A stretch of DNA of 64,000 nt. Origin: Flavobacteriales bacterium. Its GTDB lineage: Bacteria; Bacteroidota; Bacteroidia; Flavobacteriales_E; Vicingaceae. The notes under the pieces were generated by a model that had not been told where the DNA came from, searched no databases, and saw only the letters and a program-made list of their open reading frames with translations. Shown in pieces: positions 1 to 64,000 of the stretch. Position 1 is the stretch's first letter; every line of letters begins with the position of its first letter. Made by a program: the position numbers and the translations under genes. The stretch lies in contig CAJPFH010000003.1 in assembly GCA_905339165.1 (NCBI GenBank), positions 1 through 64,000 on the forward strand. Direction: 5' to 3'.

Positions 1-1
1 T

Positions 2-1307
2 CCTATGTTTAACACCTACGGAGTACTACTGCGGGGCTGTTTTAATGCAAGAGTAAATGCCAATACCATAAGCAGCCAAAACCCAAGCACCAACACCCGC
101 CAGCACGGCTACGCTTTTGAGATGAGCGAAGCCACCTTGGCCACCTGCAACGAAGCCGATAAAACGGACATAGGTATAAAATGCTCGGGTATTATGCCTT
201 CTACCCAACTTTGGGGTAACACCTTTAAACACAACCATACGGGCTTTTTATTAAGCAATAACGGACTCATTGGACCACAATACAGACCAGGCAACACCCC
301 ACAAGACAGTCTTGCCAGCGATAATGTATGGATTGGAAATTTTACCTACGGAACTCATGCTATCATTAATACCGATGGTAGAGAATCCCCTATTTGCAGA
401 AGAAACCAAGGTAATTATGTGTCGCCATTAGATATTCAAACAGGCGGCTCGCAACCAATCACAATGCGAAATGCCGGAGGCACAAAGTTTAAATGCAAGG
501 TGGGTAGCCCTAATAATCCTGCTCTTAATAGCCTACTCAAACACAAAGTAGCTAAAAAGCAAATGCAATTTTATTCACAACAAGATACAGCTATATACCT
601 TGCCCAACAAGCCATGTACTCTGCGTTTAAAAACGACAGCAGTTTAATAGCCGATACATTATTACAAAATTTTACCGATAGTACAGATACTGCTTTTTTA
701 GGTCAAATACAAAGTATTTATCAGGCATCGGTTACTCTTCCTATAAATTATACGCAGTTGAGTACACAGTGTACTAATTTAACTTGTACAAATAATGTGG
801 AAAGCACATTAAAAAATTATGCAGTTAATTTGGTTAAATATATTAGCGAATGGTTGGCAAAATATAGATTCTACAACCATTGCGTACATGCAAACACTGG
901 CAGGTTTATGCCCTTACGAAGATGGCTATGCAGTGTATCAGGCACGTATGGTGCTTAGTGCTTTCGATACAACAGAGTACCTGAATAATTGTGAAGATGT
1001 AACACTAAACAATGTAAGAATAGCAGGAAACGATAACGAAAACAAGCAAGAAATTATTGCATTAGGCGAACAGCCCGAAATACTATTTTACCCTAATCCG
1101 ATAAATGAGTACTTGCATATAGAAGTAAAAAATGCAGCCATTACTTCTGTAAGTATTTTTAACCTGTTAGGCGAGAACGTGTATGAAAGCAAAATAAATA
1201 TTGATAATATACGAATAAGTACAGCATCGTTTCCGAATGGTCTTTATAATGTATTTATTACAACGAATAATACACAACAGCAATTTAAGGTGGCGGTTGT
1301 ACATTAA
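2..1307 (+). pseudogene. Secreted beta-helix-like protein with T9SS type A sorting domain, 5'-partial and frameshifted
   Basis: The reading frame is open at the left edge, so the gene starts outside the window. One frame runs to a stop at 956-958. The continuation lies in the next frame and ends at 1307. Removing one A from the A4 run at 859-862 joins them smoothly (WLANIDSTT), which puts the frameshift there. The upstream part is rich in short Asn/Thr/Gly strands (NTFKHNHTGF, DNVWIGN), as in right-handed parallel beta-helix surface proteins. The end has the Por-secretion-tail pattern: FYPNP, then SVSIFNLLGENVY, FPNGLYNV and a basic-poor tail. This signal directs export through the type IX system and attachment to or release from the cell surface. 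The shift could be a true mutation or an assembly error in a homopolymer. Substrate and role are unknown. Confidence 0.8.
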
Positions 1308-1319
1308 TTTTATTAAAAA

Positions 1320-2375
1320 ATGGTATTTCTTAAACATATATATTTTTTCATTATAACCGTTTTTGGCGTATTTCAATTACACTCTCAAATTAATTTAGTT
1401 TACAATGCTAGCTTTGAGGATACGATTGGTTGTGCTGATTGGATGAGAATAAATTATGCCAAAGGTTGGTTTCAACCACAAACACCGCACTTAGATCCTG
1501 GAGGAAGTTCTGATTTATTTCATGAGTGTTCATCCATGTTAGGAGTCCCAAGTAGCATTTGGGATGGCTATCAATACGCTAAAACTGGTAAAGCCTTTTC
1601 TGGAATACTGCTTTATTTAAAACCAAAATTATTCCCTGAGGCATATCGGTATAGGGAATATATTGAAACTAAGTTAATAATGCCCTTAAAAAAGGATGTT
1701 ATCTATTGTATTGGTTTCCATGTCAATTTATCTAATTTCTCAATTTATGCTGTTTCAAATATTGGAATATACTTATCAAATGATTCCACTCTAAGTAGTT
1801 TTCCTAATTATGGTGGCGGAATGCCATATTATACACTACCCTATAAGCCTCAACTTGAAAATGATTTTGGGAATATAATTAAAGATACTTTAGATTGGGT
1901 TAAGCTAGAATGGGAATATAAGGCGGTTGGCGGAGAGCAGTTTATCACTATTAGCAATTTCTATGATGCCCAATACACTTTTTTTGAACCTACATATACA
2001 AACACACCAGGATCGGAAGCAGGGGCATACTATTACATCGATGATGTTTTTGTTTACCGCTGCAACGATACCCTGCCGCCTCCTATACCCAAAGATACCG
2101 CTTACCTAAACCTGCCCACCGCCTTTTCGCCTAATGCAGATGGAGAGAACGATGTATTTAGAGTACTCGGTACAAAGTACGTGCAAAGCATAGAGCTGCG
2201 GGTGTATAACCGCTGGGGGCAAGAGGTGTTTTACAGCAACCAAAAAGAAATAGGTTGGGATGGCAACTTTAAAGGGCAGCCCGCCCCCACAGGGGTGTAT
2301 GCCTACACACTGGTAGCTACGCTGCCAAACGGAGAGATAATAACAAAAAAAGGAAATGTTACTTTGAAGAGGTGA
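1320..2375 (+). CDS. Secreted protein with gliding-motility-type (CHU_C, T9SS type B) C-terminal domain
   Basis: A 351-residue protein with an N-terminal signal peptide ending around LHSQ (residues 1-23). The middle (about 24-245) begins with NLVYNASFED and has a jelly-roll-like composition often seen in Bacteroidota surface proteins. I cannot name its ligand. The last ~85 residues match the type B sorting domain: PTAFSPNADGENDVF, then LRVYNRWGQEVF, GWDG, GVYAYTLV and a basic end (KGNVTLKR). Such proteins leave by the type IX secretion system. It starts 12 bp after the upstream T9SS gene, so the two may be co-transcribed. The link to gliding is only the historical domain name; function is unknown. 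Confidence 0.88.
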   Translation: MVFLKHIYFFIITVFGVFQLHSQINLVYNASFEDTIGCADWMRINYAKGWFQPQTPHLDPGGSSDLFHECSSMLGVPSSIWDGYQYAKTGKAFSGILLYLKPKLFPEAYRYREYIETKLIMPLKKDVIYCIGFHVNLSNFSIYAVSNIGIYLSNDSTLSSFPNYGGGMPYYTLPYKPQLENDFGNIIKDTLDWVKLEWEYKAVGGEQFITISNFYDAQYTFFEPTYTNTPGSEAGAYYYIDDVFVYRCNDTLPPPIPKDTAYLNLPTAFSPNADGENDVFRVLGTKYVQSIELRVYNRWGQEVFYSNQKEIGWDGNFKGQPAPTGVYAYTLVATLPNGEIITKKGNVTLKR

Positions 2376-2423
2376 AAGTGGAAATCTTGAAATTTTAAAT
2401 TTTGAAAGGCAAAACAAAAGAAG

Positions 2424-2580
2424 GCCATTGCGAACTAAAAAGATGCTGAAACAAGTTCAGCATGACGCAATGCGAGGAGAAAAATAGTCATTCCGAACTT
2501 GTTTCGGAATCTAAGCAAAGTTTTTTATTCTCCTCTGTCACTTCGAGTAGCCCGAAGCATGAGGGCGTATCGAGAAGCAG
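2424..2580. repeat. Cluster of three hairpin (REP-like) intergenic repeats
   Basis: Three palindromic units sit in tandem in a gene-free stretch. Unit 1 (2442-2466, plus) reads GA-TGCT-GAAACAAGTTC-AGCA-TGAC. Unit 2 (2487-2511, minus orientation) reads GA-TTCC-GAAACAAGTTC-GGAA-TGAC. The core and the TGAC foot are identical, while the 4-bp stem differs with compensating changes on both sides. Unit 1 is enclosed by CATTGCG/CGCAATG (2426-2432, 2466-2472). Unit 2 is enclosed by GAGGAGAA/TTCTCCTC (2474-2481, 2528-2535). Unit 3 (2537-2577) is an imperfect palindrome that also ends in TGAC on the minus strand. The layout, a palindrome with a fixed tetranucleotide foot, is that of REP elements; copy number elsewhere is unknown. 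Confidence 0.75.
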
Positions 2581-2601
2581 TGTAGTTTTTAAAAACATTT
2601 T

Positions 2602-2657
2602 TTAAGCAAGTTTTTTTTCTTTTTAGCGGAAAAAAAGAAAAGAAAAAAGTTGCTTAA
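2602..2657. repeat. Long inverted repeat with pyrimidine/purine arms
   Basis: TTAAGCAA (2602-2609) is repeated inverted as TTGCTTAA (2650-2657). Between them, a T-rich left arm (2611-2624) faces an A/G-rich right arm (2630-2648) around the centre AGCGG. The predicted hairpin has an 8-bp perfect foot and an imperfect poly-T/poly-A upper stem. It could act as a bidirectional terminator between the T9SS gene and the next gene, or be a small repeat element. The rest of 2376-2803 shows no ORF or RNA gene; a weak -7-like box (TAATTTCG, 2770-2777) precedes the next gene. Confidence 0.6.
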
Positions 2658-2803
2658 CTTCAACAAGGAAATATGCAAGCCATTTTAAATACAAATTTTA
2701 ATGCCACAAGTAAACACTTGCGGCAGCAGTTGCTTTAAACACTTTAAAAATTTATTCTCAATTAAATCATAATTTCGCCTCATATTTTCTACTTCTAAAT
2801 GAA

Positions 2804-4702
2804 ATGAGCGACCAAATTAAACACGAGTGCGGCATTGCTTTAGTTCGCTTACTAAAGCCTCTCGATTATTATATAAACAAGTACGGAACGGCATTTTATG
2901 GATTAAACAAGTTGTATTTGTTAATGGAAAAACAGCACAATCGTGGGCAAGATGGGGCAGGAGTAGCCAATATAAAATTTGATGTAGAACCGGGTCAACG
3001 CTACATTAGCAGATACAGGTCAAATGCAGCAAACCCCATAAAGGATATTTTTACCAGAATAAATGCAAAATTTAAAACAATACATTCTAAAAACCCCGAA
3101 CTACTTAAAGACGCAAATTGGCTTAAGGCCAACGTGGGCTTTACGGGCGAACTAAGTCTTGGCCATTTACGCTATGGCACATACGGGGGCAATAATATAG
3201 AAAATTGCCACCCGTTTTTACGTCAAAATAACTGGATGACACGCAATTTGGTAGTGGCCGGAAACTTTAATCTTACCAATGTGGAAGAACTTTTTGGTTT
3301 GTTGGTGAGTTTGGGCCAACACCCTAAAGAGGTTTCCGATACCGTAACCGTAATGGAAAAAATCGGTCATTTTTTAGACGAAGAAAACGAAAAACTTTTT
3401 AAAGAGTATAAAAAAGCCGGTTATGCCAATGCTCAAATTTCGCACATGATTGCAAAAAACTTAGATGTGCAAAATATTCTAAAAAACGCAGCCTCCGATT
3501 TTGATGGGGGATATGCTATGGCAGGTTTAATTGGGCATGGCGATGCATTTGTACTACGCGACCCCAACGGCATTCGCCCCGTGTTTTATTTTTTAAACGA
3601 TGAGGTAGCCGTTGTGGCAAGCGAACGCCCAGCCATACAAACAGTTTTTAATCTCAAAATAGAAGAAATTAAGGAACTAACTCCGGGTCATGCCCTTGTT
3701 ATTAAAAAAGATGGAAATGTTTCGGAAAAGCAAATTATAGAACCCGGCAAAAAAAACTCTTGTTCCTTTGAACGAATTTATTTTTCGCGAGGAAGCGATA
3801 AAGATATCTACGAAGAAAGAAAAAATTTAGGCCGAAATGTTTGTACAGAAGTATTAAAAGCCATCAATAACGATATAAAGAACAGTGTTTTTTCTTTTAT
3901 TCCGAATACAGCCGAGGTGGCGTTTTATGGCATGATTAAAGGCCTGGAAGCATACTTGAACGAAGTAAAACTGAAAAAAATTGTTGCTCTTGGTTCAAAT
4001 CCGAATGAAGAAAAAATAAAAGAAATTCTAGCCAAGCGTGCTCGCGTAGAAAAAATTGCTATCAAAGATGCCAAGCTACGCACCTTTATTTCGCAAGATG
4101 ATGGACGAAACGAAATGGTTTCTCATGTGTACGATATTACTTACGGTACCGTTAAAGAAACCGATAACCTTGTAATACTTGACGATTCTATTGTAAGAGG
4201 CACAACCCTAAAAGAAAGTATCCTAAAAATATTAGACAGGCTAGGACCCAAAAAAATAGTGGTGGTTTCTTCCGCACCGCAAATACGCTACCCCGATTGT
4301 TATGGAATCGATATGGCCAAGTTGGGCGATTTTATTGCGTTTCAGGCAGCTATCGAATTGTTAAAGCAAAACGGAAAACAAGAACAAATTGATTTCGTGT
4401 ACAAAAAGTGTAAAGACCAACAGCATCTTCCAAAAGAACAAGTAAAAAATTATGTGAAAGAAATTTATGCCCCATTCACAGCCACCGAAATTTCAAAAAA
4501 AGTATCGGAATTGCTTACTCCAAAAGAAATGAATGCAGAGGTAGAAATTATTTTTCAAACCATAGAAGGATTACATGCTGCCTGCTCTAATCATACCGGA
4601 GACTGGTATTTTACAGGAAATTATCCAACCCCAGGGGGAAATAAAGTGGTAAACACTTCTTTTATAAATTATATAGAAGGCCGTAATCAAAGAGCATATT
4701 AA
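2804..4702 (+). CDS. PurF-like class II glutamine amidotransferase / phosphoribosyltransferase
   Basis: A 632-residue homologue of amidophosphoribosyltransferase, which makes phosphoribosylamine from PRPP and glutamine in the first purine step. Cys9 (HECGIA) would become the N-terminal nucleophile after removal of an 8-residue propeptide. GATase landmarks follow: QHNRGQDGAG (about 44-53), LGHLRYGTYGG and DPNGIRP. The PRPP loop LDDSIVRGTT is intact at 459-468. The protein is longer than usual PurF (about 470-510). The segment that normally carries SGxxAAxG and KNRYxGRTFI is altered to NTAEVAFYG and KDAKLRTFI. It may be a Bacteroidota paralogue rather than the main PurF, so I give no symbol. 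It leads an apparent unit with tyrS (21 bp gap). Confidence 0.8.
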   Translation: MSDQIKHECGIALVRLLKPLDYYINKYGTAFYGLNKLYLLMEKQHNRGQDGAGVANIKFDVEPGQRYISRYRSNAANPIKDIFTRINAKFKTIHSKNPELLKDANWLKANVGFTGELSLGHLRYGTYGGNNIENCHPFLRQNNWMTRNLVVAGNFNLTNVEELFGLLVSLGQHPKEVSDTVTVMEKIGHFLDEENEKLFKEYKKAGYANAQISHMIAKNLDVQNILKNAASDFDGGYAMAGLIGHGDAFVLRDPNGIRPVFYFLNDEVAVVASERPAIQTVFNLKIEEIKELTPGHALVIKKDGNVSEKQIIEPGKKNSCSFERIYFSRGSDKDIYEERKNLGRNVCTEVLKAINNDIKNSVFSFIPNTAEVAFYGMIKGLEAYLNEVKLKKIVALGSNPNEEKIKEILAKRARVEKIAIKDAKLRTFISQDDGRNEMVSHVYDITYGTVKETDNLVILDDSIVRGTTLKESILKILDRLGPKKIVVVSSAPQIRYPDCYGIDMAKLGDFIAFQAAIELLKQNGKQEQIDFVYKKCKDQQHLPKEQVKNYVKEIYAPFTATEISKKVSELLTPKEMNAEVEIIFQTIEGLHAACSNHTGDWYFTGNYPTPGGNKVVNTSFINYIEGRNQRAY

Positions 4703-4723
4703 ATTTGTTTTAAAAACAACCAA

Positions 4724-6007
4724 ATGAATTTTATTGAAGAACTGAAATGGCGTGGTATGTTACACGATGTAATGCCGGGTACAGAGGAATTACTTTCAAA
4801 AGAAATGGTAAGTGGCTACATCGGTTTCGACCCCACAGCCGACTCGTTGGGCGTGGGTAATTTAGTACAGGTAATGACATTGCTGCACTTTCAGCGGGCC
4901 GGGCACAAGCCCATTGCCTTAGTAGGTGGTGCTACCGGTATGGTGGGCGACCCTTCAGGAAAAAGTGCTGAAAGAAATTTACTCGATGAAAACATACTTC
5001 TGCATAATTTAACTTGTCAACAAAAACAACTCGAACAATTTTTAGATTTTCACTGTGGTAACAATTCGGCCGAAATAGTAAACAATTACGAATGGTTTAA
5101 AAACATTAGTTTCCTAGAATTTATACGCGATGTGGGTAAACATATTACCGTAAATTACATGATGGCAAAAGACTCGGTAAAACGTAGAATTAGCGGAGAA
5201 GAACGCGAAGGAATGTCGTTTACCGAGTTTACCTATCAATTAGTACAAGGCTATGATTTTTACCACTTATGGAAACACAAAGGTGTAAAACTACAAATGG
5301 GCGGCTCGGACCAATGGGGCAATATTACTACCGGAACCGAACTGATTCGAAGAAAAGAAAGTGGAGAGGCCTTTGCTCTTACCACCCCACTCATTAAAAA
5401 AGCCGATGGAACCAAGTTTGGTAAAACCGAAAAAGGAAATGTATGGCTCGATGCCAATAAAACTTCACCTTACAAATTTTACCAGTTTTGGCTTAATAGC
5501 AGTGATGCTGATGTAGAAAATTACATTCGTATATTTTCTATTAAAACCAAAGGAGAAATAGAACACCTAGAAAACGAACATAAAAAAGCACCCAACCTAA
5601 GAATGTTGCAAAAGGCATTGGCCGAAGAAATTACCCAACGTGTACACTCTGCCGATGCACTGAAAAGGGCTCAAATAACTTCTGAAATTCTTTTTGGCAA
5701 CTCATTTGAGGAGTTTAAAAAACTTACTCCCGAAGAAATTGAAGGAGCCTTCGATGAAGAGGATATTTTTTCTTTTCCTAAAGAATGTCTTCGGAACGGA
5801 ATAAACGGAGTAATTCTGTTAGCCGAAAAAGCAACCGTTTTTCCCTCTAAAAGCGAAGCCCGAAAAATGATACAAGGAAACGGAGTAAGTATAAACAAAG
5901 AAAAAATACATCTTGAAAAAAATATTTTCGAATCCGATTTGCTTAACAGCAAATATTTGCTGGTTCAGAAAGGCAAGAAAAACTATTATCTTCTGAAATT
6001 TATATAA
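4724..6007 (+). CDS. tyrS: Tyrosyl-tRNA synthetase
   Basis: Class I synthetase charging tRNA-Tyr, 427 residues, the normal bacterial length. Visible landmarks are GFDPTADSL (34-42), [20 protein letters not shown] (ATP and tyrosine binding), [11 protein letters not shown], and the KMSKS-equivalent KFGKT at 231-235. The C-terminal ~65 residues form an S4-type RNA-binding domain ([19 protein letters not shown]). The HIGH-equivalent reads GVGN at 43-46 (codons 4850-4861): the first His, which contacts the ATP gamma phosphate in Bacillus TyrRS, is Gly here. The Asn at the last position is a known natural variant. Otherwise the enzyme looks intact. The next gene starts 4 bp after its stop. Confidence 0.97.
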
Positions 6008-6011
6008 TACC

Positions 6012-6692
6012 ATGCGTATCGTTTGGGCTTGTTGTTTCGTTTGTAGCTCATTTTTTTTGAGTGCACAAGAAAAAATAGCAGACGATAATTTTAACGATTC
6101 AACGATTAGAATATTAATAGTGCCTTACAGCAGAATAGAATTTCATACCGAGTTTTCTATTGATTATATAGCCGAAATAAATACAACCATAAGTGATAGT
6201 ATTTATACCTTTTACCGCAATGCATTGCTTCATGTGTTGCTCAACAGTTCTTTTAAAAATATCAAGTTCATCCTACCCTCAGAAAACGATGAAAAAATTG
6301 TACGTATGGCGGTAAAATATAGCTATTCCAATAAACCCCAAAGACATTATATGGCCAACTTATCGGCTGTAGATAAAAATAAATTTGCAGCTCTGCTCGG
6401 CAAGTATCAGGCACAAATGGTGTTATTTATTAATTGGTATAAAATAGAAAAGACATATCAAAATAATTTAAGCGGTTCAGGAAAGGCTCGTAAACCTTTT
6501 GCAGAGCATTATATAGATTTTGATGTGGTGGATAAAGATAAAACCATTCTATTTTGTGAAGGTAAATTTTATTTTAAAGCCACTAAAACCAATGCAGAAA
6601 CAATTGAATCTAAAAATTTAAGAATCAAAGAAGTTAAAAACGGCTATCAGATTCTTCCTTTATATATTTACAAAAGGCTTGGTGCAAAATAA
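6012..6692 (+). CDS. Exported protein of unknown function
   Basis: A 226-residue protein with a signal peptide (MRIVWACCFVCSSFFLSAQ) and a soluble periplasmic or outer-membrane-associated body. I recognise no family. It has a regular alpha/beta composition with IRILIVPYSRIEFH near residue 34 and a conserved-looking MVLFINWYKIEK near residue 137. It lies 4 bp after tyrS and ends just before a strong hairpin terminator, so it is the last gene of the purF-like/tyrS unit. The start follows from the signal peptide and the tight spacing. Confidence 0.72.
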   Translation: MRIVWACCFVCSSFFLSAQEKIADDNFNDSTIRILIVPYSRIEFHTEFSIDYIAEINTTISDSIYTFYRNALLHVLLNSSFKNIKFILPSENDEKIVRMAVKYSYSNKPQRHYMANLSAVDKNKFAALLGKYQAQMVLFINWYKIEKTYQNNLSGSGKARKPFAEHYIDFDVVDKDKTILFCEGKFYFKATKTNAETIESKNLRIKEVKNGYQILPLYIYKRLGAK

Positions 6693-6718
6693 AAACCCTG
6701 CTGCTTGGCAGGGTTTTT
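6691..6718. terminator. Bidirectional rho-independent terminator
   Basis: An 11-bp perfect stem AAAAACCCTGC / GCAGGGTTTTT (6691-6701 and 6708-6718) with a 6-nt loop. It sits between two convergent genes (stops at 6692 and 6746). The T-run on one strand and the A-run on the other let it serve both. Confidence 0.9.
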
Positions 6719-6745
6719 ATTTTGTTAGGGAATGAGAAAAATAAG

Positions 6746-7282
6746 TTACACTTTTCTTCCGCCCACAGTACGAGCCTGTTTCTTAAATTTCTTCACTTTT
6801 TTCATTTGAATAATTACATAGGTAGCAGCCGAACCGGGTTGAGCATAATATACGCGTCCTCCATAATCCAGTTTTCCGCGGCCATCTTTCCACTCGGAGG
6901 CCATTAAAGAATAACGGCCTCTTCCGGTAGCATCACCAAACACTATAAATTTATCATCGGTTTCGAAACTAACCGCAATTTTGTTTCCATCTAAAATATC
7001 TACACAAACTCCGGGAGTTCCTTTTTTTATGAGTACTTGCTCTACACTGGCAGAACTTGAAATAACCAGTTTCCCGGTTTTATCGGTATTTTTTTCTTCG
7101 GCTGTTTGTTCGCCACGTTGCAACAGAATATCGTTCGAAACAAAAAATTGTAGTTTTTTAATTTCATCTGTTTTAAGATTGTACTGGTCGCGTACGGAAT
7201 TACTGTAGGGAACCTTGGGTGCACAAGAAACCATAAGCATTACAACAGTAATGGTGGAGAGTAGAGCAAGATTTTTTTTCAT
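6746..7282 (-). CDS. Lipoprotein of unknown function
   Basis: A 178-residue predicted lipoprotein: signal peptide with lipobox LMVSC (Cys20), followed by a beta-rich domain. Notable stretches are VCVDILDGNKIAVSFE (about 91-106), RGRYSLMASEW and GRVYYAQPGSAATYVII. The C-terminus is basic (KKVKKFKKQARTVGGRKV). The family is one I have only met as hypothetical in Bacteroidota. It is transcribed alone, from a promoter overlapping the end of the upstream gene, and converges on the plus-strand tyrS unit. Membrane anchoring is inferred from the lipobox. Confidence 0.75.
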   Translation of the reverse strand: MKKNLALLSTITVVMLMVSCAPKVPYSNSVRDQYNLKTDEIKKLQFFVSNDILLQRGEQTAEEKNTDKTGKLVISSSASVEQVLIKKGTPGVCVDILDGNKIAVSFETDDKFIVFGDATGRGRYSLMASEWKDGRGKLDYGGRVYYAQPGSAATYVIIQMKKVKKFKKQARTVGGRKV

Positions 7283-7335
7283 AAGTAGTTTTTTTAACGG
7301 TATATATTTAACAATAATTGTTCCAAACTAAGGAG

Positions 7336-7367
7336 CAAATTTACATTAATTCATTAATAAATTGCAA
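7336..7367 (-). promoter_or_regulatory. Promoter for the lipoprotein gene at 6746-7282
   Basis: On the minus strand, TTG (7367-7365) is followed after 21 nt by TAAATTTG (7343-7336), an exact match to the Bacteroidota -7 box TAnnTTTG. The -33 part lies inside the 3' end of the neighbouring LuxE-like gene. The predicted leader is about 45-50 nt. Confidence 0.6.
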
Positions 7368-8335
7368 CCACGAATATCGCTATGGTCAAAACGACCTAAT
7401 ACCTCAAATTTTTCGTTTCCCAAATTTTTTCCCAAATCTTGCGTAGCAATAAAACTACAGGAGTAATAGTTGGCTAAATCTATTATATTAATCCCTCCTG
7501 TTTTATTGGTTAAGCCCACTTGAAGAGGGTCGTACGTTTCGCGTATTAAAATTTTCATCCACGGAGGGGGAGTAAAAATTCCGTTTCCGGTAGAGTAGGC
7601 TTGCGATAAAAGTTCGGTCATGCCGTATTCCGAATGAATATTTTTTTGTTGAAATGCCAGTGCCAATATGCGATGCAGTTCTTCACGGGTTATTTCTTCT
7701 TGTCTTCCCTTCATTCCACCGGTTTCCATAATAATGGTATTATTTAGGGGCATGGGGTATTGTTGTGCAAAATCGAGCAGGGCAAAAGAAACTCCAATCA
7801 GTAGCGTTTTCTGTTGGCGGTTTTCTAATGTACGTAGCGTGTTGGAAAGTGAATGAAAATCGTTTTTGTAAAAACCATTTTGTGGGTGTTTACTTAGTTT
7901 CATTAGCTTATCGACCATGTAAACTAACGAAGAATCATTTCTTTCAAGATAAGAGGGCAACAAGGCTAAAATGCAGTAATCTTGGGGGGCTCCGTAGAAA
8001 AGTTGAAAGGTGTTTTTAAAACTGTTTTCGTAAATTGAAAGATCTTTAACGTGATGAAAAGAAGGGGTAGTTCCCGTTGTTCCGCTACTACCAAAAATGG
8101 CTTGTGTTTCTGATTTTTCTGAAATTATCCGATGGGTTTTAAAAAAATCAATAGGTAAAAAAGGAATCTCGTTTAAAGAAGAAACGGATAGAGGAGTTTT
8201 GTTTATGGAATTGCAGAATTGATGGTATACAGAGATGTTTTTATATTGAAAACGAAACACCTCAAATACCGTTTTTTCAAAAAGAGTTACTTTATCGAGA
8301 GAAAAGATATTCGGAAACTTAGTGTTCAAGTGCAT
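7346..8335 (-). CDS. LuxE-like acyl-protein synthetase / acyltransferase
   Basis: A 329-residue ANL-superfamily protein resembling LuxE (acyl-protein synthetase), which activates fatty acids as acyl-adenylates or acyl-enzyme. The phosphate-binding loop SSGTTGTT is at 83-90, the GGxKG segment (METGGMKGR) at 202-210, and the adenine-site YGMTE at 236-240. It is shorter than full acyl-CoA ligases because it lacks a complete mobile C-terminal domain, as in LuxE. No lux genes are nearby, so bioluminescence is not implied. Such genes are common in Bacteroidota and the true acyl acceptor is unknown. It diverges from a lipoprotein gene only 25 bp away. Confidence 0.82.
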   Translation of the reverse strand: MHLNTKFPNIFSLDKVTLFEKTVFEVFRFQYKNISVYHQFCNSINKTPLSVSSLNEIPFLPIDFFKTHRIISEKSETQAIFGSSGTTGTTPSFHHVKDLSIYENSFKNTFQLFYGAPQDYCILALLPSYLERNDSSLVYMVDKLMKLSKHPQNGFYKNDFHSLSNTLRTLENRQQKTLLIGVSFALLDFAQQYPMPLNNTIIMETGGMKGRQEEITREELHRILALAFQQKNIHSEYGMTELLSQAYSTGNGIFTPPPWMKILIRETYDPLQVGLTNKTGGINIIDLANYYSCSFIATQDLGKNLGNEKFEVLGRFDHSDIRGCNLLMN

Positions 8336-8348
8336 TTAAATTATTTCG

Positions 8349-8356
8349 TAATTTAG
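8349..8356 (+). promoter_or_regulatory. Possible -7 box for the lipoprotein gene at 8361
   Basis: TAATTTAG differs from TAnnTTTG at one position and ends 4 nt before the GTG start at 8361. If used, the transcript would be essentially leaderless. The -33 box is not recognisable. Confidence 0.3.
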
Positions 8357-8360
8357 CGAA

Positions 8361-8858
8361 GTGAGTCGTCTACCAAAAATACTATTAATTGTATTGTTAA
8401 GTTTTTTTCTGTTTACTTCGTGCCGAAAAAAGCCAAAGTATCCGGATACTCCGGTAATTTCTTTTAAATCATTTCAGGTGTATCAAAATGGAGAGGGAGC
8501 AAGGCTTACCGTAGAGTTTACCGATGGAAACGGAGATATTGGTTTAAAACAGAGTGATACGCTGGCTCCTTATTCTTCCGACAGTAAATATTATTATAAT
8601 CTTTACTTAGAATATTACGAGCAGGTAAATGGTGAAATGAAAAAAATAGATTTAATGATTCCTTTTTATTATCGTACACCATACATAGAGCAGGAGGGAA
8701 AAGATAAATCTATGAAGGGAGAATTAGCTGTAGATATAGTACCGTACTATTACGATTTTTCTTCGCCCAGAGATACTTTTGAATACTCCATTCAGATTGT
8801 TGACAGGGCTTTAAACGAAAGCAATGTGGTTTATACAGGTAAGATGCTTAAGCCGTAA
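8361..8858 (+). CDS. Lipoprotein of unknown function
   Basis: A 165-residue protein starting at GTG, with a lipoprotein signal (lipobox LFTSC, Cys21). The body has a beta-sandwich look: VEFTDGNGDIGL (about 51-62), then Tyr-rich KYYYNLYLEYYEQV, and FEYSIQIVDRALNES near the end. The DGNGDIG segment recalls calcium-binding or Ig-like loops, but this is only a resemblance. I know such proteins only as hypothetical lipoproteins of Bacteroidota. It diverges from the LuxE-like gene and converges on an MFS transporter, with 1 bp between stops. GTG was chosen because it is the only start that keeps the full signal peptide. Confidence 0.75.
   Translation: MSRLPKILLIVLLSFFLFTSCRKKPKYPDTPVISFKSFQVYQNGEGARLTVEFTDGNGDIGLKQSDTLAPYSSDSKYYYNLYLEYYEQVNGEMKKIDLMIPFYYRTPYIEQEGKDKSMKGELAVDIVPYYYDFSSPRDTFEYSIQIVDRALNESNVVYTGKMLKP
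8374..8381 (-). promoter_or_regulatory. -7 box for the LuxE-like gene, inside the divergent gene
   Basis: TATTTTTG on the minus strand matches TAnnTTTG exactly and lies 38 bp upstream of the LuxE-like start. It sits within the first codons of the divergent lipoprotein. No clear -33 box was seen at 19-21 nt. Confidence 0.45.
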
Positions 8859-8859
8859 T

Positions 8860-10122
8860 TTATTTTTCTTTTTGTAAGCGTTTGTAATAAAAGAGCAGGG
8901 GTAATGCCCAAGCAAATACTACAATTCCGCAAATAAAATAAGCCCAGGTAATATTAGAACCACTCGCAAAAAAAGGCATTGAAAAAATAAGTATCAGCAA
9001 TAAACGAAACAATACATTTATAGCTTGAAAAACACTGCCGGCTCTTCCGATAATATGGTTGGGTATATGGTGAAATAAATAGGTAATGCGTAAAATACGC
9101 GTACCTGCATTCGTTAAACCTAACACAATACTTGTAATAAACAACACATACGTTGCTTTTGTAAAACTGCACCAAACGTAAACAAACACGGTTAAAAGCA
9201 TTAAAACAATAATGGCTTTTAACGTATGCTTGGCGTGTAACAATCGGTTTATCCATATACCTGCAGCCAGTGCCCCAATTGCATATATCATTTCGGTTGA
9301 GGCATAAATTTCACCCCCTTCTTTAAGGTGGTTCGCAATATACATCGGAACCAGTTGGTGTACAGTTACCAGCAAAACCAAAAAAATAACATACGAGGCA
9401 TTTCCGAATAAAAATAAAAGAGGATTTTCTTTTAAAAATAAAAATCCTTCTTTTAGTCTTTCCAAAACATTTCCTGAACTTTTGTACACGTCTTCAATAG
9501 GTTTGTATTTAATAAGTAAAACTAAAAAGAAGGATAGGCAATAGGTTAATCCGTCCAATAAAAATATTTCGTGTAAACTCCACGGTTCAATGGTGAACTC
9601 TGAAATAAAAGAGATTTTTCCGAAGGTAGAATTTGATATGCCCCCTAAAAGCAAAGCGGCAGCTCCACCTGATAAAACACTAACGGTTTGGTGGTTTACT
9701 TCTAGAAAAGAGTTAATTCGTCCGTAATTTTTTTTTTCGCTTATTTCCTGCCCAAATGCGTATAGCGTAGGGAAGTGGATATTATAATTTAGAATGGTAT
9801 AGGTAAAAACCAATGCAGCTAAGTATACAGGAATGTTGCCTGTAATAAAACCTACCAGAGAAACACCTATTAAAACGATGGCTCCGGAAATACAAAGGGC
9901 TAAAAAAATATTTTTTCGGGGGTATTTGTCAATCAGTGTTCCTGCATATAATCCCCAAAACAAAGTTAGTGCGGTGGTAATAGCGTATATTAACCCAAAT
10001 AACGAACTTTGTTGCAGCACATCGGTAAAGTACCATGGTATAGAAATCATGCTGATGCCTTGTGCAAAACCCGAAACACTGTTGGCCAACAATAAAAGAT
10101 ATAGTGCGGTTTTATTTTGCAT
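8860..10122 (-). CDS. MFS transporter
   Basis: A 420-residue major facilitator superfamily protein of the MFS_3 (DHA3-like) type, with about 12 predicted membrane helices. The loop between helices 2 and 3 has the family signature GTLIDKYPRK (about 61-70). A long cytoplasmic loop (KYKPIEDVYKSSGNV) separates the two six-helix halves. Members export drugs or metabolites by proton antiport, but nothing here fixes the substrate. It diverges from recX (26 bp) and converges on the lipoprotein gene at 8361. Confidence 0.85.
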   Translation of the reverse strand: MQNKTALYLLLLANSVSGFAQGISMISIPWYFTDVLQQSSLFGLIYAITTALTLFWGLYAGTLIDKYPRKNIFLALCISGAIVLIGVSLVGFITGNIPVYLAALVFTYTILNYNIHFPTLYAFGQEISEKKNYGRINSFLEVNHQTVSVLSGGAAALLLGGISNSTFGKISFISEFTIEPWSLHEIFLLDGLTYCLSFFLVLLIKYKPIEDVYKSSGNVLERLKEGFLFLKENPLLFLFGNASYVIFLVLLVTVHQLVPMYIANHLKEGGEIYASTEMIYAIGALAAGIWINRLLHAKHTLKAIIVLMLLTVFVYVWCSFTKATYVLFITSIVLGLTNAGTRILRITYLFHHIPNHIIGRAGSVFQAINVLFRLLLILIFSMPFFASGSNITWAYFICGIVVFAWALPLLFYYKRLQKEK

Positions 10123-10148
10123 AAGGAGGCCGTAAAATTAGGAAGTGT

Positions 10149-10652
10149 ATGTATAGAAAAAGAGTTCAGGAAAAATATTATACCTACGAGCAAATACTAA
10201 ATAAAGCCATGAAATATTGCGCCCGCTACGAAAGTTCGGAATGGCAAGTGTTAAATAAAATGATGCAATGGGGTTCTCTTCCTTCAGACAGAGAAAGAAT
10301 AATAAAGATATTAAAAGAACAAAGTTTTGTAGATGATGTGCGTTTTGCAGATGCTTTTGTAAAAGATAAACTAAAGTTTAAAGGTTGGGGAAAGAAAAAA
10401 ATTCAAGTTCATCTACAGGCTAAGGGAGTAAGCAAATCAATTATTCTTTCTGCATTAAATAATTTAGATGATGTAGAATATGTACAGAAAGCAATAGATT
10501 TAGCTAAACGAAAATTAGAATTGCTAAAAACGAAAAAAGATGCTTCCTCTAAAGAAGCTAAATTATTTCGTTATCTGCTTCAAAAAGGTTTTGGAGTGGA
10601 GGTTGTGTATCAATGTTTAGAACAGCTTACTGCATTAAAAAACGAGCGGTAG
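10149..10652 (+). CDS. recX: Regulatory protein RecX
   Basis: A 167-residue basic, all-helical protein with the RecX three-helix repeats. The family core FVDDVRFADAFVKDKL (about 62-77) is followed by KGWGKKKIQVHLQAKGVS. RecX binds inside the RecA filament groove and limits its extension, tempering recombination and the SOS response. No recA is in this window, so any operon link seen in other bacteria is absent. Its last 26 bp overlap the convergent aspartate kinase gene. Confidence 0.92.
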   Translation: MYRKRVQEKYYTYEQILNKAMKYCARYESSEWQVLNKMMQWGSLPSDRERIIKILKEQSFVDDVRFADAFVKDKLKFKGWGKKKIQVHLQAKGVSKSIILSALNNLDDVEYVQKAIDLAKRKLELLKTKKDASSKEAKLFRYLLQKGFGVEVVYQCLEQLTALKNER

Positions 10653-11892
10653 ATCTTGTTTTTTGTTGCAAATAAATTTGTTTGTTTTGAGTTAGTTTTT
10701 CTATAGTACCTTGGTTGTAATGCCTGATGGTAAGAAGTTCCAGCACCGAGTTGTATTTAATCTCATATTTATTTTCCAGCTCTTTTATCAGCGATTTTAG
10801 TTTAAAATCGCTAAAGTCGGCAGCAAACGAAAAGTTCATAGCCGAGTTTTGCATGATGTTTATTTTTATTCCTTGTTTGGCCAAAACCCCAAAAATTTCA
10901 CTCAGGTTGTCTTCTACAATAAAGGAGTAATCGCGGGCTGAAACGGAAATCAATACTTGATTTTCTCTGAAAATAAAGGAGGGGATTAAAGAGTCTGCCG
11001 AGGTATTTTCATTAATAACTGTTCCGGGAGCATTGGGTTCTATAAACGATTTTACATACAAAGGAATATTTTTGTTTTGAAGAGGTTTTAAGGTTCTTGG
11101 GTGAATAACAGAGGCTCCGAAAAAAGTTAATTCAATGGCTTCGCGGTACGAAATATTAGAGAGTAAAACGACATCGTTAAATTTTTTAGGATCTGCATTC
11201 ATTACTCCGGGTACATCTTTCCAAATAGTTACACTTTCGGCATTGGTAATGTAGGCTATAATGGCAGCGGAAAAGTCAGAGCCTTCACGACCAAGAGTAG
11301 TTACAAAATTTTCGGAGGTGCTTCCAATAAACCCTTGGGTAATGATTATTTGTTTACCGGGTTGGTTTAATTTTTCGAGAAGAATTTGTTTTCCCCTTGT
11401 TTCTGTTACACCCCAGTTGATGCGTGCAAAACGGTAGGTATTGTCGGTTTGTAAAAAATCGCGAACGTCTTGCCAATTATTGGTTTGCCTTACTTCATTT
11501 AGATACGCACTTACAATTTTGGTAGAAAGTAATTCTCCAATGCAAACAATTTGGTCGTAAAGGAAATCATAATGAGACGAAGGATCGTCCTCTAAAATCC
11601 ATTCTACTTCTACAAAGGTGTTGTGTAATTCTTGGAATATAGGGTGTGTTGAATTTAGAAAAAGTTCTTCCGCAATAGTGTAATGATACTTTTTTACTTC
11701 GTTTAAGCATTCAAATGCGGTTCCGGTTTTATGAAAATGGGCATCTACCACTTTTTCTAGGGCATTGGTGGTTTTTCCCATAGCAGAAATAACCACAATT
11801 ATTTTTTCGTTGCAGGTGGCTAAAATAGAAGCCACATTTTTTACGGCATTTGCATCTTTTACCGATGCTCCGCCAAATTTAAATACTTTCAC
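10627..11892 (-). CDS. Aspartate kinase (monofunctional)
   Basis: A 421-residue enzyme phosphorylating aspartate, the entry to lysine, threonine and methionine synthesis. It shows KFGGAS at 5-10 (ATP phosphate binding), TLGREGSD at 199-206, and WKDVPGVMNADP at 224-235. The region from about 300 carries two ACT-like regulatory segments (VLISVSARDYSF; GVLAKQGIKINIMQNS), so feedback control by an amino acid is likely. It lacks a homoserine dehydrogenase domain. Its start overlaps the GNAT stop by 4 bp (ATGA), which indicates translational coupling; its 3' end overlaps recX. lysC or thrA-type naming is left open. Confidence 0.93.
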   Translation of the reverse strand: MKVFKFGGASVKDANAVKNVASILATCNEKIIVVISAMGKTTNALEKVVDAHFHKTGTAFECLNEVKKYHYTIAEELFLNSTHPIFQELHNTFVEVEWILEDDPSSHYDFLYDQIVCIGELLSTKIVSAYLNEVRQTNNWQDVRDFLQTDNTYRFARINWGVTETRGKQILLEKLNQPGKQIIITQGFIGSTSENFVTTLGREGSDFSAAIIAYITNAESVTIWKDVPGVMNADPKKFNDVVLLSNISYREAIELTFFGASVIHPRTLKPLQNKNIPLYVKSFIEPNAPGTVINENTSADSLIPSFIFRENQVLISVSARDYSFIVEDNLSEIFGVLAKQGIKINIMQNSAMNFSFAADFSDFKLKSLIKELENKYEIKYNSVLELLTIRHYNQGTIEKLTQNKQIYLQQKTRSTARFLMQ

Positions 11893-12362
11893 TTATTGAA
11901 GTGTTTAATTTGTTCTTTAGTTAGTTTTCCGTTGAGCCATTCGGGGTCGAAAGAGGCTTTGTATTTTTCGTAAAAGTGTATAGCCGGGGTGTTCCATTCT
12001 AACACTTGCCAGGTAAGTAATGCGGCATCTATTTTTTTTGCTTCTTCTATGGTGGCATCAAAAAGCAGTTTGCCAATACCCATTCTTCTGTAAGTTTCTT
12101 TTACAATAATATCTTCAAGGTAAAGGCATTTTCCTTTCCATGTAGAGTAGCGGATGTAGTAAAAAGACATTCCTATTATTTCGTTTTTATGTTCGGCCAA
12201 TATAATCCAAAAGAGAGGGTGTTCGCAAAAACCATCTCTCTCCAGTTCTTCCGGAGTAATGCTTACCTGCTCTAAGGCTTTTTCGTATAAGGCCAACTCT
12301 TTAATAAGTTCAATGATCTGAGGAATATCTTGCTTTTGAGCGTTACGAAGAGTTATATTCAT
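11889..12362 (-). CDS. GNAT family N-acetyltransferase (diamine acetyltransferase-like)
   Basis: A 157-residue GNAT fold protein that moves acetyl from acetyl-CoA to an amine. The CoA-binding motif A is RRMGIGKLL (92-100). LYLEDIIVKETYR before it and the AIHFYEKYKA end are typical of the spermidine/diamine (SAT) and thialysine acetyltransferase branch. It is coupled to aspartate kinase by a 4-bp overlap, which could hint at a lysine-like substrate, but that is inference. A consensus -7 box lies immediately upstream. Confidence 0.85.
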   Translation of the reverse strand: MNITLRNAQKQDIPQIIELIKELALYEKALEQVSITPEELERDGFCEHPLFWIILAEHKNEIIGMSFYYIRYSTWKGKCLYLEDIIVKETYRRMGIGKLLFDATIEEAKKIDAALLTWQVLEWNTPAIHFYEKYKASFDPEWLNGKLTKEQIKHFNK

Positions 12363-12366
12363 AAGG

Positions 12367-12374
12367 CAAAAGTA
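12367..12374 (-). promoter_or_regulatory. -7 box for GNAT-aspartate kinase unit
   Basis: TACTTTTG on the minus strand is an exact TAnnTTTG match and ends 4 nt before the ATG at 12362. Transcription from it would start at or next to the start codon, giving a leaderless mRNA. A TTG at 12401-12399 could be the -33 element but the 24-nt spacing is long. Confidence 0.45.
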
Positions 12375-12425
12375 TCATTAAATTAAAATAGTTTCTTTCA
12401 ATAAAGTAAGCTTATTGTTAAACTA

Positions 12426-12456
12426 TTTCATGTTTTTGGCAGAAAACCTAAATTTG
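12426..12456 (+). promoter_or_regulatory. Promoter for fbp
   Basis: TTTC (12426-12429, one mismatch to TTTG), a 19-nt spacer, then TAAATTTG (12449-12456), an exact -7 match. The start codon at 12471 is 14 nt downstream, so the leader is very short. It is divergent to the GNAT promoter. Confidence 0.6.
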
Positions 12457-12470
12457 CTAAAACTAAGCGT

Positions 12471-13487
12471 ATGAATCGGGTAATAACACTAAATGAATTT
12501 ATCATTGAAAAACAAAAAGATTTTCCCTATTCTACGGGAGAATTAACCGGTTTATTGAGCGATATCGGAGTGGCTGCTAAAATTGTAAACAGGGAAGTAA
12601 ATAAGGCAGGATTAGTGAATATTTTAGGAGCTACCGAAAATTCAAATATACAAGGCGAAACGCAACAAAAATTAGATGTATATGCCAATCATCAGTTTGT
12701 ATCAGCCTTTCGTTCGGGAGCCGAGGTAGCCGCCATTGCTTCGGAAGAAGAAGAAGATATTTGTGTGTACGATAACGAAATATCGCGAGATGCCAAGTAT
12801 GTAGTTGCTTTCGACCCGCTTGATGGTTCATCGAACATTGATGTAAATGTTTCTATAGGCACCATTTTTTCTATTTACCGCAGGGTAACTAAAGGAGTTT
12901 GCACTCGTGAAGATTTTCTACAAAAGGGAATGTATCAAGTAGCTGCAGGGTACGTAATTTATGGTTCCTCTACCATGCTGGTGTTTACAACAGGCAATGG
13001 GGTAAACGGGTTTACCTTAGATCCGTCTATTGGCGAGTTTTGTTTGTCTCACCCCAATTTAAAAACTCCGGAAAATGGCAGTATATATTCTATAAACGAA
13101 GGGCATTACAACGATTTGCCAGAAGGGATAAAGCAATACTTAAATTGGTGTAAAGAAAGCAATAAAGCGGATAAAAGACCCTATTCGGCAAGATATATTG
13201 GTTCTATGGTGGCCGATTTTCACCGTAATCTCATCAAGGGAGGGGTGTTTATATACCCGCAAACAGCCCATTCGCCAAATGGCAAATTGCGTTTATTGTA
13301 CGAGTGTAATCCAATGGCGTTTATTGCCGAACAGGCCGGTGGCAAGGCTTCTACAGGAAAGCAGCGTGTGTTGGAGCTGCAACCTACAGCACTTCACCAA
13401 CGTGTGCCTATTATTATAGGCTCAAAAAAAATGGTAGAAAAGGTAGAACAGATGTTGGAGCAGTTTTCTCCGGTAAGCACACTATAA
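12471..13487 (+). CDS. fbp: Fructose-1,6-bisphosphatase, class I
   Basis: A 338-residue enzyme removing the 1-phosphate of fructose-1,6-bisphosphate in gluconeogenesis. The metal-binding signature [17 protein letters not shown] begins near residue 114. The substrate site is seen in [17 protein letters not shown] (about 237-253) and the C-terminal [20 protein letters not shown] at 94-97 supplies acidic metal ligands. Length and motifs are those of the bacterial class I family. It has its own promoter and its last 6 bp overlap the convergent HAD gene. Confidence 0.97.
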
Positions 13488-14180
13488 AAGATTTTTTATT
13501 TCACTAAGGCAGCATATTTGGTAGGTGGCTTCTGAGTTTGTTTTTTTTTCGGAAGGATTAAAATAAATTTGGTCTATTCCTGCATTTTTTGCACCTATAA
13601 TATCTGCGTCTTCGTCATCTCCTATCATGATAGAATTTTCCGGAGTAGCATTGGTTTCTTGAAAGGCGTATCTAAAAATTTCCATGTGAGGTTTATTGTA
13701 GCCCGCTATTTCTGAAAGTATAATTTTTTGAAAATACTTTGCAATGCCACTTTTACTAAGTTTTATATGTTGCACTTCTTTAAAACCATTGGTAATAATA
13801 TGCAATGCATATTTAGGATAAAGATGCTCCAGCACCTCTTTGGCAAAAGGGCAAAGATGAGGTTTATTAGGTGTGTGTTGAGTATAGGCTTCGCCTAAGG
13901 ATTTTGCCAAGGCAAAATGTTGAACAGAATACAAAATTAATAGTTTATTGAAACGCTGAAGACGTAATTCCTCTTTGGTTATTTTTCCAAGGCTGTACAT
14001 TTTCCAAAGAGAGTGATTTATTTGATTGAAGTTTTTAATAAAAGCATTAAAATCGGTAATGCCATATTCTACCAAACGATAATAATGGTAAAGTTCAAAG
14101 AGGGCTTGTTCCGAGTTTTTTTCTAAATCCCATAGCGTACGGTCTAAATCAAAAAAGATATGTTGGTATTTTTTTTTCAT
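13482..14180 (-). CDS. YjjG-like HAD hydrolase (nucleotide phosphatase)
   Basis: A 232-residue HAD-superfamily phosphatase. Motif I is [10 protein letters not shown] (nucleophile Asp11, acid Asp13). Motif II is the ITNG segment, motif III includes NKPHMEIF, and motif IV is IGDDEDADI. Cap composition and the DLDRTLWD variant match the YjjG branch, which dephosphorylates pyrimidine nucleotides including non-canonical ones. An upstream in-frame ATG at 14219 would add 13 hydrophobic residues. I prefer 14180 because it gives a 4-bp ATGA overlap with the preceding gene and the standard HAD N-terminus. Confidence 0.88.
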
Positions 14181-14614
14181 TTGTAAAAAAAGGAAAAGAA
14201 TGCAAGCGAGATACCCCAAAAGTAAACCGATGCAATGAGGTAGTAAATGGTTTTTTTATTGGCAGCAAAATAACGGGCACATAGTAGGCAACCTATAGGA
14301 ATAGAAAGTAAAACAGGCGTTAACAATGCTATTCCAATAACGCCATAGGTGTTTTTTATTTTTACGATTTTACGATTTTTATAGCTAAATATTTTTTTGT
14401 CCGATTGGTTTTTCAAGATGCCTTTTTTTCGCAAAAAAGTAAAAAAAATATTTCCGAAATAGTAGAAAAATAGGACTCCGGCAATACCTCCGCTCGTTGT
14501 AAATAAAATAAATTGCCAAAAAGAAAAGCCGTGTGCCAGTGCAGCAGAAACGCCCAATAAAAATTTTACCGTGCTTAGTAAAAATACGCTTACTATATGG
14601 GTAAAAGGAGGCAT
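14177..14614 (-). CDS. Small integral membrane protein
   Basis: A 145-residue protein with about four hydrophobic segments (roughly 5-28, 31-55, 91-113 and 122-143) and a basic loop between (FLRKKGILKNQSDKKIFSYKNRKIVKIKN). Gly/Pro-containing helices (TSGGIAGVLFFYYFG, LLSIPIGCLLCARYF) resemble the small multidrug export/YqaA-like group, but I cannot assign it firmly. It sits between upp (1-bp junction at 14614) and the HAD phosphatase (4-bp overlap), so all three are one transcript. Confidence 0.7.
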   Translation of the reverse strand: MPPFTHIVSVFLLSTVKFLLGVSAALAHGFSFWQFILFTTSGGIAGVLFFYYFGNIFFTFLRKKGILKNQSDKKIFSYKNRKIVKIKNTYGVIGIALLTPVLLSIPIGCLLCARYFAANKKTIYYLIASVYFWGISLAFFSFFYK

Positions 14615-15273
14615 TACGATTGGTCTTTACTTCCGAACGCCAAATCACCTGCATCGCCAAGTCCTGGAACAATGTACGATTGAGCCGTAAGCTCGTCATC
14701 AATTGCTCCTATCCAAAGGGTAGTGTCCAGAGGCAGGTGGCGTTTTGCATATTCTAAACCTTCTACACTTGCAATAACCGAAACAATGTGTAAGTGCTTT
14801 GGTGTACCCAGTTTTAGAAGGGCTTTATAGGTTAGTACAATAGAGGAACCGGAGGCCAACATTGGGTCGCATAAAATAACGGTTTTGTTTTCGAGTTTGG
14901 GGCTGGCCATATAACCCAATTCAATATCAAAAGAACCGTCTTTGTGGTGTTTCCGGTAAGCCGAAATAAAAGCGTTTTCTGCATGGTCGAAATAGTTTAA
15001 AAGACCGGTGTGCAAGGGTAACCCGGCTCTCAAGATGGAGGCAATAACGGGTTGTTCGGATAAAACAAAGGTAGAAGCCTCGCCAAGTGGGGTTGTAACT
15101 ATTTGTGGTATATAGGTAAGCGTTTTGCTTATTTCGAGGGCTGCTACTTCACCAATGCGTTCTAAGTTTCTTCGAAAACGTAAGGAGTCTTGTTGTATTT
15201 TTATGTCGCGTATTTCGGCAATAAAAACATTGAGTAAAGAGTTTGTACGGTTTAATTGGTTTATAGTAGCCAT
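14614..15273 (-). CDS. upp: Uracil phosphoribosyltransferase
   Basis: A 219-residue type I phosphoribosyltransferase making UMP from uracil and PRPP in pyrimidine salvage. The PRPP loop is LCDPMLASGSSIV (about 133-145) and the uracil-binding C-terminus is YIVPGLGDAGDLAFG. SILRAGLPLHTG is the family N-domain mark. The neighbouring YjjG-like nucleotide phosphatase fits a small nucleotide-salvage unit, as inference. Confidence 0.96.
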   Translation of the reverse strand: MATINQLNRTNSLLNVFIAEIRDIKIQQDSLRFRRNLERIGEVAALEISKTLTYIPQIVTTPLGEASTFVLSEQPVIASILRAGLPLHTGLLNYFDHAENAFISAYRKHHKDGSFDIELGYMASPKLENKTVILCDPMLASGSSIVLTYKALLKLGTPKHLHIVSVIASVEGLEYAKRHLPLDTTLWIGAIDDELTAQSYIVPGLGDAGDLAFGSKDQS

Positions 15274-15287
15274 AAGGGTTAATTAGT

Positions 15288-16598
15288 TTATTGTGTAGTT
15301 GCTTTTTCTAGGAGGTATTCAAAAACGCTTTGCCAGTTTTTCCATATTCCTTGTTCGCAAAGAGAATCGTTATGCCACAAACTTATAAAAGTGCCGTTTA
15401 CATTTTTTACTTCTTGTATTAAATCAGCAATTACTTTTTTGGCTTCTTCGGCCGAATATTTTTTATAGTACATGAGAGTTGATTCCATTAAGGCAAACGG
15501 AAAAATGGTTAATGGAGTTTCGCATTCGTTATCTAAATCATAGAAAGGATAAGGAGTGCAAATCCCTGCTCTGAATCCGGGTTCAGAAGAAAAGCCCATA
15601 GTGTAATCTTCTTTGATGTTATTTTCAATGAGTTGTTTGTATGTACCGGGAAAGTGTAGCATTAAAAAGTGTTGTCTTGATTTTTCAATTTCTCTCTTCA
15701 CAAAGTACGATAATCGATTAATTTCTTTATGTATTTTTTGTGCATTTGTTGCAGAAGCAAAGGAAGGGTGTATTCCCACATTGGCATAGTCGGCAATAGA
15801 TTTTATGAGCGATTGAAATTTTCTACTTCTCACAGAAACATTTTTATCGTTGGTGCCGTAGTCGGCTAATAAAAAGAAATAAGTGGGACGTAGTTTGTAT
15901 TTTTTGTGAATATTTAACAGAAAGTTAAAAGTATCGAATGGGTCTTTTTCTATGCCAAAAAGAACCAAAATTCTTTGTTTAACGGAATCTAAACGGAATT
16001 TAAGTACATCTCTGAAAAGGGCTCCTGTTGTTCTGGTTATACCTTTTTCTTTGTAGGCGTAGGCATTGTCTATGTCTATGGTAGAAATAAAACGATAAGT
16101 AGAGGTAGGTAAAGCATATTCGGGGTATTGGGCGGCTAAGGTTTCTTTAAGTAAAATGGCCCATTTGTTTACAACCGGTATGTTTAGAAATCCGTTTTGG
16201 AAAGCAATGCTTTCGGTTGCTTCAAAGCGGTTGTATTGGTCCCTACGGTGCGGAAGGTATTCTTCGTATCGGGTAATCATAAAAAAACTTGCAGCAAATA
16301 AATCGAAAGGAATAGCTATATTCTTATTGGTTTCGAAAAAATAGGGGATATCTTTAGTTTTATTGGTAGTAATATTTTGTTCGCTTATTCCTGTTTCAAA
16401 AAGCAGGTGGGTAGCTTGTATAAAAATTCCTTCGTTTAGATCTTTGTACGAGTAACATATTTTTAATCCGGCATAGTTTAAGAAAGTTTCTTTTGATTGG
16501 GTTATTATAGGCTCTAAACCCAAAATAGATTTACAAATTACCTTGGTTATATAGAGTAACCTATTTGTTGTTTTGTGTGAGTAAATAAGTATTTCCAT
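15288..16598 (-). CDS. Polysaccharide deacetylase-like (NodB-fold) protein
   Basis: A 436-residue protein. The first ~150 residues form a mixed alpha/beta domain usually found fused in front of a deacetylase-like domain in Bacteroidota. The second part starts with FISTIDIDNAYAYKEKG, a variant of the NodB metal motif. It continues with PTYFFLLADYG, ANVGIHPSFAS, MLHFPGTYKQL and the end strand GTFISLWHN, so the TIM-barrel-like fold seems intact. Likely role: N-deacetylation of a cell-surface or secreted glycan; the substrate is unknown. I chose ATG 16598 over 16622: it gives a 1-bp gap after the radC stop rather than a 23-bp overlap. Confidence 0.8.
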   Translation of the reverse strand: MEILIYSHKTTNRLLYITKVICKSILGLEPIITQSKETFLNYAGLKICYSYKDLNEGIFIQATHLLFETGISEQNITTNKTKDIPYFFETNKNIAIPFDLFAASFFMITRYEEYLPHRRDQYNRFEATESIAFQNGFLNIPVVNKWAILLKETLAAQYPEYALPTSTYRFISTIDIDNAYAYKEKGITRTTGALFRDVLKFRLDSVKQRILVLFGIEKDPFDTFNFLLNIHKKYKLRPTYFFLLADYGTNDKNVSVRSRKFQSLIKSIADYANVGIHPSFASATNAQKIHKEINRLSYFVKREIEKSRQHFLMLHFPGTYKQLIENNIKEDYTMGFSSEPGFRAGICTPYPFYDLDNECETPLTIFPFALMESTLMYYKKYSAEEAKKVIADLIQEVKNVNGTFISLWHNDSLCEQGIWKNWQSVFEYLLEKATTQ

Positions 16599-16599
16599 T

Positions 16600-17307
16600 T
16601 TATAAAATTCCTTCGTCTGCAAAACTAAAGTATGTATTTGCAGCTATAATAATGTGATCGAGTAATTGAATATCTAAAAGCAAACCGGCTTCTTTAATTT
16701 TTTGAGTTAACATTTTATCTTCTCTGCTGGGCTGTAAATTTCCTGAAGGGTGGTTATGGCATAATATTACTGAAGAGGCAAGTAGTTCTACGGCTGTTTT
16801 AAAAATAATTTTACTATCGGCAACGGTTCCGCTTGTCCCTCCTTTACCTATAGCTGATTTTTTAATTAATCTGTTGGCTCTGTTAAGGTAGATTACCCAA
16901 AACTCTTCGTGCGAAAGATCCAATAAATGGGAGCATATAATGTTATATGCATCTTTGCTGGAAGATAGTGTTGGTTTTTCTGGAAGTGATTCATCTTTTC
17001 TCCTTCGCCCTAGTTCTAAGGCAGCTATTAGTGTTATGGCTTTTGCTTCGCCTATTCCTTTAATTTTTGTAAGGTCGTTTACGCTCAATTTCGCTAAGTG
17101 GTTAAGATTGTTTTCTGCTGAGGCCAAAATATGTTTACTTACCTCAACAGCCGATTTTTCTTTATAACCGGAGCCAATAAGAATAGCTAAGAGTTCGGCA
17201 TCGGAAAGGGTTGATTTTCCTTTTAACATCAGTTTTTCGCGAGGGCGATCGCCTTCAGCCCACATTTTAATGCTCCAGTTTTTTATTTCTTCGTTTTTAT
17301 GCGACAT
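16600..17307 (-). CDS. radC: RadC family JAB-domain protein
   Basis: A 235-residue protein with N-terminal helix-hairpin-helix (KIKGIGEAKA, 81-90) and a C-terminal JAB/MPN metalloprotease-like domain. The zinc motif HNHPSG at 184-189 with Asp197 is complete. An intact JAB motif suggests a hydrolase, but a direct DNA-repair role for RadC has been questioned, so the function is open. I start at 17307 (MSHKNEE). The longer frame to 17361 would run back through the rpsT terminator hairpin. Confidence 0.9.
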   Translation of the reverse strand: MSHKNEEIKNWSIKMWAEGDRPREKLMLKGKSTLSDAELLAILIGSGYKEKSAVEVSKHILASAENNLNHLAKLSVNDLTKIKGIGEAKAITLIAALELGRRRKDESLPEKPTLSSSKDAYNIICSHLLDLSHEEFWVIYLNRANRLIKKSAIGKGGTSGTVADSKIIFKTAVELLASSVILCHNHPSGNLQPSREDKMLTQKIKEAGLLLDIQLLDHIIIAANTYFSFADEGIL

Positions 17308-17333
17308 GGTTTCGGTGCATAAAGTTAAAACAA

Positions 17334-17363
17334 AAATGCCTTCTCTGTTCAGGGAAGGCATTT
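17334..17363 (-). terminator. Terminator after rpsT
   Basis: A 10-bp stem AAATGCCTTC / GAAGGCATTT (17354-17363 and 17334-17343), followed on the minus strand by TTTTGTTTT. It lies 22 bp past the rpsT stop and upstream of the radC start. Confidence 0.85.
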
Positions 17364-17385
17364 CTAAAGGAAAAGTAAAAAAGTT

Positions 17386-17637
17386 TTATAAAGATTTTAC
17401 CTTTTTAGTTAGTTTCGATTTTAGGTTTGCCGCTTTATTTTTGTGAATTACATTTTTCTTGGCAAGTTTATCCAACATAGAAATAAGGCCTGGTAATAAC
17501 TCTTCGGCAACTTTTTTATCGGTAGTTGTTTTAAGCTTTTTTACAGAATTACGTGCTGTTTTGGCGTAATACTTATTGTGTTCTTTTTTAGCGTTATCTT
17601 GTCTGATACGCTTTTCCGATGATTTGTGATTTGCCAT
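17386..17637 (-). CDS. rpsT: 30S ribosomal protein S20
   Basis: An 83-residue, Lys/Arg/Ala-rich all-helical protein with the S20 start [13 protein letters not shown] and [16 protein letters not shown] near the end. S20 is a primary binder of 16S rRNA at the bottom of the small subunit. It lies 30 bp downstream of tRNA-Glu on the same strand and has its own terminator, so the two may share a transcript. Confidence 0.96.
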
Positions 17638-17667
17638 TTTGTTTAATTATCAGTTTATATTCTTTAG

Positions 17668-17739
17668 CAGCCCGTAGGGGAATCGAACCCCTGTTTTCAG
17701 AATGAAAATCTGACGTCCTAACCCCTAGACGAACGGGCC
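17668..17739 (-). tRNA. tRNA-Glu (anticodon TTC)
   Basis: A 72-nt cloverleaf on the minus strand: acceptor GGCCCGT / ACGGGCT (with a G1-T72 wobble), D arm GTCTAGGGGTTAGGAC, anticodon loop TTTTCAT in a TCAGA/TCTGA stem, and T arm CAGGGGTTCGATTCCCCTA. CCA is not encoded. The anticodon TTC reads GAA and GAG. Confidence 0.95.
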
Positions 17740-17767
17740 AAAGTTTTTCCCTTATTTTTAGGGACTG

Positions 17768-17775
17768 CAAATTTA
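17768..17775 (-). promoter_or_regulatory. -7 box for tRNA-Glu
   Basis: TAAATTTG on the minus strand is an exact -7 match, 28 bp before the tRNA 5' end. A -33 TTTG at proper spacing is not obvious. Confidence 0.45.
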
Positions 17776-17821
17776 AAATATTTTTTATTGTTTTTACCAT
17801 GCAGCACAAAATAAATTTTAT

Positions 17822-18514
17822 TTAAAGTAAATCGTCTGCATCGGCCTGAAACTTAAATCCTAATCTTTTTCCAGTACTTATATTAGATTGGCTTACTTCT
17901 AAAATTTCTTGCATGCTAACTTCTTTCATGCTATCGTAGGGAGGAGTTAACAAGTCAAAACTAAGGGCATATAGCACTATTGAGTCAATTATTGAGTCTA
18001 TGCTACTTTCGGATAGTACAGCATTGTTAAAGTCGTTGTACAAAAAGCTTAGTTGTCTTTTACCTTCTACGAAGAAATGGTTTTCTTTATTTATAAAAAT
18101 CCTTCCAATTAAATAACCCACATCATTGGTTCTGTTGTATTTAAAAGAATCCGATAAGAAATTATATACGTTAATTAAGCCACAGTAAGCATTGAAATTA
18201 TTATTTTTTACGTAAGAATTTTTCCAGATGGAGTGGCTTTTATCAAAATCGAAAACATTCGTATGCATATGAAAAATAATTAAATCGCCTGCTACTTTTA
18301 AATGAAATTCGAAGCCGGATTTTTCGGTATAAATTATTTCAACTCTTTTGTCTGCTTTCGTTATGTGTTGGGTAAGAAATTGCGATAATTTTTCAGCTTT
18401 TTGTTTGAAGATATTAAAATTCGATAAAGTATTGGCATACACATCTTGCTTGTGAACAGCCTTTTCCTTTAAAAGTTCAATAATTAATTGTTTAGACGGG
18501 CTAATGTTTTTCAT
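17822..18514 (-). CDS. Conserved-looking protein of unknown function, downstream of proS
   Basis: A 230-residue soluble protein without signal peptide. The N-terminal ~55 residues are helical (KQLIIELLKEKAVHKQDVY). A beta-rich centre follows (VEIIYTEKSGFEFHLKVAGDLIIFHMHTN, about 58-86), then VGYLIGRIFINKENHFFVEGKRQ. I do not recognise a family with a known activity. The start is 9 bp after the proS stop, so it is the second gene of that transcript. Confidence 0.72.
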   Translation of the reverse strand: MKNISPSKQLIIELLKEKAVHKQDVYANTLSNFNIFKQKAEKLSQFLTQHITKADKRVEIIYTEKSGFEFHLKVAGDLIIFHMHTNVFDFDKSHSIWKNSYVKNNNFNAYCGLINVYNFLSDSFKYNRTNDVGYLIGRIFINKENHFFVEGKRQLSFLYNDFNNAVLSESSIDSIIDSIVLYALSFDLLTPPYDSMKEVSMQEILEVSQSNISTGKRLGFKFQADADDLL

Positions 18515-18523
18515 GGTTAGATT

Positions 18524-19999
18524 TTAATATGCCCTTGCAAATATTACTTTTTGTGTAGATGGCTTGCCGGAGTATATACATTTGCCATCTTCTTTTTTGT
18601 TGTTTAGAGGTATGCAGCGAATAGTAGCTTTGGTTTCTTCTTTTATTTTTTCTTCGGTTTCTGGGGTTCCATCCCAATGGGCATATATAAACCCGCCCTT
18701 ATCTAGTAGTAATTTAAATTCTTCGTAGTTGTTCGCCTGATAAGTATGGTTGGTACGGAATGTTTTAGCTTTTTCGAATAAATTTTGCTGAATAGCCTCT
18801 AATGTTTTTTCCGTGAATTCTGCAATTGTATCTATAGAAATTACTTCTTTTTGCAAGGTATCTCTTCTAGCTACTTCTATAGTGCTGTTTTCAATATCTC
18901 TTGGGCCTATAGCCATTCGCAATGGCACTCCTTTAAACTCATATTCGTTAAATTTCCAACCGGGCTTTTGCGTGTCTCGGTCATCATATTTAACGTTGAT
19001 ACCTTTTTTATCTAGAATTTCTTTTATTTTATTCGCTACTATGCTAATAGAAGCCAGCTGTTCATCATTTTTATAAATAGGAATAATTACAACTTGAATA
19101 GGGGCAAGTAAAGGAGGTAATACAAGTCCGTTATCATCACTGTGCGTCATTACTAATGCTCCCATTAACCGGGTAGAAACTCCCCATGAGGTGGCCCAAA
19201 CATATTCCTGAATTCCTTCTTTATTGTGGAATTTGACATCAAATGCTTTAGCAAAATTTTGTCCCAAAAAGTGCGAGGTGCCCGCCTGTAAGGCTTTTCC
19301 ATCTTGCATGAGGGCTTCGATGCAATATGTTTCTTCGGCTCCGGCAAAACGTTCAGAAGCAGTTTTAAAGCCTTTTATAATAGGCATACTCATCCAGTTT
19401 TCGGAAAAATCAGCATATACGTTCAGCATTTTTTTCGTTTCTTCTAACGCTTCCGCTCTGGTGGCATGGGCAGTATGCCCCTCTTGCCAAAGAAATTCGG
19501 TAGTTCTCAAAAAGAGGCGAGTACGCATTTCCCACCTTACTACATTGGCCCATTGGTTGATTAATATGGGTAAATCGCGGTATGACTGAATCCAGTTTCG
19601 GTATGTTTTCCAAATAATGGCCTCGGAAGTCGGACGTACTATTAATTCCTCTTCTAATTTAGCCATTGGGTCAACCATTAGTTTGCCTTTGTTGTTTTCA
19701 TCTGTTTTTAGGCGGTAATGGGTAACAACAGCACACTCTTTGGCAAAGCCTTCGGCATTTTTTTCTTCAGCTTCAAATAAGCTTTTTGGCACAAAAAGTG
19801 GGAAGTAAGCATTGCTATGCCCAGTGTCTTTAAACATTTTATCCAACGCTCCTTGTATTTTTTCCCAAATAGCATACCCGTATGGTTTAATAACCATACA
19901 GCCCCTTACTTCGGAATGTTCTGCAAGGTCGGCTTTTACAACCAGATCGTTGTACCATTTGGAATAATCATCTTCTCTAGAAACAAAATTCTTGGCCAT
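18524..19999 (-). CDS. proS: Prolyl-tRNA synthetase, archaeal/eukaryotic (ProS type 3) form
   Basis: A 491-residue class II synthetase charging tRNA-Pro. Its length, without the ~180-residue editing insertion of the usual bacterial enzyme, and its motifs place it in the short ProS-3 group. Visible are motif 2 ([19 protein letters not shown]), [29 protein letters not shown] and motif 3 ([16 protein letters not shown]). The C-terminal end (RCIPLNN... CIYSGKPST... FARAY) is the extra domain that closes with Tyr in this branch. Without the insertion domain, editing of Ala-tRNA-Pro would need a separate factor, which is not in this window. Confidence 0.96.
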
Positions 20000-20102
20000 T
20001 TTAAATTTTTGGTACGGAGTTTGTGTTAATTTTTGTTAACGATGTAAATCGGCTTCAAAACTACAAAGAAATATTATGAAAATTAAACCAAATAAAAATG
20101 TC

Positions 20103-20107
20103 GGAGG
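20103..20107 (+). promoter_or_regulatory. Shine-Dalgarno deciding the start of the Trp-rich lipoprotein
   Basis: GGAGG lies 7 nt before the ATG at 20115. Most genes here lack such a site. It supports 20115 rather than the in-frame ATG at 20076, and 20115 also gives a clean lipoprotein signal. Confidence 0.65.
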
Positions 20108-20114
20108 AACAATT

Positions 20115-21815
20115 ATGAAAACCACAATTCAAGCAATCGCCATAGCCCTGGTAATATCTTTTACTGCTTGTTCGTCATCATCTGGAGTAATGGATGATGA
20201 TGTGTATTTTTCTAGAAAATCAAGCAGTGTTTCAAATAGCGAACCGTTGGCCCGCGTATCTGAAGCATCGTCTGAGTCGAACGTGTTCGACCCGGGAGCT
20301 GCTTCGTATACAAGAGAAAACTCTAGGTTTGGAAATTACGATGTGAAACAGAATGAACCCACAATGGAGGTAAATAATGAATCTGAAGCGGGAGAAGAAT
20401 CAGAAGTAGAAACATCTGATTATAACTACTCCAATCAACGCAACGCGGGACAGCGGTATTCAAATTACGATTATGATTATGATGATTATTACGATTATGC
20501 ATATTCTTCTAGAATTCGCAGGTTTCACAGAAATTACGGAAATTGGGGGTATTATGATGATTGGTACACCAATTATTATTGGTACGATTACAATCCATAT
20601 ACATACGGTTCTAGTATTTATTTAGGTTATAATTGGTGGTATCCTCGTCCGTATGGTTGGAGTGTTGGCTGGAGATGGGGTTGGAGTTGGGGCTGGAGTT
20701 GGAATTGGGGATTGGGTTGGGGCTACAACTGGGGCTATTGTTCCGGGGGCTGGGGGTGGAATTATGGTTGGGGAGGATATTATGGATGGAATAGATGGAA
20801 TAACGGTTATTGGAATGGCTACAATAACGGTTATTGGAATGGATACTACGATGGTTTAGCGAATGCCAACTATTACAATAGTTATGATGGGAATAGCAAT
20901 TATTACGGGCATAGGGGTCGTGTAGGAAATTTTGCAGCAAACAGTAACAATACGGCAACAATAGCTGAAACTTCCAGTAATTTAAGTTCGTTTGGCAAAA
21001 AATATGAAACAGCGGTTAAATCTGAGAATAAAGCAAATCTTCCCTCTGGAGGAGGCGTAAATGATAGTAAAAACGGATTCACAGCAAACCCTACAAACGG
21101 TAATGGAGGAGCAAAACCTGGTGTAGGAGCTACAATTGGAAAAGATGGTTTAGGAAATAATAATACTGGTGTAAATCCTGCAAACCCTTTAAATAATGCT
21201 GGTACAGCAAAACCCGTAGATCCGGTTAAGAATTACAATAATTATTCAACACCTTATGCTATACCTTCAAATAACAAGCCGTCTGTTGGAAATCCTGTAA
21301 ACAATAATCCTGGCACACCCGGATATTCTAAGCCAAACGTACCTGTTCAGCCCAATTATGGAAAACCGCAACCGATGCCCGAAAATACTACACCTGCAAG
21401 ACCAGGAGGGTATTCAAATCCGCAACCAAATAATCAGGCTCCTAGCAAACCCAATAATTACAATAATTATTCTAACCCACCGATGCCGAATAACCAAAGT
21501 AAGCCTTCGCAACCCATGCAGCCTAATTACGGAAATCCGCCATCTACTCCTAATTACCAAGCCCCACAAAATGTTAAACCCAATACCTATACACCGCCCA
21601 AAAATTACAGTCAGCCGAGCTATAACAAGCCTCAAAACAATTATAGCCAACCAAGAGGGGGTTCAATGATGGGGACTCCTAAAAATTATGGTTCTCCATC
21701 TAACATTGGAGGAGGTAGAGGAGGCAGCATAGGTGGAGGTATGTCTGTTCCCAAAGGAGGTGGTGGAGGAGGTGGATTTTCTGCACCCAAAGGCGGTGGT
21801 GGTGGAAGAAGATAA
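20115..21815 (+). CDS. Low-complexity Trp/Tyr/Gly-rich lipoprotein
   Basis: A 566-residue predicted lipoprotein (lipobox FTAC, Cys19). After an acidic Ser/Glu-rich stretch comes a Tyr/Asp block (YDYDYDDYYDY). A strikingly aromatic block of about 110 residues follows, built of GW, NW, YW and NGYWNGY units. It is encoded partly by a 24-bp tandem duplication (20799-20842). The C-terminal half is Asn/Pro/Gln/Gly-rich and ends in Gly-rich runs (GGGGGGF, GGGGRR). No folded domain is recognisable. It may form an extended aromatic or aggregating surface layer, but this is speculation. The FadL-like gene starts 30 bp later, so both are probably one transcript. Confidence 0.72.
   Translation: MKTTIQAIAIALVISFTACSSSSGVMDDDVYFSRKSSSVSNSEPLARVSEASSESNVFDPGAASYTRENSRFGNYDVKQNEPTMEVNNESEAGEESEVETSDYNYSNQRNAGQRYSNYDYDYDDYYDYAYSSRIRRFHRNYGNWGYYDDWYTNYYWYDYNPYTYGSSIYLGYNWWYPRPYGWSVGWRWGWSWGWSWNWGLGWGYNWGYCSGGWGWNYGWGGYYGWNRWNNGYWNGYNNGYWNGYYDGLANANYYNSYDGNSNYYGHRGRVGNFAANSNNTATIAETSSNLSSFGKKYETAVKSENKANLPSGGGVNDSKNGFTANPTNGNGGAKPGVGATIGKDGLGNNNTGVNPANPLNNAGTAKPVDPVKNYNNYSTPYAIPSNNKPSVGNPVNNNPGTPGYSKPNVPVQPNYGKPQPMPENTTPARPGGYSNPQPNNQAPSKPNNYNNYSNPPMPNNQSKPSQPMQPNYGNPPSTPNYQAPQNVKPNTYTPPKNYSQPSYNKPQNNYSQPRGGSMMGTPKNYGSPSNIGGGRGGSIGGGMSVPKGGGGGGGFSAPKGGGGGRR
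20799..20842 (+). repeat. 24-bp tandem duplication in the aromatic block
   Basis: The unit beginning AATAACGGTTATTGGAATGG occurs at 20799 and again at 20823. It encodes NNGYWNGY twice and shows how the aromatic block can grow by slippage or unequal exchange. Confidence 0.75.
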
Positions 21816-21845
21816 AGTTTTACGTAACCACAAAAAAATAGAGTA

Positions 21846-23327
21846 ATGAAAAGACTAAAAATATTAATAGCAACTGTTATTGCAGCCAATAATGTAATTG
21901 CCCAAAACGAAACAGATGCACTACGATATTCATTCATTAATTACAATGGAACTGCTCGTTTTAACGCCATGGGCGGAGCGTTTGGCGCATTAGGTGGAGA
22001 TATTTCGGCATTAAGTACCAATCCGGGTACAATAGGTATTTTCCGAAAATCAGATTTTTCTATAACACCCACCTTTCACTATGGCGATGCAAAATCAAAT
22101 TATAACGGAAGTACTGCTGTTGACGGGCGATTGAACTTTAACTTAAGCAATATAGGTATTGTGGGTGTTTATGAGTCTAGTTCGTACGATTGGATGAATA
22201 CTCAATTTGCAATAGGCTACAACCGTCTTAACAATTTTAACGGAAATGTTGCCATCAAAGGAATGAACATAAATGGTAGCTCAATGCTTGATGATTACAT
22301 AACAGAAGTAAACTCTTCCGGAGGAACCTTCTCTTCTGATATAGAAAAATTTTACCCTTTCGGAGCAAATTTAGCGTACCAAACCTATCTCATCAATCCA
22401 AATCCAAACGATAGCATGCTATATACTCATTTACTTCAGGGAAGAAACAATATTATGCAGGAGAAATACATTACTACACGAGGAGGAATGGGAGAAACAT
22501 ACCTTGCGTTTGGAGGAAACTATGGCGATAAATTATTTATTGGGGGGTCTATTAACTTTCAGAATATCCGTTATTCCGAAGAAATTTATTATAAAGAAAC
22601 ACCTCCGGAAAACGATACCCTTTCTAATCTTAAGTACTGGGAGCGAAACGATGAATTAACCACTAGAGGATGGGGCGTTAATGCAAAATTTGGAATGATA
22701 TACGCGTTTGCCGACTGGTTAAGAATAGGAGGTGCCGCTCATACACCTACCTATTTTGCTATGAGCGACAACTGGAGTTCAAATATGAAAGCAACTTTTA
22801 TTGATTCAAGCAACACAGAACTTACGCACAATTCACCTAACGGCTCTTTCGACTATTCTCTAACAACTCCTTTTAGAGCTATTGGAAGTATCGGATTTAT
22901 AGTGGGAAAATACGGTATTATTGGTGTAGATTACGAATATGTGGACTACAGTCAGGGCAGGTTAGGTGATCAACGCGAATTCTCGACTTCCCCTTATGGT
23001 TTTAACCAAGAAAATGCAAATATTAAATCGTTTTACACAGCAGCAAATAACATTAGAGTTGGTACAGAGTGGCGTTTAGACCCTATTCGCTTAAGAGCAG
23101 GGTATCAATTAAATGGAAATCCTTATAAATCTGTAACAAATAGAGATATAAGTTCTAATACACTTTCATTTGGAATAGGAATTAGAGGGGAAGAAACCTA
23201 CTTTGATATAGGATATTCATTGACTCAATATAACAAAGAATGGCAACTCTATAAATCGGCTACATCTTCTGCTAATGTCGCTCATTCTGCCCACCTTATC
23301 TCATTCACATTGGGCTTTAAGTATTAA
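21846..23327 (+). CDS. OMPP1/FadL/TodX-like outer membrane protein
   Basis: A 493-residue protein with a signal peptide (ending NNVIAQ). The hallmark FadL-family start is RFNAMGGAFGALGGDISALSTNPGTIG (about 38-64), where the N-terminal hatch contains the NPA-like NPG motif. Alternating beta strands follow and it ends in an aromatic-terminated strand (LISFTLGFKY), as expected for an outer-membrane barrel. FadL-type proteins take up hydrophobic molecules such as long-chain fatty acids; the substrate here is unknown. It follows the Trp-rich lipoprotein by 30 bp and precedes a strong terminator. Confidence 0.88.
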   Translation: MKRLKILIATVIAANNVIAQNETDALRYSFINYNGTARFNAMGGAFGALGGDISALSTNPGTIGIFRKSDFSITPTFHYGDAKSNYNGSTAVDGRLNFNLSNIGIVGVYESSSYDWMNTQFAIGYNRLNNFNGNVAIKGMNINGSSMLDDYITEVNSSGGTFSSDIEKFYPFGANLAYQTYLINPNPNDSMLYTHLLQGRNNIMQEKYITTRGGMGETYLAFGGNYGDKLFIGGSINFQNIRYSEEIYYKETPPENDTLSNLKYWERNDELTTRGWGVNAKFGMIYAFADWLRIGGAAHTPTYFAMSDNWSSNMKATFIDSSNTELTHNSPNGSFDYSLTTPFRAIGSIGFIVGKYGIIGVDYEYVDYSQGRLGDQREFSTSPYGFNQENANIKSFYTAANNIRVGTEWRLDPIRLRAGYQLNGNPYKSVTNRDISSNTLSFGIGIRGEETYFDIGYSLTQYNKEWQLYKSATSSANVAHSAHLISFTLGFKY

Positions 23328-23353
23328 GCACAACTATCTCTTTTCTACAATAA

Positions 23354-23390
23354 AAACAAAGCGAGCCATAAAAAATGGTTCGCTTTGTTT
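23354..23390 (+). terminator. Strong terminator after the FadL-like gene
   Basis: A 16-bp stem (23354-23369 with 23375-23390, one G-T pair) with an AAAAA loop. It is followed by a T-rich stretch and separates the FadL-like gene from the ribosomal block. Confidence 0.9.
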
Positions 23391-23407
23391 TGCTTTATTT
23401 AGTGTTG

Positions 23408-23481
23408 TAGGCTAAATCAAGCCTAATCATCTCCATAAAAACCTAAAAAATACACAAAATTTATAAGGGTATCATGGAGAT
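23408..23481. repeat. Inverted repeats upstream of the rpsL promoter
   Basis: Two palindromes: TAGGCT / AGCCTA (23408-23413, 23420-23425, loop 6 nt), and ATCTCCAT / ATGGAGAT (23429-23436, 23474-23481, spaced 37 bp). The second ends 25 bp before the predicted -33 element, a position suited to a regulator site. It could also fold as leader RNA if transcription starts further upstream. Confidence 0.4.
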
Positions 23482-23506
23482 TGAATAAAAATCTTTTTCA
23501 CATAAT

Positions 23507-23536
23507 ATTGTTTATTAAAATAAAAATGTATTTTTG
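23507..23536 (+). promoter_or_regulatory. Promoter of the ribosomal protein block
   Basis: ATTG (23507-23510), an 18-nt spacer, then TATTTTTG (23529-23536), an exact -7 match. The rpsL start at 23582 gives a leader of about 40 nt. No equally good promoter was noticed inside the following 17.7 kb, though I did not scan exhaustively. Confidence 0.7.
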
Positions 23537-23581
23537 CAACCCATTTTTCGGGAAGATATATACTATTTTAAACACTTACAC

Positions 23582-23965
23582 ATGCCAACAATACAGCAAC
23601 TAGTAAGAAAAGGAAGAAAAAAAATTGAGAATAAAAGCAAATCAATTGCACTAAACTCATGCCCTCAAAGAAGAGGTGTTTGTACAAAAGTTTATACAAC
23701 AACTCCTAAAAAACCAAACTCAGCACTTAGAAAAGTGGCGAAAGTAAGGCTTACAAACCAAATGGAAGTAATTGCATATATACCAGGAGAAGGACACAAT
23801 TTGCAAGAACACTCCATTGTGTTGGTAAGAGGAGGCAGGGTAAAAGATTTACCAGGGGTACGTTATCATATTGTAAGAGGAACACTTGATACAGCTGGTG
23901 TAGAAGGCCGTAGGCAACGCAGGTCGAAATATGGTGCAAAAAGACCTAAGGCGGCTAAAAAATAA
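23582..23965 (+). CDS. rpsL: 30S ribosomal protein S12
   Basis: A 127-residue decoding-centre protein. KKPNSALRK starts at Lys43 and [10 protein letters not shown] holds Lys88; both are the wild-type (streptomycin-sensitive) residues. Asp89 is the usual RimO methylthiolation site. A TTG at 23534 would extend the frame, but it lies in the promoter; MPTIQQL at 23582 is the family start. First gene of the 33-gene block. Confidence 0.98.
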
Positions 23966-23988
23966 AAGATTATTAGAATAAAAAGAAT

Positions 23989-24459
23989 ATGAGAAAAACA
24001 AAAGCGAAAAAAAGAGTGTTATTGCCCGATCCAAAGTTTAATGAAACATTGGTAACAAGGTTTGTAAACAACATGATGCTTGATGGTAAAAAAGGTATTT
24101 CATATAAAATTTTCTATGATGCGTTAGATATTGTTGCAGAAAAAGTAAAAGACAACAATCCGGTAGATGTTTGGAAAAAAGCAATGGAAAATGTAACCCC
24201 TCAAGTGGAAGTAAAGAGCCGGAGAGTAGGTGGAGCAACATTTCAAATTCCAACACCTGTTCGAGAAGAGAGAAAAATTGCCACTGCCATGAAATTTTTA
24301 ATTCAGTATGCACGCAAAAGAAACGAAAAAAATATGAGTCAAAAATTAGCCGGTGAAATCGTAGCTGCATTTAAAGAGGAAGGTGCAGCTTTCAAGAAAA
24401 AAGAAGATATACATAAAATGGCCGAAGCAAATAAAGCCTTTTCACATTTTAGGTTTTAA
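23989..24459 (+). CDS. rpsG: 30S ribosomal protein S7
   Basis: A 156-residue 16S rRNA-binding protein that nucleates the 30S head. Recognisable by [17 protein letters not shown] and the helical end. It lies 23 bp after rpsL, the classic str-operon order. Confidence 0.98.
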
Positions 24460-24486
24460 TTAATATATTGATATAGAAATAAAATA

Positions 24487-26586
24487 ATGGCGAGAGATTT
24501 AACATACACCAGAAACATAGGAATTGCAGCACACATTGACGCAGGTAAGACTACTACCACCGAACGCATTTTATATTATTCGGGCGTTAGTCATAAAATT
24601 GGCGAGGTGCATGATGGAGCTGCCACAATGGACTGGATGGCACAAGAGCAAGAAAGAGGAATTACCATAACTTCGGCAGCCACCACAGTTTATTGGAAAT
24701 ACAGAGGTAACAACTATCATGTAAATATTATAGACACACCGGGGCACGTTGATTTTACGGTAGAAGTAAACCGTTCTCTTCGTGTATTAGACGGACTTGT
24801 TTTTTTATTCAGTGCTGTAGATGGTGTTGAGCCTCAATCTGAAACAAACTGGCGTTTGGCTAATAACTATAACGTAGCACGCATTGGGTTTGTAAACAAA
24901 ATGGATCGCTCTGGAGCCGACTTCCTTAACGTGGTAAAACAAGTAAAAGAAATGTTGGGTAGCAATGCTGTTCCCTTGCAACTTCCTATAGGTGCAGAAG
25001 AAAATTTCAGAGGAGTTGTAGATTTAATTAATTTCAGAGGAATAGAGTGGAATGAAGAAGATAAAGGGATGACATTTAAGGAAGTTCCTATTCCGGAAAA
25101 TATGATGGAAGAGGCAACAGAATACCGCGTGAAATTATTGGAAGCTATTGCTGAGTTTGACGATAAGTTAATGGAAAAGTATTTCGAAGACCCCAATTCC
25201 ATTTCAGAAAACGAAATTCTTGCGGCACTTCGGCAAGCCACTGTGAGCATGAAAATAGTGCCTATGGTTTGTGGTACAGCCTTTAAAAACAAAGGTGTAC
25301 AAACCATGTTAGATTATGTAATGGCTTTGCTTCCTTCTCCGTTAGACCAAAAAGCGATTGTTGGAACCGACCCAGACACTGAAGAAGAAATTACCAGAAA
25401 GCCAGATGAAAAAGAACCCTTTGCCGCTCTTGCATTTAAAATAGCCACCGACCCTTTTGTAGGTCGTTTGTGCTTTGTGCGTGCATATTCAGGTATTTTA
25501 GAATCCGGATCATATGTGTTTAATACCCGTTCAGGAAATAAAGAACGCATATCGCGTATTTTTCAAATGCATGCCAACAAACAAAACCAAATCGAAAGAC
25601 TTTCTGCAGGAGATATTGGGGCTGTGGTTGGATTTAAAGACATAAAAACAGGTGATACGCTATGCGATGAAAAACACCCCATCGTTTTAGAATCAATGAA
25701 ATTCCCCGAACCGGTAATAGGTTTAGCCATTGAACCTAAAACACAGGCAGATGTGGATAAGCTAGGAATGTCGTTGGCAAAATTGGCCGAAGAGGATCCA
25801 ACTTTTCGTGTGCACACCGATGAAGACACCGGGCAAACCGTAATTTCTGGAATGGGTGAATTACATTTAGACATTATACTTGATCGATTAAGAAGAGAGT
25901 TTAAAGTAGAGTGTAACCAAGGGGCCCCACAAGTTGCATACAAGGAGTCAATAAAAGGAAAAGTAGAACACCGCGAAGTGTACAAAAAGCAAACCGGTGG
26001 AAGAGGTAAATTTGCAGATATCGTAATTACCATAGAGCCTGCCGATGAGGGACAGGAAGGTTTACAATTCATAAATGAGGTGAAAGGCGGAAATATTCCA
26101 AGAGAATATATTCCTTCAGTAGAAAAAGGATTCAAAGAATCAATGAATAATGGGGTATTGGCTGGATATCCGCTAAACAGTTTAAAAGTTACTCTTCTAG
26201 ACGGCTCTTACCATGCCGTAGACTCCGATTCATTATCCTTCGAGTTATGTGCAAAAATTGCATTCCGAGAAGCATTACCAAAGGCAAAACCATTTTTGTT
26301 GGAGCCCATTATGAAATTGGAAGTGCTTACTCCTGAAGAAAATATGGGAGATATTGTGGGAGATTTAAACAGGAGAAGAGGTCAAGTAGAAGGAATGGAC
26401 GATCGAGCCGGTTCTAAAGTAATTAAGGCAAAAGTTCCTCTCTCCGAAATGTTTGGCTATGTTACGCAGTTGCGTACTATGTCCTCTGGTAGAGCAACCT
26501 CAACGATGGAGTTTTCTCATTTTGAAGAAGCACCAAGGAATATTGCTGAAGAAGTAATAGCAAAAGTTAAAGGAAAAAAACAGTAA
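24487..26586 (+). CDS. fusA: Elongation factor G
   Basis: A 699-residue translocase GTPase. G1 is [10 protein letters not shown] (15-24), G3 DTPGHVDF and G4 NKMD ([11 protein letters not shown]). Domains II to V follow, including the family stretch [18 protein letters not shown] and [14 protein letters not shown] near the C-terminus. It lies in the usual str position. tuf does not follow it; rpsJ does. Confidence 0.98.
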
Positions 26587-26601
26587 TAGATATATAACTC
26601 A

Positions 26602-26907
26602 ATGAGCCAGAAAATACGCATAAAACTTAAATCGTACGATTTTAATTTGGTTGATAAGTCAGCCGAAAAAATCGTTAAAACGGTTAAATCAACAGGAGCT
26701 GTTGTAAGTGGTCCAATTCCATTGCCAACCCACCAACGAATTTATACCGTTCTTCGTTCGCCACACGTAAATAAGAAAGCAAGAGAACAATTTCAACTTT
26801 CTTCATACAAAAGGCTAATTGATATTTACAGTTCAAGTTCTAAAACAGTAGATGCTCTAATGAAACTTGAATTGCCAAGCGGAGTTGATGTAGAAATAAA
26901 AGTATAG
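26602..26907 (+). CDS. rpsJ: 30S ribosomal protein S10
   Basis: A 101-residue protein of the 30S head, also known as NusE in antitermination. The signature [24 protein letters not shown] is clear. It starts the S10 section, only 15 bp after fusA, so the str and S10 operons are fused. Confidence 0.98.
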
Positions 26908-26923
26908 TTTAAAATTAAATAGA

Positions 26924-27547
26924 ATGCCAGGTATAATAGGAAAAAAAATCGGAATGACCAGTGTTTTCGGTGCTGATGGTAAGAACATACCATGCACAAT
27001 TATCGAAGCAGGTCCTTGTGTAGTTACACAAGTAAAAACTGTAGAAAAGGAAGGCTACAGTGCAGTTCAACTTGGTTATGGCGAAAGGAAAGAAAAACAC
27101 ACTTCAACCGCCATGAAAGGCCATTTTAAAAAGGCAGAAACAAGCCCCAAAAGAAAATTAATGGAGTTTAGAGATTTCGATGGTTTAAATACCGGAGACC
27201 TCGTTACGGCCGAAAATATTTTTAAAGAAGGTGATTGGGTAGATGTTACCGGAACCTCAAAAGGAAAAGGATTTCAAGGTGTTGTAAAACGCCATGGATT
27301 TGGAGGAGTGGGAGGTCAAACGCACGGACAACATAACCGTTTACGTGCTCCGGGTTCTATTGGAGCGTGTTCTACCCCTTCAAGAGTATTTAAAGGGATG
27401 CGAATGGGAGGTCAAACAGGAAATAGCCGTGTTCACGTTGAAAATATTGAAGTAATAAAGGTATATCCTGAGAAAAATCTTTTGGTAGTTAAAGGTTCTA
27501 TACCTGGTCATAATGGAGCATTTATAAAAATTGAAAAATGGAATTAA
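26924..27547 (+). CDS. rplC: 50S ribosomal protein L3
   Basis: A 207-residue early-assembly protein. Its loop ([18 protein letters not shown]) reaches the peptidyl-transferase centre and carries the Gln often methylated in bacteria. Its last 10 bp overlap rplD. Confidence 0.98.
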
Positions 27548-28170
27548 CAGTTAAAGATACAAAAGGTAAGGATACAAAGAAAAAAGTTACACTTACTGAT
27601 AGCATTTTTGAGGTTGAACCTAGCGACCATGCTATTTACTTAGATGTAAAACAATATTTAGCAAGTCAGCGCCAAGGCACCCACAAAACAAAAGAAAGAT
27701 GGGAAGTTTCCTATAGTACCAAAAAAATAGTTCGTCAAAAAGGTTCTGGAGGAGCCCGCCATGGTAGTCTTAAGGCAGGTATTTTTAAACAAGGAGGAAA
27801 TATTTTTGGTCCACGCCCAAGAGATTACGGGTTCAAACTAAATAAAAAAGTAAAGCAATTAGCTCGTAAATCAGCACTTACATATAAAGCCAAAGAAGGA
27901 AAAATTATTGTAATTGAAGATTTAACTTTTAATTCTCCTAAAACGAAGGAATACATACAAATCTTAAATAATTTAAGTGTATCTAACGAAAAAACATTGC
28001 TAATACTTGCTGAGTCAAATAAAAATGTATATTTGTCGTCCCGAAATTTTAAGGGGTCTAAGGTTGTATTAGCTTCAGATATAAATACTTATGATATTTT
28101 AAATGCCAAAAGCATTCTCATATCAGAAAGTTCAATTAAAACTATTGAAACCACTTTAAGCGAAAAGTAA
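27538..28170 (+). CDS. rplD: 50S ribosomal protein L4
   Basis: A 210-residue protein lining the exit tunnel. Its extended loop ([21 protein letters not shown]) contacts macrolide-binding rRNA. In E. coli L4 also represses the S10 operon; whether this holds here cannot be judged. It overlaps rplC by 10 bp and rplW by 1 bp (TAATG). Confidence 0.97.
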
Positions 28171-28460
28171 TGAGCGTTATTATTAAGCCAATAATTACCG
28201 AAAAAATGACGGCACAAGCAGAAAAGCTTAACCGTTACGGTTTTATTGTTGATAAAAATTCGAACCGATTGGAAATTAAAAGTGCTGTTGAAAAACAATA
28301 CGGAGTATCTGTAACATCTGTAAACACTATTAATGTACTAGGTAAAAGTAAAACCCGATTTACCAAAAAAGGTTTTTCATCGGGAAGAGCCAATAACTAT
28401 AAAAAAGCAATTGTAACCGTTGCCAAAGGAGATACTATAGATTTATACGGCAACATTTAA
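28170..28460 (+). CDS. rplW: 50S ribosomal protein L23
   Basis: A 96-residue protein at the tunnel exit, docking site for trigger factor and SRP. Family features are [15 protein letters not shown] at the start and [14 protein letters not shown]. It overlaps the rplD stop by one base. Confidence 0.97.
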
Positions 28461-28470
28461 GCAGATAAAA

Positions 28471-29295
28471 ATGGCAGTTAAAAAACTTAAACCAAACACC
28501 CCAAGCCAGCGATTTAAAGTGGCTTCAACATTTGAAGGAGTATCAAAAAAGTCTCCGGAAAAGAGTTTGATTGTTCGCAAAAAGAAATCCGGAGGAAGAA
28601 ATAATTCCGGCAAAATGACAATGCGTTACATTGGAGGGGGGCATAAACAAAAATATAGAACCATAGATTTTAAAAGGGATAAAGACGGAATAGAAGGAAC
28701 TGTGTGTGCCATAGAATACGATCCGAATCGTAGTGCACGAATTGCCCTCATTAATTACAAAGACGGAGAAAAAAGATACATCATTTCTCCCAACGGATTA
28801 AAAGTAGGCCAAACAATAAAATCAGGAACAGGAGTAGAACCTGAAGTTGGAAATGCATTACTTTTAGGAGAAATACCATTAGGTTCATTTATTCATAATA
28901 TAGAACTAAAACCGGGGCAAGGCGGTAAATTAGCAAGAACTGCAGGTTCTTCGGCACAATTAGCCAGCCGAGACGGAAAGTTTGCCATTATAAAACTACC
29001 TTCCGGAGAAACTCGTCAAATTTTAAATGCATGCAAGGCTACCTTAGGAAACGTATCTAACTCAGACCATGCACTCGAAGTTTCCGGAAAAGCAGGAAAA
29101 AGCCGTTGGTTGGGAAGAAGACCAAGAACTAGAGCCGTAGTAATGAATCCGGTTGACCACCCTATGGGCGGAGGAGAAGGAAGAGCTTCCGGAGGCCACC
29201 CAAGATCTAGAAAAGGATTACCAGCTAAGGGCTTTAAAACAAGAAGAAGAAAAAATGCTTCAAATAAATATATAATTGAAAGAAGAAAGAAATAA
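28471..29295 (+). CDS. rplB: 50S ribosomal protein L2
   Basis: A 274-residue protein near the peptidyl-transferase centre. The conserved His-containing segment [19 protein letters not shown] is intact, and the basic tail ([14 protein letters not shown]) is typical. Confidence 0.98.
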
Positions 29296-29302
29296 TTAGA
29301 GT

Positions 29303-29587
29303 ATGAGTCGTTCATTAAAAAAACCACCATTTGTTCATTATAAACTGAACAAAAGAGTAGAAGAAGCCCAAAGTTCAGGAAAAAAAAGTGTAATCAAAAC
29401 TTGGTCTAGAGCCTCTATGATTACTCCTGATTTTGTTGGATTTACAATTGCAGTGCATAACGGAAATAAATTTATTCCGGTATACATTACCGAGAATATG
29501 GTGGGACATAAGTTAGGCGAATTTGCCCCTACCAGAACATTTAGAGGGCATGCAGGAAACAGAAAACAAGATAAGGCAAAAAAATAA
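29303..29587 (+). CDS. rpsS: 30S ribosomal protein S19
   Basis: A 94-residue head protein next to S13. Recognised by [13 protein letters not shown] at the start and [17 protein letters not shown]. It begins 7 bp after rplB. Confidence 0.98.
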
Positions 29588-29605
29588 AGTTAATACATTA
29601 TTACA

Positions 29606-30007
29606 ATGGGTGTAAGAAAGAAACAAAAAGCAGAAGCTGCAAAAGAGGCAAAAAAAACTATAAGTTTTGCCAAATTGAATAATTGCCCTACCTCTCCTAG
29701 AAAAATGAGATTAGTAGCAGATATTGTACGTGGACAAGATGTTTTTAAATCTTTGGCAATACTTCAAAACAGTCCGCAAGATGCTGCCCGCAGACTCGAA
29801 AAACTGTTGCGTTCTGCTATATCAAATTGGGAAGCAAAAAACGAAGGCAGTAGACCGGAAGAAAACAACCTCATTGTAAAAGAAGTAAAGGTAGATAGCG
29901 GTAGAGTACTAAAACGAATACAGCCTGCACCACAAGGAAGAGCTCACAGAATAAAGAAAAGATCAAACCATGTTACTTTAATAGTAGATAAAAAAGAAAA
30001 AAACTAG
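29606..30007 (+). CDS. rplV: 50S ribosomal protein L22
   Basis: A 133-residue tunnel protein, longer than the ~110-residue E. coli form through a Lys/Ala-rich N-terminal extension. The core [17 protein letters not shown] and the hairpin tip [17 protein letters not shown] (macrolide-relevant loop) are present. Confidence 0.97.
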
Positions 30008-30008
30008 A

Positions 30009-30755
30009 ATGGGACAAAAAACAAATCCGATTGCGAATAGACTAGGTTTCATCAAAGGATGGGACTCTAATTGGTATGGTGGCAGAGACTACAGCGATAA
30101 ACTTGTAGAAGATTACAACATCAGAAAATATCTTCTAGCCAGATTACCCAAAGGTGCTATTTCAAAAATAGTAATAGAACGTACCTTAAAATTAATAACA
30201 GTTACCATTAACACATCTCGTCCAGGTATTGTAATTGGTAAAGGAGGGAAAGAAGTAGATAAATTAAAAGAAGAACTTAAAAAAATAACCCAAAAAGAAG
30301 TTCAAATAAACATTTACGAAATTAAAAGACCGGAATTAGACGCAAAATTAGTAGGAGATAGTGTGGCTCGTCAAATTGAAGGAAGAATATCATATAGGAG
30401 AGCAGCTAAAATGGCCATAGCAAGCGCGATGCGTATGGGTGCAGAAGGAATTAAAATACTCGTTTCAGGCAGATTAGGTGGCGCAGAGATAGCTCGTTCA
30501 GAAGGATACAAAGAAGGACGAGTTCCTTTGCATACATTTCGTGCCGATATAGACTATGCCATTTGCGAGGCTCACACAACCTACGGAAGAATTGGAGTAA
30601 AAGTTTGGATATGTAGAGGAGAGGTGTACGGAAAGAGAGATCTTTCTCCCAATATAGGAGCAAAACAAAAAGGAAATTTTGGAGGAAACCAAGGAGGAAA
30701 TTCAACACCCAATAACAATAAACCTTCTTCTCGCCCTTCCAGAAAAAGAAAATAG
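30009..30755 (+). CDS. rpsC: 30S ribosomal protein S3
   Basis: A 248-residue protein at the mRNA entry site. KH motif [14 protein letters not shown] (about 74-87) and the C-terminal domain [15 protein letters not shown] are intact. The last ~30 residues are a Gly/Asn-rich tail (GGNQGGN). One base separates it from the rplV stop. Confidence 0.98.
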
Positions 30756-30788
30756 AAATCATAATACAAAGAATAAAATATTTAAAAA

Positions 30789-31208
30789 ATGTTACAACCT
30801 AAAAGAACAAAATATAGGAAGATGCAAAAAGGAAGAGTTAAAGGCAATTCTTCTAGGGGAACGGAGATTGCATTTGGGTCTTTTGCATTAAAATCACTAG
30901 AAGGAGGAAGAATTACCGCTCGCCAAATTGAAGCGGCTCGTATTGCATTAACCAGACACATGAAAAGAGAAGGCCAATCTTGGATAAGAATTTTTCCAGA
31001 TAAACCCATCACAAAAAAACCTGCCGAGGTAAGAATGGGTAAAGGAAAAGGTTCTCCGGAATTTTGGGTTGCAGTGGTTCACCCCGGCAGAATTATATTT
31101 GAGGCCGAAGGAGTACCGTTAGAAGTGGCTAAAGAAGCCTTACGTTTGGCTGCCCAAAAACTTCCAATGAAAATGAAATTTATGGTAAGAAGAGATTATC
31201 AAGCATAA
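30789..31208 (+). CDS. rplP: 50S ribosomal protein L16
   Basis: A 139-residue protein at the A-site region. The start [16 protein letters not shown] and KMRMGKGKG-like [16 protein letters not shown] are diagnostic. Confidence 0.98.
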
Positions 31209-31234
31209 TTGTAAAACGAAGGAGTAAGAGTAAA

Positions 31235-31432
31235 ATGAAAACCAAAGATATAAAAGACTTATCGGTAGATGATTTAATGGAACAGCTACACGAAACAAGA
31301 AGTAAATTAATTAAATTTAAGATGAGCCATACCATCTCTCCTGCAGAAAATCCACTGCAAATAAGACACATGAGAAGAGATATTGCTCGAATTAAAACAG
31401 AATTAAGAAAAAGAGAATTAGCCAACAAGTAA
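31235..31432 (+). CDS. rpmC: 50S ribosomal protein L29
   Basis: A 65-residue two-helix protein near the exit tunnel. The start [10 protein letters not shown] and the end [15 protein letters not shown] are typical. An AAGGAG site at 31219-31224, 10 nt upstream, is one of the few Shine-Dalgarno-like sites in the block. Confidence 0.96.
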
Positions 31433-31442
31433 ATCGTTGATA

Positions 31443-31709
31443 ATGGAAAACACTGAAAAAAGAAATTTAAGAAAAGAGCGTATAGGTTTAGTTGTAAGTA
31501 ATAAAATGAACAAATCTATTGTTGTGGTAGTAGAACGTAAGGTTAAGCACGGCAAATATGGTAAGTTCGTAAACAAATCAAGTAAATTTATGGCTCATGA
31601 CGAAAAAAACGAATCGGGAATAGGTGATTTAGTGAAGATAATGGAAACACGCCCGTTAAGCAAAAACAAATGTTGGAGATTAATTGAAATAATAGAAAGA
31701 GCTAAGTAA
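31443..31709 (+). CDS. rpsQ: 30S ribosomal protein S17
   Basis: An 88-residue OB-fold 16S rRNA binder with [19 protein letters not shown] and [20 protein letters not shown]. An in-frame TTG at 31437 exists, but ATG 31443 is the better start and lies 10 bp after the rpmC stop. Confidence 0.97.
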
Positions 31710-31711
31710 CC

Positions 31712-32080
31712 ATGATACAACAAGAATCAAGATTATCAGTAGCCGACAACAGCGGAGCAAAAGAAGTTCTTTGCATCCGTGTTTTGGGCGGCACAAAACG
31801 CAGATACGCTTCAGTCGGAGACAAAATAGTAGTTTCTGTAAAAAATGCACTCCCCTCAGGAAATATTAAAAAAGGGCAGGTAAGCAAGGCTGTTATCGTT
31901 CGTACTAAAAAAGAAATTAGAAGACCCGATGGTTCGTACATTCGTTTTGACGACAATGCATGCGTGTTGTTAAACAACCAAGATGAATTAAGAGGAACAC
32001 GTATTTTCGGGCCCGTATCAAGAGAGTTGAGAGAAAAACAATTTATGAAAATTGTATCGTTGGCTCCCGAAGTATTATAA
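31712..32080 (+). CDS. rplN: 50S ribosomal protein L14
   Basis: A 122-residue protein at the subunit interface. [19 protein letters not shown] is the exact family N-terminus. It starts 2 bp after rpsQ, where the S10 section meets the spc section. Confidence 0.98.
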
Positions 32081-32095
32081 AAAATAAAATAAAAA

Positions 32096-32410
32096 ATGGC
32101 AAAGAAATTACACATAAAAAAAGGCGATACCGTAAAAGTGATTGCCGGAGAATCAAAGGGGCAAATTGGTAAGATAATAAAAGTACTTGCCGAAGAGAAT
32201 AGGGTAATTGTGGAAGGCGATGGAATTAAAAAAATATCAAAACATACCAAACCCAATGCCGCTAACCCTCAAGGTGGAATCATTAAAAAAGAGGCACCTA
32301 TTCATGTTTCAAATGTAATGGTTGTTAATTCCGCTACAGGAAAACCTGCCCGTATCGGAAGAAAAAGAAATTCCGAAGGAAAACTAGAACGATATTTTAA
32401 ATCTAAATAA
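32096..32410 (+). CDS. rplX: 50S ribosomal protein L24
   Basis: A 104-residue assembly initiator with a KOW motif ([20 protein letters not shown], about 8-27) and [10 protein letters not shown]. Confidence 0.97.
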
Positions 32411-32427
32411 AAAGAGGCGTAAGAGCT

Positions 32428-32976
32428 ATGAGTTACGTACCACGTTTAAAGCAAAAATACAGAGAAAACATTGTTTCATCTCTAAAGCAAAAATTCAATT
32501 ACTCTTCAGTAATGCAAGTTCCCCGTTTGCAAAAAATTTGTATTAATCAGGGAATGGGAAAAGCCGTAACCGATAAGAAACTTATCGAAACAGCCATTCA
32601 AGAAATGTCCAGCATTACAGGACAGAAAGCCATTGCTACTTTTTCCAAAAAAGATATTTCTAATTTTAAACTTAGAAAAGGAATGCCCATAGGAGTGAAG
32701 GTAACTTTAAGAGGAGATAAAATGTATGAATTTCTAGATCGCCTTATTGCGGTGGCCTTGCCCAGAACTAGAGATTTTAAGGGAGTAAACCCCAAAGGTT
32801 TTGATAAAGGAGGGAACTATACCTTAGGCGTAAAAGAACAAATTATTTTTCCTGAAATAGATATCGATAAAGTCTCGCACATCAATGGAATGGATATCAC
32901 TTTTGTTACTTCGGCAAACACCGGTGAAGAAGCAAAGGCATTATTAGAAGAATTCGGTGTACCATTTAGAAAATAA
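32428..32976 (+). CDS. rplE: 50S ribosomal protein L5
   Basis: A 182-residue 5S rRNA-binding protein at the central protuberance. Family features include [34 protein letters not shown] and [16 protein letters not shown]. Confidence 0.98.
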
Positions 32977-32994
32977 CAAGAAAAGAGAAAGAAT

Positions 32995-33264
32995 ATGGCA
33001 AAAGAATCAATGAAAGCCAGAGAAAAGAAAAGGCAGCGTATGGTTGAAAAATACGCAGAAAAACGTGCTGCATTAAAAGCTGCCGGTGATTGGGAAGCAT
33101 TACAAAAACTTCCTAAAAACTCATCAAAAGTTAGATTACATAATCGATGCCTGCTTACTGGAAGACCAAGAGGATATGTTCGTCAGTTTGGAATTTCTCG
33201 TGTAACCTTTAGAGAAATGGCATCATCTGGCTTAATTCCGGGAGTAACAAAAGCAAGTTGGTAA
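32995..33264 (+). CDS. rpsN: 30S ribosomal protein S14 (zinc-free form)
   Basis: An 89-residue S14 of the long, C-minus type. Only one Cys is present ([20 protein letters not shown]), so the CxxC-x-CxxC zinc site of short S14 is absent. The end [11 protein letters not shown] is standard. This form does not depend on zinc. Confidence 0.97.
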
Positions 33265-33286
33265 AATAAATTAAAAGAATAGAGAA

Positions 33287-33688
33287 ATGACAGATCCAAT
33301 AGCAGACTATTTAACAAGAATCAGAAACGCAGCAAAAGCTCGTCATCGAGTGGTTGATATTCCCGCCTCCAACATAAAAAAGGAAATCACCAAAATTCTT
33401 ATGGATAAGGGATATATACTAAACTATAAGTTTGAAGAAGGTTCAAACGGAGGTCAAGGCAATATCAAAATCGCATTAAAATACCATACAGCCACAAAGC
33501 AATCGGCTATCAGAAATCTTACCAGAATAAGTAAACCAGGTTTACGTAAATATTGTGGTGGTTCCAACTTGCCGAGAGTTATCAATGGATTAGGAATAGC
33601 CATTCTTTCCACTTCAAAAGGCGTAATGACCGATAAAGAAGCAAAGAAAGAAAATGTAGGTGGCGAAATTTTATGTTACGTATATTAA
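33287..33688 (+). CDS. rpsH: 30S ribosomal protein S8
   Basis: A 133-residue central-domain 16S rRNA binder: [15 protein letters not shown] at the start and [19 protein letters not shown] near the end. In E. coli it represses the spc operon; no matching mRNA mimic was identified here. Confidence 0.98.
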
Positions 33689-33693
33689 GGAGG
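33688..33693 (+). promoter_or_regulatory. Strong Shine-Dalgarno for rplF
   Basis: AGGAGG begins at the last base of the rpsH stop codon and lies 8 nt before ATG 33702. It fixes that start against the in-frame upstream codon at 33660. Confidence 0.7.
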
Positions 33694-33701
33694 ATATAAA
33701 A

Positions 33702-34259
33702 ATGAGCAGAATAGGTAAATTACCCATACAAATTCCAAACGGTGTGCAAGTAAGCGTTTCCGACAAAAACGTGGTTACTATAAAAGGACCTAAAGGAGAA
33801 CTTACAAGATCGGTAGATCCATCTATTACAGTAAAAGTAAACGGAAACGAAATCGTTCTAGAACGCCATACAGAACAAAAAAGCCATAAGGCCAAGCACG
33901 GTTTATACCGTTCTCTTCTTAGCAACAATATTAAAGGAGTATCCGAGGGCTATAAAATACAGCAAGAATTAGTAGGCGTTGGATATAGAGCAAATGCAAA
34001 CGGGCAAATGCTTGAACTTACACTGGGATTTTCACACAATTTAGTTTTTGAACTTCCCAAAGAAATTAAGTTATCTACGGCACAGGAAAAAGGAAAAAAT
34101 CCAACCATTGTGTTAGAATCAAATGATAAAGAATTGATAGGCATGGTTGCCGCTAAAATAAGGTCATTCCGTAAACCGGAGCCATATAAAGGCAAAGGAA
34201 TTAGGTTTGCAGGAGAAAATATTAGAAGAAAAGCCGGAAAATCGGCATCTAAAAAATAA
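33702..34259 (+). CDS. rplF: 50S ribosomal protein L6
   Basis: A 185-residue two-domain protein near the GTPase centre. MSRIGKLPIQIPNGV is the family start, and the C-terminal domain ends with RKPEPYKGKGIRFAGENIRRK. A frame open back to 33660 was rejected because 33702 has a strong Shine-Dalgarno and the conserved N-terminus. Confidence 0.98.
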   Translation: MSRIGKLPIQIPNGVQVSVSDKNVVTIKGPKGELTRSVDPSITVKVNGNEIVLERHTEQKSHKAKHGLYRSLLSNNIKGVSEGYKIQQELVGVGYRANANGQMLELTLGFSHNLVFELPKEIKLSTAQEKGKNPTIVLESNDKELIGMVAAKIRSFRKPEPYKGKGIRFAGENIRRKAGKSASKK

Positions 34260-34266
34260 ATAAGTT

Positions 34267-34623
34267 ATGGCTTTAAGTAAACTACAAAGAAGAACAAGAA
34301 TTAAAAAAAGAGTACGCAAAATTATAAGTGGTACTAATGAAATGCCTAGACTTTCCGTATTCAGAAGTAACAAGGAAATTTACGCTCAGGTAATAGATGA
34401 TGTGAGCGGAAAAACCCTCGTGTATGCTTCTTCCGGAGAGAAAGAAATACATTCTAAAAAAGGCACTAAGATAGAAAAGGCGGCTATTGTAGGTAAGATA
34501 ATTGCCGAAAGAGCTACCAAAGCAGGAGTAGTAAAAGTAGCATTCGACCGGAATGGGTATTTGTATCATGGTAGAGTAAAATCTCTTGCAGAAGCTGCCA
34601 GAGAAGGAGGATTACAATTCTAA
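34267..34623 (+). CDS. rplR: 50S ribosomal protein L18
   Basis: A 118-residue 5S rRNA binder with [18 protein letters not shown] and [21 protein letters not shown]. 7 bp after rplF. Confidence 0.98.
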
Positions 34624-34634
34624 TATTAAAAAAG

Positions 34635-35153
34635 ATGACAAGCAGTAATGTAAAAAAAGTAAAATCGAGCGATATAGAACTTAAAGATCGTTTAGTATTT
34701 GTGAACCGTGTTACGAAAGTAACCAAAGGTGGTCGCCACTTTAGTTTTGCAGCCATTGTAGTAGTTGGAAACGAAAACGGTGTAGTAGGGCACGGACTGG
34801 GTAAAGCCAATGAAGTAGCCGATGCCATATCAAAAGCAATAGATGATGCCAAAAAGAGTTTAGTAAAAATACCTCTTTCTAAATCAACCGTTCCTCATGA
34901 AATGACAGGGAAATATAGTGGTGCCAGAGTATTAATTAAACCGGCCGCTCCTGGTACTGGAGTAATTGCTGGAGGTGCGATGCGTGCTGTTTTGGAAAGT
35001 GTTGGAGTAAAAGATGTGCTAGCTAAGTCAAAAGGATCATCAAACCCACACAATGTTGTAAAAGCAACCTTAGATGCACTTACAAAAATGAGAGATGCAG
35101 TAGCAGTTTCTCATCATAGAGGTATAGAAATAGAAAGAGTGTTTAACGGATAA
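34635..35153 (+). CDS. rpsE: 30S ribosomal protein S5
   Basis: A 172-residue protein at the mRNA channel, important for accuracy. Double-stranded RNA-binding region with [18 protein letters not shown] and [14 protein letters not shown], then [15 protein letters not shown]. Confidence 0.98.
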
Positions 35154-35163
35154 GAAAAGTATT

Positions 35164-35343
35164 ATGGCTAAAATAAAAATTAAACAAATTAAAAGTGCAA
35201 TAGACCGTCCTCTGCGTCAAAAATTAAATTTGAAAGCATTAGGACTTAAAAAATTGCATCAAACGGTAGAACACGAAGCCACACCACAAATTTTAGGTAT
35301 GGTAAGCAAAATAAAACATTTGGTTACTGTAGAAAAGGTATAA
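35164..35343 (+). CDS. rpmD: 50S ribosomal protein L30
   Basis: A 59-residue protein starting MAKIKIKQIKSAIDR, with LRQKLNLKALGLKKLHQ in the centre. Its size and position between rpsE (10 bp before) and rplO are diagnostic. It can be missed by length filters. Confidence 0.95.
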   Translation: MAKIKIKQIKSAIDRPLRQKLNLKALGLKKLHQTVEHEATPQILGMVSKIKHLVTVEKV

Positions 35344-35377
35344 CACAGGGTATAACAGAAATTAATATTAAAGTGTA

Positions 35378-35824
35378 ATGGATTTAAGTAATTTAAAACC
35401 CGCAAAGGGCTCGGTAAAAATAAACAAACGCTTAGGTCGTGGTCAAGGTTCGGGCTGGGGAGGAACGTCTAGTAAAGGACACAAAGGAGATAAAGCCAGA
35501 TCAGGTCACAAAACCAAAAGAGGATTTGAAGGAGGACAAATGCCCTTGCAAAGACGTGTCCCTAAGTACGGATTTACCAATGTAAATAAAGTATATTTTA
35601 AAGGCATAAATCTCGATGTGATACAATCTCTTGTTGAGAACAAAAAAATAACTGTGTTTGATGCAGAGGCATTTATCAATAATGGTCTTGCTTCGAAAAA
35701 TGAAAAAATTAAAATTTTAGGAAGAGGAGAGTTAAAATCAAAGGTTGAAGTAAAAGCTCATGCTTTTTCAGCCACTGCAAAAGCAGCTATCGAAGCGGCC
35801 GGTGGCAAAACCGAAACGGTTTAA
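35378..35824 (+). CDS. rplO: 50S ribosomal protein L15
   Basis: A 148-residue late-assembly protein with the Gly/Lys-rich N-terminus (RLGRGQGSGWGGTSSKGHKG) and GFEGGQMPLQRRVPKYGF. Confidence 0.98.
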   Translation: MDLSNLKPAKGSVKINKRLGRGQGSGWGGTSSKGHKGDKARSGHKTKRGFEGGQMPLQRRVPKYGFTNVNKVYFKGINLDVIQSLVENKKITVFDAEAFINNGLASKNEKIKILGRGELKSKVEVKAHAFSATAKAAIEAAGGKTETV

Positions 35825-35838
35825 AGGAGTAATAAATA

Positions 35839-37182
35839 ATGAAGCGTTTTATAGAAACATTAAAGAACATTTACCAAGTTGAAGAACTTCGTAATCGAAT
35901 TATTACAACACTAGGTTTAGTTCTTATTTACCGTCTAGGTTCATACGTAGTTCTTCCGGGTATTGATTCGGCCAGGTTAGCCGATGCCAACAGTGGAGGA
36001 GGAGGATTAGCCGGTTTAATAGATATTTTTGCAGGAGGGGCATTTTCTCGTGCCTCTATTTTTGCCTTAGGAATAATGCCATATATCTCTGCGTCCATTG
36101 TAATTCAATTACTCGGAATGGCTATTCCTTATTTTCAGAAATTACAAAAAGAAGGCGAAAGCGGGAGAAGAAAGATAAACCAGTACACCCGTTTTTTAAC
36201 TATTGCAATCACTGCAATGCAGGCTCCCAGTTACATTGCATCCCAAATTCCTGCTTACACATCTTCCGGTTTAGCCATCAGACCCGACACATTCTTTTGG
36301 ATATTCACTACCGTAGTAATACTAATTACAGGAACTATGTTCGTAATGTGGATTGGTGAGCGGATTACGGAAAGAGGAATAGGAAACGGAATTTCGTTAA
36401 TTATTATGATTGGTATTATTGCTCGTCTTCCATTTGCTTTTGTGGCCGAATTTGCATCGAGAGTGAGCGATGGAGGTATGGTTATTTTATTAGTAGAAAT
36501 TATTTTTCTGCTATTAGTAATCATTATGAGTATTCTATTAGTTCAAGGAACCCGAAGAATACCGGTACAGTTTGCCAAACGTATTGTTGGAAACAAACAG
36601 TATGGAGGCGTTCGGCAATATATTCCATTAAAAGTAAATGCAGCCGGTGTAATGCCTATTATATTTGCTCAAGCCATCATGTTTTTACCCATTACATTGG
36701 CAGGGTTTGCCGATTCTGAATCTTTAACGGGAATACTTGCCGCCTTTTCTGATTTTACAGGCTTTTGGTACAACTTTACTTTTGCCTTGTTATGTATAGC
36801 ATTTACGTACTTCTACACGGCTGTTTCTGTAAATCCTAACCAAATGGCCGAAGAAATGAAACGTAATGGTGGATTTATTCCAGGAGTAAAACCAGGTAAA
36901 AAAACAGCCGAATTTATTGATGCCGTAATGTCTAGAATTACCTTTCCTGGTTCATTGTTTTTAGCTTTGGTAGCTATTTTGCCTGCCTTTGCATCAATGG
37001 CCGGAATTAACAATGAATTTGCACAGTTTTATGGGGGCACCTCCTTGCTGATTTTAGTAGGTGTTGTACTAGATACACTTCAGCAAATAGAAAGCCATTT
37101 ATTAATGAGGCATTATGATGGTTTAATGAAAACCGGAAGAATAAAAGGCAGAACAACTACCGGTATGGGAGTAACAGCATAA
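35839..37182 (+). CDS. secY: Preprotein translocase subunit SecY
   Basis: A 447-residue protein with ten membrane helices forming the SecYEG channel for export and membrane insertion. Visible are the N-terminal RNRIITTLGLVLIYRLG, the plug-helix region after it, and the cytoplasmic loops QYGGVRQYIPLKVNAAGVMPIIFA and EEMKRNGGFIPGVKPGK. An AAAGGAG site (35823-35829) precedes the start by 9 nt. adk, which follows secY in E. coli, is replaced by map. Confidence 0.98.
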   Translation: MKRFIETLKNIYQVEELRNRIITTLGLVLIYRLGSYVVLPGIDSARLADANSGGGGLAGLIDIFAGGAFSRASIFALGIMPYISASIVIQLLGMAIPYFQKLQKEGESGRRKINQYTRFLTIAITAMQAPSYIASQIPAYTSSGLAIRPDTFFWIFTTVVILITGTMFVMWIGERITERGIGNGISLIIMIGIIARLPFAFVAEFASRVSDGGMVILLVEIIFLLLVIIMSILLVQGTRRIPVQFAKRIVGNKQYGGVRQYIPLKVNAAGVMPIIFAQAIMFLPITLAGFADSESLTGILAAFSDFTGFWYNFTFALLCIAFTYFYTAVSVNPNQMAEEMKRNGGFIPGVKPGKKTAEFIDAVMSRITFPGSLFLALVAILPAFASMAGINNEFAQFYGGTSLLILVGVVLDTLQQIESHLLMRHYDGLMKTGRIKGRTTTGMGVTA

Positions 37183-37192
37183 AATAAAAAAG

Positions 37193-37969
37193 GTGATTTA
37201 CCTTAAAACGGAAGAAGAAATAGAATTAATAAAAGAAAGTTCTTTACTTGTTGGAAAAACATTGGCAGAAATAGCCAAACTAATAAAACCTGGCGTTACC
37301 ACTTTGCAGTTAGATAAAGTGGCCGAAGAATTTATTAGAGACCATGGAGCAGAGCCTGGGTTTAAGGGATACAATGGATTCCCCAATACTTTATGTGCAT
37401 CGCCTAATGAAGTGGTAGTGCATGGAATCCCTAGTGAAATACCCTTAAAAGAAGGAGATATTATCTCTATAGATTGTGGAGTAAAGAAAAATGGTTTCTA
37501 TGGCGATTCGGCCTACACCTTTGCTGTAGGAGAAATAAAACCTGAAATTACTAAGCTCTTAAAAATTACGAAGGAATCACTCGACAAAGCAATAGAGGTA
37601 GCAGTGAACGGAAACAGAGTAGGAGATATAGGTTACGCGGTTCAGAAACATGCAGAAGAAAATGGATTTAGTGTAGTTAGAGAAATGGTTGGGCATGGAT
37701 TAGGAAAAAATTTACACGAAGAACCAGAAGTTCCCAATTATGGAAAAAGAGGTTCCGGTGTAAAACTCTCCGAAGGAATGGTTATAGCAATAGAACCCAT
37801 GATTAATTTAGGGAAACGACATATAACCCAGTTAAAAGACGGATGGACTATTATTGCAAGTGATAAATTACCATCGGCTCACTTTGAACACGATGTGGTA
37901 ATAAGAAAAGATAAAGCAGAAGTGCTTTCAACATTTAAGTTTATAGAAGAAATATTGAATAATAAATAA
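37193..37969 (+). CDS. map: Methionine aminopeptidase, type I
   Basis: A 258-residue metalloprotease removing N-terminal Met from new proteins. Start is GTG. Metal ligands are carried by [20 protein letters not shown] (two Asp), [12 protein letters not shown] (His), AIEPM (Glu) and the late [10 protein letters not shown] (Glu). Its stop overlaps infA by one base. Confidence 0.97.
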
Positions 37970-38187
37970 TGGCCAAACAGGCATCGATAGAACAAGATGG
38001 AACGATAGTAGAAGCATTGTCTAATGCAATGTTTAGGGTACAACTCGAAAATGGGCATATCATAGTTGCACATATATCGGGCAAAATGAGAATGCATTAT
38101 ATAAAAATACTTCCCGGAGATAAAGTTCGTGTGGAAATATCGCCATACGATTTAACAAAAGGAAGAATATCGTTTAGATATAAATAA
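37969..38187 (+). CDS. infA: Translation initiation factor IF-1
   Basis: A 72-residue OB-fold factor binding the 30S A site: [23 protein letters not shown] and [23 protein letters not shown] are the family's exact patterns. The start is in the TAATG junction with map. Confidence 0.98.
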
Positions 38188-38199
38188 AAAAGAAAAAAA

Positions 38200-38316
38200 A
38201 TGAAAGTTAGAGCATCAGTAAAAAAGAGAAGTGCCGATTGCAAAATAGTAAAACGCAAAGGGCGCGTGTATGTTATAAACAAGAAAAATCCTAAATTCAA
38301 ACAAAGACAAGGATAA
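38200..38316 (+). CDS. rpmJ: 50S ribosomal protein L36 (zinc-site lost)
   Basis: A 38-residue protein starting [11 protein letters not shown] and ending NPKFKQRQG. Only one Cys (Cys14) remains of the usual CxxC...C...H zinc ribbon, so it is the zinc-free form. It lies 12 bp after infA. Too short for common ORF cut-offs. Confidence 0.96.
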
Positions 38317-38336
38317 AAAATTAAATACGCTAAATT

Positions 38337-38714
38337 ATGGCAAGAATTGCAGGTATTGATTTACCAAAAAACAAAAGGGGCGAAATTGGCCTTACTTATA
38401 TTTACGGAATTGGACGCAGAACAGCCCAAAACATTCTCACAGCGGCAGGCGTTAGCTGGGATAAAAAAGTGCAAGATTGGAATGATGATGACTTAGGTAA
38501 AATAAGAAAAATTATTACCGAAAGCATTAAAGTAGAAGGAAACCTGCGTTCCGAAATACAACTTAACATTAAACGTCTAATGGATATCGGTTGCTACAGA
38601 GGCGTAAGACATAGATTAGGGTTGCCATTAAGAGGGCAAAAAACAAAAAATAACTCTAGAACTCGAAAAGGAAAGAGAAAAACAGTAGCAAACAAAAAAA
38701 TGGTTACTAAGTAA
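38337..38714 (+). CDS. rpsM: 30S ribosomal protein S13
   Basis: A 125-residue head protein bridging to the large subunit: [20 protein letters not shown], then [27 protein letters not shown]. It starts the alpha section. Confidence 0.98.
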
Positions 38715-38735
38715 TAAAATATAATTGCAATCATT

Positions 38736-39122
38736 ATGGCAAAAACAGTTAGTAAAAAGAAAAAAAATGTGAAGGTTGATACACTTGGTCAAGCTCATAT
38801 TCAATCTACATTTAACAATATTATCGTTTCCCTAACAAACGCTAATGGAGATGTTATTTCATGGTCATCTGCAGGCAAAATGGGTTTCAGGGGCTCAAAG
38901 AAAAATACACCGTATGCAGCACAGGTAGCTGCAGAGCAATGTTCTAAAGAGGCTTTTGATGCAGGTTTAAGAAGGGTTAAAGTGTATGTAAAAGGTCCTG
39001 GTGGTGGCAGAGAATCGGCTATAAGAGCCATACATAATTGTGGCGTAGAAGTAACAGAAATTATAGACATTACTCCGATGCCACATAACGGGTGTCGCCC
39101 TCCAAAAAGAAGAAGAGTTTAA
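38736..39122 (+). CDS. rpsK: 30S ribosomal protein S11
   Basis: A 128-residue platform protein with [20 protein letters not shown] and the C-terminal [15 protein letters not shown]. Confidence 0.98.
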
Positions 39123-39145
39123 TTTACAGAATAAAATAAAAAAAA

Positions 39146-39751
39146 ATGGCAAGATACACAGGTCCTAAATCTAAAATTGCTAGAAAATTTAAAGAACCAA
39201 TTTTCGGAGCAGACAAGGCATTAGAAAAAAAGAATTATCCTCCGGGTCAACATGGTCCCAATAAAAGAAGATCAAAACAATCGGAGTATGCTGTTCAGCT
39301 TCAAGAAAAGCAAAAAGCAAAATATATCTACGGTATTCTAGAAAAGCAGTTTTCAAACTTATTTGTTAAAGCCTCAAGAAAAAAAGGTATTACAGGCGAA
39401 AACTTGCTTCAGTTGTGCGAAACAAGATTAGATAATGTGGTATATCGTTTAACATTAGCTCCTTCTCGCAGATCTGCCCGTCAGCTTGTTTCTCATCGAC
39501 ATATTACCGTAAACGGAGAAATAATAAATGTACCTTCTTATAATGTTAAGCCAGGCGATGTGGTTGCTGTTCGTGAAAAATCAAAATCATTAGAAATAAT
39601 AACCAATTCGTTAGGCTCTTCTAATTTAAAAATAGATTGGTTATCGCTTGATAGAAACACGTATTCAGGGTCTATTATTTCTGTTCCAAGCCGAGAACAA
39701 ATTCCGGAAAACATTAAAGAACAACTTATAGTAGAGTTATATTCTAAATAA
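39146..39751 (+). CDS. rpsD: 30S ribosomal protein S4
   Basis: A 201-residue 16S rRNA-binding protein with an S4 domain: [20 protein letters not shown] at the start, [30 protein letters not shown] in the centre. In E. coli it represses the alpha operon. The N-terminal zinc cysteines of some S4 proteins are absent. Confidence 0.98.
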
Positions 39752-39784
39752 TTTTTAAAACGTAAAATATAAATAACATATAAA

Positions 39785-40777
39785 ATGGCAATACTAGATT
39801 TTCAAAAACCCGACAAAGTAATAATGGTTAGTTCAGACGACTGTCATGGCGTATTTGAATTCAGGCCTTTAGAGCCCGGATACGGAATTACAGTGGGCAA
39901 TGCACTAAGAAGAATTTTACTATCTTCATTAGAAGGTTTTGCAATAACTACTGTAAAAATAGAAGGAGCCGACCACGAGTTTTCTACTCTAAAAGGCGTA
40001 GTAGAAGATGTAGTTGAAATAATACTAAACCTTAAACAAGTGCGTTTTAAACGCCAAATCGAAGGAACCGATTTTGAAAAGGTAGCTATAAAAATTAGTG
40101 GTCAAGATAAATTTACAGCCGGAGATATTGGAAAATTTACTTCTGGTTTTCAGGTTTTAAATCCAGACCATGTTATTTGTAATTTAGAGCCTTCGGTTAA
40201 ATTTTCCATCGATATTACCATTGGAAAAGGAAGAGGCTACGTTCCTGCCGAAGAAAATAAACCTCACACACTTCATGCAGGAGTTATACCTATCGATGCC
40301 ATTTTTACACCTATAAAAAATGTAAAATATTTCATAGAAAATTATCGGGTAGAACAAAAAACCGATTATGAAAAATTAATCATGGAGATAGATTCTGATG
40401 GCTCTATTCATCCAAAAGATGCTTTAAAAGAAGCTGCTAAAATTCTTATACATCATTTTATGTTGTTCTCTGACGAGAAAATTACACTTGACACTGAGCA
40501 AAAATCTACCGTAGAAGAATTTGATGAAGATATGTTACATATGCGCCAGTTGCTTAAAACAAAACTAATAGACATGGATTTATCGGTACGTGCTTTAAAT
40601 TGCTTAAAAGCAGCCGATGTAGAAACACTAGGAGAATTAGTTCAATTTCAGCGAAACGATTTACTAAAATTCAGAAACTTCGGAAAAAAATCATTAACAG
40701 AACTTGACGAATTACTAGAAAATAAAAACTTACATTTTGGAATGAATGTAGGTAAATATAAATTGGATAAGGAATAA
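39785..40777 (+). CDS. rpoA: RNA polymerase alpha subunit
   Basis: A 330-residue subunit. The N-terminal domain (dimerisation and core assembly) shows [17 protein letters not shown]. The C-terminal domain (about 255-330) has the two helix-hairpin-helix stretches [25 protein letters not shown]-like and [16 protein letters not shown], which bind DNA and activators. Confidence 0.98.
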
Positions 40778-40783
40778 TAAACC

Positions 40784-41293
40784 ATGAGACACGGTAAAAA
40801 AGTAAACCATTTAGGGCGAACAAGCCCCCATAGAAAAGCGATGCTTTCTAATATGGCAGCCTCTCTTATTAGGCATAAGAGAATCAACACCACCTTAGCA
40901 AAAGCAAAAGAGCTTAGAAAATATGTAGAACCGCTCATTACAAAATCGAAAGACGACTCAACTCATTCTCGCAGAACGGTATTTGCTTACTTAAGAGATA
41001 AAGAAGCTGTTTCTGAATTATTTCGCGATGTGGCACCTAAAGTAGCAAGCCGCCCGGGAGGGTATACCCGAATTATTAAGCTAGGCAATCGCTTAGGAGA
41101 TAATGCCGATATGTGTTTAATCGAACTAGTTGATTTTAACGAAATTTACACCTCTGGTAAAGCCGAAAAGAAAGCAAAAACAACCAGAAGAAGCAGAAGT
41201 ACTACAAAGAAAAAAACAACCGCTACCGAAGAAGCAAATAAACAAGTAAGCGATTCCGATTCAAAATCTGAAACAGAACACCCCAAAGACTAG
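40784..41293 (+). CDS. rplQ: 50S ribosomal protein L17 with C-terminal tail
   Basis: The first ~118 residues are standard L17 ([40 protein letters not shown]). A tail of about 50 residues is first basic ([10 protein letters not shown]), then acidic/Ser-rich ([10 protein letters not shown]). Such tails are seen in Bacteroidota L17; their role is unknown. Last gene of the block, followed by a terminator. Confidence 0.97.
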
Positions 41294-41320
41294 CAAGAGT
41301 AAATGTTTATAACTTTGAAA

Positions 41321-41358
41321 AAAAAAAGGATAAGGCAAACACGCTTTATCCTTTTTTT
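41321..41358 (+). terminator. Terminator closing the ribosomal block
   Basis: A hairpin of 16 pairs (41321-41336 with 41343-41358, one G-T pair) with a 6-nt loop AAACAC. It has an A-run before and a T7 run after, 28 bp past the rplQ stop. Confidence 0.9.
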
Positions 41359-41383
41359 GTATTGTTAAAATCCTTGCCACTTA

Positions 41384-43806
<2,423 letters not shown>

Positions 43807-43811
43807 AGATT

Positions 43812-43842
43812 TTTGTAGTTAGCGAATTGCTGATTAAATTAG
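43812..43842 (+). promoter_or_regulatory. Promoter for gltA
   Basis: TTTG (43812-43815), a 19-nt spacer, TAAATTAG (43835-43842, one mismatch to TAnnTTTG). The start codon at 43880 gives a leader of about 32 nt. gltA therefore probably has its own promoter. Confidence 0.6.
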
Positions 43843-43879
43843 CGGAGTTTCAATAAAGAAAGCAATTAACACAGAAAAA

Positions 43880-45202
43880 ATGGATTCAATTAAACAGAAA
43901 TTTTTAGAAAAAGCGGCTCCGGTAGCGGCCGAAGTAAAATCAATTATCAAAGAACACGGCAACTTTGTAATGGGAGAATACACCTTGGCACAAGTATATC
44001 AAGGAATGAAAGGCATTACAGGTCTTGTAACCGAAACCTCAAAGCTAGATGCCGAAGAAGGAATTCGTTTTAGAGGATATTCAATTCCCGAAATAAGAGA
44101 AAAATTTCCGAAGGCACCCAATGGCACAGAACCATTACCAGAAGGAGTGTTTTATCTAATGTTAATTGGTGAAATACCTACCGAAGAAGATGTAAGAACC
44201 TTAAGCAATGAATTAGCCAGAAGAAGCATCGTGCCAAAGCATGTGTTCGATGTGTTAGATAGCCTACCGGCTGCAACCCATCCTATGACGCAATTTAGCA
44301 TTGCTGTTATGGCCATGCAAACCGAATCTCTTTTTGCTGCCGCATATCGTAAAGGCGTTAGTAAAAAAGAATACTGGGACTACACTTACGAAGACAGCAT
44401 GAATCTGATTGCTCGCCTTCCAAGAATTGCTGCCTACATTTATCGTAGAAAATATAAAAACAACGAACACATAGAGCCAGACCATAAATTAGATTGGGCT
44501 GCAAATCTTGCCCACATGATGGGATACGAAGATTTTGACGTGAAAAGATTAATGCGTTTATATATGACCATACATGCCGACCACGAAGGAGGCAATGTAT
44601 CTGCTCATACAACGCACTTGGTAGGCTCTGCTCTCAGTGACCCCTATCTTTCTTTTGCTGCCGGAATGAATGGCTTAGCCGGCCCTTTACATGGTTTAGC
44701 CAACCAAGAAGTAATTATCTGGATTATGAATATGCGGGAAGAACTTGGAGGAGGATTACCTACCAAAGAACAAATTGCTGCATTTATCCAAAAAACACTA
44801 TCCGAAGGAAAAGTAGTACCCGGTTACGGCCATGCCGTACTTCGAAAAACAGACCCTCGTTTTACCGCACAGCAAAATTTTTATAAAAAATATATTAAAG
44901 ATCAAGGAAAGTCAAATGATTTGTGCGAAATAGTACAAATGGTTTACGAAGTAGCACCCCCTATTTTAGAAGCTACAGGAAAAATAAAAAACCCATGGCC
45001 TAATGTTGATGCACATTCAGGTGCATTGCTCATGCATTTCGATATTAAAGAATTTGAATTTTATACTGTTTTGTTCGGAGTTTCTAGAGCTCTTGGCGTA
45101 TTGGCTTCTTTGTGTTGGGATAGGGCAATTGGTCATCCCATAGAAAGACCCGGTTCAACCACTACCGAATTAATAAAAAAGAAAATAGGCATTACCGCAT
45201 AA
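43880..45202 (+). CDS. gltA: Citrate synthase, mitochondrial (eukaryotic) type
   Basis: A 440-residue enzyme joining acetyl-CoA and oxaloacetate at the entry of the TCA cycle. Catalytic residues are GPLHG (His271), GYGHA (His318) and VDAHSG (Asp377), almost at the pig-heart enzyme positions (274, 320, 375). HADHEGGNVSAHTTHLVGSA and AAGMNGLAGPLHGLANQE are hallmarks of the mitochondrial-type family rather than the NADH-sensitive bacterial hexamer. It would be expected to be dimeric and not NADH-inhibited, as inference from the family. Confidence 0.95.
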   Translation: MDSIKQKFLEKAAPVAAEVKSIIKEHGNFVMGEYTLAQVYQGMKGITGLVTETSKLDAEEGIRFRGYSIPEIREKFPKAPNGTEPLPEGVFYLMLIGEIPTEEDVRTLSNELARRSIVPKHVFDVLDSLPAATHPMTQFSIAVMAMQTESLFAAAYRKGVSKKEYWDYTYEDSMNLIARLPRIAAYIYRRKYKNNEHIEPDHKLDWAANLAHMMGYEDFDVKRLMRLYMTIHADHEGGNVSAHTTHLVGSALSDPYLSFAAGMNGLAGPLHGLANQEVIIWIMNMREELGGGLPTKEQIAAFIQKTLSEGKVVPGYGHAVLRKTDPRFTAQQNFYKKYIKDQGKSNDLCEIVQMVYEVAPPILEATGKIKNPWPNVDAHSGALLMHFDIKEFEFYTVLFGVSRALGVLASLCWDRAIGHPIERPGSTTTELIKKKIGITA

Positions 45203-45227
45203 ATAAACACCCTAGTAAAACAACCAT

Positions 45228-45248
45228 AACCCTACATAAAGTAGGGTT
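45228..45248 (+). terminator. Terminator after gltA
   Basis: An 8-bp stem AACCCTAC / GTAGGGTT with loop ATAAA, followed by TTTGTGTTT, 25 bp after the gltA stop. Confidence 0.85.
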
Positions 45249-45292
45249 TTGTGTTTATAAAATAAAAATAACATACGATTATAATAAACAAG

Positions 45293-45300
45293 TATTTTTG
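45293..45300 (+). promoter_or_regulatory. -7 box for efp
   Basis: TATTTTTG, an exact TAnnTTTG match, 20 bp before the efp start. The -33 element is not obvious. Confidence 0.5.
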
Positions 45301-45319
45301 CAAACTCAATAAAGAAAAT

Positions 45320-45883
45320 ATGGCAACTACAGCAGACTTTAAAAACGGAATGTGTTTGAATTTTAACGGTAATTTAGTGATGATTGTGGAGTTTTTACAC
45401 GTGAAACCGGGTAAAGGTCCCGCATTTGTTAGAACCAAATTAAAAAATCTTAAAACAGGAAGAGTAGTAGAACACACTTTTAATTCGGGAGTAAAAGTAG
45501 ACCCCGTTCGTATAGAATTGAGAGAATACCAATTTTTATACAAAAGCGAAGAGGGATACAATTTCATGAATAATGAAAATTTTGAGCAAGTGGTGTTAAA
45601 TGAGCATATCATTAACGCCCCTCAATTTTTAAAAGAAGGAGATACTTGTAACATACTTTTTCATGCAGAAGAAGAAATTCCACTTTCTTGCGAATTACCC
45701 CCTTTTGTAATATTAGAAGTTACCTATACCGAGCCCGGAATTAAAGGCGATACAGCCACCAACGCATCTAAAAAAGCAACGCTTGAAACGGGAGCTATTG
45801 TGCAAGTGCCACTTTTTATTAATACAGGCGAAAAAATAAAAATTGATACAAGAACCGGAGAGTATTCCGAAAGAGCTAAATAA
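45320..45883 (+). CDS. efp: Translation elongation factor P
   Basis: A 187-residue three-domain factor relieving ribosome stalling at polyproline. The tip loop [10 protein letters not shown] carries Lys32, the residue modified in many bacteria. No modification enzyme gene was recognised in this window. The C-terminal OB domain ends [14 protein letters not shown]. Confidence 0.97.
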
Positions 45884-45909
45884 AGAGTAGAAAAATTAAT
45901 TCTTACCCA

Positions 45910-46857
45910 ATGAAATTCAGTCCTAAAAAATTAAGCGACATCGCAAAATTATTGAATGCTGAATTTGCCGGAAGCGGAGATTTACTAGTTACCGGATTAA
46001 ACGAAATACACCGAGTAGAAAATGGCGATATAGTTTTTGTGGATCACCCCAAATACTACGAAAAGGCTCTACAATCGGCTGCTACTTTTGTGCTGATAAA
46101 TAAAAAAATTGAAGCTCCCGAAGGAAAAGGATTAATTTTTAGCGATGACCCTTTTCGCGATTTTAATTTCTTAATCAATTTTTTTCAGCCCTTTGAATTT
46201 TCTGAAAAACAAATACACGAAACGGCCACTATGGGAAGTAACTGTAAAATTCACTCAACAGTTAGTATAGGCAAAAATGTAGTAATTGGCAATAATTGCA
46301 TAATACACCCCAATGTGGTTTTATATAATAACACCGTACTCGGCAATAATGTTATTATTCATTCCAATACGGTAATTGGAGCCGATGCTTTTTATTACAA
46401 AAACAGAGATACGTTTTACGACAAGCTACTAACTTGCGGAAAAGTGGTAATAGAAGATAATGTTGAAATAGGAGCTTGTTGTACTATAGACCGTGGAGTT
46501 TCCTCTGATACAAGAATTGGGAAAGGCTCAAAATTAGATAATCATATACAAATTGGGCACGATACCGTAATTGGTGAAAAATGTTTATTTGCTTCTCAAG
46601 TAGGGATTGCAGGCTGCGTAAATATTGGTAATCACGTAATTTTGTGGGGACAAGTAGGTATTACCAGCGGTATTACCATTGGAGATAAGGCGGTTGTTTT
46701 TGCCCAATCGGGTATCGATAAATCTCTCGAAGGCGGAAAAATATATTTTGGCTCACCTGCACAAGAAGCAAAAAAAGCAATGCGTGAAATGGCTTCTATT
46801 AGAAATCTACCCGATTTAATTCAAAAATTAAAAGATATAGAACGCAATACAAATTAA
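45910..46857 (+). CDS. lpxD: LpxD-like UDP-3-O-acylglucosamine N-acyltransferase
   Basis: A 315-residue left-handed beta-helix acyltransferase adding the N-linked hydroxyacyl chain in lipid A synthesis. The N-terminal uridine-binding domain is followed by many hexapeptide repeats (IGNNCIIHPNVVLYNNTVLGNNVIIH) from about 108 to 270. The catalytic His is most likely His217 in LDNHIQIGHDTVIG. ITSGITIGDKAVVFAQSGI is also typical. Bacteroidota often carry two LpxD-like proteins, so this may be the second rather than the only one. It sits between efp (26 bp) and a phosphatase that starts directly after its stop. Confidence 0.85.
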   Translation: MKFSPKKLSDIAKLLNAEFAGSGDLLVTGLNEIHRVENGDIVFVDHPKYYEKALQSAATFVLINKKIEAPEGKGLIFSDDPFRDFNFLINFFQPFEFSEKQIHETATMGSNCKIHSTVSIGKNVVIGNNCIIHPNVVLYNNTVLGNNVIIHSNTVIGADAFYYKNRDTFYDKLLTCGKVVIEDNVEIGACCTIDRGVSSDTRIGKGSKLDNHIQIGHDTVIGEKCLFASQVGIAGCVNIGNHVILWGQVGITSGITIGDKAVVFAQSGIDKSLEGGKIYFGSPAQEAKKAMREMASIRNLPDLIQKLKDIERNTN

Positions 46858-48066
46858 GTGCATTCAAAAAAAAGATTAGACCTGAGCGGATTTAAACTCC
46901 GCACCTTGCTTAGCGTAACGCAGGCAATAAACAACAATGCCTCAAAAGAAGAGTTGCTTTCTTTTTTTCCAAAACTGTTAGGAGAAAATTTACACATTGG
47001 TAAAATTCTACTCTATACCAATAACAACGGATGGCATTGCGAAATTGCGTACAATGTAAACGAATCTCAAACAGGAATTAACATGGAAGAACACTTGCTG
47101 TCTTATACGAATATTAGTATGACTCACAAGTCAAATATAGAGGCACTTAAAAAATTTGATTTACTTATTCCTGTTTATCATAAACAAAAAGCCTTAGCGT
47201 ATTTATTATTGGGAGATTTAGACGAAGAACGAATAGAGGTAAGCCCTCTTATAAAACATTATACTTTTATACAAACATTGGCCAATATCATTATGGTGGC
47301 TATTGAAAATAAAATTTTATACAAAGAAAATCTAGAACAAGTGGCAGTGGGCAGAGAACTTGAATTAGCCTCCAAAGTACAAAAAATGCTTTTCCCTTCT
47401 GTTTTGCCTAATACCGAAAATTTTAAATGTGCGGTGCATTATAAGCCGCATCAACTTATTGGGGGCGATTATTACGATGTAATTAGCACGGGTAAAGACG
47501 AGTACGTTTTTTGCATTGCCGATGTTTCCGGAAAAGGGATTTCTGCTTCTTTAATCATGTCTAATTTTCAGGCTGCTTTAAGGGTTTTGTTGCCTTATAT
47601 TCATTCGTTGCCAGAACTGCTGTTTGCCTTAAATAAAGGGGTGTTTGAAAATACAAAAGGAGAAAAATTTATTACTTTATTTATTGCTCGCTATAATACC
47701 AAAAGCAGAGAGATGGAATATGTAAATGCAGGTCATATACCGCCTTTGTTGTACGCAAATAATAAAATTTCATTCTTAGAAGAAGGAGGAATTATGTTGG
47801 GTGCATTTTATGAACTACCCGAATTAACGTTAGGAAAAGTAAATGTGCCGATTCATTCTTCTTTATTTTGTTATACCGATGGTTTATTGGAGTTAGAAAA
47901 CGAAAAAGGAGAACCATTCGGAATAGAGAATACTTGTAAATCATTTGCAAAAAACACCGATTTATCGCCTCATCAAATAGTAGATAATGTTTTTGCCGAT
48001 GCCGAAAATTTTAGAGGAAACAATTCCTATAACGATGATTTAACCCTCTTTGCTTTCCGGTTTTAA
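46858..48066 (+). CDS. SpoIIE/RsbU-type PP2C serine phosphatase with GAF-like domain
   Basis: A 402-residue protein starting at GTG with no gap after the lpxD stop. Residues ~1-165 look like a GAF sensor domain (ELLSFFPKLLGENLHIGKILLY). A short helix follows (ELELASKVQKMLFP), then the PP2C domain: GGDYYDV (202-208), ADVSGKGISASLIMSN (from about 221), YVNAGHIPPLL, YTDGLLE and the final metal-binding NDD (392-394). Such phosphatases act on anti-anti-sigma (STAS) proteins in partner-switching. No STAS or anti-sigma gene is adjacent. Its last 27 bp overlap the convergent ligase gene. Confidence 0.88.
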   Translation: MHSKKRLDLSGFKLRTLLSVTQAINNNASKEELLSFFPKLLGENLHIGKILLYTNNNGWHCEIAYNVNESQTGINMEEHLLSYTNISMTHKSNIEALKKFDLLIPVYHKQKALAYLLLGDLDEERIEVSPLIKHYTFIQTLANIIMVAIENKILYKENLEQVAVGRELELASKVQKMLFPSVLPNTENFKCAVHYKPHQLIGGDYYDVISTGKDEYVFCIADVSGKGISASLIMSNFQAALRVLLPYIHSLPELLFALNKGVFENTKGEKFITLFIARYNTKSREMEYVNAGHIPPLLYANNKISFLEEGGIMLGAFYELPELTLGKVNVPIHSSLFCYTDGLLELENEKGEPFGIENTCKSFAKNTDLSPHQIVDNVFADAENFRGNNSYNDDLTLFAFRF

Positions 48067-49500
48067 ATTCTTTTCATGGTAAACCTCTATGGCAACCAGC
48101 ATCGCTACAAATGCCCAAAAGGGTACAGCAGCCTTATCGATGTCTAAATAATTGTTTAATATTCCATGAGTTAAATATGTGGTTAAAGAGGCGAGTATAA
48201 CCAAGGTGAGATTTCTTAAATCGCCTTTTGGCAAGCGCTTGTATAATTGCGATCCTTTGTAATAGATAAAAACAACTAAAAGTAGCATTAATGCTAATCC
48301 TAAAATGCCTTGTTCTGCAAGCGGACCAATGTATTCGCTATGAGCATTTCCTAAATCACCTGCATTGGTACTGATAATGGTTAAGTCCGAAGAAAGTTGA
48401 AAAGGTGCATAAACAAAGGCATATGTGCCTGGCCCCCATCCAAAAACAGGGCGTTCTTCAAACATGCGAAATGCCGAATTCCAACGATTAAGTCGTTCCA
48501 AGTTAGAGGCATCGGTAGAAATGTTCGACATGGATTCAACGTGTTTAGATAAATCGTCAGAAGCATCTTGCCTGTTTTTTTCTAATTTCATAATAATAGA
48601 GTTCCATGAAACAGCCAACAATAATAGTATAAAAACGAAGGCAGAGGCCAGCATCCAAAATTTTATTTTAAAACGATAAATAATTGCTACTCCTAAAGCG
48701 GCAATTAAACTAAGCCACGCAGCACGTGTGTACGAAAAAATGAGTCCTACAATAAAAACAAAAATTAAAAATCCTATAAAAAAACGAATTGTGAAATCAT
48801 ATTTTTTTCTGCCCAAAAGATAAATTAAAAAAGGAAAAATAAGAGCAAGAATAGCCCCATAAGATGTGTGGTCTTTAAAAATGGGTTCCATTACCCAATG
48901 GCTTGGTTTTACTTCAAAACGATAAAATGAATGACGGATTACTGTGTAAAAAATAACTGCAGTTAATGGTAAAATATACAACCATAAAAAGCGATAAATA
49001 TTTATTTCTTTTTTAAAAAGTTGTGTGGCAATAAAGTAAAAGCACACCACAAACCACAAACGAGAAATCAAAAATTTAAATGAAACCAATGGCTGTTCGC
49101 TAGTAATAGAGGTTAAAAAAATCCAGCCCAATTGCAGGTAAATAATAATTGTGAGCGGATGAAGAAGTACTCTTTTATCAAATCGTTGCTCAAGCAAAAC
49201 TTTCAGAAAAAATAAAACCATAACGGCAAACATCAGCGGGTCGGTGGGTACGGAAATACCAATACCTCCAAGTTCTTTTAAATTTTCTAAACCCAAGGAA
49301 AGGGGAGTAAAAAAGACAATAAAAAACATTAAATTTTCGAGAGAAAAAAAAGCCCAGTAGAATGCCATTAATACAATGGGAAGTAGCAATAGCCAGTAAA
49401 AATCAAAGTATATTGCTATTGCATTAACGAAGGCATATCCTATCCCTAAAGCATAAAACCAGCCGGTTTGCATTTTGCTATGAGGCAAAATTTTTTCCAT
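48040..49500 (-). CDS. O-antigen ligase/polymerase family membrane protein
   Basis: A 486-residue protein with about 12 membrane helices and one long periplasmic loop (about 310-400). The Wzy_C-type signature is GWGPGTYAF followed by NAHSEYIGPLAEQGILGLAL, and there is SYTRAAWLSL in the preceding helix pair. Members polymerise O-antigen or capsule repeats (Wzy) or ligate them to lipid A core (WaaL); sequence alone does not separate these. It lies 11 bp after the chain-length regulator gene on the same strand. Confidence 0.87.
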   Translation of the reverse strand: MEKILPHSKMQTGWFYALGIGYAFVNAIAIYFDFYWLLLLPIVLMAFYWAFFSLENLMFFIVFFTPLSLGLENLKELGGIGISVPTDPLMFAVMVLFFLKVLLEQRFDKRVLLHPLTIIIYLQLGWIFLTSITSEQPLVSFKFLISRLWFVVCFYFIATQLFKKEINIYRFLWLYILPLTAVIFYTVIRHSFYRFEVKPSHWVMEPIFKDHTSYGAILALIFPFLIYLLGRKKYDFTIRFFIGFLIFVFIVGLIFSYTRAAWLSLIAALGVAIIYRFKIKFWMLASAFVFILLLLAVSWNSIIMKLEKNRQDASDDLSKHVESMSNISTDASNLERLNRWNSAFRMFEERPVFGWGPGTYAFVYAPFQLSSDLTIISTNAGDLGNAHSEYIGPLAEQGILGLALMLLLVVFIYYKGSQLYKRLPKGDLRNLTLVILASLTTYLTHGILNNYLDIDKAAVPFWAFVAMLVAIEVYHEKNLKPESKEG

Positions 49501-49511
49501 GAAACAAAGAG

Positions 49512-50537
49512 TTATTCTTTCGAAACTTCTTTTACTTGTTTAATACTTTCAAATAACACTATAGAAAACAATGTAAGCAAGAATGTGGCTACAGTAGAAA
49601 CTACTACAATGAGCCAGCGAATGGGGTATGATTTTTTTTCGGCAGGAAATGCATGGTTTACCACAAATTTTGTTTCTAATGTTTTTTCGGCATCAACTTT
49701 TGCCTCGTCATATCGGGCTCTTACCACGCTTAGCTGCTTGTATTCATTTACCAATTGCTCGGTTAAGGATATAAAACTAGAACCGTAAAGCGATATTTTT
49801 TTTAAGTTCTCTTCAATTTCACCAGCTGCTTGTTTATTGCCTTTTACCAGGGCTGCCCCTAATTGGTCGGAAAGAACTTCGGCCTGCGATTCAAAGCTAT
49901 AGACTCCCATAGCTCGTATTTTTGTAAGCGAGTCTTCCATTAATTGTATTCGCCATTTTTGGTCTAAATACGCAGCTTTCACAATTTCAAAAGCTTGTTT
50001 GGCAAGGTCTTTTCGCATACGGTTCCTAACGCTATCGTGCAATGCCGCAATATCGTTTGCAATTAGGGCAGCGGTATCAGGGCTGTAATCCATTACATCA
50101 ATTTTTACCGACATAAATTCGGTTCTTTTAAAACGGATATTGCTTTCGTAAGCATTAAACAACTTGGTCATTTTGTATTGGTCATTGGGGTTAATATCCC
50201 AATGTTGCATTAAGTTGTATTTTTCGATTATCCGAACTCTTATTTCATCAGAATTTAAGACTTGAAGCATTTGCTCGGCTTGTTCCTCTTCTCCAAAATC
50301 TAGAATATCAAATTTACCACTAGTGTTTTCGGAAAGCAACACTTTGGAGATGGAGTTGGTACGGGTAGGGAAAAGTATTACGGTTGATTTGTACTTTTCT
50401 CGAATGACTAGCGAAACAATTGCCGAAATGAGGGCGGCAGAGGCCGAAATGATAATAAGTAGTTTTCTCCACTTGTATAGAAATAAAAGTAGATTTCCGG
50501 AGCTAAAGCTAAAATCGTTGTTGGGTTGATTATTCAT
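49512..50537 (-). CDS. Wzz-type polysaccharide chain-length regulator
   Basis: A 341-residue inner-membrane protein with one helix near the N-terminus (about 27-48, LLIIISASAALISAIVSLVI) and one near the C-terminus (about 308-330). A periplasmic, largely coiled-coil domain lies between. The Wzz features are YKSTVILFPT after helix 1 and FPAEKKSYPIRWLIVVVS before helix 2, the Pro-rich segment of the family. There is no tyrosine-kinase domain. It likely sets polymer length for the adjacent Wzy/WaaL-like protein. Confidence 0.87.
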   Translation of the reverse strand: MNNQPNNDFSFSSGNLLLFLYKWRKLLIIISASAALISAIVSLVIREKYKSTVILFPTRTNSISKVLLSENTSGKFDILDFGEEEQAEQMLQVLNSDEIRVRIIEKYNLMQHWDINPNDQYKMTKLFNAYESNIRFKRTEFMSVKIDVMDYSPDTAALIANDIAALHDSVRNRMRKDLAKQAFEIVKAAYLDQKWRIQLMEDSLTKIRAMGVYSFESQAEVLSDQLGAALVKGNKQAAGEIEENLKKISLYGSSFISLTEQLVNEYKQLSVVRARYDEAKVDAEKTLETKFVVNHAFPAEKKSYPIRWLIVVVSTVATFLLTLFSIVLFESIKQVKEVSKE

Positions 50538-50593
50538 TTTTTAAAGGTGTTTTTAAAGAAAACGTAAAAGTAATAAAAATGCCTTTGCATTAA

Positions 50594-52021
50594 TTACTTC
50601 GAAAGAATAGAAAAATCGGAAGGTTTTACAAGTTTTAGGAAAAATGCAGCCAAAAAAGAAATGGAGAATACAAGTAATGCTGCCACGAGAATATTTATTG
50701 CAAAATAATGGAGAACCCATAAAGAAATAATAATGTGTAGGGCATAAACTAAAAGTCGAAAACAATATTGTATGTTAAATGAAATTTTAAAAATCCATTT
50801 ACACAACACCCCTTGTGCCGCTATTACCAATAACAAAGTAATCATACTGGCCCAGGCTGCTCCCACCCCTCCGTACCGAGGTATTAGAATAAAATTTAAA
50901 CACACGTTTAAGAACATGCCGGTAAGTGCAAGAATGTTTAGTTCTTTCATATTGGCATTTGCGGTTAAAAGAGTGCCATAAATATAACTAGCCGAAATAA
51001 ACAAAAAACTAAACATTAAGATTTGCAGCGTTTGGGCGGTAGTTTCAGGCTGCTCATTATACATCATCGTACAAATATCTGATGCGTATGCTATTACAAA
51101 CAATCCGATAGATAAAACGGGTAACATAAGCAGATTAAAGGAAATGTGCAGCAATTCGTGTATGGACTCATTTTGCTTTAGTTGATAAGCAAACATAGGG
51201 AGTAGTAAGCCGGCAAAAAGCAAACCCAACATACTACCCGCATCCAGCAGGCGATACGATTGGGCATAAATTCCTGCTACTTCGGCTCCGTTGGGAAGAA
51301 GTAAATCTAGCATTACTCCATCTATTCGGTAATAAAAGGTCATGGTTAAAATGAGCAGTGCATAAGGAAATGTTTCTTTTAAATTTTTAGTTAAAAAAAT
51401 AATTTTAAAATGGGGTAAAACAATTCCTGTTCGTTTTAAAATTAACATTAAACCTAGCAGCAAGGTAATAATGTAGGCTGTGGTTTGAGAGAGAATAAAA
51501 GTAAGAATACTCAATTCCGCCTTATGGTTATAAATCAAAAAACTACAAAAAATAATCATCAGTAGTTTATCCAGCACACTCAGTAGGCTATCGGTTTTAA
51601 AATACTGCAAGGCCGAAATATTCGAACGTATAAAAAGAATCACCGAGAGTAGAAACTGGTTAATGGCCAGCAATAGTAATATTTTTATGCGATATTCATT
51701 ATAATTCATAAATAAGGCTGCACCAATGAGTATAAGTATATAAACGAAACCCAGCAGAAATTTTAAACCCATTAATCCTCCAAAATATTCTTTCAGCAAA
51801 TGGGTGTTTTGTGCAATGTTTCGCTGATTGTAATTGGTAAGCCCAAAATCGAGAAAAATGCTGAATAGGAGCGAAAAATTAAACAACGCAAAATAAGTTC
51901 CGTATTCATTAGCTCCTAGTATGTTTTGCACCTGGCGGTCTATTCCCAGTACCCAATAAGGCTTAATAATTAAATTAAGTAACAGAAGCAACAGAATGTT
52001 AGATACAAATTTTTGTTTCAT
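50594..52021 (-). CDS. Wzx-type polysaccharide flippase
   Basis: A 475-residue MOP-superfamily membrane protein with about 12-14 helices. The first lacks polar loops (FVSNILLLLLLNLIIKPYWVLGID), and FALFNFSLLFSIFLDFGLTNYNQRNIA is the typical second segment of the flippase branch. It would turn undecaprenyl-linked oligosaccharide across the inner membrane. First gene of the minus-strand flippase/Wzz/ligase trio; 56 bp separate it from the Wzz gene. Confidence 0.87.
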   Translation of the reverse strand: MKQKFVSNILLLLLLNLIIKPYWVLGIDRQVQNILGANEYGTYFALFNFSLLFSIFLDFGLTNYNQRNIAQNTHLLKEYFGGLMGLKFLLGFVYILILIGAALFMNYNEYRIKILLLLAINQFLLSVILFIRSNISALQYFKTDSLLSVLDKLLMIIFCSFLIYNHKAELSILTFILSQTTAYIITLLLGLMLILKRTGIVLPHFKIIFLTKNLKETFPYALLILTMTFYYRIDGVMLDLLLPNGAEVAGIYAQSYRLLDAGSMLGLLFAGLLLPMFAYQLKQNESIHELLHISFNLLMLPVLSIGLFVIAYASDICTMMYNEQPETTAQTLQILMFSFLFISASYIYGTLLTANANMKELNILALTGMFLNVCLNFILIPRYGGVGAAWASMITLLLVIAAQGVLCKWIFKISFNIQYCFRLLVYALHIIISLWVLHYFAINILVAALLVFSISFLAAFFLKLVKPSDFSILSK

Positions 52022-52128
52022 ATTTTCACTTACAAAACTCTGAAAAAATAAGGAACCAAGAATGGTGTTAAGCAGCTATTTGATTTTTCAATAATTTGCA
52101 TTACTTTGTAAATTAAAAGCAACGTATT

Positions 52129-52698
52129 GTGGAAAACAAAATATATTCAAAAGTATATCGTATAGTGCATTGGCTTATTGCACTTAGTATGTTATTTTTA
52201 TTGCTTACGGTATTTTTGCGACTAGGCTGGATGAATAAAGTGCATATCGCGGATATTATAAAGCAATATCTGTCTACAACCAAACAAACACTATCTGATG
52301 AGCAACTCATGGTATTGGCAAAACAAATACGCAAGCCCATGTGGGATTGGCACATTTACATGGGGTATGTATTGGTGGGTTTATATGTAATAAGATTATT
52401 GTTGCCAATTTTTGACGAAATGAAATTTAGAAATCCGTTTAATAAAGAATTATCCCTCAAAGTAAAATTTCAGTATGCAGTTTACCTCCTTTTTTATTTA
52501 TGTGTGGCAGTATCTTTAATAACCGGATTAGTGATAGAACTAGGCTCTAAAGAATTAAAAGAGCCCATGGAAGAAATTCATGCTCTTTCTATTTATTATT
52601 TACTGGCTTTTATCGTTATTCATTTTGCCGGGGTATTAATGGCCGAGTTTACAAATCAAAAAGGAATTATTTCTAAAATGGTAAGTGGAAGTAACTAG
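52129..52698 (+). CDS. Cytochrome b561-like membrane protein
   Basis: A 189-residue protein starting at GTG with four predicted helices. Candidate haem-b ligands within or at the ends of helices are His14 (RIVHWL), His75 (WDWHIYMGY), His151 (EEIHALS) and His165 (IVIHFAG). This four-His four-helix layout matches the prokaryotic b561 / hydrogenase-cytochrome-b family. Between helices 1 and 2 is a 35-residue periplasmic-like loop. It probably passes electrons between the quinone pool and an unknown partner. No hydrogenase or dehydrogenase gene is nearby. Confidence 0.82.
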   Translation: MENKIYSKVYRIVHWLIALSMLFLLLTVFLRLGWMNKVHIADIIKQYLSTTKQTLSDEQLMVLAKQIRKPMWDWHIYMGYVLVGLYVIRLLLPIFDEMKFRNPFNKELSLKVKFQYAVYLLFYLCVAVSLITGLVIELGSKELKEPMEEIHALSIYYLLAFIVIHFAGVLMAEFTNQKGIISKMVSGSN

Positions 52699-52719
52699 GA
52701 AAACCCATATAAAATATTA

Positions 52720-53229
52720 ATGAATAGGAGAAAATCTATTATCGGATATCTGTTCTTCTGTTTTGCAATAGGTAATCTAGCCGCATCAGAAACAGAAATA
52801 AGTACAAAAGTAGAAAGTGTAACGATTTACCATTCCGGAGCACTTGTAGCAAGAACAGGAACGATAGAGTTGAAAACAGGAATCAATGAATTGGTATTTA
52901 AAAATATATCGTCAAAAATTATTCTCAACTCAATTAAGGTAAACAACAAAGAAGTAACGATTCTTAATAAATCCATAATTAAAAAACTAACAAAAGAAGA
53001 ATTTAATCAGTTGCTAGATAAAAAGGAATCTCTCAACAAACAAATGGCATTAATCGAAACGAAATATGGCGAATCTGGTTTTGTTGCCAAAGTAGAGGAC
53101 CTTGAAAAGATGACCGCATTTTATTCCGACGAAGAGCTAATATTTACAATCGAAATGGATGCAAGTTACAAATACCACAGAGGGCAAGTCAAAAGAAAGT
53201 ATAGAACCATAAGTGCGCCATCATTTTAA
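52720..53229 (+). CDS. Truncated DUF4140 (MuiA-like N-terminal) protein
   Basis: A 169-residue exported protein (signal peptide to about residue 22). Residues ~28-120 match the DUF4140 N-terminal domain of the MuiA/DUF4139 family: VTIYHSGALVARTGTIELKTG, then ELVFKNISS and SIKVNNKEVTILN, and a helical coiled-coil portion. Full family members are ~500-600 residues with a C-terminal DUF4139 domain. Here the protein ends after a short unrelated tail (KYHRGQVKRKYRTISAPSF), and no remnant follows in the 30 bp before the next gene. It is either a stand-alone DUF4140 protein or a deletion remnant. It lies 21 bp after the cytochrome gene. Confidence 0.65.
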   Translation: MNRRKSIIGYLFFCFAIGNLAASETEISTKVESVTIYHSGALVARTGTIELKTGINELVFKNISSKIILNSIKVNNKEVTILNKSIIKKLTKEEFNQLLDKKESLNKQMALIETKYGESGFVAKVEDLEKMTAFYSDEELIFTIEMDASYKYHRGQVKRKYRTISAPSF

Positions 53230-53258
53230 TAAAATGTTACCACGTATTTCACGCTTTT

Positions 53259-54401
53259 TTATACCAAACAGCCATTATTCTCTTTTTGAAAGCCTATAGA
53301 TTTTATATTGCTTTTTTGTTCAAATTCTTTTTCGCCTAAATGATAGATAGAGGTTAGTGTCATAGGTTGGTTTATTTTTTTATTAAAACCTAATTTGTTC
53401 GATAAATGTTGGGCTTTTGGAATATCCAGTTCTTTAAATTCATATTTTCCAATTAGTCTTCCTTTACGCATTAGGGCACTGTCAATTTTAGAAATATCGG
53501 TATTAAAAGAGCAGATAATCTGAATATTTAAGCAATCGGAGAGCAGCCCATCGGAAATATTCAATATTGCCGAAACGGGTGATTGGCCTTCATTTTCCCT
53601 GTCTATTACAATATTTTCGGCATCTTCGATTACAAAAATAGAATTTGGATTATCGATTAAAGTAGAAACAAGATAAGGGTTGGTTATTTCTCCGGCCATA
53701 GTAGGAGGCAGAAATATAATTTCTTTTTTCAGTGTAGCTGCCAAGTATCGAATATATGAAGTTTTTCCGGTTCCGGGTTTACCATGAAGCAATACAATAC
53801 CTTTGCCGTTTTTTTGCGATAATTTTTTGTATATCGTACGATGAACGTCAACAAAATCATCATTGTAATTATCTTCAATATTCAACTTTGGTTTTGTAAT
53901 TTCCATAGATTTTGTATCAATTCCATGAGGAGTGTTTACAAGCAATGAAATGAAAGGCTTGTTTTTTTTCTTTCTTTTTTTGAAAGTCCTTATTTTTTCC
54001 AAAAGAGATTCTATTTTAGATGGATATGTTTTTTTAAATAGTACGAATACTCTATCTAGGCACATATCAAAATACAGCATTATGTCATCAAACAAAAAGT
54101 AATAGAGAGTAGATGTTTTTGGCTCTTTACTTTTTCTAAAATAGTGTTTACTGTAATAATTTTCTTTTATTTCGGATTTATATTCTTCAGTAATGAAGGT
54201 TGATAATTTTTCACAGTTTATGTAAATCTCTTCAACAAAATTTGGAATATAATTAAAGTGAGCGGTATAAAGATAAAATGGATTTAGGTGAGAACTAAAC
54301 GTATCATAATACACATCAGAAATAGACATTCTCTCGGTAGTTTGTTTAAGATTAAATAAAAGATTTTCCGATGAACTAAATAAGTTGTTTTTTGCTTCCA
54401 T
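53259..54401 (-). CDS. BCS1-like AAA ATPase
   Basis: A 380-residue protein. The N-terminal ~185 residues are helical, charged and of no family I know. The AAA module has Walker A GKPGTGKT (207-214), Walker B FVIEDAE (256-262), sensor 1 ICSFNTD (296-302) and arginine-finger region LMRKGRL (310-316). The ILNISDGLLSD segment before sensor 1 resembles the BCS1/classic-clade AAA family. Such proteins remodel or unfold partners. No toxin, nuclease or defence partner is recognised beside it. Codon use is AT-rich. It converges on the truncated DUF4140 gene. Confidence 0.8.
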   Translation of the reverse strand: MEAKNNLFSSSENLLFNLKQTTERMSISDVYYDTFSSHLNPFYLYTAHFNYIPNFVEEIYINCEKLSTFITEEYKSEIKENYYSKHYFRKSKEPKTSTLYYFLFDDIMLYFDMCLDRVFVLFKKTYPSKIESLLEKIRTFKKRKKKNKPFISLLVNTPHGIDTKSMEITKPKLNIEDNYNDDFVDVHRTIYKKLSQKNGKGIVLLHGKPGTGKTSYIRYLAATLKKEIIFLPPTMAGEITNPYLVSTLIDNPNSIFVIEDAENIVIDRENEGQSPVSAILNISDGLLSDCLNIQIICSFNTDISKIDSALMRKGRLIGKYEFKELDIPKAQHLSNKLGFNKKINQPMTLTSIYHLGEKEFEQKSNIKSIGFQKENNGCLV

Positions 54402-54530
54402 AGTTTTTAATATTTAATGTTTACGGAGGCAAAGAAACTAAGGCAGTATGCCAAAAGATGTCGTACAAAAAAAAACTTTTTTCTACACTAGCGAAAAAAG
54501 GCTTTTTGTAAAGAAAAAAACTGGAAAGAA

Positions 54531-54545
54531 GACTTAATGTAAGTC
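54531..54545 (-). terminator. Weak hairpin at the stop of the small membrane protein gene
   Basis: GACTTA / TAAGTC with a 3-nt loop. The last codons and stop of the minus-strand gene form the hairpin, followed by TTCTTTCC and later T-runs. A T8 run also follows on the plus strand. Terminator activity is uncertain. Confidence 0.4.
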
Positions 54546-54752
54546 TGTTTTTTTTCTATTCATTAAAATATAAACAATAGGCAAAATACCAATGGTATTA
54601 AAAACAGCAATACAAATAAACCAGGTAAGGTGGTTGTTGCGTCCGGCTTTCCACATAGCGATAATTTTCCAAACCATTTCCCAAATGGTAAGCACTATAA
54701 CCAAAGGCAATAGCCAGCTAAATAATTCTTCTAAAACGTGCAAATCTTCCAT
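54534..54752 (-). CDS. Small membrane protein, PLDc_N/DUF5652-like
   Basis: A 72-residue protein with two membrane helices. The second follows W-K-A-G-x-x-x-x-L-T-W and reads FICIAVFNTIGILPIVYIL, ending in a short basic tail (NRKKTDLH). This is the pattern of the phospholipase D-nuclease N-terminal helix-pair family. Function unknown. It is separated from tRNA-Gln by 152 bp of AT-rich DNA without further features. Confidence 0.7.
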   Translation of the reverse strand: MEDLHVLEELFSWLLPLVIVLTIWEMVWKIIAMWKAGRNNHLTWFICIAVFNTIGILPIVYILMNRKKTDLH

Positions 54753-54884
54753 AATAAATGTTTTTTAAAGGGGTAATCAAAACTTTATTAGAGCAATAGA
54801 AAACCCGATACCCAAATGTAATAAATTTCTTTTTAAAAAGTAGAGAGAAGCAAAATACAAATCGAAATTTCAAGAAAAAAGAAA

Positions 54885-54901
54885 AGCCCGCAAAGCGGGC
54901 T
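54885..54901 (-). terminator. Terminator after tRNA-Gln
   Basis: A 7-bp stem AGCCCGC / GCGGGCT with loop AAA. On the minus strand it is followed by TTTCTTTTTT and begins 3 bp past the tRNA 3' end. Confidence 0.85.
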
Positions 54902-54904
54902 AAG

Positions 54905-54977
54905 TTGTCCGACTAGGGCTCGAACCTAGACTCTTCTGGACCAAAACCAGACGTGTTGCCAGTTACACCATCGGACA
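54905..54977 (-). tRNA. tRNA-Gln (anticodon TTG)
   Basis: A 73-nt cloverleaf on the minus strand: acceptor TGTCCGA / TCGGACA plus A73, D arm TGGTGTAACTGGCAACA, anticodon loop TTTTGGT in a TCTGG/CCAGA stem, and T arm CTAGGTTCGAGCCCTAG. The weak U1-A72 pair is typical of tRNA-Gln. CCA is not encoded. Confidence 0.95.
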
Positions 54978-54987
54978 AATTGGGTGG

Positions 54988-55019
54988 CAAATGTAGTAAA
55001 ATAATTAAATCGCCCAAAA
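54988..55019 (-). promoter_or_regulatory. Promoter of tRNA-Gln
   Basis: TTTTG (55019-55015), a 19-nt spacer, then TACATTTG (54995-54988): a full match to the Bacteroidota promoter, 10 bp before the tRNA 5' end. The best promoter match noticed in the window. Confidence 0.8.
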
Positions 55020-55046
55020 CTATTTTTAACATAGATTAACAACCTA

Positions 55047-55079
55047 TTTGTGTAATTACAGTAGAATTTCTTAGTTTCG
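55047..55079 (+). promoter_or_regulatory. Promoter for the DUF2723 gene
   Basis: TTTG (55047-55050), a 21-nt spacer, TAGTTTCG (55072-55079, one mismatch). The start codon is at 55101. Divergent to the tRNA-Gln promoter. Confidence 0.5.
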
Positions 55080-55100
55080 TAAACTGTAAATTTCACAAAC

Positions 55101-58100
55101 ATGAACTATAAAAAACTAAATAACCTCACCGGTTGGATTGTGTGGTTAGTTGCTACTCTTGTTTATTTACTTACCATAGAACCAACGGCCAGTTTTTGGG
55201 ATTGCGGAGAATTTATTGCAACCGCTTTTAAGTTGGAAGTAGGCCACCCTCCTGGAGCTCCTGTATTTATGCTTATTGGAAGAATATTTACGCTTTTTGC
55301 AGGCCCGGAATCAGCGGCAGTAATGGTGAATATATTATCGGGTTTATGTAGTTCGTTTACCATCTTATTTTTATTTTGGACCATTACTGCCCTTGCCAAA
55401 AAACTGGCTGAAGCCAGCGGAGAACTTACCCGCTCAAAAATAATAGCTGTGCTGGGAAGCGGTGTGGTAGGAGGGTTGGCATACACATTCTCCGACTCGT
55501 TTTGGTTTTCTGCAGTAGAGGGCGAGGTTTACGCCATGTCTTCTTTATTCACAGCTCTTGTTTTTTGGGCTATTGTAAAATGGGAGGCTGTTGCCCACGA
55601 AAAATACAATGAGCGTTGGCTGGTGCTGATTGCTTTTCTTATGGGCCTTTCCATTGGAGTGCACTTATTAAACTTATTGGCTATTCCAGCTATTACATTT
55701 GTATATTATTTTAAAAAATACAATCCAAGTAGAAAAGGAATTTTAATTACATCGGCTGTATCTATACTTATTCTTGGCTTTATTCAATATGGAATAATAC
55801 CCGGTGCAGTTAAGATGGCTGCATTATTTGAACGCCTGTTTGTAAACTCTTTTGGTATGCCCTTTAACTCGGGCTTGTATGTTTATGCTATAGTTGCTAT
55901 TGCTGTAATGGCCTATGCCATTTATTACACCCATACCAAACAAAAAGCTTTATTAAATATTGTAGTAATGTGCTTAACCGTTATAATGATAGGCTATTCG
56001 GCATTTTCAATTATTCTGATTCGCTCTAGTGCAAATCCGCCAATGGATGAAAATAATCCCGAAAATGTATTTAACTTACTCTCCTACTTAAATCGTGAGC
56101 AATACGGTGACAGACCCTTGTTTTTCGGGCAGTACTTCAACACCCCATTAGATAGGCAAGAACCTTACAAAGATGGTTCACCGGTATATTTTCAAGATAA
56201 GCAAAGCGGAAAATATATTATTTCTGACGATAAAAAATCCTCCGAACCCAATTACAATAAAGAACTTTCTACGGTTTTTCCCCGTATGTGGAGTTCCCAA
56301 TCTAACCACATTCAGGAGTATAAAATTTGGAGCGATTTCAAAGGAAAGCCTGTTACTGTGATAGGAAGCAGTGGCAAACCCGAAACCATTTATAAACCCA
56401 CCTTTGGCGAAAACCTTACATTTTTCTTTAAGTATCAAATAGGCCATATGTACTGGCGTTACTTTATGTGGAATTTTGTTGGTCGCCAAAACGATGAGCA
56501 GGGACATGGAGAAATTAACAAAGGAAACTGGGTAAGCGGAATAAAATTCATCGATGCCATTCGATTAGGGCAGCAAGAGAAACTTCCAAAAAGCATTACA
56601 GAAAATCCGGCAAACAATACTTTTTTCTTTTTACCCCTTTTATTAGGATTAGCCGGAATGTTTTTTCAGTGGGATAAAAACAAAAAAGATTTTACCATTG
56701 TAATGCTCTTATTTTTCTTTACAGGTATTGCTATTGTTATTTATCTTAATCAGTACCCGCTGCAACCTCGTGAGCGAGATTATGCTTTTGCCGGTTCTTT
56801 TTATGCTTTTGCCATTTGGATTGGATTGGGTGTGTACGCTTTGTATGATTACATAAAAAGAAAATCGCCCGAAAATGTGGCGGCCATTGTGGCTACATTA
56901 GCCTCTTTATTGTTGGTGCCTGGCATTATGGCAAAAGAAGGATGGGACGACCATTCGCGTGCAAAACGCTATACAGCCCGAGATTTTGCAAAAAATTATT
57001 TAGCCTCGTGCGATAAAAACGCTATCCTCTTTACCAATGGCGATAACGACACCTTTCCGCTTTGGTACGTGCAAGAAGTAGAAGGTTATAGAACCGATGT
57101 AAGGGTTATTAACTTAAGTTTGTTAAATACCGATTGGTATGTTACACAAATGAAACGTAAAGCATACGATTCTGACCCGGTTCCGTTTTCTCTTCCTGAA
57201 CCAAAATACAGGCAAGGCACTAACGATTATCTTCCCATTTTTGATAAAGGAATACAAGGAAATGTAGATGTTACAGAAATTATCAAGTTTGTTGAAAGCG
57301 AAAACCCGAACTCCAAGATTCAAATTTCGAACGAGAAATATGTTGATTTTATTCCCACGAAGAATTTTAAAGTAAAGGTAGATAAAGCAAAATTTGAAAA
57401 TGCACCATTTTTGCTACCGTCCGACACCTCTGGTATTTTAGATAAAGTAGAATGGAGTATCAGCAAAAATTATATTTTTAAAAACGACCTAATGATTCTT
57501 GATTTATTGGCAACCAATAATTGGAATAGACCCGTATATTTTGCCATTACTACCGGAAATGAGGCCTATTTGGGCTTACAAGAGCATTTTCAATTAGAAG
57601 GACTTGCTTATAGACTTATTCCGGTTAAAACAGGAAAACAAGACGGGCAAACAGGTAGGGTAAATACCCAAATTATGTACGATAATCTGATGAATAAATT
57701 TGAATGGGGTGGGCTTGATAAACACACCTTGTACATGGATGAAAACAACCGGAGAATGTGTATGAATTTTAGAAACAATTTTGCAAGATTAGCCGAAGCC
57801 TTAATAACAGAGGGAGATAAAGAAAAAGCAAAACAGGTATTAGACCGTTGCATGGAAGTAATTCCGGAACGCAATGTGCCGTTTGATTATTTTGTACTTC
57901 CTATAGCCGAGGCATATTACAAAGTGGGTGAAGGAAAAAGTGCCGATGATATTATTGTTAAAGTAGCCGATGTTTACGAAGATGAATTAAATTATTTAAA
58001 CTCTTTAAAGCCTCAGCATGCCAAAGCCGTTGAAAACGAAAAACGCCAGGCTATGGCTGTTATACAACGACTAATGTACATTGTAAACGAACAGCATAAA

Positions 58101-58181
58101 GATGATGAGTTTGGTGCTCAGTTTAAAAAACGTTTTGAATTGGTGAATCAGGAAATTATGAGAAACATGATGGGCGGGTAA
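55101..58181 (+). CDS. DUF2723 (GT117-type) membrane glycosyltransferase-like protein
   Basis: A 1026-residue protein. The N-terminal ~340 residues contain many membrane helices with the DUF2723 signature FWDCGEFIATAFKLEVGHPPGAP at 32-54; Asp34 and Glu37 are the acidic residues typical of GT-C folds. Further helices lie near 535-640. RERDYAFAGSFYAFAIWIG marks the second hydrophobic block. The last ~400 residues are soluble, with a NGDNDTFPLWYVQEVEG segment and helical TPR-like repeats near the end. The family is placed with protein O-mannosyltransferase-like enzymes (GT117) common in Bacteroidota. Donor and acceptor are unknown. Single-gene transcript. Confidence 0.88.
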   Translation: MNYKKLNNLTGWIVWLVATLVYLLTIEPTASFWDCGEFIATAFKLEVGHPPGAPVFMLIGRIFTLFAGPESAAVMVNILSGLCSSFTILFLFWTITALAKKLAEASGELTRSKIIAVLGSGVVGGLAYTFSDSFWFSAVEGEVYAMSSLFTALVFWAIVKWEAVAHEKYNERWLVLIAFLMGLSIGVHLLNLLAIPAITFVYYFKKYNPSRKGILITSAVSILILGFIQYGIIPGAVKMAALFERLFVNSFGMPFNSGLYVYAIVAIAVMAYAIYYTHTKQKALLNIVVMCLTVIMIGYSAFSIILIRSSANPPMDENNPENVFNLLSYLNREQYGDRPLFFGQYFNTPLDRQEPYKDGSPVYFQDKQSGKYIISDDKKSSEPNYNKELSTVFPRMWSSQSNHIQEYKIWSDFKGKPVTVIGSSGKPETIYKPTFGENLTFFFKYQIGHMYWRYFMWNFVGRQNDEQGHGEINKGNWVSGIKFIDAIRLGQQEKLPKSITENPANNTFFFLPLLLGLAGMFFQWDKNKKDFTIVMLLFFFTGIAIVIYLNQYPLQPRERDYAFAGSFYAFAIWIGLGVYALYDYIKRKSPENVAAIVATLASLLLVPGIMAKEGWDDHSRAKRYTARDFAKNYLASCDKNAILFTNGDNDTFPLWYVQEVEGYRTDVRVINLSLLNTDWYVTQMKRKAYDSDPVPFSLPEPKYRQGTNDYLPIFDKGIQGNVDVTEIIKFVESENPNSKIQISNEKYVDFIPTKNFKVKVDKAKFENAPFLLPSDTSGILDKVEWSISKNYIFKNDLMILDLLATNNWNRPVYFAITTGNEAYLGLQEHFQLEGLAYRLIPVKTGKQDGQTGRVNTQIMYDNLMNKFEWGGLDKHTLYMDENNRRMCMNFRNNFARLAEALITEGDKEKAKQVLDRCMEVIPERNVPFDYFVLPIAEAYYKVGEGKSADDIIVKVADVYEDELNYLNSLKPQHAKAVENEKRQAMAVIQRLMYIVNEQHKDDEFGAQFKKRFELVNQEIMRNMMGG

Positions 58182-58197
58182 ATGCCCCCCTTTTCTT

Positions 58198-58893
58198 TTA
58201 ATTTTTTAAAATAAGTACAGGTGTTCCTTCCTCTACCAGAGAGTATAGTTCTATCACGTCTTCGTTTTTCATTCTAATGCATCCGTGCGATGCCGGTGTG
58301 CCTAACCGCCCTTCTTCCGAAGTGCCATGAATGTATATTAACCGTTTAAAAGAATCTACTCTTCTTCCTTTATTGATTCCACTTTCTTCTCCGTGTAACC
58401 ATAGTATGCGACTGGTTACATCATCGGTAAGCGAACGGGTAGTATCGCTGTAAATAGGAGCTGTTTTTCCGGTATAAACACGCGATTCAAAACGTCCACC
58501 CATCGGAATTCCTTCTCCTATTTTTTTCTTAATGATATGTAGTCCGGGAGGAGTTTGTTCGCTTCCTTCCTTATTGCCAATGCCTTTTGCTGCAGTAGAA
58601 ACAATGTATTTTTTAATGATTTTGTTGTTTTCTATAAGATAAAGTTTCTGGCGTTTTATGGAAACGTAAATATATTTCTTGAATTGATGATGAGGATATT
58701 TAACTTGTACATATTCGCCCAAAAAATCGGCAATGGTTTCTTTGCCTGTAAATATTTTTTCTTCTTCTTTTTCTTCAGGTAAAATTACTTCTTGTTCATA
58801 TTCTTCAATAGTTTTCACGTTTTTTTTGCCTCTGAATATGCTGCACGAAGACAATAAGAATAACGCGGAAAGAATAAGAATATACTTTTTCAT
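58198..58893 (-). CDS. L,D-transpeptidase (YkuD) lipoprotein
   Basis: A 231-residue lipoprotein (lipobox LSSC, Cys17). The YkuD catalytic domain includes YVSIKRQKLYLIENNKIIKKY (from 76), TPPGLHII, IYIHGT (His189) and SHGCIRM with nucleophile Cys205 (202-208). These enzymes form 3-3 peptidoglycan crosslinks or attach outer-membrane proteins to peptidoglycan. Its start directly abuts the stop of the BamA/TamA-like gene, so expression is coupled. Confidence 0.92.
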   Translation of the reverse strand: MKKYILILSALFLLSSCSIFRGKKNVKTIEEYEQEVILPEEKEEEKIFTGKETIADFLGEYVQVKYPHHQFKKYIYVSIKRQKLYLIENNKIIKKYIVSTAAKGIGNKEGSEQTPPGLHIIKKKIGEGIPMGGRFESRVYTGKTAPIYSDTTRSLTDDVTSRILWLHGEESGINKGRRVDSFKRLIYIHGTSEEGRLGTPASHGCIRMKNEDVIELYSLVEEGTPVLILKN

Positions 58894-60630
58894 TTAAAAA
58901 TAATTTACAAATCCGAAGTGCACTTTAGCCGATCGCAATAAAAATGGATTTCCCTTTTCGCTTCCTAATGCATAACTCAAGGAAAAAATGCCGGCTTTGG
59001 TTTCAAAGCTAATTCCGGTTCCAATGCTGTATGGAATATCATTATCGAAACTTCGGTATGTATCTTTTTCGTAGTAGGCTAAATCGGAAAATAAATGAAA
59101 GTATGAATTTTGTTCCAAAATAAAACGGTATTCTATTGTAGAAACCGTATAGTATGAAGCAAAGATAGATTCTTCATCAAATCCTCTGAAAGTAAGCAAT
59201 CCGCCAATTCTAAACAATTCGTTTTCAAACAATGTATTATTAAAAATACGAGCCGACTGGTTTCCTAATTTTATAACATTTCTTTTACTTAGCAGAATAA
59301 ATACCTCTCCGTTAAAATCAATCTGATATAAAATGGATTTTAGAACCAGGGTTTGGTAGGCATTTTCCGGAGTAGTAGAAGTTTTAATAATTTTTTTATT
59401 TCCAACCGAAGCATTTCCCGAAAAGCGATACCCTTGGGTTGGATTGTAACGATAGTCTAATTTTTCTACATTTACTCCTAGTCCGTACGATAATAGTTTT
59501 ACATTGCCAAGCCCTGGAATTTCTGCAGAAACAAAAGATTTAGAAAGCACAGAGGAAGACTTATTGGATACAAAAACTTTTATAAAATTATTTCCGATCA
59601 TTAAATATTTTAGTGCAAGGTTTGAGTTTACTTCCAGAAAAGAAGTGTCGCGTTTGTAAAGTCTGAAATCAAATTCGGTACCGAAAGGAGTGTTAAATAA
59701 AAAAGGATAATTCACTTTTGTTTTTAAATCTTGTGTTCCTGCGTGTATCCGTCTCCAGTTTAAATCAATTAATTCGCCCCTGCCAAAGGAATTAAATAAT
59801 TGCAGTCGTGTATCGCCCGAAAGGCTTACCTTCCCATTTGCATCGGGCTGTACTCCCAACACTCCATTAAAACGACTGGCTTTTTTCTTATCGATATATA
59901 AATAAATCGATGAAAATTTTTCTGAAAATTCAATTGCATAAGGCTGTTTTTCGGTTAAAAAGGGCAATTCTTTAATTCGGTTACTTATTCGTTTTATCTG
60001 AGATTCGTTATATAAATTCCCTTCTTTTATTCCTAAGTAATTTTCTAGATAGCGTTTACTTATTCTGGCATTACCTTTTACTATTAAGCTATCTACAAAG
60101 TAGAGGTTTCCTTTATTTACGTTTATTTTTCCGGCAATGGTATGGTTTTTAATATTTACACTATCTAAATACACCGAGGCAAACGGGTAACCGTTGTTTT
60201 CGTAATAAGAAACTACGTCTTCGAAAAGTCTTTGTATTTGCTTGCTTTGGAAAGGTTTATCCAAGAGTATTTTTTCTTTAAATCCTGCTTTATTTATGGC
60301 CTCTTCGGTTACATTATGGTTTTTAAGAAAAGCTATTTTATACCTTTGATTTGGGCTAAAAAATAATTCGGATAATAAGCTGTCTGAGTTTATACTATCT
60401 AACGAGGCGGCTAAATAGCCTTGCTGATGTAACATGTTTAATACGTCTAACTTAATTTTTTCTGTTTCCAAAGAGTCGCTAAATAAGAGGTGTTTGGGTA
60501 ATTTTTTTTGTGTTTTGGTATCTACCGTGCTGGTATAATGCAACTGTAAAGGGGTTTGTTTATTCTTGTTTTGAGCATACAACAAGATACTGTAAAATAA
60601 GAAGAGTATTGTATTTAAAAGATATTTCAA
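58894..60630 (-). CDS. BamA/TamA-family outer membrane protein
   Basis: A 578-residue Omp85-superfamily protein with signal peptide (ending LLYAQN). Two or three POTRA-like modules precede the barrel, with the last one visible in YFVDSLIVKGNARISKRYLENYLGIKEG. The barrel from about residue 245 shows SGDTRLQLFNSFGRGELIDLNW, FRIGGLLTFRGFDEESI (the RGF motif of loop 6), and ends VHFGFVNYF with an aromatic C-terminus. It is smaller than essential BamA, so it is more likely a TamA-like or specialised assembly factor. It precedes a YkuD enzyme without gap. Confidence 0.87.
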   Translation of the reverse strand: MKYLLNTILFLFYSILLYAQNKNKQTPLQLHYTSTVDTKTQKKLPKHLLFSDSLETEKIKLDVLNMLHQQGYLAASLDSINSDSLLSELFFSPNQRYKIAFLKNHNVTEEAINKAGFKEKILLDKPFQSKQIQRLFEDVVSYYENNGYPFASVYLDSVNIKNHTIAGKINVNKGNLYFVDSLIVKGNARISKRYLENYLGIKEGNLYNESQIKRISNRIKELPFLTEKQPYAIEFSEKFSSIYLYIDKKKASRFNGVLGVQPDANGKVSLSGDTRLQLFNSFGRGELIDLNWRRIHAGTQDLKTKVNYPFLFNTPFGTEFDFRLYKRDTSFLEVNSNLALKYLMIGNNFIKVFVSNKSSSVLSKSFVSAEIPGLGNVKLLSYGLGVNVEKLDYRYNPTQGYRFSGNASVGNKKIIKTSTTPENAYQTLVLKSILYQIDFNGEVFILLSKRNVIKLGNQSARIFNNTLFENELFRIGGLLTFRGFDEESIFASYYTVSTIEYRFILEQNSYFHLFSDLAYYEKDTYRSFDNDIPYSIGTGISFETKAGIFSLSYALGSEKGNPFLLRSAKVHFGFVNYF

Positions 60631-60657
60631 TGTGTGTATAACTCTTTTAAAATGAAA

Positions 60658-61344
60658 TTAGTTTAATGCCCAATTAATTTCGGGTTTTCCAATCTGTTTT
60701 AAATGTTCGTTTGTTTTTGAAAAATGCCTGCAACCAAAAAAACCGTTATAAGCCGAAAAGGGCGATGGATGAGCAGCCCTCAAAATAAAATGTTTTTTAG
60801 AATCGATAAGCAGTTCTTTTTGTTGGGCAAATTTTCCCCATAACATAAAAACAATACCATTCAGGTTATCAGAAATGGCAGAAATTACGGCATTGGTAAA
60901 TGTTTCCCACCCCTTGTTTTGATGCGAGCCGGCCTCATTTTTTCTAACGGTTAGGGTGGCATTTAGTAATAGTACACCTTGCTGAGCCCACAATGTTAAA
61001 TCTCCGTGTGTAGGTACGGGTACGCCAAGGTCGCTTTCCAATTCTTTAAAAATATTTTTAAGCGAAGGAGGGGGAGCTACACCTCTTTTCACTGAAAAAC
61101 ACAGACCATGAGCCTGCCCTTCGCCATGGTATGGATCCTGACCAATAATTACCGCCCTTACATTAGTAAAAGGAGTTAAATTAAACGCATTAAAAATTTC
61201 GTTTCCGGGAGGAAAAACAGTGTATACCTTTTTCTCTTCCAGCAAAAAACTTTTCAGTTGTGCAAAATATTCCGACTCGAATTCAGGTGTTAATAAGTTC
61301 TTCCAACTCTCCTCAATGTGTGGTTTTATGGTATAATGAGCCAT
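60658..61344 (-). CDS. ung: Uracil-DNA glycosylase, family 1
   Basis: A 228-residue repair enzyme cutting uracil from DNA. The catalytic GQDPYH is at 68-73 (Asp70), LLLNATLTV is the uracil-binding strand, and the leucine-loop motif HPSPFSAYNGFFGCRHFS begins at His192. Length is standard. It is first of the minus-strand run ung/bamA-like/ykuD, 27 bp from the next gene. Confidence 0.97.
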   Translation of the reverse strand: MAHYTIKPHIEESWKNLLTPEFESEYFAQLKSFLLEEKKVYTVFPPGNEIFNAFNLTPFTNVRAVIIGQDPYHGEGQAHGLCFSVKRGVAPPPSLKNIFKELESDLGVPVPTHGDLTLWAQQGVLLLNATLTVRKNEAGSHQNKGWETFTNAVISAISDNLNGIVFMLWGKFAQQKELLIDSKKHFILRAAHPSPFSAYNGFFGCRHFSKTNEHLKQIGKPEINWALN

Positions 61345-61461
61345 CTGCTTTTTTTAAGAGTGCAATAAATATGAAGCAAAGAGATACAAATAAATATTTT
61401 TTATTTACATTTGTTGCTCTTATTTGTAAAATTAACTTTAATTACTAAATCAATCCACTCA

Positions 61462-61584
61462 ATGAAAAAAGCACTTGCCACACTTTTTGTAATAACGGTA
61501 ACTACCCTTCTTTTTGCATGTAAAGGTCATGAAAAGTGTCCTGCATACGGAAAAGCAGATGTAAAGGTAGAAACCCCCGCTTAA
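61462..61584 (+). CDS. Small (40-residue) lipoprotein
   Basis: MKKALATLFVITVTTLLFAC is a clear signal with lipobox LFAC (Cys20), leaving a mature peptide of only about 21 residues (KGHEKCPAYGK, then DVKVETPA). One further Cys (CPAY) is present. Codons and reading frame are clean, and ytxJ starts 7 bp later, which supports it as real. Function unknown. Confidence 0.65.
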   Translation: MKKALATLFVITVTTLLFACKGHEKCPAYGKADVKVETPA

Positions 61585-61591
61585 TTCGCAA

Positions 61592-61945
61592 ATGAATAAG
61601 CCGTATCTTGCTTCAGAAGATACACTTTCAGAAATCAGAATACAATCGCACTCGGACAATGTTCCGGGTGTTTTTATTTTTAAGCACAGTACACGCTGCT
61701 CAATTAGCAGCATGGCTTTGAGGCGATTTCTGGAAGTAATGGAGAATATGCAAACCCCTTACTATATTCTCCTTGTAATTGAGAATAGGATTTTATCCAA
61801 TGCCGTTTCCGAAACATTTTCGGTTATTCACCAATCACCCCAAGTGCTTTGGATAAAAAATGGAGAATGTATTAAAAATACTTCTCACTTAGAAATTACA
61901 TCTAGCTGGTTGCTGGAGTGTATAAAAAAGCAACTTCTTGCTTAA
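61592..61945 (+). CDS. ytxJ: YtxJ-like bacillithiol-system protein
   Basis: A 117-residue thioredoxin-fold protein with a single redox Cys36 in the family motif FIFKHSTRCSISSMAL (28-43). YtxJ is a monothiol bacilliredoxin-type protein from bacillithiol-using bacteria, thought to remove bacillithiol from mixed disulfides. Later conserved part: SPQVLWIKNGECIKNTSHLEIT. It overlaps the convergent osmC-like gene by 44 bp. Confidence 0.88.
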   Translation: MNKPYLASEDTLSEIRIQSHSDNVPGVFIFKHSTRCSISSMALRRFLEVMENMQTPYYILLVIENRILSNAVSETFSVIHQSPQVLWIKNGECIKNTSHLEITSSWLLECIKKQLLA

Positions 61946-62321
61946 TATCAGGGTGTAAACTGTAGGCTGCCGGACAGGTTCTGGCCGCATTTTCAAGCAA
62001 CTTTTTTTCCTTGTCGGAATACGTATCAGAAAAAGTAAATTCTACATGAATTTCCGTAACTCTTCTGGGTTCTGTGCCCATTACCTTAGTAACCCGAACC
62101 TTCGCATTCTTTAAAGGGATGTTATTCCTTTCGGCTACAATACCCATAATGGTAAGCATGCAAGAACCAAGCGAGGTTGCCAGCAAATCGGTAGGCGAAA
62201 AAGCAGCTCCTTTTCCATTGTTATCGGTAGGTGCATCGGTAATTATTTTCTGAGAAGATTTTACGTGTCGGGCTTCTGTTCTAAGCTCTCCTAAATAGAT
62301 TATTTCTGATGTATGGCTCAT
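61902..62321 (-). CDS. OsmC family peroxiredoxin-like protein
   Basis: A 139-residue OsmC-fold protein with the two redox cysteines Cys54 (SLGSCMLTIMG) and Cys116 (AARTCPAAYS). FSPTDLLATSLGSC is the family signature. Members reduce organic hydroperoxides with thiols. Its 3' end overlaps ytxJ, another thiol-redox gene, on the opposite strand. Confidence 0.92.
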   Translation of the reverse strand: MSHTSEIIYLGELRTEARHVKSSQKIITDAPTDNNGKGAAFSPTDLLATSLGSCMLTIMGIVAERNNIPLKNAKVRVTKVMGTEPRRVTEIHVEFTFSDTYSDKEKKLLENAARTCPAAYSLHPDIKQEVAFLYTPATS

Positions 62322-62339
62322 TTTCTATAACTTTTTTGG

Positions 62340-62347
62340 TAAATTTG
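62340..62347 (+). promoter_or_regulatory. -7 box for the exported protein gene at 62372
   Basis: TAAATTTG, an exact TAnnTTTG match, 24 bp before the ATG. A clear -33 element is not seen. The site lies just upstream of the divergent osmC-like start. Confidence 0.4.
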
Positions 62348-62371
62348 TTTGCTAATGTAGCCTTTTTTTTG

Positions 62372-63124
62372 ATGAAAAAAATTACAACAAGTATTCTCTG
62401 TTTTTGCTTCTGCTCCCTACTTGTGTTAAACGCACAACAAACCGTTTTTGACGAAGTGAGAGTATTGTACCGCTCCGAGAATGCCGGAGGCTTGTTAATA
62501 CATACCAATGGTTTTGGATTCAACTATCGAAAGGGAAAAATAGTAAGCGATACAAAAAAAAGGTTTTACGAAATAGATATTGTAACCCTGAAGCACCCCA
62601 AAGAAATTAAGAAATTTAATCCCTACAAGGAAGATACACGAGGCTATTTTTATGGTAAAAAAAATGCGGTACTCGTTATACGCCCAAACATTGGATACCA
62701 CACTACTTTTATTTCCAAACAAACCGCAAAAGGAGTTGCTGTTAGCTTAGCTACGCACGGAGGCTTTTCGTTGGCCTTTGCCAAACCGGTTTATCTCGAA
62801 ATTAAAAACTGGCCATACGATAGTCATGAAATGGTAGTTGAAAAATACAATGAAGATAAACATTTTGTAGATAATATTTACGGAAGAGCTAATGCAACTA
62901 AAGGAATAGAAGAAACCAAAATATACCCAGGCATCTATGGTAAATTTGGTTTAAACTTCGAATATGCACCCGAACAAGATGTGGTTCGTGCAATGGAAGT
63001 GGGAATGATGTTCGATGTATATCCGAAAGCCCTTCCCATTATGGCTCAAAAGTATGTGAAACAACAAAATATTTATTTCAATTTATACCTTAATTTCTTA
63101 TTTGGTTCCCGAAAATATGAGTAG
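62372..63124 (+). CDS. Exported beta-rich protein of unknown function
   Basis: A 250-residue protein with a Cys-rich signal peptide ending LLVLNAQ. The body looks like a small outer-membrane or periplasmic beta protein: [53 protein letters not shown], and [11 protein letters not shown], with an amphipathic final strand ([13 protein letters not shown]). I know comparable proteins only as hypothetical. The in-frame ATG at 62309 was rejected because it overlaps osmC and spoils the signal peptide. Its last 8 bp overlap lipA. Confidence 0.75.
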
Positions 63125-64000
63125 TGAAAAAGTGGAGATGTTTGCTTCATCAACTCCCCAAAAAAACAGAAAACCCGAGTGGCTTCGTGTAAAATTACCC
63201 GTAGGAACAGAGTACACCAACGTACGAAATATTGTTACAGAACACAAACTGCACACCATTTGTCAAAGTGGCAATTGCCCCAATATGGGCGAATGTTGGG
63301 GGGCAGGTACGGCTACTTTTATGATTTTGGGAAACATTTGTACTCGCTCCTGTGGTTTCTGTGCAGTAGCTACCGGAAAACCCTTGCCGGCCGACTTAAA
63401 AGAACCGGAAAGAGTAGCTCATTCGGTTAAATTAATGAAGGTGAAACATTGCGTTATCACTTCAGTAGACCGAGACGATTTGAAAGACGGAGGTTCCGGA
63501 ATTTGGGCCGAAACCGTTAAAAAAATCAGAGAAGTAAGCCCTCAAACCAAATTAGAAACCCTTATCCCCGATTTTAAAGGCGACTGGAATAATCTTCAGA
63601 AAATTATAGATGTAGCTCCCGATATCATCTCTCATAATCTGGAAACGGTACGAAGGCTAACCAAACAAGTTCGAATTCAAGCGAAATACGACAGAAGTTT
63701 GGAAGTGTTGGCACGTTTAAAGCAAGGGGGAATGAAAACTAAATCCGGAATAATGCTTGGTTTGGGTGAAACCAAAGAAGAAGTGGAAGAAACGCTGCAC
63801 GATTTAAGGAATACAGGAGTAGATGTGGTTACCATAGGGCAGTATTTACAACCCACTCCCAACCACCTGCCAGTTGCTGAATTTGTGCATCCTAATACCT
63901 TTAAAGCCCACAAAGAATTTGGATTAAAACTTGGGTTTAAATTCGTAGAAAGCGGCCCATTGGTTCGTTCTTCATACCATGCCGAAAAACATATCTTTTA
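63117..64000 (+). CDS. lipA: Lipoyl synthase (3'-partial)
   Basis: A radical SAM enzyme inserting two sulfurs into octanoyl chains on lipoyl domains. 294 residues are present and the frame is still open at the window edge; the family is ~290-310 residues, so only the tail is missing. The auxiliary cluster cysteines are Cys49, Cys54, Cys60 ([13 protein letters not shown]). The radical SAM CxxxCxxC is Cys75, Cys79, Cys82 (CTRSCGFC). The end [14 protein letters not shown] includes the conserved RSSYHA whose Ser ligates the auxiliary cluster. It overlaps the upstream gene by 8 bp. Confidence 0.96.

Follow-up and report, generated by a model that had tools for sequence, protein, structure and literature searches.

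Small GIY-YIG nucleases that probably home into and spread CGTC-tagged palindromic repeats

Palindromes tagged with the tetranucleotide CGTC are widespread short repeats of bacteria and include dRS3 of Neisseria and some of the palindromic elements of Rickettsia. They were defined as the CGTC-tagged REP superfamily by Di Nocera, De Gregorio and Rocco in 2013 (PMC3733652), who reported no dedicated transposase. The filamentous prophage Nf1 integrates at the neisserial dRS3 by means of its own integrase (PMC3898611). Here, we describe a nuclease gene that recurs between CGTC palindromes and is missing from the corresponding sites of relatives, which makes the spread of these repeats directly testable with small proteins and short DNA substrates. 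If our reading is true, a superfamily described in 2013 gains the enzyme that it lacked, and REP-type repeats evolved alongside nucleases of two unrelated folds, HUH in the RAYTs and GIY-YIG here.

The window, i.e., the whole stretch of 64,000 nucleotides that was analyzed, belongs to a 3.16-Mb genome of a Flavobacteriales bacterium (G000). Two hairpins occupy an intergenic region of it, flanked by a purF-like gene and by one whose product carries a type IX secretion C-terminal domain, at the positions and on the strands that an earlier note, made from the letters alone, had assigned to them (Table 1). Both follow the formula GA-NNNN-GAA-ACAAG-TTC-N'N'N'N'-T-GAC, whose 8-bp stem consists of an A-T pair, four variable pairs, and the pairs G-C, A-T, and A-T, closed by a loop of 5 nt. 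The note had described a fixed core and a fixed foot. The foot stands, as GTC(A), but the 11-nt “core” is simply the top three base pairs of the stem plus the loop. The foot is CGTC(A) in unit 1 (minus strand) and AGTC(A) in unit 2 (plus strand), and the two units form an inverted heterodimer with the feet pointing inwards, towards the partner. The units fold at -9.4 and -8.7 kcal/mol (z of -3.3 and -2.8), and the dimer can also fold as a single long hairpin through its complementary cores (z of -4.8). The imperfect palindrome that the note had placed at 2537-2577 is real but represents another family of repeats, of which the genome has about a dozen further stand-alone partial copies. No Rfam family was found at the window site, and the reading as a structured RNA was dropped on this ground.

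Table 1. Features of the window around the hairpin dimer (positions in the window)
Feature	Position	Strand	Remarks
Gene with type IX secretion C-terminal domain	1320-2375		CHU_C / TIGR04131
BIME-like mosaic repeat block	2375..2625	.	includes the dimer and the third palindrome
CGTC-type REP unit 1	2442..2466	+	stem TGCT/AGCA (8 bp once the invariant pairs are counted), loop ACAAG
Dimer spacer	2467..2486	.	20 nt, GCAATGCGAGGAGAAAAATA; alike in most copies, inverted in the copy G000:C6
CGTC-type REP unit 2	2487..2511	-	stem TTCC/GGAA
Third palindrome, imperfect, TGTC foot	2535..2577	+	separate repeat family GTCACTTCGAG...TATCGAGAAG
purF-like amidotransferase gene	2804-4702		

These units fit the CGTC-tagged superfamily, as a type with an 8-bp stem and a 5-nt loop similar to CGTC-2. 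Stem and loop lie within the ranges of the superfamily (8-9 bp, with complementary A/T at positions 1 and 2, and 4-5 nt). The foot of the superfamily, CGTC or TGTC, is seen in unit 1 and in the third palindrome, and of 158 units, 84 have C and 63 have T beside GTC(A). The 3' tail reads CT(T/A) in the window's genome and CCA in proteobacterial copies, the superfamily having mostly CCA. The absence of a transposase, reported for the superfamily, also holds: neither a Y1 nor an IS110 partner was found in the genomes and stretches searched, and the associated GIY-YIG proteins are a non-transposase family. The units are not GTAG REPs, since their foot is GTC(A) instead of GTAG or GGAG and no RAYT gene examined is flanked by the same REP.

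The earlier note had also proposed that the stems change in a compensatory way. The window's genome has only two types of stem, TGCT/AGCA and TTCC/GGAA, plus one hybrid, so that two copies alone are no proof of covariation. We therefore turned to 38 distinct units from the whole class, found with a pattern that leaves the stems free, which makes pairing a fair test. Pairing is kept in 93.1% of the cells, and 37 cells have changed on both sides against 11.7 in shuffled sets (0 of 500 shuffles reached this value); the covariation score is 0.308 against 0.121 (again 0 of 500). Hence, the compensation is genuine at the scale of the class. The first pair is A-T in all 38 units and the second is T-A in 23. 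The stems form a limited set of types, not free variation.

Searching the genome with any 4-mer stem gave 15 exact and 21 near copies, and none with the reversed pattern. The 21 copies make up 10 inverted pairs and one single unit, and nine of the pairs combine TGCT with TTCC as heterodimers. In our reading, the remaining pair (C6:192184-192255) has the segment between its cores, made up of the spacer and both inner arms, inverted with respect to the flanks; one unit is re-paired through the differing outer arm (TGCT, not TTCC) and the other is a mispaired hybrid. A family of REP-like elements with a fixed GTCA foot, as the note had suspected, is thus borne out by many intergenic copies, inverted pairs, and covarying stems. 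The surrounding block has a near full-length second copy (C28:14192-14435, 90% identity) and about 10 partial copies in the genome, with homology extending to about 2730 in some of them. Inverted REP pairs thus share one intergenic block with other repeat motifs, as in BIMEs. Upstream of purF in a congener (G001), the dimer is kept and the segment on one side is swapped for a different pair of CGTC type; the junction lies only a few bases away from the hairpin. The mosaic lies repeatedly just 3' of genes for type IX C-terminal domains (window 2183-2375; loci L007, L010, L011, and L003), and its copies also have the end of this domain in common, which suggests, from the sequences, that recombination may occur between loci carrying such genes.

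Beyond this genome, the pattern is present in 56 of 396 Bacteroidia genomes and is thus not confined to the window. Its distribution is patchy, with up to 134 copies per genome, and exact copies number 15 in the window's genome and 3 in a congener, and most members of the family have none. Records of Sphingomonadales, Treponema, Gastranaerophilales, and Patescibacteria also show this core, combined with a few types of stem; several of these records are metagenome-assembled genomes (MAGs), so that contamination is possible for some. Some copies form regular arrays, one with alternating stem types and orientations (L211:147-869) and another head-to-tail with a spacing of about 124 bp (G309:C2:561464-561860, L458). 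The hairpin was also seen on 105 stretches of IMG/VR contigs labelled viral (L263-L367), several of which measure 17-18 kb and may be pieces of gene-transfer agents or of chromosomes instead of phages.

The window's genome holds the first clue to a partner. On contig C45, an ORF encoding a 99-aa GIY-YIG protein (PF01541, E value of 1.6e-16) lies between two directly repeated hairpin dimers, and its last codons and stop extend into the repeat. A second GIY-YIG gene, on C132, is flanked on both sides by palindromes of the window's third type. A profile search of hairpin-bearing loci found GIY-YIG genes near hairpins in G015, G115, G247, G300, G373, L147, L169, and L255. Hairpins stand on both sides of the gene in L255, the single exact hairpin copy of G015 adjoins the gene, and in a Kerfeldbacteria MAG (L169) the gene lies 7-9 bp from a hairpin on one side, at a contig end. 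In L193, the gene has no hairpin inside 400 bp. In other Bacteroidia, only 3 of 60 sampled sites had a GIY-YIG gene near the hairpin. This excess of solo hairpins is as expected for a non-autonomous form, and equally so for a hitch-hiking nuclease.

Since these loci had been chosen for having hairpins, the independent test is a protein search of plasmids, which yielded 15 independent sites by protein similarity alone, a small set in which some records are mislabelled chromosomes. Matches were found in Sphingobium, Novosphingobium aromaticivorans, Azospirillum lipoferum, Sinorhizobium, Rhizobium, and Neisseria, and several of these are hosts of CGTC REPs according to PMC3733652. CGTC hairpins lie within 100 bp on both sides at 7 of the 15 sites and on at least one side at 9. 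In contrast, among 60,000 random intervals from 150 kb of three of the same replicons, none had them on both sides and 1.7% on at least one. No CGTC hairpin was found inside 100 bp at the other six sites (Planktothrix, Spirosoma, R. tumorigenes, Sinorhizobium C101, N. aromaticivorans pNL2, and Photobacterium, the last with a hairpin array 174 bp away). Most often, the foot points away from the gene and the tail towards it, at distances of 26-61 bp on the 5' side of the gene and about -15 to +50 bp on its 3' side. At each site with hairpins, these are of the type of the host group: CGTCATCCTCGGGC.. in Rhizobiaceae, CGTCACCCCGGGC.. in Sphingobium, and CGTCATT/CCCCGCG.. in Aeromonas, Neisseria, and Azospirillum. 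In N. gonorrhoeae, the gene sits inside a dRS3 array. The residues of the GIY-YIG motif are intact in the alignment, and intact genes closely flanked by hairpins on both sides occur in Bacteroidota as well as in Alpha-, Beta-, and Gammaproteobacteria. The gene tree (FastTree) is loosely ordered by hairpin type, with weak support. The GIY-YIG protein had no match in a similarity search against viral contigs, and we found no mention of a link between GIY-YIG proteins and REPs in the open-access literature.

Sites with and without the block can be compared at otherwise collinear positions. In A. lipoferum 4B, a dimer-gene-dimer block interrupts sufB-sufC. In A. ramasamyi, A. oryzae, and Azospirillum sp. 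B510, whose flanks are 95-97% identical, the two genes are contiguous, about 90-130 bp apart and with no REP. This implies that the REPs and the gene arrived together, and the case requires insertion of a whole block, for which plain homing into an existing REP does not account. Between gltA and lpxB, pSymB of S. meliloti Ak57 has REPs with one truncated and one full GIY-YIG copy, and Sinorhizobium sp. M103 has a lone REP. The C45 site is occupied by one solo dimer and no gene in the congener (contig C18), and so is a paralogous site of the window's genome (C30). As with homing nucleases, the gene is thus present or absent at otherwise identical sites. The copies of Ak57 stand in tandem with REPs between them (L383:800-1960), a possible snapshot of amplification.

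Could a different enzyme move these repeats? The earlier note had pointed to RAYT (Y1, HUH) transposases, which would act in trans as they do on GTAG REPs, and the look-up that it called for did find two RAYT genes in the window's genome (NCBIfam NF047646, above cut-off); Y1_Tnp hits are present in 16 of 18 CGTC-rich genomes. Neither RAYT gene is flanked by the window's hairpins, however: each is framed by an unrelated palindrome of its own that occurs only there in the genome, and many RAYTs of the 18 genomes show private palindromes too. None of the 56 Y1_Tnp hits in these genomes has close two-sided CGTC hairpins, and G309 and G045, with 26 and 9 copies, have no such hit. Nor did any Y1 gene adjoin the hairpins in 223 hairpin-bearing stretches (1.77 Mb), with a profile that recovered 23 of 23 held-out controls. 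With the same negative in PMC3733652, we regard mobilization by RAYTs as highly improbable. The two RAYT genes (L018:4122-4761 on C49 and L019:5830-6820 on C4) are of the Bacteroidetes type, about 180 aa long, with SHIH/NHMH and YIHNNP motifs. Two apparent links to Y1 genes were judged fortuitous: in G267 (L066), the hairpins on either side are about 500 bp away from an IS200 pseudogene, and in G115 (L059), there is one hairpin at a contig end and the Y1 gene has its own terminal palindrome on both sides. The latter gene (L059:1000-2060) is framed by CACGACCT..AGGTCGTGG with the CGTC hairpin nearby, and remnants of this palindrome lie beside a CGTC pair elsewhere (L104). IS110/Piv recombinases, an idea taken from dRS3 as a prophage target, were discarded, since 17 of the 19 CGTC-rich genomes searched lack their domain PF01548.

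A more serious competitor, although we think it unlikely, is that the GIY-YIG genes encode selfish homing nucleases in their own right, which land in CGTC REPs already present, the latter having spread otherwise. This would account for the lone REP or solo dimer at two of the three kinds of empty site (G001 and G000:C30; Sinorhizobium M103) and for the many REPs without a nuclease nearby. It sits poorly with the Azospirillum sites, where REPs and gene came jointly, with the recurrence of a GIY-YIG partner at several quite different types of CGTC hairpin, and with the fact that no other enzyme candidate was found. There is very little chance that no dedicated enzyme is involved and that the hairpins are functional RNA elements, i.e., terminators or stabilizers of mRNA, multiplied by ordinary duplication. 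The patchy presence, the insertions of blocks at clean sites, and the many units without a U-tract argue against this, and covariation is expected equally of DNA hairpins. Such a role would agree with the terminator-like scores of both window hairpins on the minus strand and with a simple ORF-based count, in which the hairpins are rarer between divergent genes (9/75 against 70/290, p = 0.027) and commoner between convergent ones (p = 0.029). Yet, the intergenic bias and the likeness to terminators may be consequences of where insertions are tolerated, and a role in RNA may be a secondary effect.

Hence, we consider it quite probable that the CGTC REPs of the window are the non-autonomous, multi-copy form of a mobile element made of a GIY-YIG gene between REPs. 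The GIY-YIG nuclease is, from its genomic associations, the best candidate for their missing partner. We infer that a protein of about 95-110 aa would recognize the CGTC hairpin or the REP dimer and cut or nick there. As in homing, repair from a copy bearing the nuclease would then insert the gene at the REP, with the flanking REPs as homology. Recombination between the flanking dimers could remove the gene and leave a solo dimer. A directly repeated dimer around the gene, with a solo dimer where it is absent, is what either homing into a REP or its recombinational reversal would produce, and the order of gain and loss that we favor is accordingly conjectural. Occasional insertions of the whole block would found new sites. 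In this manner, the nuclease would drive its own copying and, at a lower rate, the spread of the repeat, and the same enzyme may have founded the solo REPs. More generally, we lean towards the view that CGTC REPs and small GIY-YIG nucleases are one widespread two-part mobile system, a counterpart of RAYTs and their REPs built on an unrelated nuclease fold. Its hosts would be Bacteroidota and Alpha-, Beta-, and Gammaproteobacteria, and one Patescibacteria contig has the arrangement on a single side of the gene.

How does this putative system compare with those already described? With the CGTC-tagged REPs of PMC3733652, it shares the CGTC/TGTC foot, an 8-bp stem opening with A-T, the 5-nt loop, inverted heterodimers, the intergenic location, and Bacteroidetes among the hosts. 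It differs in the GIY-YIG gene between the repeats, where that paper found no dedicated transposase, and the tail in the window's genome is CT(T/A), against CCA. The neisserial dRS3, a CGTC-1 REP, is a known target of recombination, and Nf1 relies on an integrase of its own. RAYTs with their GTAG REPs (REPtrons), REPINs, and BIMEs offer the same tagged inverted palindromes, many solo copies, mosaic blocks, and a nuclease gene flanked by repeats. They differ in the foot, GTAG against CGTC, and in the fold of the nuclease, HUH/Y1 against GIY-YIG. Finally, GIY-YIG homing endonucleases and the small UPF0213 proteins (PDB 1zg2) have the same catalytic domain and the same presence or absence at collinear sites. 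In contrast to homing endonucleases, the genes described here are free-standing, of about 95-110 aa, and lie between REPs with no intron, and their products are proposed to target a repeat dispersed over the genome, not a single allelic site.
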